A stretch of 37,381 bases of DNA from positions 1 to 37,381 of IMG/VR virus record IMGVR_UViG_3300017917_003260, one strand, 5' to 3'. The DNA comes from a virus. A program made the translations under genes and the position numbers. The notes beneath the pieces are model-generated. The model saw only the letters and a program-made list of their open reading frames with translations. It did no database searches and was not told the origin of the DNA. Shown here piece after piece: positions 1-37,381 of this stretch (positions within the stretch are counted from its first letter, which is position 1; every line of letters starts with the position of its first letter).

Positions 1-1
1 A

Positions 2-529
2 CAAGGATTAGTGGGATATCGTGTTGAATATTTAGATGCTAATAAGAAAAAAGTACCTAATTTTTATAGAGTGGTAACATCATCATTCTTCTGTCAACCG
101 GTGGTTTCTAATTTAAATAATGGTACAGACAAGGCGGTTAGATATCAATATACTGATCAAACAACCAATTTAGTATTCTTAACTATAACACCGTCATCTG
201 CACCATCAAGTAGACCAAATGTGGTTCCTTTTATTGGTCAACCGGGTCAAAGTATCATATTAACAAACACTTATTTTAATCCAACAACAATTGAGGTTGA
301 AATGGTTGAACATGATGCAAGTACATTAGCACACGCATTGTATGGTAATCAAACTAAGGCGGTTAGTCAAGGTATATACACCATATATGATAATAATAAC
401 GATAACGCAATATACAAACAATATAACTTGTATGAAGTTAAAGACCAATTCAATGAAACTCTATATGAAGTTAGAGAAGAAAGAGATATCATTGATGAAA
501 GTTTAGACTTTAACAACATTACCGAATAA
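2..529 (+). CDS. Virion-region protein, 5' end cut by window
   Basis: The reading frame is open from the first base, so the true start lies upstream; the GTG at 11 is probably an internal valine. About 175 residues are visible. They are rich in Asn, Thr and Tyr with alternating hydrophobic stretches, which suggests a beta-rich structural protein. I recognise no family. The stop codon overlaps the ATG of the next gene (TAATG at 527-531), so the two are probably translationally coupled. Given the large virion protein downstream, a baseplate or tail role is likely, but this is inferred only from position. Confidence 0.8.
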   Translation, partial: QGLVGYRVEYLDANKKKVPNFYRVVTSSFFCQPVVSNLNNGTDKAVRYQYTDQTTNLVFLTITPSSAPSSRPNVVPFIGQPGQSIILTNTYFNPTTIEVEMVEHDASTLAHALYGNQTKAVSQGIYTIYDNNNDNAIYKQYNLYEVKDQFNETLYEVREERDIIDESLDFNNITE

Positions 530-3018
530 TGGCGAAATATACAAAGGTACCAAGCCAAGCGGCTAATGGGTTACAAACATTTAGTGATAGTTTAGTCGGT
601 ACACAAATTACCGATGGTAGTAGTCAATTGACTAACACTAATTTTGCCATTGATAGAGTTATACCTGAGAAAGACAGTAAAAATTTTAAAACATCTCCAT
701 TCTCTGATTTTTTAACTTTAGATTCATTAAAAGAAGAAACAAGTGCAGTAACAACACAAGATGGTATTTCGGAAAAAAAGGAAAAGATTAAATTTAGAGG
801 TGGTAGAGACGATGCAGGTAAATCTTTATACGGTTCATTAAAAGAAAGGTTAAATGTTTCAATAGGTAAGATAGTAAAGAAATTTCCAGCGGCATTATAT
901 GTTGATGGAACAATACCTGTTAGAACTTCCGAATATACCGCACAAAATATTACATACGATACACTAACTCAAACAACAGTATTTGAGGTTGAAAAATCTG
1001 GAATTTACAATCCATTTGACATTGTATTAATAGAACCACAAAGTTTAACATTACCTGAAACTGATAACGAATTTAGAAATTTCTTTTCTACGTTCAGAAA
1101 ATATGTAATAGATTATAGTGGTAAAACATATAACATATTATCATATACCGAACCAACAACTGACGGTAATTTAATAATTAAAGTAAGTGGTAAACCATTT
1201 GGTACAAATACAGATATTACTGATAATTTTTTAATCAGACCAAATAATGGAGTAACTGAAGAGTTCTTTAACAATTTGGATGATTTAGAGGAATTATTAC
1301 TTAATAGAGAATCTAACCCAATATACGAAGCTAGCTTCAAAGTACCGAGAGATAGTTCAGATGGAAATGCAACTGATATTGTATCAATTGAAATTGTATG
1401 GCCATTGGCACTTGATGGATGGAATTTACAAACAATTGGTGCGGATTTTGAAGATTATATTACTAAGTTAAGTGACGTTGCTGACGAGATAGATGATTAT
1501 AAATCTAACTTAGTGGTTAGATTTTTGGCATCACCACAGTTATTTGAATTTGATACAAATAACAAAAAGAGTGAGAGTGTTTTTCAATTATATGGACAAA
1601 GTTTTGATAGAGTAAAAAAATACATAGATAACATTGCCTTTATGAGACATGTTAGTTATGACGGTATCAACAACGTACCAGATATTCTATTAAAAAATCT
1701 TTCACAAACTTTAGGTTTAAATACAACAAATTTATTTGACCAAAAAAGTTTAGAGGAAACAACCTACAATAGAGAAGATAGTGTATATGCTGGATTAGCG
1801 GTTGGTAAAACTTTAATCGATGCAGAATATGAATTCTATAGAAGATTATTAGTTAATCTTTCTTACATTTATAAATCAAAAGGTACAAGAAGTTCAATTG
1901 AATTTTTCTTAAAATTCTTAGGTGCACCTGAACCAATGATTAAAATAAACGAATATGTTTATGATGTTAAGACGTTACCAACAAGCGATGTACAAGATGA
2001 CCTATATAATTTAATTCAGGGTACAAAGGTAAATGTTGTTATTACTGGTTATACAAACGGAGTATATCTTACAGGTACAACAACAGGAACTACGGTATTA
2101 ACAAGAGATGAGTACCCAATTGATAGTAACGGTTTACCAAGAAAAGTAACAAATTCTACTGAGGATATATTTTTCCAAAAAGGTTCTGGTTGGAATGATT
2201 TAACGTTAGATCATAGGTCCCCCGATGTTTTGGATATTGAGAATTCAATCACAGAAAATGTTAGAGTAAAAACTATTAAAACAAAACCTAAAGATTATAC
2301 ATACGGAGAGGATTATTTTAATTACTTTAGAACATTATCTGGTTTAGATTATGGATTTACATTAGAACCAAGAATAGATAACGTAAAAGTTAGTGTGGTT
2401 GAAAGCGAAACAGATTCCAAATTAATATTAAATAGAAAAAATATTGGAGTTTATTTATCACCGGCTCAATGTATTGAATATGACATTTACAGACAATCGA
2501 GAGATTTAAATTTAACATTTGGTAATTTAACACCACAAAATAATTTAACATTTGAAGAGTATTTGAATGATGCAATGAATCAAGTTGTAACAGATTCAAA
2601 CTCTGCAAAATATTATAAATCATATTATTCATTAGAAACGACGTATAATGAATACATTACTGAACCATCAATTACACCATACGATTTCAATACTGTAAAT
2701 CAGTTTGTAAATGAAATGAGTCCTTATTGGGTTGATATTGTAGAACAATTTATACCATCATCAACATTATGGACCGGAGGTAATTTAATTGAGAATAACA
2801 CATTTAATAGATCAAAATACACATATCTTAAACCACGATATGGTGTAACATCAAATGTAAGTTATAATAGTGACAGTTATCAATGTGATAGTTATACATA
2901 TATTACACCACTAACACCAACACCGAGTTTTACCCCATCACCGACACCAACAATAACACCAACACCAACAATAACACCAGTTGCATGTAATTTTACAGCA
3001 ACATTCGTCGAAGTATAA
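529..3018 (+). CDS. Large virion protein, probably baseplate wedge, with Thr-Pro tail
   Basis: The protein has 829 residues and starts at an ATG overlapping the preceding stop. Around residues 447-470 it carries a segment of the form YKSKGTRSSIEFFLKFLG. It resembles the 'KGT..sIe.ll..lG' signature found in baseplate proteins of the P2 gpI type and in wedge proteins of T4-like phages. The last 40 or so residues are a Thr/Pro/Ser-rich stretch followed by a short hydrophobic end (VACNFTATFVEV). Size and position fit a gp7-like wedge subunit, but I cannot align it, so that specific identity is a guess. A low-complexity Thr-Pro tail of this kind could be exposed on the virion and could be glycosylated by the host. 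Confidence 0.85.
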   Translation: MAKYTKVPSQAANGLQTFSDSLVGTQITDGSSQLTNTNFAIDRVIPEKDSKNFKTSPFSDFLTLDSLKEETSAVTTQDGISEKKEKIKFRGGRDDAGKSLYGSLKERLNVSIGKIVKKFPAALYVDGTIPVRTSEYTAQNITYDTLTQTTVFEVEKSGIYNPFDIVLIEPQSLTLPETDNEFRNFFSTFRKYVIDYSGKTYNILSYTEPTTDGNLIIKVSGKPFGTNTDITDNFLIRPNNGVTEEFFNNLDDLEELLLNRESNPIYEASFKVPRDSSDGNATDIVSIEIVWPLALDGWNLQTIGADFEDYITKLSDVADEIDDYKSNLVVRFLASPQLFEFDTNNKKSESVFQLYGQSFDRVKKYIDNIAFMRHVSYDGINNVPDILLKNLSQTLGLNTTNLFDQKSLEETTYNREDSVYAGLAVGKTLIDAEYEFYRRLLVNLSYIYKSKGTRSSIEFFLKFLGAPEPMIKINEYVYDVKTLPTSDVQDDLYNLIQGTKVNVVITGYTNGVYLTGTTTGTTVLTRDEYPIDSNGLPRKVTNSTEDIFFQKGSGWNDLTLDHRSPDVLDIENSITENVRVKTIKTKPKDYTYGEDYFNYFRTLSGLDYGFTLEPRIDNVKVSVVESETDSKLILNRKNIGVYLSPAQCIEYDIYRQSRDLNLTFGNLTPQNNLTFEEYLNDAMNQVVTDSNSAKYYKSYYSLETTYNEYITEPSITPYDFNTVNQFVNEMSPYWVDIVEQFIPSSTLWTGGNLIENNTFNRSKYTYLKPRYGVTSNVSYNSDSYQCDSYTYITPLTPTPSFTPSPTPTITPTPTITPVACNFTATFVEV
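2905..2982 (+). repeat. Thr-Pro coding repeat (ACACCAACA units)
   Basis: Short repeats of ACACCA/ACACCAACAATA encode alternating Thr-Pro with occasional Ser, Phe and Ile. They lie at the C-terminus of the 829-residue virion protein, just before a 12-residue end. Such simple repeats can change length by slippage, so copy number may vary between relatives. Confidence 0.75.
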
Positions 3019-3041
3019 AATAAAATTAATAGATATATAAT

Positions 3042-4637
3042 ATGAGTTTTTTAAATACAAGTTATTCAGCAACAGTCGCAGCAAGACTAACCCAAAAGGG
3101 TAGAAATTCTATTGCTAAAGGTGATTTTTTAATTAGCTATTTTGCAATTGGAGATTCTGAATATAATTACGCAGGAACAACAACCCAAGGAGTTTTTGCT
3201 CCGTTAGATAAAGATACACATGTAAAATATCCATTAAAATATACAAATGATGATTTGGTTAACACAACTGTTTATGGTATACCTGTAGATGATTATCTTA
3301 GAACAACATGTAGTAACGTAATGTCAGCTGACAGTGAATGGACATTGAATGTTGTGTGGGATACAACACCAATAGGTTTAGGTCCATCAGACAGACCATT
3401 GACAGGATATCAGAGTAACAAATACACCGGAACAAAAGAATTTTTAGGTTACACTTCATCTGACGGTCAAACATCTAACACTGGAACCACAATTGTTAAT
3501 ACAATGGGAGAAAGTGTTATAGTGAGCCCTGAAGAACAAAAATGTATAGCATTAGTACACTTTTCAAAAAACGGCATATCAAATGATCCGTATAGATTTT
3601 TCAAATATGATGATTACATTAGTACAAGTACAAACGTAACATCACCAAATACAAGTTCGGATGAAGATTATTTTGAATTAACACTACCTTCGATTTATTA
3701 TCATAGAAACCATAGCGGTACCGCAGGTGCAACATTCTATATGGGTTCTACAACAAAACAAGTAGTTTCAAATTATAACTCTAAATTAATTTTAGATTAT
3801 CGAGATTTAATAGATGAGAACGGTAATAGAGTTGGTAAAATATTCCATAATAATAAAACAATTGTAATTGATGATGAAGAATTAGTTGCAGTTTTAGATA
3901 GTAAATCTGAAAGAAACTACACACTAACCGCACCTAAAGTTAGTTCAATTGTTACTAACAACGATGCACTAACAGAATTAGTTACAGGAACAACACTTTG
4001 GGTTACATACATGTTGACCAATAATACAACAGGTGGTTTACCATGTAATTATTTTGCAAAAGTAACAGGTACTACTAATCCAGTAAATGTAACTGTTAAA
4101 TTTAATAGTAACGAATTTACAAATTTAAATAGTGAATACACTGCGAATAAATTCTACATCTTATACCAATTAACAAATGATGTTAATGGAGTAAGTGTAC
4201 CACCAAGTTCAGGTAGTACTTGGAGTATTATGGACTTTACAAGTGAAGCTGGTACATCTTTAAGTAATTTAAAAACTGGACACACATTTACAATAAATGA
4301 AACAAAATATCAGGCGGCTAGTACATTTACATTATCTACATATACAGGTGAAAACTACGCTTTAACTTCAGGACCATATTTTGGTGATGAAACCACATAT
4401 CCGGGTACGGTTAGTGTTGTAAGATCGACAGATATTGAAGAAATGAAATTCTTAGTTAATTTACCATCAGGTAAATTTACCGCATCACAAAACCCAACAT
4501 ATACTTCAGGTAATGCAAGAATAACTGAAGTTGCATTATTAAATTCAAATAAAGAGGCTTTAGTAATGGGTAAATTGGCTACTCCACTTGAAAGAAATGG
4601 AGGTGCTCAAGTTATTTCAATAAAACTTGATTTCTAA
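3042..4637 (+). CDS. Tail or baseplate protein, fibre-attachment type
   Basis: The protein has 531 residues and starts at an ATG preceded by an A/T-rich leader without a Shine-Dalgarno sequence. Residues 14-40 (ARLTQKGRNSIAKGDF, then ISYFAIGDSEY) resemble the start of tail-fibre N-terminal domains of the DUF3751/P2 gpH type, in which 'LT..G...I..g....f..iaiGD' is typical. The C-terminus (ARITEVALLNSNKEALVMGK) resembles the '..eigLyd.dg.Lva.g' strand of the same domains. I infer a beta-rich protein at the baseplate rim or fibre attachment point, with a long insertion in the middle. It follows the baseplate-like gene by 23 bases and probably shares its transcript. Confidence 0.85.
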   Translation: MSFLNTSYSATVAARLTQKGRNSIAKGDFLISYFAIGDSEYNYAGTTTQGVFAPLDKDTHVKYPLKYTNDDLVNTTVYGIPVDDYLRTTCSNVMSADSEWTLNVVWDTTPIGLGPSDRPLTGYQSNKYTGTKEFLGYTSSDGQTSNTGTTIVNTMGESVIVSPEEQKCIALVHFSKNGISNDPYRFFKYDDYISTSTNVTSPNTSSDEDYFELTLPSIYYHRNHSGTAGATFYMGSTTKQVVSNYNSKLILDYRDLIDENGNRVGKIFHNNKTIVIDDEELVAVLDSKSERNYTLTAPKVSSIVTNNDALTELVTGTTLWVTYMLTNNTTGGLPCNYFAKVTGTTNPVNVTVKFNSNEFTNLNSEYTANKFYILYQLTNDVNGVSVPPSSGSTWSIMDFTSEAGTSLSNLKTGHTFTINETKYQAASTFTLSTYTGENYALTSGPYFGDETTYPGTVSVVRSTDIEEMKFLVNLPSGKFTASQNPTYTSGNARITEVALLNSNKEALVMGKLATPLERNGGAQVISIKLDF

Positions 4638-4676
4638 AGCTTTACATTTCTAAAAATATTCATTATATATTGTTAT

Positions 4677-5294
4677 ATGAGTATAGATGTAAAATTAAAG
4701 AACAAGCCAAAAATTTTAGGATTAGATATTTCTACTAAAACTATTGGGTGGGCTCTATTCGATATGACAGGGTCCAAATTATTGGAGTTAACACATTTCT
4801 CCCCAAAAATCAAACCTCAACCTGAGGATAAAATTGAAGAATTAATTTTAAAAGCGGAAGCATTTAAGAAACATTTATTGAGTTATAAGGATATTGGTAT
4901 TACTCGAGTTATTATTGAGGAACCATTATTACAATCAAACAATGTTTATACAATTGGAACGTTATTAAGATATAACACATTGATTCTCAAAGCATGTTAT
5001 GATGTGTTGGGTATTTTACCAACATTTATATCGACTTATAATTCAAGAAAATTTGCGTTTCCTGATTTAGTGGGTCAAAATGATAAAGGACGTAATGTTT
5101 TATTTGGTGGATATCCAAAAGACATAGATAAGAAACATGTTATTTGGGAACATGTAAATGCGGTATGTCCTGATGTTAATTGGTTATATGGTAAGACTGG
5201 CAATCTTAAAAAAGAAAATTATGACATGGCCGATGCGGCAACTTGTGTGATTGGTTATGTTAATATGAATAAATTAGAAAAATCCGGCAACTGA
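4677..5294 (+). CDS. RuvC-like Holliday junction resolvase
   Basis: This 205-residue protein has the RNase H-fold resolvase pattern. Near the N-terminus is LGLDIST, with Asp17; the central strand VIIEEP has Glu81/82; the C-terminal DMADA has Asp183 and Asp186. These match the four acidic metal ligands of RuvC (D, E, D, D). RuvC enzymes cut four-way DNA junctions, here presumably to resolve recombination and replication intermediates before packaging. T4 itself uses the unrelated endonuclease VII (gp49), so this may be a functional replacement. A TATATTGT box at 4666-4673 lies only three bases before the ATG and could give an almost leaderless transcript. The gene heads a run of replication and recombination genes. 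Confidence 0.85.
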   Translation: MSIDVKLKNKPKILGLDISTKTIGWALFDMTGSKLLELTHFSPKIKPQPEDKIEELILKAEAFKKHLLSYKDIGITRVIIEEPLLQSNNVYTIGTLLRYNTLILKACYDVLGILPTFISTYNSRKFAFPDLVGQNDKGRNVLFGGYPKDIDKKHVIWEHVNAVCPDVNWLYGKTGNLKKENYDMADAATCVIGYVNMNKLEKSGN

Positions 5295-5322
5295 TATTTT
5301 ACTTTGTAAAATGTTTAAGGTA

Positions 5323-5330
5323 TATTTATA
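5323..5330 (+). promoter_or_regulatory. TATTTATA box, putative late promoter
   Basis: TATTTATA occurs in the gap after the resolvase gene, within GGTATATTTATAAAAG. The same octamer, or a one-base variant, lies before several fibre genes and the membrane cassette in this window. Here it points at the GC-rich hairpin element at 5337-5405 rather than directly at a gene. Assignment to the phage sigma factor is inference. Confidence 0.5.
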
Positions 5331-5336
5331 AAAGAA

Positions 5337-5405
5337 GACGGGAAGTGTAGAAATACACTTTTGGTTGGTGTCCCTCGGAGGTGGTGTTCCGGGGGATTTT
5401 TTTTT
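5337..5405 (+). ncRNA. Candidate small structured RNA or attenuator
   Basis: Starting a few bases after the TATTTATA box there is a compact element of about 69 bases. The first stem is AAGTGTA/TACACTT (5343-5349 with 5354-5360) closed by a GAAA tetraloop. A G/T-rich linker (GGTTGGTG) follows. The second stem is TCCCTCGG/CCGGGGGA (5371-5378 with 5389-5396) and runs into nine T. The local GC content is far above the surrounding AT-rich DNA, a common mark of structured RNA in such genomes. It could be an independent small RNA ending at the terminator, or the leader of the primase transcript acting as an attenuator. I recognise no known RNA family. Confidence 0.5.
5371..5405 (+). terminator. Intrinsic terminator before the primase gene
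   Basis: An 8-bp stem TCCCTCGG/CCGGGGGA (one G-U pair) with a 10-base loop is followed directly by nine T. It lies 30 bases before the primase ATG. It can end transcripts from the resolvase side or from the TATTTATA box at 5323. Confidence 0.8.
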
Positions 5406-5420
5406 CTCATTATTTTTTAC

Positions 5421-5428
5421 TATATTTC
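5421..5428 (+). promoter_or_regulatory. TATATTTC box, putative early promoter of primase
   Basis: TATATTTC resembles the Bacteroidota -7 consensus TAnnTTTG and lies after the terminator, six bases before the primase ATG at 5435. A transcript started from it would be leaderless or nearly so. I see no clear -33 TTTG partner. Confidence 0.4.
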
Positions 5429-5434
5429 TACAGT

Positions 5435-6379
5435 ATGGTAAATCAAGAAATAGACTATTCTCCTGTTATTGAAATTCTAGAAGACATTTTAGGCGATTGT
5501 AATTTGCACAACGATTACAAAGGTCAGATATCTTTTGATTGCCCAACATGTTCATATGATATAAAAGGATTAGACCACGGAGACGGTAAAGGTAATTTAG
5601 AAGTTAATTACAAATACGGTGTGTATAAATGCTGGGTATGTGCGGAAACACATCAAACACATGGGTCGATACATAAGTTGATTAAAAAATTTGGTAACCC
5701 TAAACAATTAAAGAAGTATCTCATTTTAAGACCTGAAGAGAATGAAGATGGAACAAAAAGAGTTTATACACCTGTTAAGTTACCAATAGATTTTATCCCA
5801 TTCAAAGATGCAAGTATGGGACTTAAAATGACACCACAATATAAACAGGCATTTAATTACATTAAAAAAAGGAATATAACTGATTTAATGTTACAGATGT
5901 ATAATATAGGATTTTGTTATCAAGGTATATATGAGAATAGAATAATCATTCCATCATATGATGAAGAGAAAAGATTAAACTATTTTATTGCACGTTCTTA
6001 TTTATCAAAAACTAAATTAAAATATAAAAACCCCGAAGCACAAAAGGAGTTAATTATCTTTAATGAATACTTGGTTAACTGGAATGAAACAATATACATT
6101 GTTGAAGGTGCATTCGATAGTATCTTTATTCCAAATTCAATACCATTACTCGGTAAGTTTATGAGTGATAATCTATTCAATAAACTATACACACAAGCAA
6201 AAGGAAAAATCATAATAGTTTTAGATCCGGATGCTTGGTATGATGCTGAGAGGTTATACCACAAATTAAATTGTGGTAAATTAATGGGAAGAGTGTTTGC
6301 AATAAAATTGGAAGGAAACCAAGATATTGCAGACCTACAAGGAAAATTAGACAATTATAAAATAAAACAATTAGATTAA
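5435..6379 (+). CDS. DNA primase with zinc finger and Toprim domain
   Basis: I take the ATG at 5435 (MVNQEIDYS) as the start. The frame is open further upstream, but that part runs through the terminator and encodes an implausible hydrophobic leader. The protein has 314 residues. A zinc finger near the N-terminus uses Cys36/Cys39 (CPTC) and Cys66/Cys69 (CWVC). The Toprim core follows with YIVEGAFDS (Glu near 226) and VLDPDAW (two Asp near 263-265). This arrangement is that of DnaG- or T4 gp61-like primases, which make RNA primers for lagging-strand synthesis. The stop overlaps the ATG of the nuclease gene (TAATG), so the two are probably co-translated. Confidence 0.88.
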   Translation: MVNQEIDYSPVIEILEDILGDCNLHNDYKGQISFDCPTCSYDIKGLDHGDGKGNLEVNYKYGVYKCWVCAETHQTHGSIHKLIKKFGNPKQLKKYLILRPEENEDGTKRVYTPVKLPIDFIPFKDASMGLKMTPQYKQAFNYIKKRNITDLMLQMYNIGFCYQGIYENRIIIPSYDEEKRLNYFIARSYLSKTKLKYKNPEAQKELIIFNEYLVNWNETIYIVEGAFDSIFIPNSIPLLGKFMSDNLFNKLYTQAKGKIIIVLDPDAWYDAERLYHKLNCGKLMGRVFAIKLEGNQDIADLQGKLDNYKIKQLD

Positions 6380-7236
6380 TGAATTTACAAGACATCTCGT
6401 TAGAGATAAAAGACGTATTAGACCAGAGAAGAAAGGAATTACAATTATCTTTTATAGAAGAAAAACACATCTACTATATGAAAGATTTAGATGGAAACAT
6501 AAAATCAAATTTTCCATCTGTTTCAAAGATTATAAAGAAATTTCATAAACCATTTGATGCTGAAGGTATGGCATTAAAAATGTCTAAAGGTGATCCCGAA
6601 GGACAAGCACAATTACTTGCCGAATGGAAACAAGCCGGTGATTTGTCTACCAATATGGGTAGTCGTGTTCACTTTGAATTAGAATCGAACCTAATTGATA
6701 GATTTGGTAACTACAAAGAAGTTAGACAACCTATTTTCACAATTAATGAAGAACAACAACGTAAGAGTGATAATATGATAGGTGCAGGAAAACAATTCCT
6801 CGACTTAATGTTAGAAAGAGGTGCGGTTTTATTAGACACTGAAATTGTATTAGGTGACCCTGAAGAACAGTATACGGGACAACCTGATAAAGTTTGGATT
6901 ATGATGAATAAAGAAAAAACGGGATTTGGATTTGTAACAACCGATTGGAAAACAAACCAACCCAAAAACTTTGAAGTTCATCATTATACTGGTAAACTTT
7001 ATCCACCATTCCAAGAATATCATGATAATGCATTAGGTCATTATTATTTACAACTTCCATTATATGGTAGATTATTGTTAAAAATGTTGAAGGGATCTAA
7101 GTTTGAAAATACTAAATTATTAGGTAATGTTGTTGTTCTTTTAAAAGATGATGGAACATTCACAGAATATAAAGTACCTCATCAAATCAACAACGCCATT
7201 TTAACTATGGATTTATCAAAATATATTAAAAGATGA
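6379..7236 (+). CDS. PD-(D/E)XK exonuclease, RecB/Cas4-like
   Basis: The protein has 285 residues and is coupled to the primase stop by TAATG. It shows the motifs of the RecB-type nuclease superfamily in order. GSRVHFELE at about residue 94 has the His/Glu of motif I. YTGQPDKVW provides the Asp of motif II. VTTDWKTNQ is the D-x-K catalytic strand. QLPLYGRLL is the Q-x3-Y helix. Such enzymes degrade or trim DNA ends during recombination. Its position directly before genes 47 and 46 suggests that it works with that end-processing complex. It ends in an ATGA overlap with gene 47. Confidence 0.85.
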   Translation: MNLQDISLEIKDVLDQRRKELQLSFIEEKHIYYMKDLDGNIKSNFPSVSKIIKKFHKPFDAEGMALKMSKGDPEGQAQLLAEWKQAGDLSTNMGSRVHFELESNLIDRFGNYKEVRQPIFTINEEQQRKSDNMIGAGKQFLDLMLERGAVLLDTEIVLGDPEEQYTGQPDKVWIMMNKEKTGFGFVTTDWKTNQPKNFEVHHYTGKLYPPFQEYHDNALGHYYLQLPLYGRLLLKMLKGSKFENTKLLGNVVVLLKDDGTFTEYKVPHQINNAILTMDLSKYIKR

Positions 7237-8057
7237 TTAAGAAAATAATACATATTGCCGATTTACATATTCGTACAATTCAAATGCACGATTTATATAA
7301 AGAACAGTTTAATAAATTGTTAAAAGAAATCGGTGTTAAATTTTTAGAATGGGCAGATGAAGGTATATCGCACAACGAAATTAGAATTGTTATTGCGGGT
7401 GATATCGCACATCAAAAAATTAATATCTCAAATGAGCAATTACTTCTAACAAGTTGGTTCTTGAGAGAATTAACAAATTATGGTAAGGTTGTTATTATTC
7501 CAGGTAATCACGATTTCTTGGAAAATAACGTACAACGTTTGGATAGTATCACACCCGTAGTTGAATTATTGAATAATCCGCACATCACATACTTAAAAGA
7601 TAGTGGTGATTATGTAGATACTGATGGTGGTGTACAATGGGTTGTTTATTCATTATATCAACATAACGTCAGACCTGAATTTACAAAACAAGAAGGGTTG
7701 TTAACCGTTGGTTTGTTCCACGGACCAATTATGGGATTGTCAACAGACTTAGGTTATGAGTTTGAAGATGCTTATGACCAATTAAATTTTGTTGATTTGG
7801 ATTTATTGTTATGTGGAGATATTCATAAAAGACAACAATTCACATTACCTAATGGAGGTAAAGCAATAATGGTAGGTAGTTTAATTCAACAAAACTTTGG
7901 TGAAACGGTTAAACATCATGGGTATGGTATTTATGATGTCGAAACTGACGAATATACATTTCATGATTTACCAAATGAACAACCATTTCTTCATTTCTCG
8001 ATAAATGATATAAAAGACATTGAAAATGAAACTGAAGAGCACCTTAACCTTGGATAA
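7233..8057 (+). CDS. 47: Recombination endonuclease subunit gp47 (SbcD/Mre11-like)
   Basis: This 274-residue metallophosphoesterase has the full motif series: ADLHIR with Asp10 and His12, AGDIAH with Asp57, PGNHD at residues 90-94, FHGP with His163, and GDIHKR at 195-200. This is the Mre11/SbcD nuclease core, and T4 gp47 is the phage member. With gp46 it forms the ATP-driven complex that resects double-strand ends for recombination-dependent replication. The start ATG overlaps the previous stop (ATGA). The end overlaps the next reading frame by about 30 bases. The protein is shorter than bacterial SbcD, as in T4. Confidence 0.93.
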   Translation: MIKKIIHIADLHIRTIQMHDLYKEQFNKLLKEIGVKFLEWADEGISHNEIRIVIAGDIAHQKINISNEQLLLTSWFLRELTNYGKVVIIPGNHDFLENNVQRLDSITPVVELLNNPHITYLKDSGDYVDTDGGVQWVVYSLYQHNVRPEFTKQEGLLTVGLFHGPIMGLSTDLGYEFEDAYDQLNFVDLDLLLCGDIHKRQQFTLPNGGKAIMVGSLIQQNFGETVKHHGYGIYDVETDEYTFHDLPNEQPFLHFSINDIKDIENETEEHLNLG

Positions 8058-8697
8058 AGAATTCATTCTTTATTGTGAATTAAATAAAATAAAAGACCCG
8101 AACAAATTAGCAACGGAAACCTTCAATAGAGGGTTTTCTTTGTTAAAATATGGTGAGACACCTAATGGTAACATAACTACAAAAGAAGTAAAGGTTGAAG
8201 TACCTGTTGAGATTATTGTTGAAAAAGAAGTCATCAAAGAAATCATAAAGGAAGTTCCCGTTGAAAAAATTGTAGAGAAAGAAGTTATTGTTGAAAAAGA
8301 AATAAAAGTACCATATGAGGTAATAAAAGAAGTTCCTGTTGAAGTCATTAAAGAAGTGATAAAGGAAGTAAAAGTTGAGGTAATCAAAGAAGTGCCGGTA
8401 GAAGTACTCAAACAAGGTAAAACAAAGACAGTTACTAAAGAAATTATAAAGGAGGTTCCAGTTGAAGTTATAAAGGAAGTAATCAAAGAAGTACCCGTTG
8501 AAAAGATTGTGGAAGTGATAAAAGAGGTTACTGTTGAAAAAATCGTTGAAGTTATTAACACTAAAAAAGTGGATGAATTAACTGAAGAGAATTTAAAATT
8601 AAAAAAAGAATTGGGTAATTTAACTAACGCATTAAATAACTTAAACAAGGGTACATTCATGAAGAATAGTAACTTAGGTAGTTTATATGACGAGTAA
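8026..8697 (+). CDS. KEV-repeat protein between genes 47 and 46
   Basis: The protein has 223 residues from the ATG at 8026; a TTG at 8020 in frame could also serve. Residues 1-45 (starting MKLKSTLTLDKEFILYCELN) look like a short strand followed by two helices, reminiscent of ribbon-helix-helix or a small adaptor domain. Residues 50-180 are a low-complexity array of variations on VEVIKEVPVEKIVEKEV, which may form extended beta or coil structure. The end (KVDELTEENLKLKKELGNL) has a coiled-coil pattern suited to oligomerisation. The gene begins inside the end of gene 47, so expression is coupled to it. I do not recognise a function. Confidence 0.85.
   Translation: MKLKSTLTLDKEFILYCELNKIKDPNKLATETFNRGFSLLKYGETPNGNITTKEVKVEVPVEIIVEKEVIKEIIKEVPVEKIVEKEVIVEKEIKVPYEVIKEVPVEVIKEVIKEVKVEVIKEVPVEVLKQGKTKTVTKEIIKEVPVEVIKEVIKEVPVEKIVEVIKEVTVEKIVEVINTKKVDELTEENLKLKKELGNLTNALNNLNKGTFMKNSNLGSLYDE
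8175..8560 (+). repeat. Degenerate repeats coding EVPVE(V/K)IKEV
   Basis: Imperfect repeats of GAAGTTCCTGTTGAA and AAAGAAGTAATC-like units, 15 to 24 bases long, encode alternating VPVE and IKEV blocks. The codons are varied although the amino acids repeat, so selection seems to keep the protein repeat and not the DNA repeat. Confidence 0.7.
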
Positions 8698-8743
8698 TTT
8701 GGTTTTTACAAATAATTTAGGTATATTATAGAAAATTTACATT

Positions 8744-9052
8744 ATGGAAATTATATTATGGGCCTTTATGGCATATGGAATGACTTCAATATTAGTATGG
8801 GGGTCAATTTTTGAAAATCAAAGAATATGGATAAAAAAACACTCTAAATTTTTTGGGGACCTAATCAGTTGTACATTATGTACAGGTACTTGGGTTGGTT
8901 TTTTTATGTCACTATTTTTAGGTAGTATTTCTACAAAATATTTTGATACTGTTTGGATCATCAATTTATTTTTTGATGGTATGTTCTCTGCTGGTGTAGT
9001 TTGGGCAATAAACGCAATCATCGAATTCTTCGAGGAAAGTAGAATTAAATAA
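8744..9052 (+). CDS. Small membrane protein with CxxC-GTW motif (DUF1360-like)
   Basis: This 102-residue protein has hydrophobic segments at about residues 3-22, 44-62 and 68-92. Between the first two is the motif SCTLCTGTWVGF (two Cys, then G-T-W). A Cys-x2-Cys-x-G-x-W motif followed by a membrane helix is typical of DUF1360-type phage and bacterial membrane proteins of unknown function. It probably sits in the host inner membrane. A TATATTAT box around 8723-8730 in the preceding gap could be its promoter. It ends five bases before the next gene. Confidence 0.8.
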   Translation: MEIILWAFMAYGMTSILVWGSIFENQRIWIKKHSKFFGDLISCTLCTGTWVGFFMSLFLGSISTKYFDTVWIINLFFDGMFSAGVVWAINAIIEFFEESRIK

Positions 9053-9057
9053 TACAA

Positions 9058-9705
9058 ATGGCTAGAAAATTTAAATACATTAGAATTAATGGTAAAATTA
9101 TAATGGACCCATTTGATGATGAGGACATGAGACAGCTTTTTATTACGTTTGCTGAAAAAGTATTAGGGATGAAATTCATTAGCGGAACCCAATATGGAAT
9201 TGACTTAGTATGTGCTGATGACCCAACATGGGGAGCTGAGGGTGAGAATGCGTCATGGAATGGTGACAGATGGGTTGGTCCACAACAAGATATTTTTAAT
9301 CTTGGGTTTGGGACACTTAATATGCAAAATTGGAAATGGCATTATGTTGGAATGGGTGAATATTCTGAAAAAAATTATGGTAAGTATTTAAAAATTCATA
9401 CAGGATTTGAAAAAAATATTTATTTTAGGGTGAATATGCAGCTAGACCAAATTTGTATGGTAGACGCCTCAGTTCTTAGAGACCCAAAAAAAGTTAAATT
9501 TGTTTTTAATAAAAAAGTCAGTAATAGTGATGAGGCCGAAGATTGGATATGTGTACCAAAACAATATGTTCGTACATTTAATAAACAACCAAATGGAGAA
9601 TGGATTGAAAATGGACCATATTGTGGACCCACACAAAAAGAATTAGCGGACATGGAGAAAGAATTTAAACAACAAAGAGTAAACGAAATCATGTTTGCAA
9701 AATAA
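9058..9705 (+). CDS. Unknown conserved-looking phage protein, Trp-rich
   Basis: The protein has 215 residues and begins MARKFKYIRINGKI. Its middle has GIDLVCADDPTWGAEGE and NGDRW, and later VNMQLDQICMVDAS and EDWICVPKQYVR. The many Trp and acidic residues and the D...E pattern could suit a nuclease-like or phosphate-binding fold, but I see no complete catalytic motif and assign none. It sits between the CxxC membrane protein and gene 46, inside the recombination block, which hints at DNA metabolism by association only. Confidence 0.85.
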   Translation: MARKFKYIRINGKIIMDPFDDEDMRQLFITFAEKVLGMKFISGTQYGIDLVCADDPTWGAEGENASWNGDRWVGPQQDIFNLGFGTLNMQNWKWHYVGMGEYSEKNYGKYLKIHTGFEKNIYFRVNMQLDQICMVDASVLRDPKKVKFVFNKKVSNSDEAEDWICVPKQYVRTFNKQPNGEWIENGPYCGPTQKELADMEKEFKQQRVNEIMFAK

Positions 9706-9715
9706 AAAAATTATA

Positions 9716-12049
9716 ATGAACCCATTTATAAAAGTAACGTGGCAAGATGTACCTGAGAATTTTACTCCTGAAAAAATCAGAAGAGTTAAAACATACTTCC
9801 AAGAAAAGTATAATTCTAAGAACGTACAAGTCATCACAAAAACATTATCAAATGTTAATCAAACTCGTTTAGAGTCTTTAGAAGCTTCTGATAATATTCT
9901 CGACCATCAATATCAAAAGAAATTAATGAAGGATTTCATTAAGGACAATTCTATTGCGGTTAAGTGGGAGTTAGTTGATAGATTAGATAATAAGGTAAAC
10001 ACACAAATAGATAAATTAAATGAAAACAAAGTTAGATACAACAAATGGTTTATTAAGAGAGTCGAGTTTTCTAATTTTTTATCTTTTGGTGACAACAACG
10101 TTATTGACTTTAGCGGTCTCGACGGTATTACGGTAATCGAATCTACACCAAAAAACTTTGGAGGTAAATCAACATCATCTGTCGATTTATTAATGTTTTT
10201 ATTTTTTAACTCCACAACTAAAACTAAAACTAACGGTGAAATCTTTAATAGATTTACAGATAAGGATGAAGTTAGTGTACGAGGTGAAATATCCATCGAT
10301 GGGGATGATTATGTAATCGAGAGAAAGACATTAAGAAAGAAAAGTAAATCAGGTGAATACACTGTAACCAACAAATTGGAATTCTATAAAAAGAAGGAAG
10401 ACGGTACAATGGAAAACTTGTCAGGTGAACAAAGAAGAGAAACTGAATCATTCATTGCTTCTGCAATTGGAACAGAGGAAGATTTCTTATCAACCATTTT
10501 AACTACCGGATATAATCTCGAAGAACTAATTGAATCTAAACCAACCGCTAGAGGACAAATACTTACTAAATTTTTAGGATTAGAAAGTCTTAAAGCAAAG
10601 GAAGAAATTGCTAAAGAAATTTATAATGATTGGAGTAAGAAATTAATTTCAAACACATATAATGTAGTACAACTCGAAACAGATAATCAAACGTATTCGG
10701 AAAGTATTGAAAATTCTGAGGAACAAATTAAAACATTAAGTTCATCACTTATAAATTTTGAGAAGGAATTAAAAAGATTAGAAAGTAGAAGAGATGAAAT
10801 TTTAAGTTCAAGAAATAATGATATTGATAGAGATTTAATCAACACCAATCCAACATTATTACAAAGAGAAATTAACGATTTAAAAACACAAAGAGATGCT
10901 AGTCAGTCTAACGCTAATGCTATTACTGTTGTGGAACCTTCAGAATATTATCATGAGGAACAACACAAGGAACTCAGAGGTCAAATGGCGGAGTTACAAG
11001 GGATTGAAGTTGCGGGGAAATACGAGAAGAATGAGAAGGAAAAATTAATAAAGAAATTTGAGGAGGGGACGGTTTGTCCAACTTGTAATCGTGCATTAGA
11101 TGAAGTTGATCATACTGATGAAATTGAAAAGATTAAAAAAGAAATTGAAGATATAGTTAAATCGTTAGAACAAAATCAAATTGCCTTTGATTCATTAAAA
11201 GAACAATCGGAAGCATTTGATAGATTAAAAAGTGAGTTTGAAACATACGAAAGAAACAAACTTCGTAAAGAAAGATATGAATTAGAGGTTGAACAAAAAC
11301 AACTTGAGATTGATACCAAACAATTAAAACTTGATAACTACGAGAATAACAAAAAGAAATTAGAGGAAAATCAAAAGATTGACGCTGAAGTAATTGCTCT
11401 TAGAACTAAGATTGAAACTGCAAACGGAGATATTAGACAAACAAATACCAACATTGAAAAACATACCAATAACATCACGAATATGAATGAAAAGATTGGT
11501 GTTAACAATGACTTAATTACGAAGATTAAATCTGAAGAAGAATTATTAGGTGTTTTTAAAATATACTTAACTGTATATGGTAAGAATGGAATTTCTAAAA
11601 TTATTCTTAAGAATATGATTCCATTAATTAATCAAGAATTATATCGACTATTGGTAGATAGCTGCCATTTCATTTTAGAGATGAATATCAATGATAAGAA
11701 CGAAGTTGAATTCATCATGATAGATACTGAGACTCGAATCGTTAAACCCCTTAATGCAGGTTCTGGTTACGAAAGAACGATATCCTCATTGGCACTTCGT
11801 AGTGTATTAACTAAGATATCATCATTACCAAAACCAAATATTGTGGTTATGGATGAAGTGTTTGGAAAAATTGCAGATGAGAACTTAGAAATGGTGGGTG
11901 AATTCTTTAAAAAGATTAAGAATTATTTTGAACATATATTTGTTATATCACATAATTCTTTAATACGTAATTGGTCAGATAATCTGATTATGATTAAGAA
12001 AGAAGAGAATGTTTCATCAATAGATTTTATCACAACAAAAATTTCTTAA
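9716..12049 (+). CDS. 46: Recombination ATPase gp46 (SbcC/Rad50-like) with N-terminal extension
   Basis: I choose the ATG at 9716 (MNPFIKVTW). It gives 777 residues, against about 560 for T4 gp46. The usual SbcC start (FIKRVEFSNFLSFG) appears only at about residue 112, so there is an extra N-terminal segment of about 110 residues. The P-loop region ends FGGKSTS (Lys151), but the first Gly of GxxxxGK[ST] is replaced by Pro145. A central coiled coil is broken by a zinc hook CPTC near residue 453. The ABC signature is GSGYERTISSLAL and Walker B is NIVVMDEVFGK at about 706-716. With gp47 it resects DNA ends in recombination. Confidence 0.92.
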   Translation: MNPFIKVTWQDVPENFTPEKIRRVKTYFQEKYNSKNVQVITKTLSNVNQTRLESLEASDNILDHQYQKKLMKDFIKDNSIAVKWELVDRLDNKVNTQIDKLNENKVRYNKWFIKRVEFSNFLSFGDNNVIDFSGLDGITVIESTPKNFGGKSTSSVDLLMFLFFNSTTKTKTNGEIFNRFTDKDEVSVRGEISIDGDDYVIERKTLRKKSKSGEYTVTNKLEFYKKKEDGTMENLSGEQRRETESFIASAIGTEEDFLSTILTTGYNLEELIESKPTARGQILTKFLGLESLKAKEEIAKEIYNDWSKKLISNTYNVVQLETDNQTYSESIENSEEQIKTLSSSLINFEKELKRLESRRDEILSSRNNDIDRDLINTNPTLLQREINDLKTQRDASQSNANAITVVEPSEYYHEEQHKELRGQMAELQGIEVAGKYEKNEKEKLIKKFEEGTVCPTCNRALDEVDHTDEIEKIKKEIEDIVKSLEQNQIAFDSLKEQSEAFDRLKSEFETYERNKLRKERYELEVEQKQLEIDTKQLKLDNYENNKKKLEENQKIDAEVIALRTKIETANGDIRQTNTNIEKHTNNITNMNEKIGVNNDLITKIKSEEELLGVFKIYLTVYGKNGISKIILKNMIPLINQELYRLLVDSCHFILEMNINDKNEVEFIMIDTETRIVKPLNAGSGYERTISSLALRSVLTKISSLPKPNIVVMDEVFGKIADENLEMVGEFFKKIKNYFEHIFVISHNSLIRNWSDNLIMIKKEENVSSIDFITTKIS

Positions 12050-12065
12050 TGTCATTTATTTGACA

Positions 12066-12073
12066 TATATTTG
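12066..12073 (+). promoter_or_regulatory. TATATTTG box before clpP
   Basis: TATATTTG matches the Bacteroidota -7 consensus TAnnTTTG exactly. It lies 21 bases before the clpP ATG and 16 bases after the gene 46 stop, in a gap of only 45 bases. No clear -33 TTTG is present at the expected distance. Confidence 0.5.
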
Positions 12074-12094
12074 TATAACATAAACAAAACTTAT

Positions 12095-12769
12095 ATGACA
12101 CCAAAAGAATTGAAAGATTTCGGTCTTTACGCTAAAGACCACGGGGTTAGTTCATTAGACTTACACCGTTACAACAATAGAGTTGAGAATAGTTTAACAC
12201 CTTACATTTTAGAGGAGAGACAAATGAACGTTACCGTTATGGATGTGTTTTCACGTTTAATGATGGAACGTATTATTTGGGTTGCTGGTGAGGTAAACGA
12301 CCACATGTCAGTAGTAACACAGGCACAGTTAATGTTCTTAGATAGTTTAGATAGTACCGACATTACAATGCACATCGATAGTCCAGGTGGTTCGGTTAAA
12401 TCGGGATTATCTATGGTTGATGTTATGGAGTACATTAATTCAGACATTCGTACAATTAACACAGGTATGGCGGCTTCTATGGGTTCTGTTCTACTTGGAG
12501 CAGGGACTAAGGGTAAACGTGGTTCCTTGAGGTTCTCACGTACCATGTTACACCAATCTTCAGGTGGTGCTGGTGGAAACATCCAAGATGCTCGTATTAC
12601 TTTCCAAGAATGGGAAAAAATCAATGACACCTTATTTGATTTATTAGGTGGTTATTGTGGTAAAACGGCGGAACAAGTTAAATCAGATGCCACGAGAGAC
12701 CTTTGGTTATCTTCAGATGAAGCTCTAACCTACGGGATTATAGATGAAATTGTGAAGAAGAAGAAATAA
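12095..12769 (+). CDS. clpP: ClpP-type serine protease
   Basis: I use the ATG at 12095, giving 224 residues. A TTG upstream at 12071 is part of the promoter box. The triad is Ser128 (GMAASMGS), His153 (MLHQSSGG) and Asp202 (TRDLWLS). SPGGSVKSGL shows the strand and glycine turn before the active site. ClpP forms a two-ring tetradecamer that degrades proteins fed by a Clp ATPase; no ClpX or ClpA is visible here, so it may use the host's or act alone. The N-terminus (DHGVSSLDLHRYNN, then EERQMNVTVMDVFSRLMM) closely resembles the form I know from Bacteroidota ClpP, so the gene probably came from such a host. A head-maturation role is possible. Confidence 0.92.
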   Translation: MTPKELKDFGLYAKDHGVSSLDLHRYNNRVENSLTPYILEERQMNVTVMDVFSRLMMERIIWVAGEVNDHMSVVTQAQLMFLDSLDSTDITMHIDSPGGSVKSGLSMVDVMEYINSDIRTINTGMAASMGSVLLGAGTKGKRGSLRFSRTMLHQSSGGAGGNIQDARITFQEWEKINDTLFDLLGGYCGKTAEQVKSDATRDLWLSSDEALTYGIIDEIVKKKK

Positions 12770-12772
12770 TGA

Positions 12773-12793
12773 AAAGGGGCCAAAAGCCCCTTT
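12773..12793 (+). terminator. Hairpin terminator after clpP
   Basis: AAAGGGGC/GCCCCTTT form an 8-bp stem around a five-base loop (CAAAA), starting just after the clpP stop. The T run is short and lies partly in the stem, so termination may be partial. A TATTTATA box follows within six bases. Confidence 0.7.
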
Positions 12794-12798
12794 CTTCA

Positions 12799-12806
12799 TA
12801 TTTATA
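12799..12806 (+). promoter_or_regulatory. TATTTATA box before membrane cassette
   Basis: An exact TATTTATA lies 12 bases before the ATG of the first membrane protein gene and immediately after the clpP terminator. This placement, terminator then box then cassette, argues that the cassette is transcribed separately from clpP and with the late class. Confidence 0.55.
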
Positions 12807-12818
12807 ATAAAAGTAGAT

Positions 12819-13202
12819 ATGAAGATAAATAAAACACACATCCTATTAGTCATAGTGGCTGGTATCGCGTTGTACAGTTTATTTGAAAGTTATTCAATTA
12901 AGACTGACGTTGCGGGTTATTACCAAAAGATAGATTCATTACAAAATGAAATAGATTCTGTCGAAAATGAGAATAAAATCCTCGATTCACATATTGCAAA
13001 CGTTGATAATGAAATCAATAAAGTTGAAGGGGACATTACTAATGTAAATAAAAATATAACAATTATTAAAAATCAAACAAATGAAAAAGTTACTGCTGTT
13101 AACGATTATACTATTCACGACCTTCTTAAGTTTTTCGCAGACCGTTACGAAAACAGACTCGATAGTACCGCTAAAAGTACCGACAGCCAAGTTAGTCATT
13201 AA
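12819..13202 (+). CDS. Membrane-anchored coiled-coil protein, i-spanin-like candidate
   Basis: The protein has 127 residues. A positively charged start (MKINKTH) is followed by a single membrane helix (about residues 8-22). A long heptad-patterned coiled coil (about 35-95) and a polar tail come next. One N-terminal helix with a periplasmic coiled coil is the architecture of the inner-membrane spanin (Rz type), which joins an outer-membrane partner to fuse the envelope at lysis. Its last 122 bases overlap the next gene in another frame, as Rz/Rz1 pairs often do. There is no sequence match I can claim, so the lysis role is an inference. A phage secretion or sensing role is also possible. Confidence 0.75.
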   Translation: MKINKTHILLVIVAGIALYSLFESYSIKTDVAGYYQKIDSLQNEIDSVENENKILDSHIANVDNEINKVEGDITNVNKNITIIKNQTNEKVTAVNDYTIHDLLKFFADRYENRLDSTAKSTDSQVSH

Positions 13203-13503
13203 GGACTTACTTCAAGGAGATGGTGCTAAGGCCGAATTAGTTGAGGCTAATAAAATGATTGACTTACAAAAAGGTCAAATCGGTATGTACATTCAAAAAG
13301 ATTCCCTTAAGGAACAAAAGATTGTTAATTTGAATACAATTATTGAGAAGAAAGATCAACAAATAAGTCTTTATGATAATATGACTAAAGATTTACAAAA
13401 AGAACTTAAAGTTCAACAATTTAAAACCAAATTTTATAAGGCTGGTTCAATTTTAGGTATTGGTGTTGCAATAATAACAACTAGTTTATATGTCATTAAA
13501 TAA
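13081..13503 (+). CDS. Exported coiled-coil protein overlapping the preceding gene
   Basis: The protein has 140 residues. It starts with a signal peptide (MKKLLLLTIILFTTFLSFSQ) of the Bacteroidota style ending F-S-Q. No lipobox Cys is present. Residues 45-110 are helical with a coiled-coil pattern (KMIDLQKGQIGMYIQKDSLK and following). Residues 115-138 form a C-terminal membrane helix. The start lies inside the previous gene in a different frame, a 122-base out-of-frame overlap. Topology suggests export with a coiled coil in the periplasm and a C-terminal anchor. It could be the partner of the preceding protein in envelope disruption, though it lacks the lipid anchor of classic o-spanins. Confidence 0.72.
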   Translation: MKKLLLLTIILFTTFLSFSQTVTKTDSIVPLKVPTAKLVIKDLLQGDGAKAELVEANKMIDLQKGQIGMYIQKDSLKEQKIVNLNTIIEKKDQQISLYDNMTKDLQKELKVQQFKTKFYKAGSILGIGVAIITTSLYVIK

Positions 13504-14141
13504 TGAAGAAACTTTTAGATGTTAGACATTTTATTATTTTAATATTAATATTAATTGCAATTGTTGAGTTCATTAATCCGAAGGGTATTATGCCACATCG
13601 TGTTAAAATACAAACAGATTCAATACCATATGAGGTTCATGATACGATACCTGTTGATTCGTTAGTTGAGGTGGAAGTTGAGGTTCCTGTACCATATGAA
13701 GTTGAAAAAAGAGTTGAAGTACCCGTTATTCAACCTGTGGATACTACAGAAATTATGAAAATATATTTCGCCAAGGTACCACATAGTGAGGTTTTAATGT
13801 TACCAAACAATCAAGGTAAAATTACAATAACGGATACAATATCTAAAAATAGTGTTGTGAATCGTAAGTTTATTGCTGACATTAAAAAAATGATAGTAAA
13901 AGATACCATTTATACTAAAGAACCGAAGAAAGGACAAGTATTTTTTGGATTTGAAGGTGGATTCAATAAACCTGACGTGGTGTCACATATCGGTACCGGT
14001 GTTATTTTTAAAACTAAGGAAGATAAACTTTATCACGTAGGGGTTGGTGTTGCAAATAGATTAACCAGTGAAACAAGTGGTGAATTTAAACCATATGTTA
14101 ATGGAGGAGTTTATTGGAAAATTAAGGTAAAGAGACAATAA
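13503..14141 (+). CDS. Membrane protein with periplasmic strand-rich domain
   Basis: The protein has 212 residues and starts at an ATG overlapping the previous stop (TAATG). A membrane helix occupies about residues 9-24. A Val/Pro/Glu-rich linker follows, with VEVEVPVPYEV at about 58-70. The C-terminal 70 residues (FFGFEGGFNKPDV, VGVGVANRL, PYVNGGVYW) have the aromatic and glycine alternation of a small beta-barrel or outer-membrane-facing domain. I recognise no family. Third in the cassette behind the TATTTATA box, it may span the periplasm and reach the outer membrane, completing a two- or three-part lysis or envelope-remodelling set. Confidence 0.75.
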   Translation: MKKLLDVRHFIILILILIAIVEFINPKGIMPHRVKIQTDSIPYEVHDTIPVDSLVEVEVEVPVPYEVEKRVEVPVIQPVDTTEIMKIYFAKVPHSEVLMLPNNQGKITITDTISKNSVVNRKFIADIKKMIVKDTIYTKEPKKGQVFFGFEGGFNKPDVVSHIGTGVIFKTKEDKLYHVGVGVANRLTSETSGEFKPYVNGGVYWKIKVKRQ

Positions 14142-14145
14142 GGAT

Positions 14146-14589
14146 ATGAAAACTTTTATTTTATTTATTTTCGGTATGTTCGAAGACCACGAAGATATTG
14201 AATATTTTTGTACTGAAATATTATCCGAAACATCTACAATTAATTCGGTTAGATACGTTATTGAAAATTCACAAAATATTATAGTTATTTTTGATTCCGA
14301 AAGTGACTATAAAACATTATCCCAAGAGTTATATACTACATTGACTAATGATAATGTTAAATTTTATTTTATATTTGATAGGGACAGTTTAGTAACTGCC
14401 CATTTACCTCAAGAAGTTAAAGATTTTATCTTTAAACCTTCAACAGACGCTTCAATGATTAAGATTGAGTATAACAAAAATCCTACTAAAAATATGGATT
14501 TAGACGATTTGTTGGACAAAATTGAACAAACAGGGATTGACAGTCTTACCCCTGAGGAAAAAAATTTCCTAGATAATTTTGCAAAGTAA
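14146..14589 (+). CDS. Unknown small protein with C-terminal SLTPEEK tail
   Basis: The protein has 147 residues, with AAGGA close before the ATG. The N-terminal 95 residues look like a small alpha/beta fold (alternating hydrophobic strands such as NIIVIFDSES and VKFYFIFD). The last 30 residues contain LDDLLDKIEQTGIDSLTPEE followed by K. That pattern resembles a short helical C-terminal module (as in DUF6576) I know from Bacteroidota rhomboid and other proteins. I assign no function. The gene lies four bases after the membrane cassette and before the sigma factor. Confidence 0.75.
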   Translation: MKTFILFIFGMFEDHEDIEYFCTEILSETSTINSVRYVIENSQNIIVIFDSESDYKTLSQELYTTLTNDNVKFYFIFDRDSLVTAHLPQEVKDFIFKPSTDASMIKIEYNKNPTKNMDLDDLLDKIEQTGIDSLTPEEKNFLDNFAK

Positions 14590-14645
14590 AATATTTTACT
14601 TACTTTTATACCACTATCTCAATACACAATTTTAAACATTTATCT

Positions 14646-15455
14646 ATGAAGAAATCGATTATTTCCAACACCGAGGAAATCCAACAGTACATCAAAGACA
14701 TTCGTAAAATCCCTGTTATTTCACACGAAAGACAAGAAGAAATTTTTACATCTTTGAATAACAAGAAAATTACAAAGGAGGAGAAATTCAAATTACACGA
14801 GGAATTAATTGTTGGTAATCTAAGATTCGTAATTTCAGTTGCTAAAACTTATCAAAATCAAGGTATGGATATTATGGATTTAATATCTGAAGGTAATATT
14901 GGTTTGATAAAGGCGGCCGAAAGATTCGACCCTACAAGTGGACTTAAGTTTATTTCATATGCAGTTTGGTGGGTTAGACAATCTATTATGGCTTCATTAA
15001 ATGAATATGCAAGAACAATTAGACTCCCATCAAATTTAATTCAAGAAGCTCAAAAGGCGAAAAAAGACGAGATTACCGATGAAGATAGTTTCTTCATAAA
15101 CAATAGTGATGAACCAACATCATCAAATTTACCATATTGTGTTGGTTTATATAAAACAATAAACGAGGAAGGTGACCAATTAATCGACATGATTCCCAAT
15201 AAAAACGTTGAGAGTCCTGATGCTATATTAAATTCACCTGAGGAAATAAAAAAGAAAGTGGCGTTAATGTTAAGTGTTTTAGATGAAAGAGAAAAAACTA
15301 TCATCGAAAGATACTATGGTTTAACTGGTGTTGAGTCTAACTTAGACGACTTAGGTGAGGAATTTGGATGTACAAAAGAACGTATTAGACAATTACGTGA
15401 TAAGGCCATTAAAAAACTTAGAAATGAGAGTTTTGGTCTCTTAAACTATTTATAG
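14646..15455 (+). CDS. RNA polymerase sigma factor, sigma-70 type
   Basis: The protein has 269 residues. Region 2 (about residues 50-120) is very well kept: NLRFVISVAKTYQNQG, DLISEGNIGLIKAAERFD, and KFISYAVWWVRQSI. The region 3 start is ARTIRLPSN. Region 4 near the C-terminus has VLDEREKTIIERYYGL and the helix-turn-helix GCTKERIRQLRDKAIKKLR. It is closer to bacterial primary sigma factors than to the divergent T4 gp55. It lacks the long region 1. It would redirect host RNA polymerase to phage promoters; the TATTTATA boxes in this window are the obvious candidate targets. It is followed four bases later by a membrane protein gene. Confidence 0.93.
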   Translation: MKKSIISNTEEIQQYIKDIRKIPVISHERQEEIFTSLNNKKITKEEKFKLHEELIVGNLRFVISVAKTYQNQGMDIMDLISEGNIGLIKAAERFDPTSGLKFISYAVWWVRQSIMASLNEYARTIRLPSNLIQEAQKAKKDEITDEDSFFINNSDEPTSSNLPYCVGLYKTINEEGDQLIDMIPNKNVESPDAILNSPEEIKKKVALMLSVLDEREKTIIERYYGLTGVESNLDDLGEEFGCTKERIRQLRDKAIKKLRNESFGLLNYL

Positions 15456-15459
15456 TTCT

Positions 15460-17118
15460 ATGAGTAATAATTGGTTAAAATATTTGGTTGCCATATCTGC
15501 AATATTAATTGCGGGGAGTGCCGCTTATTTTTCTGTAACAGGATTAGGTGTTTTATTTAGTGGTGCTGCAATTGCTGTAATGGTAATGGCAAGTTCATTA
15601 GAATTTGCAAAACTTGTAACTGCAACATATTTGAAACAAAAGTGGGATGAAATTAAAGGATTTAATAAATGGTATTTAGCATTTGCGGTTACCGTATTAA
15701 TGTTAATCACATCTGCCGGTATTTTTGGATACCTCTCAAATGCATTCCAACAACAAAATTTAAAACTTAATCAAGTTCAAAGAGAAATTTCTGTTTGGGA
15801 AAATAAAATAAAAGGTAACAATGACCAAATTGCAACTATTACCACACAACTAAATGGTTTACAATCTAACCAAGGTACTATTTTAGAAAAAGGTAAAGTT
15901 AATAGTAGATTGTTAAGATCTGTAGATAACAGAGATAAACAAGTTAATAAACTAACTGATAAGATAAACGTTTTACAAGATTCAATTATTGCGTACAACG
16001 GAAAAATTAATGAAATAAAAAATAACAACATTGACATCGAAAGGGAAGTTGGTGGATTTAGATTTGTTGCAGAATCTTTTGGTGTTGAACTAAATTCAGT
16101 TGTTAAATTCTTTATCATATTAATTGTAATCGTTTTTGACCCGTTAGCAATTGCGTTAGTAATAGCTTTTAACCAATTGGTAATGGTTAAGAAAAAAGAG
16201 GAAGAAGAAATTCCATCTAAACCAGAAGAACTAAAAGATTTTGTTGATGAGACAACAAGATTACATCTAAGTGAAGATGATTTAAAGAAAATCGAAGAGG
16301 CTTTATTAAATCCACCGTTACCAAATGAAAAATTAAAAGAGGCGGCACAAAGATATTCTAATGAAGTAAGAGAAAAACATACTCACATTGATGATTTTAT
16401 TGTTCAACCAACACAAGAAGAAAGACATCAGATTTTAACTGAGATGATGAAGAATGACCAAGAGATGGGTTTATATGATGAACCATTTGATAACCCAATG
16501 ATTAAGGATGAAGTTATTACTGAGAGTCAAGGAGATGATTTAAAAACTATCCTTTCAAAAATGGATGAAGAATTAAAATTACAAGAAGAGGAATATGATG
16601 ATGATATTTCAGATTGGGATTCTACTTTAATGGATGGTTTAGAAGAAGAGGAACCGTTCTTTACTGAAGAAGAATTAGAAAGTATTTTCCAAGAAGAACC
16701 TACAGAAGAGGAAATTGAACAAAATTTTTCCACTATAGAACCAAATTCTGAAAATATTTTCCAAGAAGAATTTGTAATACCTGTTGATGAGGCGGTTGAT
16801 AACGAACCCGAATTTATAATCGAGGGTACGCAACTTACGGATGACATGTTAAAGATTTTGGAAGATGCACAATCTGAATCGTTCGGTGAAGACCCAACAA
16901 CATCTTTTAGTGATGAATTTATTGAAGACGCAATTGACGAGTTTAACCAAGAATCATTAGAAGAAGAATTGGAAGAGGAGATATTTCAACCGATAATAAC
17001 ACCTGAAGAAGTTGATAAAAACGGAATTGACGTTAAACAACTTAATGAGGCGTTAGATGAAGTAAATAAAGAAATTGACGAGACATCACCAATAAAAGGT
17101 GATGAAAAAAAAAACTAA
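15460..17118 (+). CDS. Multi-span membrane protein with coiled coil and acidic tail
   Basis: The protein has 552 residues to the first stop. Membrane helices lie at about residues 7-27, 30-50, 70-92 and 208-235. Between the third and fourth is a coiled coil (about 95-190). After SLEFAKLVTATYLKQKW, a segment I associate with a conserved phage membrane family, a lysine cluster follows the last helix. The final 300 residues are strongly acidic, with repeated EEEL and FQEE blocks. The function is unknown. The stop at 17116-17118 comes directly after ten A, and the -1 frame stays open with similar acidic content to 17309, so the full product may be longer. Confidence 0.85.
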   Translation: MSNNWLKYLVAISAILIAGSAAYFSVTGLGVLFSGAAIAVMVMASSLEFAKLVTATYLKQKWDEIKGFNKWYLAFAVTVLMLITSAGIFGYLSNAFQQQNLKLNQVQREISVWENKIKGNNDQIATITTQLNGLQSNQGTILEKGKVNSRLLRSVDNRDKQVNKLTDKINVLQDSIIAYNGKINEIKNNNIDIEREVGGFRFVAESFGVELNSVVKFFIILIVIVFDPLAIALVIAFNQLVMVKKKEEEEIPSKPEELKDFVDETTRLHLSEDDLKKIEEALLNPPLPNEKLKEAAQRYSNEVREKHTHIDDFIVQPTQEERHQILTEMMKNDQEMGLYDEPFDNPMIKDEVITESQGDDLKTILSKMDEELKLQEEEYDDDISDWDSTLMDGLEEEEPFFTEEELESIFQEEPTEEEIEQNFSTIEPNSENIFQEEFVIPVDEAVDNEPEFIIEGTQLTDDMLKILEDAQSESFGEDPTTSFSDEFIEDAIDEFNQESLEEELEEEIFQPIITPEEVDKNGIDVKQLNEALDEVNKEIDETSPIKGDEKKN

Positions 17119-17309
17119 TTCCAGAGGTACCTACCAAATCAACAGAATTAATAGAAGAGGAGGTAGTTCAGGACTTAAAGTTACCAGAATCGTCTAGTGA
17201 ACAATTATATTGGGAAACCGATGACGTTTATCCAAACCAAGTAATATACGATTTGGAAAAAAATAAAGTTATCATTCCATCATCTGATGAGGATATAACA
17301 AAGGATTAA
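17105..17309 (+). other. A10 slippery run and -1 frame extension of the membrane protein
   Basis: Ten A (17105-17114) precede the zero-frame stop. In the -1 frame the sequence continues KKKLIPEVPTKSTELIEEEV and on for about 65 residues, ending VIIPSSDEDITKD before TAA at 17307. This extension is acidic, with Glu, Pro and Ser, like the preceding tail. It has no ATG of its own. Transcript slippage, -1 ribosomal frameshifting or a missing A from sequencing would all give a 617-residue protein. It accounts for the otherwise empty 200-base gap before the next gene. Confidence 0.6.
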
Positions 17310-17318
17310 TTAAATGAA

Positions 17319-17942
17319 ATGTTGGTTATACATAATATAGATACGTTAGAGACATCCAACCTCAACATTATTAGAAAAAAATCTAAAAAAACACAAATTT
17401 TCCTTTACGATACCCAAAGAAGGGCGGACGATTTCGTCAATAAAATAAAGTATAGACGAAACGGTAAATATGAGGATGTACCGCACTTCTTAATATCCAA
17501 ATTGGGTATGGTCTATCAATTATTTGATACTGACTTTAGTTCAAACACCTTTAATGATTCTAAAAACGATAGGAAAATGATTAAAATTGCCATCGAGAAT
17601 TTAGGTTGGTTAAATAAAAATACTATCACCGGTGTCCTTAATAATTGGATTGGTGACCCATATAGGTCAGAACCACATATTCGTAATTGGAGAAACTACT
17701 TTTATTGGGATAAGTACAATGAGGACCAAATGACCTCATTATCTCAATTATGTGATATGTTATGTGACAAACATGACATTTTTAAACAAACAGTACCATC
17801 TCAAGGATATATGGAAAATATATCTAATTTCAAGGGGATTGTATGTAAATCCAACTTTTCAAGTATTTATACAGATATAAACCCTTCGTTTAATTTTAGA
17901 ATATTTTTTAACAATGCAAAAGAAACCAATGACAGGATATGA
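17319..17942 (+). CDS. Amidase_2-like peptidoglycan hydrolase, altered zinc site
   Basis: The protein has 207 residues from ATG 17319; another ATG lies at 17314 in a different frame. The N-terminus (LVIHNIDT, His5) and HFLISKLGMVYQLFD (His56 onward) match the N-acetylmuramoyl-L-alanine amidase fold, in which H.lId..G.iyq is typical. The later KIAIENLGW fits the next strand. In the C-terminal zinc motif, where His is expected, I see GIVCKSN (Cys176), followed by YTDINPSFNF with Asp186. A Cys could still bind zinc. It would cut peptidoglycan amide bonds, for lysis or tail entry. Its end overlaps the next gene by 29 bases. Confidence 0.7.
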   Translation: MLVIHNIDTLETSNLNIIRKKSKKTQIFLYDTQRRADDFVNKIKYRRNGKYEDVPHFLISKLGMVYQLFDTDFSSNTFNDSKNDRKMIKIAIENLGWLNKNTITGVLNNWIGDPYRSEPHIRNWRNYFYWDKYNEDQMTSLSQLCDMLCDKHDIFKQTVPSQGYMENISNFKGIVCKSNFSSIYTDINPSFNFRIFFNNAKETNDRI

Positions 17943-18462
17943 TGAGACTAAGATGATGTTGAATACATTAAGAAGACTTAATGAATCAAAAAACCCATCA
18001 AATGTCCTTAGAGAACAATCACAAGAACAAAGAATTAGTAACGATACATCTACATTTCCAAGTAACGATGTTCCAACATCAAATGAAAAGGATAACCTAA
18101 TGGTTATTAATGACGTTGAAGTAAAATTACTTTCAAACGATGAATTGGATTTAAAATTAATGGATGACCAAAAGAATTCAATCTCAGGTATAATTGATAA
18201 TTTTAAACAACAGGTATCCCAAATAGTTGAATTTGAACCAGGTTTTACAATTTCTCAAGAACAAATTAGATTGGACGGAGTTTTAACCGATGACGATATT
18301 AGTTTTGTGTTAATTGCTGGTGAAGAAGGTGGATTATACATTAATGCGGATATGTTAAAATTGGATTCTGAAGTTATGGTGGTTATGGATAAATTGGCGA
18401 AATTTGAACCATCGTTTAAAACTGCTATGGAACCATTAATAAGTCAAAGAAACAATAACTAA
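17914..18462 (+). CDS. Unknown acidic phage protein
   Basis: The protein has 182 residues and overlaps the amidase-like gene by 29 bases. The first 60 residues are polar and probably disordered, rich in Ser, Asn and Glu. The remainder has mixed alpha/beta character (ISGIIDNFKQQVSQIVEFEP, DDISFVLIAGEEGGLYINAD). No motif is recognised. The next three genes follow with 2-base spacing or 1-base overlap, so all are probably one translation unit. A scaffold or assembly role is possible from composition and context but not shown. Confidence 0.78.
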   Translation: MQKKPMTGYDETKMMLNTLRRLNESKNPSNVLREQSQEQRISNDTSTFPSNDVPTSNEKDNLMVINDVEVKLLSNDELDLKLMDDQKNSISGIIDNFKQQVSQIVEFEPGFTISQEQIRLDGVLTDDDISFVLIAGEEGGLYINADMLKLDSEVMVVMDKLAKFEPSFKTAMEPLISQRNNN

Positions 18463-18464
18463 TA

Positions 18465-18704
18465 ATGGCAATCAGTAACGAAGATAAAAAAGAAATAGAA
18501 AGAATCACCAAGAAAGAAATCAAAGATTTCATGGATTCGACTCAAGCACATAGAATCGTTGTTAAAATGATACAGGATGAGTTAGGTTCAAGAAAAATGG
18601 ATGATAAAATTGTTGATTTATCAACTAAGGTGGTTGTTGAATTATTTAAAACCCTATGGCAAAGAAAGTCATTTTGGGAATCTGCATTAAAGAACGTTAG
18701 ATAA
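18465..18704 (+). CDS. Small helical phage protein
   Basis: The protein has 79 residues, nearly all predicted helical (DKKEIERITKKEIKDFMDS, DDKIVDLSTKVVVELFKTLW). It ends in a basic stretch with QRKSFWESALKNVR. It overlaps the following gene by one base (TAATG). It resembles small helical proteins found in other T4-like genomes, but I cannot name one. A structural or adaptor role is plausible. Confidence 0.78.
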   Translation: MAISNEDKKEIERITKKEIKDFMDSTQAHRIVVKMIQDELGSRKMDDKIVDLSTKVVVELFKTLWQRKSFWESALKNVR

Positions 18705-20353
18705 TGGAAAAAATGATTAAACCCGATATTGAGGGTGAAATGGATGAATTCCAAAGGTTATCGCAAGATTTAAGAAGAGACGAGAAAATTGATATCTCAG
18801 TCGAGGAACTTGTACGTGCTTTTGATGGATTGAAGGAACAAACACTTACAGATGATGTTTGGCCTAAATTAGAAAACACAGAATCAAACGAAATTGAGAA
18901 GGGAGATATTGAGGCGGTTAATGACATTGCGAGAATGTATAACAAAACAAATCCAAAGAAGTTAATGAGGTCCATCGAATCTGGTGACTATAAAAGACCT
19001 CTTATTTTAAAAATGGGTGATAGATATATTCTTATTGCGGGAAATACAAGATTATGTACCGCAGCGGCAATGGGTGTTAATCCAAAAGTTTTTATTGGTG
19101 AAATTGGAGAAGAAGTTGATGTTAAAGATTTAATTAATAAGGCTCATAAAGATATTACAAGAACTAAAGGTAAAGAATATGCTCCAGACCATAACGAGAT
19201 TCAAAAGTGGATTGACGATAAATCGGAGGTTTCAGAATCTGAAGAATTAAAAGGTGGAGTGTCAGATAATAAGACGTTAATACAGTTAGCAAAGAAACAC
19301 GATGCTAAAGGTTATTACCATATTGATAACATGGTTCAATCTCTAAAGAAAGAGTTGAAAATGGGTATTAAAATCGAATTAGAACATACTGACGATGAGG
19401 ATAAGGCTAAAGAAATTGCTATGGATCATTTATGGGAAAATCCGAGTTACTATTCAAGACTTAAAAAGTCAGAAATAGAAGAGGCCAAAAAGGAAATAAA
19501 TGAAAAATGTTGGAAGGGATACACTCAAAAAGGTATGAAAACAATGTTTGGTAAGAGATACCCTAATTGTGTCAAAAAAGAAACGAACGAAGCTTCGAGT
19601 CCGGCTCAACAAGCGGCAATTGCAATTAATATGAAGAAAAGAGGTATTGAACCTAAAGAAGAAGTTACTGGAAATAAAGAAATAGATAAAAATTTAGATA
19701 ATAATGAACAAGATATGGTTTATGGTATTGTTGACATTATTAAAAAAATTAAGAATAAAGATAATAGATTGTCAGTTGCAAATGACATGATTAAAAAATT
19801 CAAAGAAGAAGACATAAAGTTTGACTATAATGAATTTTTAAACATGTGTGGTTGTAACGAAAAGAGTGAAACTAAAGAACAAACCACCGCATCATCCTCC
19901 GGTTCTGTGGAAGGACCCGTTTTTAGTGATGTTGTTTTAAAAAGAGATATTCGTAAGTTTCACAATTCCAATTTAAAGGAACAACAAGAAGAAATGGGTG
20001 AAGCAACGGATGCATCATCTTCAGGTGGATATGACGTACCATTATTTGGTTCAACACCTAAAGGACGTAAAAATCCTTTAAAAATTAGTGGACCTGATAG
20101 TATCTATAAAGGTAGAGCTGTAAAAGATAAGAATTTCCCTAAATGGGGAGGTCCTGGTGGTGTTTTTGTTAAGGTAAAAGAGAAATGTAAAAAGTTCCCT
20201 TATTGTAATCAAGGTAACACAGGGGCATTAGAATTCATCAAAGAAGACGAGGAATTAAAACAAGCAATAACAGAAACCTCAAAAAAATACGGAATTCCAT
20301 ATAATGAAATGGAAAAAATCGTATTAAATGAGATAAGTAAGATATTTATTTAG
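18704..20353 (+). CDS. ParB-like domain protein with conserved Cys and Gly-rich tail
   Basis: The protein has 549 residues. Residues 92-125 (KRPLILKMGDRYILIAGNTR, then LCTAAAMGV) match the ParB/Srx-like fold, where a G-N-T-R-L type turn binds nucleotide. The middle has CWKGYTQKGMKTMFGKRYPN followed by Cys (near 268-288), a short Cys-bounded module seen in marine phage proteins. Two Ser-rich segments (TTASSSGSVEGP and ATDASSSGGYDVP) precede a tail with CKKFPYCNQGNTGA (near 495). ParB-type proteins bind or hydrolyse CTP or act as nucleases. Here the domain is fused to segments more like virion or scaffold modules. Function is not assigned. Confidence 0.82.
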   Translation: MEKMIKPDIEGEMDEFQRLSQDLRRDEKIDISVEELVRAFDGLKEQTLTDDVWPKLENTESNEIEKGDIEAVNDIARMYNKTNPKKLMRSIESGDYKRPLILKMGDRYILIAGNTRLCTAAAMGVNPKVFIGEIGEEVDVKDLINKAHKDITRTKGKEYAPDHNEIQKWIDDKSEVSESEELKGGVSDNKTLIQLAKKHDAKGYYHIDNMVQSLKKELKMGIKIELEHTDDEDKAKEIAMDHLWENPSYYSRLKKSEIEEAKKEINEKCWKGYTQKGMKTMFGKRYPNCVKKETNEASSPAQQAAIAINMKKRGIEPKEEVTGNKEIDKNLDNNEQDMVYGIVDIIKKIKNKDNRLSVANDMIKKFKEEDIKFDYNEFLNMCGCNEKSETKEQTTASSSGSVEGPVFSDVVLKRDIRKFHNSNLKEQQEEMGEATDASSSGGYDVPLFGSTPKGRKNPLKISGPDSIYKGRAVKDKNFPKWGGPGGVFVKVKEKCKKFPYCNQGNTGALEFIKEDEELKQAITETSKKYGIPYNEMEKIVLNEISKIFI

Positions 20354-20354
20354 T

Positions 20355-21632
20355 ATGAAAATAACAGAATTAAATGCCATCATTGAAAATGTGGTTTCTA
20401 ATGAAGTAAGAAAGATTATACTTTCTGAATCCGAAGAATCAAAAAAAGAAGTATTTCACATTAAATGTGAAGGTGAACCTATTAGTACCCACGATTCAAA
20501 AGAGGAAGCTGAAAGTCATTTAGATATTTATAAAAAAGACCATCCAGGTAAACAATTTATCATTGAAAAGGGAGTGTATGAATCTCACGGTGATATGATA
20601 GATAAGTTAGACGAAATGGGTCAACAATTAGAAGAAAAAGAAAATACAAATATGGAAAATCAAGAACCAATGGAAGGGAACCAATTCTCAGGTGCTTTAT
20701 TAAAGGCTAAAGAAAACGGTGATGAAACATTTACAGTTGATGGTAAAGAATATAAAGTTGAAGAATGTTGGCAACAAATGGAAGAAGAGGAAATAAGAGA
20801 AGAGGAAGAATGCCAAGAATGTGGTGATGGTTATATGAAAGAAGAAGAACCAAAAGAAGGTAAGAAAATTACACAATTATTAACAAAATCAGTTAATGAG
20901 AATGCAATGAAGTGTGATGAATGTGGTAATATGTTAAACGAAGAGGGTTCTTGCAATGAGTGTGGAGGTAAGATGTACGAATCTAAAACAAAAAAATTAC
21001 GTTTGAAAGAATCTGAATTAATTAGTTTAATTACTAAGATGGTTAACGAATCAATTCCAGGTTTAGAAGCCGCAAAAAATTCACATAGAGAAAGTGGTAA
21101 AGAAAATAACCAACATTTATCAGATGTTGATAAGAAAATGAAAGATTATTTATCATTTGATGGTAATGATAATCCTGAGTTTCCAAAGGCTATAGGTAAG
21201 GGTGAAAAAGTTGCAAGAGAAAACACGCCAGAGCAAGAAGACGAAATTAAAAAGAATTTTGCAGGTTTAGAAAATTTAGATTACGATATTGAACCATCTG
21301 AACAATTTAAGAAAAGATTAAAGATGGCAATCGAAGGAGATAAATTAATGGGTAATGCTCCAACAACAGAAAAAACTGATGTTAAACCATCTAATGGTGC
21401 TAAATTAGGAGAAGAACCGAAAGATAAAGACGGTAACAGTATACCAACACCTGAAACCGCTAAGAAGATAGAAAAACAAGTAAAAGATAGATCCGAAGAT
21501 AAAAAAGAAAGAGTTGTTTATACTAAAGAAGCAGTTCCCGTTAATGAATCAAAAGTAAAATTCTCTAATATTCTTGAAGAAGAAATTAAGAAGATGAAAG
21601 ACATGGCGAACTATAACAAAAATACTCAGTAA
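20355..21632 (+). CDS. Acidic zinc-ribbon protein
   Basis: The protein has 425 residues with one base between it and the preceding gene. It starts with a helix (MKITELNAIIENVVSNEVRK) and a segment FHIKCEGEPISTHDSKEEAE that resembles a small alpha/beta motif. Two zinc-binding regions follow: CQECGDG near 152 and CDECGNM plus CNECGGK near 187-205, a four-Cys ribbon. SGALLKAKENGDETFTVDGK lies between the start and the ribbons. The rest is strongly charged and probably disordered. Composition suggests a scaffold or binding protein, but this is a guess. Confidence 0.8.
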   Translation: MKITELNAIIENVVSNEVRKIILSESEESKKEVFHIKCEGEPISTHDSKEEAESHLDIYKKDHPGKQFIIEKGVYESHGDMIDKLDEMGQQLEEKENTNMENQEPMEGNQFSGALLKAKENGDETFTVDGKEYKVEECWQQMEEEEIREEEECQECGDGYMKEEEPKEGKKITQLLTKSVNENAMKCDECGNMLNEEGSCNECGGKMYESKTKKLRLKESELISLITKMVNESIPGLEAAKNSHRESGKENNQHLSDVDKKMKDYLSFDGNDNPEFPKAIGKGEKVARENTPEQEDEIKKNFAGLENLDYDIEPSEQFKKRLKMAIEGDKLMGNAPTTEKTDVKPSNGAKLGEEPKDKDGNSIPTPETAKKIEKQVKDRSEDKKERVVYTKEAVPVNESKVKFSNILEEEIKKMKDMANYNKNTQ

Positions 21633-21658
21633 TTCTTCTTTTTATTTTCATTTATCCT

Positions 21659-21666
21659 TATATTTG
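21659..21666 (+). promoter_or_regulatory. TATATTTG box before small-gene cluster
   Basis: An exact TATATTTG lies 13 bases before the ATG of the next gene, in the only gap of the preceding 4 kb. It matches the Bacteroidota -7 consensus and the box before clpP. No clear -33 element is seen. Confidence 0.5.
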
Positions 21667-21679
21667 ACATTATAGGAAT

Positions 21680-22135
21680 ATGGAAAATAGAGAAGGTTAT
21701 TTAGAGTTTATACATTCGGATAGTTACAAGAATCAAATAGATGTTTGGTATCGTGCTTATAATATTAGTCGAGAAAAAACTGAACTATTTTACGATTTCC
21801 TTTCCTCATTATATGAATTAATAGACGAGACCTATCTTGGGTCAGATGTCGTCTATTTAGAAGAAACCCAAAGAGAACACTTTACGTGGTGTTGGGATAA
21901 AATTGTGGATAACTTTAGTAGAGAAAAGATATTCTTCAAAGAAAGAGGAAACTACTATGAGTATTTTTGGAATTTCTTTTTAGAAGCGTTCTATTTCAAT
22001 AAGTTAGACGAGAAACCAATTAGAATTAAAGATTATTTCATCACTTTATTCAACTTCAAACACAGAAAAACAAGGTCAGAGTTAGATATGTTAACTGAAA
22101 TTTACAAATTGTTTGACCAAAACTTGAAAAAGTAA
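21680..22135 (+). CDS. Unknown aromatic-rich phage protein
   Basis: The protein has 151 residues and is rich in Tyr, Phe and Trp (YYEYFWNFFLEAFYF, TWCWDKIVDNFS). Helical throughout, with no signal peptide or clear membrane helix despite the aromatic content. I recognise no family. The ATG follows AGGAAT closely. First gene after a TATATTTG box, so it may belong to the early class. Confidence 0.8.
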   Translation: MENREGYLEFIHSDSYKNQIDVWYRAYNISREKTELFYDFLSSLYELIDETYLGSDVVYLEETQREHFTWCWDKIVDNFSREKIFFKERGNYYEYFWNFFLEAFYFNKLDEKPIRIKDYFITLFNFKHRKTRSELDMLTEIYKLFDQNLKK

Positions 22136-22146
22136 AATTTATTCCG

Positions 22147-22154
22147 TATATTCG
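22147..22154 (+). promoter_or_regulatory. TATATTCG box before H1-like gene
   Basis: TATATTCG differs by one base from the TATATTTG boxes and lies 19 bases before the ATG of the H1-like gene. It is in a 38-base gap after the preceding stop. Confidence 0.4.
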
Positions 22155-22173
22155 TATTAAAAACTGAAATAAT

Positions 22174-22362
22174 ATGGAAACCTTAAAGAAAATCAAGGAC
22201 CTAGTAGAGAAGATGTCAGTTGATACCCAAAAGGTATATGATAAAGGAAATCGCAGTGCATCTATTCGAGCAAGGAAATATGCACAGGAAATAAAAATCC
22301 TTATTGCGACATACCGTAAGGACATCTTAGAAGAAATGAAAAGACATGATGGAGCAAATTAA
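22174..22362 (+). CDS. Histone H1-like DNA-binding protein (Hc1 type)
   Basis: The protein has 62 residues. The pattern METLKKIKDLVEKMSVDTQK, then VYDKGNRSASIRARKYAQEI, matches the short H1-like family (Hc1 type) I know from Bacteroidota and Chlamydia. In those proteins a K-G-N-[KR]-x-A-x-x-[RK]-x-R-K core sits between two helices. They bind and compact DNA. In a phage it could shape the phage genome, displace host nucleoid proteins or silence host transcription. It ends overlapping a small membrane-protein frame by 17 bases. Confidence 0.75.
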   Translation: METLKKIKDLVEKMSVDTQKVYDKGNRSASIRARKYAQEIKILIATYRKDILEEMKRHDGAN

Positions 22363-22525
22363 ATTATTTTTACTTGTGTTGAGTTGTCTTTTTATGATAA
22401 AGACATTAATTGAGTTTGTTGTAAAATTAACGCAAGAAAATCCTGAACCCATGACTTTTAGTAATGTTGAGAAGACGTTACAATTAATTTCATTATCATA
22501 CATAATAACATACATTTTAATTTAA
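22346..22525 (+). CDS. Small two-helix membrane protein, 59 residues
   Basis: An ATG at 22346 (or 22349) opens a frame of 59 codons ending in TAA at 22523. The product begins MMEQIKLFLLVLSCLFMIKT and ends LQLISLSYIITYILI, with two membrane helices joined by a polar loop (KLTQENPEPMTF). It overlaps the H1-like gene by 17 bases, and GTG of the next gene lies four bases after its stop. That tight packing supports a real gene. The function is unknown; small holin-like proteins have this topology. Confidence 0.6.
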   Translation: MMEQIKLFLLVLSCLFMIKTLIEFVVKLTQENPEPMTFSNVEKTLQLISLSYIITYILI

Positions 22526-22529
22526 CAAC

Positions 22530-22985
22530 GTGTTTGAATCAATAAAATCATTAAGACCACATTTTCATTCTTTAAGAGAAATTGAAGGTAATGTGAGTTT
22601 GGATATTAAGTTACCACTAAATTGGAGATATGACGATATTGCCAAACCTTACAGGTCGATTAAAGTAAAGGTGCAAGATAAGAATGAAAAATTCACATTA
22701 GTATCTCTAATCTCAAATGGAACACAAGATGGATATGATGTGGTATTTGCATGTGCTTTAGAAATATTACAAGTCAATAAAGACGAAGAAGAAAAACAAA
22801 AACTATTCCAACAAAAAGTAAAAGAACTACAGGAATTATTTAAGAAAGAATCATTAGATAAATTAAAAGATATTAATCTACTTAACGATTATGGACAAGA
22901 AATTACAGCAGGGGATGGAGTGGTTGAACAAGGAGATGGAGAAGGACAAGACGGAGATTCAGAACCACAAAATGAAGATGATTGA
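22530..22985 (+). CDS. Unknown phage protein with acidic tail, GTG start
   Basis: The protein has 151 residues from a GTG (reading MFESIKSLRPHFHSLREIEG). A compact domain (about residues 1-85) with DIKLPLNWRYDDIAKPYRSI and KFTLVSLISNGTQDGYDVVF is followed by a coiled-coil helix and a Gly/Asp/Glu-rich acidic tail. No close bacterial family is known to me, but the start pattern is one I associate with T4-like phage hypothetical proteins. No ATG is available near the start, so GTG is preferred. It overlaps the following small frame by 14 bases. Confidence 0.75.
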   Translation: MFESIKSLRPHFHSLREIEGNVSLDIKLPLNWRYDDIAKPYRSIKVKVQDKNEKFTLVSLISNGTQDGYDVVFACALEILQVNKDEEEKQKLFQQKVKELQELFKKESLDKLKDINLLNDYGQEITAGDGVVEQGDGEGQDGDSEPQNEDD

Positions 22986-23094
22986 AGAGATAAAAAAAAT
23001 CGACAAATCAAAAATGTTCGAAGAAAAACCAAAAAATAAAGTATCTATAATAGATAAAATGTTAAAGATATTAGGTTATGGAAAAAAAGGGTGA
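22972..23094 (+). CDS. Small basic protein, 40 residues
   Basis: I take the ATG at 22972 (MKMIEEIKKIDKSKMFEEK), just inside the end of the preceding gene; 22978 is an alternative. The product is 40 residues, lysine-rich, ending IIDKMLKILGYGKKG, an amphipathic helix. It overlaps the next gene by 17 bases. It is too short to classify. Confidence 0.5.
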   Translation: MKMIEEIKKIDKSKMFEEKPKNKVSIIDKMLKILGYGKKG

Positions 23095-23311
23095 TTTATT
23101 AAATCAATTGGCAATCATATCAGATTTATTGGAGAAAGTAAATGCGGATTTAGAATCCCAAACTATAATTTTAGAATTAGAACAAAAAGAATTTGACCGA
23201 GTTTTTAAATTAATACAAAAGAAATACGGAAAGACCACAGACACACCAAAGGATACTTTTACAATTAACTTAGGTGTTGTGAATATTATTTTTAATACGA
23301 GTAGTGTCTAA
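23078..23311 (+). CDS. Small coiled-coil protein
   Basis: The protein has 77 residues and begins MEKKGDLLNQLAIISDLLEK. Residues 5-50 are a heptad-patterned helix, followed by a short strand-rich end (FTINLGVVNIIFNTSS). It overlaps the preceding gene by 17 bases. Its last 20 bases overlap the end of the convergent minus-strand gene. No family is recognised. Confidence 0.7.
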   Translation: MEKKGDLLNQLAIISDLLEKVNADLESQTIILELEQKEFDRVFKLIQKKYGKTTDTPKDTFTINLGVVNIIFNTSSV

Positions 23312-23939
23312 ATAATTCGGATTTTTTATATCCTTTAGCCTCTAACATAGCGTATAACATTTTTCTTTGTTGTGTTGATACGTCTTTTATAAACAAGAAA
23401 TTGTTTATTTTTCTACTAAGTAAATCATTTTTTACAATTTCAAAAAGTCTTTCGGTGTCGATAACGTTTTTACAACTAAAATATCTCACCTTATCTTCCA
23501 CTTGTACAAACATTTTACTATTAAGGGTGAAGATTTGTGCGGACTCAGTAATCGGTAAGATATGTGACATCATTTCGTCATAATAAATTCTCTTACCATT
23601 TTCGTGGTCATAAACCTTTTCCTCTATCCAATATGGGATAATTTCTTTTATTCTAAATTTTTCATCGGCTAAAATTGCCTTTTGATTTCTCCCTAAACTA
23701 TCTTTAACCCATACTTGGTCAGACCATCTGTTGTTGGGTAGTATTAGTGCTAATTCGTGTATTAATTCTTGTCTCCTCTTACCCCCTTGTAATTTTACAA
23801 ATAAGGGTTTCTTTTGAGATTTAAATTCTCTCCAATGTTCATAAACAGTATCTTTCTTCATACATTTATAAACAACCTTCACTCTTTTTTTATTTTCAAA
23901 TAATACTATAGTATACTTTGGATTGGGTGGGTTTTTCAT
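23292..23939 (-). CDS. Unknown phage protein on minus strand
   Basis: The protein has 215 residues, read leftward. It starts MKNPPNPKYTIVLFENKKR with a strand-rich domain (VKVVYKCMKKDTVYEHW), a basic segment (KLQGGKRRQELIHELALIL), a central part (DEMMSHILPITESAQIFTLN), and a helical end. I recognise no family. Its start overlaps the stop of the 51-residue membrane protein gene (ATGA), and its end overlaps a plus-strand gene by 20 bases. It is one of only two minus-strand genes I accept in this window. Confidence 0.85.
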   Translation of the reverse strand: MKNPPNPKYTIVLFENKKRVKVVYKCMKKDTVYEHWREFKSQKKPLFVKLQGGKRRQELIHELALILPNNRWSDQVWVKDSLGRNQKAILADEKFRIKEIIPYWIEEKVYDHENGKRIYYDEMMSHILPITESAQIFTLNSKMFVQVEDKVRYFSCKNVIDTERLFEIVKNDLLSRKINNFLFIKDVSTQQRKMLYAMLEAKGYKKSELFRHYSY

Positions 23940-24091
23940 AAAAATTTAGAAATTAACGAGTATAAACCATACGCACCCAATAATGTCCATATGATCATAG
24001 TAATCACAACAGCCTTGGTTGTTGAGTTTATTATTTGTGTTAGTTCTTCTTTCGAACTACCGTCTTTTTGTTTACATTTTGTACATGACAT
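23936..24091 (-). CDS. Small CxxC membrane protein, 51 residues, minus strand
   Basis: On the minus strand an ATG (complement of 24089-24091) opens a 51-codon frame. It begins MSCTKCKQKDGSSKEEL and continues into a hydrophobic helix (TKAVVITMIIWTLLGAYGLY), ending SLISKFL. The stop overlaps the ATG of the 215-residue gene (ATGA). A Cys-x2-Cys head on a single membrane helix is a pattern I associate with small T4-like phage proteins. The coupling and clean frame make it a probable gene. The upstream side (24092-24127) holds TATATTTT on the minus strand as a possible promoter. Confidence 0.7.
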   Translation of the reverse strand: MSCTKCKQKDGSSKEELTQIINSTTKAVVITMIIWTLLGAYGLYSLISKFL

Positions 24092-24116
24092 AATTAAAAT
24101 ATAAGTAAAAAATAAC

Positions 24117-24124
24117 TATTTATC
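24117..24124 (+). promoter_or_regulatory. TATTTATC box, late-type variant
   Basis: TATTTATC lies three bases before the ATG at 24128, in the short divergent gap between the minus-strand pair and the plus-strand gene. It is a one-base variant of the TATTTATA boxes. The closeness to the ATG would mean a leaderless message. Confidence 0.35.
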
Positions 24125-24127
24125 AAT

Positions 24128-24553
24128 ATGAAGCTAATAAATATTTTAAAAAGTATGAAAGTAGGTGAGTCATTAAGCGAGTCAAAACTACCTGATGGTG
24201 GTGACTGTTTTGATGCTGCGTACAATTATATAATTGAACATGGACCAAATAATCCTAATTTAAAATTGGTTCATAGTTTTGTTTCAGGACAAGGAAAACT
24301 TTCAGGTAAGAGATATGCACACGCGTGGTGCGAAGATGATGAGTTTGTTATCGACACCTCAAACGGAAACAACTTTAAAGTAATTAAAATGCTTTATTAT
24401 GCTATCGGTAATATTAACCCTAATCAAGGAAAATATTATGATTACAACGAAACCATTCGTATTTCAACAGAACAGGGGAATAAAGGACCTTGGGATATTG
24501 AAAACAAGGTATATGACGAAAAATTTAACCCAAAGACGGGTTTTTATGATTAG
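24128..24553 (+). CDS. Possible Cys-His-Asp hydrolase-fold protein
   Basis: The protein has 141 residues. GGDCFDAAYNYI has Cys27 at a helix start. RYAHAWCEDDEFVIDTSNG has His65 and Asp76. A Cys at a helix start, then His and Asp on consecutive strands is the layout of papain- or transglutaminase-like folds. The family with 'HAW.e....viD.SNG' and a following YYAIG is one I have seen in bacterial and phage hypothetical proteins, with unknown substrate. It could cut or link proteins or peptides. Catalytic activity is not shown. Confidence 0.75.
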   Translation: MKLINILKSMKVGESLSESKLPDGGDCFDAAYNYIIEHGPNNPNLKLVHSFVSGQGKLSGKRYAHAWCEDDEFVIDTSNGNNFKVIKMLYYAIGNINPNQGKYYDYNETIRISTEQGNKGPWDIENKVYDEKFNPKTGFYD

Positions 24554-24579
24554 TATTTTTTTTTCTCGGTTTTTTTAGT

Positions 24580-24587
24580 TATATTTT
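24580..24587 (+). promoter_or_regulatory. TATATTTT box before dam
   Basis: TATATTTT, a one-base variant of TATATTTG, lies 24 bases before the methyltransferase ATG in a T-rich gap. The gap also holds two T runs after a weak AACCC/GGGTT hairpin at the end of the previous gene, which might act as a weak terminator. Confidence 0.35.
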
Positions 24588-24611
24588 ATCTATAACATAT
24601 AAAATAAACAC

Positions 24612-25448
24612 ATGATAAGTTACATCGGAGGTAAAGCTCGCATCGGTAAGTGGATTAAAGAATATATTCCACAGGACATTGAAACATATGTCGAAGGATT
24701 TTCAGGAATGTTTTGGGTATTCTTTAATATGGATTTAGAAAACTACCCCAATTTAAAAACCGTTGTTTATAATGACTATAATAAGTTGAATTACAACTTA
24801 ATGAAGTGGACTAAACAATATGATGTTTTATGGGAAGCGTTATCCCAATACCCATGTCAACAATTAGGGGTGGTAGACACACCACCAGAATATGCTCAAA
24901 TGTTTAATCAATACCAAACAGAATTATTTGATGATAATTTGGTTATCAATGATGAGAATGGTTTAGAAATTGCTTGTAAGTATGTTTATGTTTTAGGTCA
25001 AGTATTTTCAGGATCCAAACCTGAAACCGCATCATATATGGATTACAAAGGAAAATATAGATGTAAGGTGTTAGTCTTTATGGATAAATTAAAAAATCCA
25101 AAGTTCAGACAACATTTTGATAAAATTACATTTGTTGAGAATATGGATTTCCAAGATGTTGTTGTAAAGTACGATTCCCCAACAACATATTTCTATATGG
25201 ACCCTCCATATTGGAAAACTGAAAACTATTATTCGAATCATGATTTCGATGTGAATGACCACGTTAGATTGGCGGATTGTATAAAAGGAATTCAAGGTAA
25301 ATTTAGTTTATCTTATTATGATTTTCCACAATTATCTGAATGGTTTCCAAGAGAACAATATCGTTGGGAACAAAAAGGTTTTAGTAAGGCTGCGTCAACT
25401 AAAAAAGAAAAAAACGTAGGAACTGAAATTTTAATTATGAATTATTAA
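24612..25448 (+). CDS. dam: DNA adenine N6-methyltransferase, Dam/D12 class
   Basis: The protein has 278 residues. The motifs of the D12 (alpha) class appear in order: YIGGK at residues 4-8 (motif X), YVEGFSGMFWVFF at about 26-38 (motif I, S-adenosylmethionine binding, F-x-G), and DPPYW at 197-201 (motif IV, catalytic). NDYNK around 54-58 fits the second acidic strand. Such enzymes methylate adenine, commonly in GATC; the target here is inferred. It could protect phage DNA from restriction or mark strands. I count only about 22 GATC in the window, well below expectation. It is followed ten bases later by the NusG-like gene. Confidence 0.9.
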   Translation: MISYIGGKARIGKWIKEYIPQDIETYVEGFSGMFWVFFNMDLENYPNLKTVVYNDYNKLNYNLMKWTKQYDVLWEALSQYPCQQLGVVDTPPEYAQMFNQYQTELFDDNLVINDENGLEIACKYVYVLGQVFSGSKPETASYMDYKGKYRCKVLVFMDKLKNPKFRQHFDKITFVENMDFQDVVVKYDSPTTYFYMDPPYWKTENYYSNHDFDVNDHVRLADCIKGIQGKFSLSYYDFPQLSEWFPREQYRWEQKGFSKAASTKKEKNVGTEILIMNY

Positions 25449-25457
25449 AAATAGAAC

Positions 25458-25982
25458 ATGGAAACAAATTGGTACTTGGTAAAAGTTCTACCAGGAAAAG
25501 AAAGAACATTAGCTGAAGAATTTAATAAACACATTACGTTAGGTAAAATGAATAACATCAGTAGATTCGTTTGTCCAACGGAAAAAAACTTTGTAGTTGT
25601 AAAAAACAAAAAAGTTTTAAGAGAAAAAGTTTTATATAGTGGTTATCTTTATTTTGAAGCAAATAAAAAACTAAATGAAGACGAGTTAAAAACTCTATCT
25701 CTATTACCTAATATTATGGGTATGGGAGGAAGTAGAATACCAATCGAATTAAGAGAGAGTGATGTGAGAAGAATATTGAAAGATGAAGTTCTTGAACAAC
25801 ATGTCGATTCAAAAAGATTAAAATATGTTATTGGTGAACAAGTAATGGTTATTGAAGGACCATTCAATACATTTGAAGGTGTAATATCAGATATTAAAGG
25901 AGAGAAGGTGGATGTCGAAATAAAAATATTTGGTAGAAACACTGCAGTTGAGTTAACTTTAAATCAAATATCAAAAATTTAA
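25458..25982 (+). CDS. nusG: NusG-like transcription elongation factor
   Basis: The protein has 174 residues. The N-terminal NGN domain starts NWYLVKVLPGKERTLAEEF and includes YSGYLYFEA, which fits the 'p.lfpgYlfv' strand. The C-terminal KOW domain (about 127-174) reads YVIGEQVMVIEGPFNTFEGV with the expected hydrophobic spacing and Gly. NusG binds RNA polymerase and alters pausing and termination. A phage copy could favour phage transcripts, together with the phage sigma factor, or form an antitermination complex. The stop overlaps the next ATG (TAATG). Confidence 0.9.
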   Translation: METNWYLVKVLPGKERTLAEEFNKHITLGKMNNISRFVCPTEKNFVVVKNKKVLREKVLYSGYLYFEANKKLNEDELKTLSLLPNIMGMGGSRIPIELRESDVRRILKDEVLEQHVDSKRLKYVIGEQVMVIEGPFNTFEGVISDIKGEKVDVEIKIFGRNTAVELTLNQISKI

Positions 25983-26293
25983 TGGAGTTTTCACCTGAAG
26001 TATTAATATATCTACAGACAGTTAAAAATTACTTCAAAACAAACGAAGAGGCAAGAGAGTATTTTATCTCTAACGTTGATGAAGAATTATTTTACCAACA
26101 CTTATGTGAAATATCTGAAAAAAATTTCAAGAAAGATGGAGAAGTAATGTTAACAAAAGAACAATTTGAATTGTTACGAAAAACATTAACAGCAATCGAA
26201 ATTTCAGTAAAAGAAATTCCCGAAGAAACTCCAAATCCAGAAGAAAACATTTTTATTGATATGAGAGGTTATGGGAAAATATGTCTCAACTAG
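25982..26293 (+). CDS. Unknown small protein coupled to NusG-like gene
   Basis: The protein has 103 residues, mostly helical and acidic (PEVLIYLQTVKNYFKTNEEA, EELFYQHLCEISEKNF). It ends ENIFIDMRGYGKICLN. Its ATG overlaps the NusG-like stop, so the two are probably made together. I recognise no family. A role with the transcription factor is possible by coupling only. Confidence 0.78.
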   Translation: MEFSPEVLIYLQTVKNYFKTNEEAREYFISNVDEELFYQHLCEISEKNFKKDGEVMLTKEQFELLRKTLTAIEISVKEIPEETPNPEENIFIDMRGYGKICLN

Positions 26294-26329
26294 CTTCATT
26301 TTCTAACAATTTTTTTCTATTATTATAAC

Positions 26330-27394
26330 ATGCCAATATTACCAACAAATTATCCGTTATATGATACGGTATATGGAAGTGAGATACCTACCGAGCAATA
26401 CTTTGTTATTCTTTTCGATAGATTACCATCTAAGTTTGTTAATAACTTAAGTTATGACCCAAAGATTAGAGAATTTTTAAATGGTTTAGGGTTTGTTGAG
26501 GATGTAAACGTTTTCTCTTCAAATAGAAGATATGATTTATCTTCACAATCATTATTCGTTAATAAAGAAAAAACAATAATGATTAGAGTAACTGGTAATG
26601 TTACAAAAGATAAGGACCCATTGGTTCAACTTGACATTGTTTATGATTTCAATAATGGTAAATTAGAGGAACAATTACCAATGTTAGAAATAAAAACTTT
26701 TGAACGAATAAAAAAGAAATCAAACATACAACTTGTTAAAAGTGAACATGGACACTTAGACACGGAGGAGTATGATTTATATGTACCACCGATGGAGTTG
26801 GAATTAAACTACGGTGAAACATTTTCTAAAGTACATGAGGTGGTTGTTGATAAATTAAATCAAAATAACGGTAAGGGTATTATTCTTTTACATGGAGATC
26901 CTGGCACAGGAAAAACTTCCTATTTAAAATATCTAACAACATTAATTAAAGAAAAAGATATTTTATTTATCCCACCATCAATGGCGGAAATGTTATCTGA
27001 CCCATCAATTATTCCATTTTTGATGGACCATAAAAACTCAATTCTTATTATTGAAGATGCAGAACGTGTCATTGCTGATAGAGAGGGTAACGGTTCACCT
27101 GCTGGAGTATCTAATATACTTAACTTAACTGATGGTATTTTAGGGGACTGTTTGAGTATTCAGATAGTTGCCACTTTTAATATGAAAAGAGAAAAGATTG
27201 ACCAAGCTCTACTCAGAAAAGGTCGTCTAATTGCTGAACATAAGTTTAGTAAATTAACATCTGATGAATCTAATAAACTTTTAAAACATTTAGGAAAAGA
27301 CCACGAAGTTTCAGAATCAATGAGTTTGGCGGATATATATAATATAGATGTTGAATTATTCAAATCAACAAATAAAACTAAAATAGGATTTTAA
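26330..27394 (+). CDS. AAA-family ATPase
   Basis: The protein has 354 residues. The first 180 are a divergent N-terminal domain with strand-rich character. The AAA module follows. Walker A is GDPGTGKTS at 189-197. Walker B is ILIIEDAE at about 238-245. A sensor region reads IVATFNM and an arginine-bearing segment LLRKGRL sits near 288-294. The order resembles BCS1- and spastin-like AAA proteins. It may remodel protein complexes or act on DNA or proteases. Its neighbours give no strong hint. Confidence 0.85.
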   Translation: MPILPTNYPLYDTVYGSEIPTEQYFVILFDRLPSKFVNNLSYDPKIREFLNGLGFVEDVNVFSSNRRYDLSSQSLFVNKEKTIMIRVTGNVTKDKDPLVQLDIVYDFNNGKLEEQLPMLEIKTFERIKKKSNIQLVKSEHGHLDTEEYDLYVPPMELELNYGETFSKVHEVVVDKLNQNNGKGIILLHGDPGTGKTSYLKYLTTLIKEKDILFIPPSMAEMLSDPSIIPFLMDHKNSILIIEDAERVIADREGNGSPAGVSNILNLTDGILGDCLSIQIVATFNMKREKIDQALLRKGRLIAEHKFSKLTSDESNKLLKHLGKDHEVSESMSLADIYNIDVELFKSTNKTKIGF

Positions 27395-27405
27395 ACAAAA
27401 AAAAT

Positions 27406-27711
27406 ATGGAAAACGTAACAGCAGATAGAGTAAAAGAATTACAATTAGAAGGTAAAAAAGTCTTAGTTGACTTTTGGGCGAAATGGTGTGGTCCTTGCAA
27501 ATCATTGGTACCTCGTTTAGAAGCAATTGAAAATCAATATCCGAATGTAACATTTGTTAAGGTAGACGTTGATGAAAATACGGACATGGCTCTTGAAATG
27601 GGTATCCGATCAGTCCCAACCGTTATAATTTATGATGGTGAGACACTAATAAATCGTTCTTCAGGAGCTAATGTTGATAGCTTCTATAAGGATATATTGA
27701 ATACATTATAA
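27406..27711 (+). CDS. Thioredoxin
   Basis: The protein has 101 residues with the thioredoxin active site WCGPCK (Cys28, Cys31) after VLVDFWAK. The cis-Pro loop is SVPTV near residue 66. The usual length is about 105. It reduces disulfides and can supply ribonucleotide reductase. It lies three bases before a glutaredoxin gene, so the phage carries a small redox pair, presumably for nucleotide synthesis, though no reductase gene is seen here. Confidence 0.93.
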   Translation: MENVTADRVKELQLEGKKVLVDFWAKWCGPCKSLVPRLEAIENQYPNVTFVKVDVDENTDMALEMGIRSVPTVIIYDGETLINRSSGANVDSFYKDILNTL

Positions 27712-27714
27712 TTT

Positions 27715-27984
27715 ATGGCAAACGTTATCGTCTTTACTTTAAAAGGTTGCGGACATTGCACTGAACTTAAAAAGGAATTAAATGAATTAGAAATTCCATA
27801 TAGTGAAATTGAGATATCCGAAAATGAAAAAATTTGGAACCAAGTAGTAAAACAGACTGGACATAATTCATTACCGACAGTCTTTATTGGTCTAAAAGAT
27901 AATGAAAACGGACCCGTATTTGTTCCTGGAAGAGATTTTAAGGATAAAAATGAGATAATTAACATTATAAAAGGATTTCTATAA
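27715..27984 (+). CDS. Glutaredoxin
   Basis: The protein has 89 residues with the active site KGCGHCTEL (Cys12, Cys15), SLPTVFIG as the cis-Pro strand, and a C-terminal helix (DKNEIINIIKGFL). The Cys-Gly-His-Cys variant resembles glutaredoxin-like phage proteins such as T4 NrdC. It could reduce ribonucleotide reductase or glutathione-mixed disulfides. It is followed by a strong terminator, closing this transcription unit. Confidence 0.9.
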   Translation: MANVIVFTLKGCGHCTELKKELNELEIPYSEIEISENEKIWNQVVKQTGHNSLPTVFIGLKDNENGPVFVPGRDFKDKNEIINIIKGFL

Positions 27985-27987
27985 AAT

Positions 27988-28014
27988 AAAAAAGGGATTT
28001 AATCCCTTTTTTTT
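27988..28014 (+). terminator. Strong intrinsic terminator after glutaredoxin
   Basis: AAAAAAGGGAT/ATCCCTTTTTT forms an 11-bp stem around TTA, with eight T. It separates the redox and metabolism block from the fibre genes. Its symmetrical A and T flanks could also stop transcripts from the other strand. Confidence 0.88.
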
Positions 28015-28036
28015 ATGCTAAGAAGTAGAATAAAAG

Positions 28037-28044
28037 TATTTATG
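28037..28044 (+). promoter_or_regulatory. TATTTATG box before fibre gene 1
   Basis: TATTTATG (a one-base variant of the TATTTATA class) lies in the sequence GTATTTATG, 19 bases before the ATG at 28064 and directly after the glutaredoxin terminator. Confidence 0.5.
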
Positions 28045-28063
28045 TAAAAGACTTTACTTTTAC
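28044..28063 (+). promoter_or_regulatory. Hairpin leader before fibre gene 1
   Basis: GTAAAAG and CTTTTAC form a 7-bp stem with loop ACTTTA (28051-28056). It ends one base before the ATG and begins within the TATTTATG box. In the message it would cover the whole leader, so it could control translation or protect the 5' end. No Shine-Dalgarno sequence is present. Confidence 0.5.
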
Positions 28064-28855
28064 ATGGCATTACAACAAATAAATTGGCTTCAAATTGACA
28101 CCGCAAATGTACCTTCGGGTTCTATTGTAGATTTGGGTGCCATATCGGGTTCTCTACATGCGGTTTACGCAGACAATCTTTATATTTCAGGACAAACACT
28201 CTCTCAAGTAATTTCTGAGTCAGGTACCGCCGATTTAAATTTATATACCGCATCCTTAAAAAATGCAATTGAGACCACTGGTTCTAATTTAACAGTAAAA
28301 GGTAATTTATTAGTAAAGGGTACCACAACATCGGTAAATTCTACAACAGTTGCTATTGGTGATAACATAATTGAATTAAATGGTACTGAGGCATCTTTTG
28401 GTGGTTTATTGGTTAAAGACCCAACATCACCAAATACAATATCAGGTTCTTTATTATGGGACACCACATTAGATAAGTGGGTTGCAGGTCCATTAGGTTC
28501 GGAGGATACTGTCATTTTACAACAAGATTTAACAAATTTATCAAGCTCGATAAAAGAAACTATTGATGATATTGGTATTTGGAGAGAAACTGGTTCATTT
28601 TACGCAACTTCCCACGATTTACAAGTGACAGGTTCCCTTACAATAAAGGGAGATTTATTAGTTGAAGGAAAAACAACATTAGTTCAAAAGTTAGACCCAA
28701 CTATGGAGTCTTTAGTGGTTTCGGGGGCAATGAGTATTGTACAAAATCAAATAAACGCACAGGTTGTAAGGGCTTCGGTTACTATTCAAAATTTGGGAAC
28801 TATGGCGGATAGGTTCAATAATTCAATAATTGACTGCGGGGATGGTTTTTTCTAA
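28064..28855 (+). CDS. Fibre-like virion protein 1
   Basis: The protein has 263 residues rich in Thr, Ser, Gly and Val. It carries fibre-type strand segments such as LTVKGNLLVKGTTTSVNSTT and LQVTGSLTIKGDLLVEGKTT, the 'VtGsltV.G' pattern of T4-like and marine phage fibres. SGSLLWDTTLDKWVAGPLG resembles a conserved block recurring in the two larger fibre genes here. It is probably a trimeric tail-fibre or decorating protein. No C-terminal chaperone is present. Confidence 0.85.
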   Translation: MALQQINWLQIDTANVPSGSIVDLGAISGSLHAVYADNLYISGQTLSQVISESGTADLNLYTASLKNAIETTGSNLTVKGNLLVKGTTTSVNSTTVAIGDNIIELNGTEASFGGLLVKDPTSPNTISGSLLWDTTLDKWVAGPLGSEDTVILQQDLTNLSSSIKETIDDIGIWRETGSFYATSHDLQVTGSLTIKGDLLVEGKTTLVQKLDPTMESLVVSGAMSIVQNQINAQVVRASVTIQNLGTMADRFNNSIIDCGDGFF

Positions 28856-28867
28856 TTAAAAATAAAG

Positions 28868-28875
28868 TATTTATA
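28868..28875 (+). promoter_or_regulatory. TATTTATA box before fibre gene 2
   Basis: Exact TATTTATA within GTATTTATATAAATA, 25 bases before the ATG at 28901. The box lies inside a 12-base palindrome ATTTATATAAAT (28869-28880), so its symmetry may be coincidental or functional. Confidence 0.55.
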
Positions 28876-28900
28876 TAAATAAAAGAAACACATATAAAAC

Positions 28901-31195
28901 ATGGCACAAATAATTAAACACAGGAGAGGTTCGGTCTCAGCACTAAAAGATGTTACAGCAAACATTGGTGAATTGGTTATGGCCACCGGTTCAATCGGTG
29001 ACTTTAATGGTCCAATCGTATTTGTTGGTGACACGGCGGTTGCTGGTGGATACAAACCAGTATCTAAAATATACCAAGGGACTACGGCACCAACAATTAG
29101 TGTTGGTTCACACGGTTCAACAATGGACGGGATACCTTTCTATTCTACAAATGATAAGACATTATACATTTTAGATAAATCGGGTAATAACGACATCGAC
29201 CTTACAGGTAATATTGAAGGTAATACCATTTCAGGTGTAACAATCACTTCATTAACAGGTTCTACTGCGTACATTGCTAATCTTTCAGGTTCATTCACCG
29301 GTAGTGGTATTGGACTTTATGACATTCCAGCAAGTGGAATCACAGGTTTGGAATTAAATAGAATCGCAAGTGGTAGTGCAACTGCATCCATCTCACCAAA
29401 TAATGGTTTAAGGATTAATGTAAAAACCGAAGTTACTGGTTCTTTAACTGTTTCAGGTAACACATACACAAATGGAGATGTTTACATTTCGGGTAACACA
29501 TCACAAACAGGCTCAATTGATTTAACGGGAGATATCACATTAGGTGGTAACATCACAATCGGTAATCAAACAACTGATATTATCCAATTTGGTGGTGAAG
29601 TTAGTTCTTCAATTTTACCAATAGTACACAATGCGTTTGATTTAGGTTCACCAGAAAAAAACTGGAGAAATTTACATGTTAGTGGAACTGCATATATTGA
29701 CATATTAGAAGCTCAACAAGTTAACTTTAACGACTTAGGAATCTTAACTGATTTAACAGTAAGTGGTAGTACATATTTGGGTAATGGTGGAGACATCACA
29801 GTAGTTAGTGGTTCATTATTCAATGACCAATTAACTAATAACAGAGTTGTTATTGTTGGTGTTGATGGTTTATTAGAAGATGATTCTAATTTTACATTCG
29901 ATGGTACCACATTACAAGTAGGTGCCGGTTGGTTTGGTGTAGATACTGATGGAGATATTAGAACATCAGGTTCGTTACTTGTAACAAGTACATCTGAATT
30001 TAAAGATGCAGTTGGAGTTAACTCAACATTAGATGTTACTGGTTCAGCAACTTTAAAATCAACTTTAGAAGTTAAAGGGGCAACAGGATTAAATTCAACA
30101 TTAGATGTGACAGGTTCTACAGTGTTGAAAGATACATTACAAGTTAAAGGTGCAACAGGATTAAATTCAACATTAGATGTGACAGGTTCTACAGTATTAA
30201 AATCAACATTACAAGTTGATAGTACTTCAGAATTGAAAGGTGCTGTTGGAATAAATTCAACATTAGATGTTACAGGTTCTGCTCAATTTAAAAATACTAT
30301 TAATGTAGATGGTGAGGCAACATTATCTTCAGCAACTGTTGAAGATTTAACACAAGACAGAATTGTAACAGTTGGTGCTGGTGGGTCATTAATTGATAGT
30401 TCAGGATTTACTTATAACGGAACTGTTTTCAAAATAGGAAATGGTAATTTTGAAGTAGATACAAATGATGGTGATATTAGAACATCTGGTTCATTAACAG
30501 TTGAGGGTGGACAAACAATCAACGGAGATGTAACAGTAAATGGTGTTTTAACTGTTACAGGAAATACACAATTACAATCAAATCTATATGTTTCAGGTAA
30601 TTTGGAAGTATTAGGTTCGGCAACAAATGTTACAATCCAAGCACAAACAGTTGAGATTGATGACAATATTATCAGAATGAATGCATATTCTCCTTTCTTA
30701 AGATATGCAGGTTTTGAAGTTATCGATTCAGGTTCAAGTGGGGTTTCTGCATCTATGTTGTGGGATTCACAAAATGACTATTGGATGTTTGTTTCATCAA
30801 GTGGAGAGTCTAGTAAATTTGTTGGAACAACTCCAGGAACTTATGGTTCTGAAGTTAGTTTAACAACAGGAACATTCCCAATTGCGAGTGGAAATAATAC
30901 AATTGGTGATAGTTTATTAACATATGACGGAACAACATTAGCATTCAACACAAATAAATTTACAGTTGATTCAGGAAATGGTGACACTGCAATTTCAGGT
31001 AACGTTACTTTAAGTTATTCAGGAGGAACCGATTCAGGAACATTATCATCAACAGTTGTGTTTAGAAATAGTTCTAATGTTTTAGGTTATGTAAGTTCTA
31101 CAGACACACAAAATGTAACAACACAATTATTGGGTTATAATGATTCAACAGGAGTGTTAGAATTCTCATCAGTAATTGATGGAGGTGGTTATTAA
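28901..31195 (+). CDS. Fibre-like virion protein 2 with internal repeats
   Basis: The protein has 764 residues. The N-terminus (AQIIKHRRGSVSALKDVTAN, then IGELVMAT) matches the short virion-attachment segment of other phage fibres ('lkhRRg...l...GEL'). The body is Ser/Thr/Gly-rich beta repeats. Between residues 365 and 475, four near-copies of a 24-residue unit (LNSTLDVTGSTVLKDTLQVK and following) occur. It later contains VEIDDNIIRMNAYSPFLRYA, found in similar fibre proteins. It probably forms a long trimeric fibre shaft for host binding. There is no C-terminal chaperone domain. It ends at a strong terminator. Confidence 0.88.
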   Translation: MAQIIKHRRGSVSALKDVTANIGELVMATGSIGDFNGPIVFVGDTAVAGGYKPVSKIYQGTTAPTISVGSHGSTMDGIPFYSTNDKTLYILDKSGNNDIDLTGNIEGNTISGVTITSLTGSTAYIANLSGSFTGSGIGLYDIPASGITGLELNRIASGSATASISPNNGLRINVKTEVTGSLTVSGNTYTNGDVYISGNTSQTGSIDLTGDITLGGNITIGNQTTDIIQFGGEVSSSILPIVHNAFDLGSPEKNWRNLHVSGTAYIDILEAQQVNFNDLGILTDLTVSGSTYLGNGGDITVVSGSLFNDQLTNNRVVIVGVDGLLEDDSNFTFDGTTLQVGAGWFGVDTDGDIRTSGSLLVTSTSEFKDAVGVNSTLDVTGSATLKSTLEVKGATGLNSTLDVTGSTVLKDTLQVKGATGLNSTLDVTGSTVLKSTLQVDSTSELKGAVGINSTLDVTGSAQFKNTINVDGEATLSSATVEDLTQDRIVTVGAGGSLIDSSGFTYNGTVFKIGNGNFEVDTNDGDIRTSGSLTVEGGQTINGDVTVNGVLTVTGNTQLQSNLYVSGNLEVLGSATNVTIQAQTVEIDDNIIRMNAYSPFLRYAGFEVIDSGSSGVSASMLWDSQNDYWMFVSSSGESSKFVGTTPGTYGSEVSLTTGTFPIASGNNTIGDSLLTYDGTTLAFNTNKFTVDSGNGDTAISGNVTLSYSGGTDSGTLSSTVVFRNSSNVLGYVSSTDTQNVTTQLLGYNDSTGVLEFSSVIDGGGY
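30014..30320 (+). repeat. 72-base tandem repeats in fibre gene 2
   Basis: About four copies of a 72-base unit encode TLDVTGS(T/A)xLK and linking residues. Two copies (from about 30086 and 30158) are nearly identical for most of their length, the others more diverged. The high identity of the middle copies suggests recent duplication or gene conversion and a possible change in shaft length. Confidence 0.8.
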
Positions 31196-31216
31196 ACTTA
31201 TAAAATATAAAAAACT

Positions 31217-31245
31217 AAAGGAGGTCTAAAAAACCTCCTTTTTTT
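31217..31245 (+). terminator. Strong intrinsic terminator after fibre gene 2
   Basis: AAAGGAGGT/ACCTCCTTT forms a 9-bp stem (31217-31225 with 31233-31241) with a seven-base loop and runs into T. It separates fibre genes 2 and 3. Confidence 0.88.
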
Positions 31246-31269
31246 ATGTGTTTAATCCAAACTTTATTG

Positions 31270-31277
31270 TATTTATA
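31270..31277 (+). promoter_or_regulatory. TATTTATA box before fibre gene 3
   Basis: Exact TATTTATA within GTATTTATAG, followed within one base by a 22-base palindrome. It lies 67 bases before the ATG, the longest leader among the fibre genes. Confidence 0.55.
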
Positions 31278-31278
31278 G

Positions 31279-31300
31279 TTAAGACCTATATAGGTCTTAA
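31279..31300 (+). promoter_or_regulatory. 22-base perfect palindrome in leader of fibre gene 3
   Basis: TTAAGACCTAT followed by its exact reverse complement. It lies immediately downstream of the TATTTATA box, where transcription would begin. In DNA it could be an operator. In RNA it could fold as a hairpin at the 5' end. Confidence 0.75.
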
Positions 31301-31306
31301 TTAACC

Positions 31307-31320
31307 GTGGTATATACCAC
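31307..31320 (+). promoter_or_regulatory. 14-base perfect palindrome in leader of fibre gene 3
   Basis: GTGGTAT followed by its exact reverse complement, six bases after the larger palindrome. The leader after it contains AGAGGGA about eleven bases before the ATG, one of the few Shine-Dalgarno-like stretches in the window. Confidence 0.65.
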
Positions 31321-31344
31321 ATTACATACAGAGGGAACATATAT

Positions 31345-34300
31345 ATGTCACAAATAGTAAAACTGCGTAGGAGTAGTGTATCTGGTCAAAAACCAACTAA
31401 CTCAAATTTACAATTAGGGGAATTAGCGTTAAATACTACCGATGGTAAGGTTTATATGTCTAAATCAGGTTCTCTCGGACCATCAGTTGAAGAATTAATC
31501 TCAACTAACACGGTTAATACAGGTTCAGTTAATATTAGTGGTAGTATTAATTTGACAGGGTCATTGACTACTACCGAAACACTTTCAGGTAGTATGTTAC
31601 ATATTGTATCAGGTTTTCAACCACAAATACAATTAAAAAACACAACAACAGGTAGAGAATATCATATAGGTACTGGTGGTCAAGGTTTACTTACCATTCA
31701 TGATGGTGACAACAACCCAATCGCACACTTTAGTACATCTTCTGTACATTTTCAAGTAGACGTAGAAGTTACGGGAAGTGTAAGTGCAACTGAATTTACA
31801 GGTAGTGGTTTAGGATTAATTAATGTACCGTTCCACATTAGTGGTTCAGATATTAGTGGAAACACATATAACAAAACATTTACGAAATTACAATTCGATG
31901 ATAGTACTGGTTTAAATGTAAATGAAACTGACCCAGGGACCGCATTTATATCAATCGGTTCTCACTTTAAAGATATTTTTGTTTCAGGTTCGCCAATATT
32001 AAGTGCGACTGGTTCTGATGCTTTTGAAATCATACCATTAGGTGGAATTGAAGTATCAACATCCATTACCGATACGAATAGTAATGGATATGTTAAAGAA
32101 TTAACAATCAGCACTACCAATTTATCATCATCAATAAATGATAGAATTGACATTGTTACTGGTTCGATAGATAGTTTAAATAATTTTTCTTCTAGTGTTG
32201 TATTAACATCACAAACAGGATCAATGACTGTTTTAAGTGCATCATATGCAGTAACTGCGGCATTTGCACTTAATGCGGGTGGAAGTAGTGGAGTTGCTAT
32301 TGGTGCATATCAAAAAATAGAACAAACAGTTGCGGCATCAACATGGAGTTTTGTACATAATATTGGACAAAGATATCCAATATTCCAAGTGTTCAATACT
32401 AACGGTGATGTTATTATACCAACACAAATCAGAACAATAGATGAGAATCAAGCTGAAATTATTTTCTCAAGTGCTCAAAGTGGTACTGCAATTGCCTCTC
32501 TTGGTGGAGGTAACGGTGCTACAGAACAATTTAGTGCAAGTACATTATGGACAGTTGACCACAATTTAGGAACAGATTATCCTGATGTAACAGTTTGGGA
32601 TTCTAATAAAAATATTGTTTTTCCAAATAGAATTGAATCTGTAACATCAAATCAAATTAAGATTTATTTTAGTGTTCCTGTTGCAGGTCACGTTAGCGTA
32701 TCAAGAGGTGGGCATATATTGTCAGGTTCGGTAACTTGGGGTTCATTATCAGGTAAACCATCTGGTTTGGTTTCGGGTTCATCTCAATTAACATCATCAT
32801 ATGATACAAGATATGTTTTAAGTGGAAGTATAACACAAACAACTTGGGATAATATTGCAAATAAACCCGGAGGTTTAATATCAGGTTCGATACAGGTTAA
32901 CATTGCCGATACAACAGGTTATTCAACTTTAAGTAGCTCAATTGCAACAATTAACACAAATCAAGATAATAAAATATCTTCACTTGAAACCGCAAGTGGA
33001 AGTATTAGAACTGATTTCAATTCGTTTACTTCATCATACACAACAGTATCGGGGTCATTAGATAGTCGTTTAGATGTATTAGAGGCATATAGCGGTTCAC
33101 AATTAGTACCATCATCCTCAATGTCATTTAGAACATTACAGACAGATGTGTACTGTAAAAATTTGTCAGGCACTCAAATAAATAAGGGTACTGTTGTTAG
33201 AATTACAGGTGCGGTTGGTGATAATCCTTTAATCGGTGTTGCTTCTCTTTTAACTGAAGGACAGTCGGCCAATACATTAGGTATTGCAACTGAAAATATT
33301 CCAAACGATGGTTTTGGTTTAGTAATTACTGAAGGTGTTTTAACAGGTGTTAACACCGATGGAATGACTGCAGGTCAATTACTATTTTTAGGTGCAAATG
33401 GAACATTTACAACATCATATCCTGTTCCCCCAAATCACGGAGTTAGACTGGGTGAAGTATTAAGAGTACAACAAAACAATGGCTCAATATATGTTCGTAT
33501 AGATAACGGTTCGGAATTAGGTGAAGCACACGACGTTCTTGATTCAACAACAAGTACATCATATGGTGACTTATTAGTAAAAAGCGGAAGTGTTTGGATT
33601 AATAGTAGAAGTTTAAATGGTAATTATGCGGTTACAGGTAGTTTAACTATCACACAAAATTTAACGGTATTAGGTTCGTCATCAATCACATACGTTACCG
33701 CGTCTCAGTTGGCGATTAGTTCGTCAGTTATATCGGTTAACGTGTTTGAGCCGGTTGAAAGATTCGGAGGATTAAAAGTATATGATAGTGGTAGCTCAAA
33801 TGCGACTGCATCATTGTTATGGGATAGTTTACATAACCATTGGATTTATCAAAATGTAAGTGGAAGTAACTACTCAGGTGGTATGTTAATATCCGGACCA
33901 AGAAATACAGGTTCATTGGGTGACGAACCAACATTAACAAGCGGAAGAATAGTTAAATCTGTTGGTGGAGACCACATTGATAATTCAATAATAATTGAAA
34001 GTGGAACAACTATCACTGTTGAAGGTAGTCTTAGTGCAAATTCATTAACTGGTTCAATTAATTTTAATAATTTAACAAATATACCTACATTGGTTTCAGG
34101 TAGTGAACAATTAACAGGTTCTTATGATACAAGATATGTTCTTAGTGGAAGCATAACACAAACCACTTGGGATAATATTGCAAGTAAACCTGACGGTATT
34201 ATAAGTGGAAGTTCACAAATTGTTGAATTAGGTTTCTTAGAAACAAGTTCATTCAATACAATGTCATCATCAATCAATACGAGAGTTGGGACATTAGAAA

Positions 34301-35334
34301 CAAGTGATTATAATCAAGATGCTAAATTATCTTCGTTAATTAATAAAACAGGTAGTTATGCAACAACAGGTAGTAATTCATTTATCGGCAATCAAAATAT
34401 AAATGGTAACTTATCGGTAACAGGTAGTGTTGTTATTTCAGGTTCATTAGATTTATCAAATGCAAATATTGATAATTCAAGATACCTACACACACAAACA
34501 ATAGGTTCGATATCATGGACAATATATCATAATTTAAATTACAATTATCCAAATGTAACTGTATATGATTCGGACAATAAAGTTATGTTACCTGCAGATG
34601 TTACATCTATAGATGCAAATACAACCGTAGTTACATTTGCAACTTATGAAAGTGGACATGCTTTAGTTTCTGTGGGAGGTATATCAACAGGAACTGCAGA
34701 TAGATTCCTATTTACCGCAACACCGGCAACAGGTTCGTGGGTAATTGATCATAACTTAGGTTACAAATATGTTAATATTGATGTTTATGATGAAAATGAC
34801 GAACAGTTAATTCCACAAAAAGTAACTGCAGTTTCAATTAATAGAACACAAATTGATTTTATTACACCAACATCAGGTAATGCAATTATAACAATCGGTG
34901 GAGCACGTTCAACATCGTTATTTACTCAAAATGGTTCATTCTATAGTACAACAAACAACATTGGAATTACAGGTTCGTTGGTTGTAACTGGTGAAGTTGA
35001 CGCCGCAAACTTTAACACAACTTCTGATAAGAAATTAAAAACAGATTTGGTTAGAATTGAAGGTGCATTAGATAAGATTGAAAAATTAAATGGTTATACA
35101 TTTAATTGGTTAGAAGAATATAGTGAAGATAAGACTAGACAAATTGGTATGATTGCCGATGAAGTTTATGAAGTACAACCTGAATTAATATCTAACAGAA
35201 CAATTATGTTAGGTGGAAAAGAGGAAGAAATAAAATTATTAGATTATTCTAAAGTAACTGCTTTGTTAATTGAAGCAATTAAAGAATTAAATGATAAAGT
35301 GACAAAAATAGAAAATAAAAGAAAGAAAAAATGA
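31345..35334 (+). CDS. Large tail fibre protein with self-cleaving C-terminal chaperone
   Basis: The protein has 1329 residues. The N-terminus (IVKLRRSSVSGQKPTNSNLQ, then LGELALNTTDGKVYMSKSG) is the attachment segment common in marine and T4-like phage fibres. The shaft is Ser/Thr/Gly-rich. Four copies of a W...HNLG unit of about 60 residues lie at about 322-388, 392-456, 1047-1112 and 1119-1188. The C-terminal 105 residues are an intramolecular chaperone of the endosialidase type (Peptidase S74), with TSDKKLKTDL (Ser1227, Lys1232), GYTFNW, IGMIADEV and LDYSKVTALLIEAIKEL. The Ser-Lys dyad suggests self-cleavage after trimer folding. The stop overlaps the next start (ATGA). Confidence 0.92.
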   Translation: MSQIVKLRRSSVSGQKPTNSNLQLGELALNTTDGKVYMSKSGSLGPSVEELISTNTVNTGSVNISGSINLTGSLTTTETLSGSMLHIVSGFQPQIQLKNTTTGREYHIGTGGQGLLTIHDGDNNPIAHFSTSSVHFQVDVEVTGSVSATEFTGSGLGLINVPFHISGSDISGNTYNKTFTKLQFDDSTGLNVNETDPGTAFISIGSHFKDIFVSGSPILSATGSDAFEIIPLGGIEVSTSITDTNSNGYVKELTISTTNLSSSINDRIDIVTGSIDSLNNFSSSVVLTSQTGSMTVLSASYAVTAAFALNAGGSSGVAIGAYQKIEQTVAASTWSFVHNIGQRYPIFQVFNTNGDVIIPTQIRTIDENQAEIIFSSAQSGTAIASLGGGNGATEQFSASTLWTVDHNLGTDYPDVTVWDSNKNIVFPNRIESVTSNQIKIYFSVPVAGHVSVSRGGHILSGSVTWGSLSGKPSGLVSGSSQLTSSYDTRYVLSGSITQTTWDNIANKPGGLISGSIQVNIADTTGYSTLSSSIATINTNQDNKISSLETASGSIRTDFNSFTSSYTTVSGSLDSRLDVLEAYSGSQLVPSSSMSFRTLQTDVYCKNLSGTQINKGTVVRITGAVGDNPLIGVASLLTEGQSANTLGIATENIPNDGFGLVITEGVLTGVNTDGMTAGQLLFLGANGTFTTSYPVPPNHGVRLGEVLRVQQNNGSIYVRIDNGSELGEAHDVLDSTTSTSYGDLLVKSGSVWINSRSLNGNYAVTGSLTITQNLTVLGSSSITYVTASQLAISSSVISVNVFEPVERFGGLKVYDSGSSNATASLLWDSLHNHWIYQNVSGSNYSGGMLISGPRNTGSLGDEPTLTSGRIVKSVGGDHIDNSIIIESGTTITVEGSLSANSLTGSINFNNLTNIPTLVSGSEQLTGSYDTRYVLSGSITQTTWDNIASKPDGIISGSSQIVELGFLETSSFNTMSSSINTRVGTLETSDYNQDAKLSSLINKTGSYATTGSNSFIGNQNINGNLSVTGSVVISGSLDLSNANIDNSRYLHTQTIGSISWTIYHNLNYNYPNVTVYDSDNKVMLPADVTSIDANTTVVTFATYESGHALVSVGGISTGTADRFLFTATPATGSWVIDHNLGYKYVNIDVYDENDEQLIPQKVTAVSINRTQIDFITPTSGNAIITIGGARSTSLFTQNGSFYSTTNNIGITGSLVVTGEVDAANFNTTSDKKLKTDLVRIEGALDKIEKLNGYTFNWLEEYSEDKTRQIGMIADEVYEVQPELISNRTIMLGGKEEEIKLLDYSKVTALLIEAIKELNDKVTKIENKRKKK
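32310..34906 (+). repeat. Four W-HNLG domain copies and a duplicated linker in fibre gene 3
   Basis: Copies lie at about 32310-32512, 32520-32710, 34486-34680 and 34702-34906. Shared core: Trp, then [VIF]xHN[LI]G, a [YV]P strand, a conserved Asp, a Pro and a final G-G. A second duplication, coding SYDTRYVLSGSITQTTWDNI, lies at about 32797 and 34117. The copies differ in sequence, so this is ancient protein duplication and not DNA repeats. Confidence 0.75.
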
Positions 35335-37381
35335 GAATAGACGGACCTCAAATTACAGGTAGTTTTACTTTAAACGGAGACGGTGTTGCCGATTTAGATG
35401 TTTTAGTAACCACGTCATCATTTAATATGATGACAGCTTCAATGGCAACAACTGCCAGTAACATTTTTATTGGAACTCAAACACATAGTGGGTCAATAGT
35501 ACCATCAGTTAATAATACATATGACTTAGGTTCACCGACACATCAATTTCGTCACGTCTATATTTCAACAGGTTCATTATATATTGATGGGACAAAAGTT
35601 TTAGGTTCAACAAGTTCTGAATTACAAATAACAACAGATGTTGGGCAATCTTTTAAAGTATTAGAAACGGGTGCCGACACAATTACATTACAAAGTAACG
35701 ATGGAAATGTTACATTAACATCAACAGGTGGTGGGGATATTATTATGGACCCAAGTACCGGTGTTATTGGTTTAAAAGGAACTGTAACAATTTATACGGG
35801 AAATAAAATCACATCAAGTGATGGTAACTTAATACAATTTGGTAATGGTATTGCAATCACGGGAAGTATTGTTGCAACAGGAACTAATTTAATATCAGGC
35901 TCATCACAAGTGTTAAACGGCAGTGGTGTTTGGAGTGGTAGTGCACAATTACCAGGAGGCATTGTATCAAGTTCTTCACAAGTAACAAATTACGGATTTG
36001 CAACAACTGGAAGTAACAACTTCATTGGAACACAAACAATAACAGGTTCACTTTATATAAGTTCCGATTTAGTTGTTCAAGGTTCATCATCACTTCAAAA
36101 TATAACAGCATCTGCGGTAAACATTGGTACAAATATTATAAATTTAAACACCGATAATCCTGCAATTAGATTTGCGGGATTAAGTATTTTTGACAGTGGT
36201 TCGATTGGTGGTTCTGGTTCTTTTTTATATGATGCGGTACAGGACGAATTTATTTTCGTACATAGAGGTGATGGTGCTAATATAACATCATCTGTTGTGT
36301 TAATGGGTCCTCAGACATATAATAATGTTGGTAATGAAACATACCCAACAACAAATAGAATATTAAAAAGTACAGGTAATGAACATATTGGTGATAGTAT
36401 TATAAGTGAGACCGGTGGTGGAATTGGTATTAATGGTAATCTATCTATCACTGGTAGTATTGTTGCATCGGGTACAAGTTTAGTTTCTAGTTCCGCACAA
36501 GTATTAAACGGAACAACAATTCATTCAGGATCTTTCTTTAATGGTATAACTGTTGTATCAGGTTCTGCACAAGTTGATGTGATGTCAACAACAAACATTA
36601 CAAGACTTGCAACAACAGGTTCAAATACATTTACAAGTGGACAAATAATAAGTAGTTCATTATCGATGCCAATTGAATTATGGCATGCTGACGGTAATGG
36701 TATTCGTTTTAGAAACGCAGATGCGTTTGGTAAAAGATGGGATTTGGTTTCTAGTGGTAACAATTTTGTACTAAATGAAACGGGAGTTAGTGGAAGACTA
36801 TTTGTTAGTTCAAGTGGGTTTTTCGGATTTAATACAAACTCACCAACAGAAATGTTACATGTTTCTGGTTCTTCAGCGGCAATTGCAATTAAGGTTGAAA
36901 GTGGTAGTAGCCATGCCGCCTTTTTAGAGGCAAGTGCGTATACAGGTTCAGTTAGAACTAGAGTACAATCAAATACAACTATGGGATTTGTTGGAACATT
37001 AACAAGTCACCCATTTGATGTTTTCGCGGGTAATTCGTTTTCAACTAGATACAATACTAATGGAAATGTAAATGTTGGATATCAGGGAGACCAAGGTGCT
37101 AAATTATATGTTCAGGCAAATCAAGCATCATATGCTGCATACATTGAACAAACAGGTGGTGCAACAAGTTCTTATGGTGGTTTAAGAGTAACTACAAATA
37201 GTACCGGTGTTTATAGTTTAAGAATTGATAATGCGGGAACTGAAATTTTCTCAGTAAAAGGTAGTGGAGTATCTTATGTTCAAAATTCATTAGGTGTCGG
37301 ATATAGTGACCCACAATATAGTTTACAAGTTAACGGATCAATTGGTTTAAGAGCAAATAGTCAAAATATTAAAGCAATAAC
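35331..37381 (+). CDS. Large fibre-like protein, 3' end cut by window
   Basis: The ATG at 35331 overlaps the previous stop (ATGA), and the frame stays open to the last base, about 683 codons. The product starts MRIDGPQITGSFTLNGDGVA. It contains fibre-type segments such as NTYDLGSPTHQFRHVYISTG, FGFNTNSPTEMLHVSGSS, LGVGYSDPQYSLQVNGSIGL and several 'SSAQVLNG' repeats. These are found in trimeric tail fibres, often followed by a chaperone domain beyond this window. It shares SGSSQV and similar strand patterns with fibre gene 3, suggesting common origin. Confidence 0.88.
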   Translation, partial: MRIDGPQITGSFTLNGDGVADLDVLVTTSSFNMMTASMATTASNIFIGTQTHSGSIVPSVNNTYDLGSPTHQFRHVYISTGSLYIDGTKVLGSTSSELQITTDVGQSFKVLETGADTITLQSNDGNVTLTSTGGGDIIMDPSTGVIGLKGTVTIYTGNKITSSDGNLIQFGNGIAITGSIVATGTNLISGSSQVLNGSGVWSGSAQLPGGIVSSSSQVTNYGFATTGSNNFIGTQTITGSLYISSDLVVQGSSSLQNITASAVNIGTNIINLNTDNPAIRFAGLSIFDSGSIGGSGSFLYDAVQDEFIFVHRGDGANITSSVVLMGPQTYNNVGNETYPTTNRILKSTGNEHIGDSIISETGGGIGINGNLSITGSIVASGTSLVSSSAQVLNGTTIHSGSFFNGITVVSGSAQVDVMSTTNITRLATTGSNTFTSGQIISSSLSMPIELWHADGNGIRFRNADAFGKRWDLVSSGNNFVLNETGVSGRLFVSSSGFFGFNTNSPTEMLHVSGSSAAIAIKVESGSSHAAFLEASAYTGSVRTRVQSNTTMGFVGTLTSHPFDVFAGNSFSTRYNTNGNVNVGYQGDQGAKLYVQANQASYAAYIEQTGGATSSYGGLRVTTNSTGVYSLRIDNAGTEIFSVKGSGVSYVQNSLGVGYSDPQYSLQVNGSIGLRANSQNIKAI

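Follow-up and report, generated by a model that had tools for sequence, protein, structure and literature searches.

Virulent phages have so far yielded few small RNAs, fewer still with a function; those described in PAK_P3 (sRNA1 and sRNA2) and in T4 (the band C and D RNAs) are mostly of unknown function (PMC4933390). In Bacteroides, which has no obvious homologues of Hfq and ProQ, intergenic sRNAs of the GibS type have been characterised, and the -7 consensus of Bacteroidota promoters is TAnnTTTG (PMC7366714). RNA anti-CRISPRs (Racrs), short phage RNAs with promoters of their own, mimic CRISPR repeats (PMC10651486). Here we consider a short element in a 37,381-base virus record from IMG/VR (the window, meaning the whole stretch of DNA that was analysed; 31-32% GC), which comparison among relatives indicates is a conserved folded RNA family common to a large group of lake phages. 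The family is new in being absent from Rfam, while its general kind is already known.

The element and its surroundings

The element lies on the plus strand between genes for a RuvC-like resolvase and a DnaG-type primase, and comprises two hairpins separated by a conserved linker:

4677-5294, plus strand: RuvC-like resolvase gene, 205 aa, upstream of the element (PHROG 159, E 1.3e-7)
5297-5304, plus strand: putative upstream part of the promoter, TTTTACTT, about -40 to -33 of the RNA start
5321-5328, plus strand: promoter-like -7 box TATATTTA, then TA (TATATTTATA at 5321-5330), of the Bacteroidota TAnnTTTG type
5337-5405, plus strand: whole RNA element (covariance model match of 84.6 bits; same element in relatives)
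5337-5342, plus strand: conserved 5' segment GACGGG, then A (GACGGGA from 5337)
5341-5362, plus strand: stem 1, including a GAAA loop at 5350-5353 (predicted fold; the inner four pairs covary)
5363-5369, plus strand: conserved GGUUGGU between the hairpins (GGTTGG at 5363-5368)
5370-5397, plus strand: intrinsic terminator hairpin, its stem varying with compensation
5380-5387, plus strand: terminator loop GGTGGTGT (family form GGUGGUGU), 8 bases with a near-invariant core UGGUG
5397-5405, plus strand: terminator U-run, nine T
5420-5434, plus strand: promoter-like box TATATTTC of the primase gene with the bases that follow, about 12-14 nt before the ATG (by likeness to boxes in related phages)
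5435-6379, plus strand: DnaG-type primase gene, 314 aa, downstream of the element (PHROG 47, E 2.5e-37)

An initial annotation of this DNA had described a two-hairpin element at 5321-5405 with a GAAA-capped 7-bp stem, a G/T linker and nine T, all of which are seen in the sequence. The core of stem 1 is AAGTGTA/TACACTT (5343-5349 with 5354-5360), closed by the GAAA loop. The terminator stem had been given as 8 bp; it is present, though longer, with GTCCCTCGGA at 5370-5379 pairing with TCCGGGGGAT at 5388-5397 over 10 pairs, two of them G-U. The element is GC-rich in an AT-rich genome, as had been noticed (48% against 31-32% for the window), and its folding energy is -31.5 kcal/mol compared to -19 +/- 3.2 in shuffled sequences (z -3.9; 0 of 200 shuffles). 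When its half of the window was scanned for terminator-like sites, its stem-loop was the first listed (the other half was scanned too). The primase ATG at 5435 indeed follows 29 bases past the element, behind a box of its own; beyond the primase lie genes for an exonuclease and SbcD- and SbcC-like proteins and, farther along, a prohead protease and a sigma factor.

Conservation and covariation

A search for compensatory changes in related elements before primase had been proposed as a check, and such changes proved to be strong among 63 distinct sequences. We measured them in two alignments, one made with plain MAFFT from 28 sequences and not fitted to the structure, and one of all 63 aligned to the model, which leans towards it. 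In the MAFFT alignment 95.9% of pair cells were kept, against 74.1% after shuffling, with a covariation of 0.564 against 0.155, and the signal was lost when the partners were slid out of register. The model alignment gave 97.0% paired cells against 66.8%, a covariation of 0.777 against 0.211, and 344 double-changed cells against 110 in shuffles. Double changes were found at all nine modelled terminator pairs and at all four inner pairs of stem 1. Additionally, GAC of the 5' segment may pair with GUU at 5364-5366; these outer pairs are kept in 98.4% of cells with a double change in only one pair, so that support for this nearly invariant helix is weak. In the terminator stem 98 of 500 pairs are G-U, a high share that fits an RNA of the plus strand and not a DNA hairpin or an RNA of the minus strand.

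The family follows a common plan of GACGGGA, stem 1, UUURGUUGG, terminator stem, loop GGUGGUGU and U-run. UGGUG is found in 63 of 63 sequences, GUUGG and the 5' CGG each in 61, and the complete loop GGUGGUGU in 42; the conserved surfaces are single-stranded or loop bases. The loop of stem 1 varies, being UA-GNRA-UA (N = A, C or U: GAAA, GCAA, GTAA) or UUAAAA, UUUA, UAUUUU and others. Since stem-1 loops vary this widely and GAAA is the commonest terminator loop in the 335-kb related record G001, we dropped the idea that stem 1 makes a GNRA or T-loop-like tertiary contact as a rule of the family. The other terminators found in G001 and a second large record, G002, have loops mostly of 4 nt, often GAAA, and UGGUG occurs in none of them; in G001 the GAAA loop accounts for 9 of 30, about a third.

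Distribution among related phages

We fetched 60 relatives of the primase from IMG/VR and obtained more loci from two pattern scans. A form of the element occupies the gap between RuvC and primase in 60 of 60 fetched relatives, 59 with the common plan and one (L055) divergent; in the relatives inspected the primase is about 59-90% identical and there is one copy of the element per phage. Among the additional loci examined, primase adjoins the element in all but one (L318, an unrelated chance match to the pattern), and RuvC does so too unless the stretch ends first. The divergent branch (L055 and L191-L193) has the loop AUGGUGU, an absent or weakened GUUGG, and covariance model scores of 19-36 bits.

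Exactly one convincing copy was found in each of 17 large records of the main clade, and no convincing second copy in the same phages; weak matches of 15-18 bits that we inspected in one locus (L267) were gene ends followed by ordinary terminators. The element is absent from outgroups with a primase about 42-52% identical to that of L055, in several of which RuvC and primase are separated just by a short gap that holds a TATCTTT-like box, and whole outgroup records of up to 322 kb hold no convincing copy. It is likewise absent from the cultured phage immuto and from LR756508, and an exact-pattern search of GTDB genome contigs gave no match.

The related records reach 335 kb at 31-32% GC, and the ribosomal protein bS21 scores over the Pfam cut-off in four of them (G001 at 122185-122331, G002 at 182937-183083, G033 and G041). 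G001 carries tRNAs, a tmRNA and a GOLLD RNA; the GOLLD RNA (290 bits) and the phage tmRNA lie at 8548-8949 and 6274-6679 on the minus strand of locus L270 (G001:80001-100000), near a tRNA cluster, and ARAGORN gives the tag of the tmRNA as ATSTVAVA. Chen et al. 2022 described bS21-encoding Bacteroidetes phages from freshwater with genomes of 293-331 kb, a GC content of 31.0-33.7% and 5-25 tRNAs (PMC9723584), which fits with our phages being close to, or part of, that group of jumbo phages. The 37,381-base window itself holds no bS21, so that its host is assigned by kinship only.

Transcription signals and coding potential

In 40 of the 41 unique relatives, a box resembling TATA[TC]TTAT starts 12-17 nt, mostly 14-17, upstream of ACGGG. 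With the looser pattern TAnnTT[AT], a box is found in 53 of 62 upstream regions, compared to 38% expected by chance from shuffled upstream regions for this AT-rich motif; chance boxes being common in AT-rich DNA, the nearly fixed spacing counts for more than the presence of a box. From the Bacteroidota -7 consensus the RNA is expected to start at about 5333-5337, at the conserved 5' end, and its 3' end is predicted at about 5402-5405. Relatives also keep TTT at -40 to -38 and T at -33. Farther upstream, at about -50 before the RNA (about 5286-5292 of the window), GGCAACT is kept even where the RuvC frame of relatives has already ended, which suggests an upstream regulatory site in the DNA.

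Throughout G001 and G002, boxes of the TATATT type cluster at 12-14 bases ahead of start codons, and some of these boxes lie just past intrinsic terminators, a pattern that suggests many near-leaderless mRNAs in these phages. An AT-rich box also precedes primase in outgroup phages that lack the element. The primase of the window has the same kind of box and thus probably starts its own, almost leaderless mRNA.

One open frame of 332 aa does enter the element, from a GTG at 5381 inside the terminator loop onwards into primase. The frame from GTGGTG to primase is random among relatives (16/13/12), with no frame preferred or conserved, for which reason we rejected an extended primase; nothing here points to extra coding. 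The element hence contains no gene, as originally stated, this sole frame not being conserved.

Possible functions

We favour the reading that the element is probably an RNA of about 70 nt, transcribed independently, ended by an intrinsic terminator and acting in trans. A host-type RNA polymerase would start at the TATATTT(A) box just upstream of GACGGG and would stop at the strong hairpin and U-run; the RNA, whose fold is shown by the covariation, would adopt stem 1 and the terminator hairpin, and would act through its 5' CGG, GUUGG and UGGUG loop on a partner RNA or protein of host or phage, with primase probably insulated by the terminator and read from its own promoter. That CGG, GUUGG and UGGUG are conserved while the helices drift makes action in trans through these surfaces the most likely mode. 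Against it stands the location, fixed beside primase in every relative as a cis element would show. The first of the two readings in the initial annotation, an independent terminated RNA, is thus well supported by comparison: compensatory changes are strong, the promoter-like box is conserved, primase has a box to itself, and no ORF is conserved.

The second, an attenuator of the replication block, has lost ground and seems rather unlikely in the form that is the main alternative, a protein-dependent leader of the primase operon. Transcripts begun at the TATATTTA box would then terminate unless a protein or ligand bound the conserved loop and GUUGG, and read-through would reach the primase, exonuclease and SbcCD-like genes. 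A terminating attenuator would have this same order of promoter, structured RNA, terminator and gene, the position beside primase never changes, the conserved loop lies within the terminator itself, and the window encodes a protein (25458-25982) that matches a PHROG family of transcription antiterminators (E 2.7e-22) and might be a partner in control through terminators. However, no alternative antiterminator pairing is predicted: the chance that the 5' arm of the terminator pairs upstream is 0.04, no higher than for shuffled arms (0.05), so an attenuator working by base pairing is not supported. Moreover, the primase box stands where such boxes peak in these phages, and exists also in outgroups without the element.

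It is improbable that the element does no more than terminate the RuvC operon, as any ordinary terminator would. A strong intrinsic terminator does lie directly past a gene end here, and insulating terminators do stand before TATATT boxes elsewhere in these phages, but such a terminator needs neither stem 1 nor invariant CGG, GUUGG and UGGUG, the others found in the same phages are short-looped, and outgroups manage without the element. Most improbable is a role in the DNA itself, with the element folding while single-stranded to serve, for instance, as an origin of replication or a primase site. Origins in single-stranded DNA can work through hairpins, and the element adjoins primase and resolvase; the many one-strand G-U pairs and the U-run argue instead for RNA, and neither G001 nor G002 shows a switch of GC skew at this site, for which reason we rejected an origin.

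Returning to an RNA acting in trans, we sought its targets. Around the start codons of phage genes, sites complementary to the terminator loop show neither enrichment nor clear depletion, and neither the loop, GUUGG nor ACGGG gave a signal for phage mRNA targets above that of anagrams. The loop is only mildly more complementary than shuffled loops to the tail of 16S rRNA or to tRNAs ending in CACCA; we set the 16S pairing aside, since its advantage over shuffling reaches no more than about the 8% level and the bases kept invariant are UGGUG, not GGUGGU. It is a long shot that the RUGGUGU loop pairs with the host translation machinery, for instance the CCA end of CACCA-tailed tRNAs or the 16S 3' tail, though if it did, a phage RNA would act beside the phage's own bS21 in the takeover of translation. 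Whatever its partner, the family offers diverged sequences by the dozen, with sharply conserved points of contact, and belongs to abundant Bacteroidetes lake phages, whose hosts probably lack Hfq and ProQ. With a family so clearly defined, the partner should be findable by pull-down and the role testable through five loop bases.

Comparison with known RNAs

No family of Rfam 15 matches the element at the gathering threshold, and lax thresholds yielded nothing relevant, the best being PyrR at 31.2 bits against the 54 required. The T-box is neither a match at gathering score nor among the lax ones. Like terminating attenuators and T-box leaders, the element precedes a gene and is a structured RNA that ends in a terminator, and its GGUGGU recalls the UGGN bulge of the T-box; unlike them, it has no antiterminator alternative, stem I, specifier loop or Rfam match at gathering score. 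GOLLD (RF02032) is a structured RNA from the same phage group (G001), but it is about 400 nt long, lies in a different place, and its Rfam model does not match the element.

With intergenic Bacteroidota sRNAs of the GibS type (PMC7366714) the element shares a putative promoter of the TAnnTTTG type, a predicted intrinsic terminator and the lack of an ORF, and differs in being a phage gene with very GC-rich hairpins and a near-invariant loop. Like the element as read here, the sRNAs of PAK_P3 and the band C and D RNAs of T4 are small non-coding RNAs of virulent phages (PMC4933390), whereas the element, known here from sequence alone, is defined by its covariation across many phages, between RuvC and primase. 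Racrs are short phage RNAs behind their own promoter and act in trans (PMC10651486), as the element probably does.
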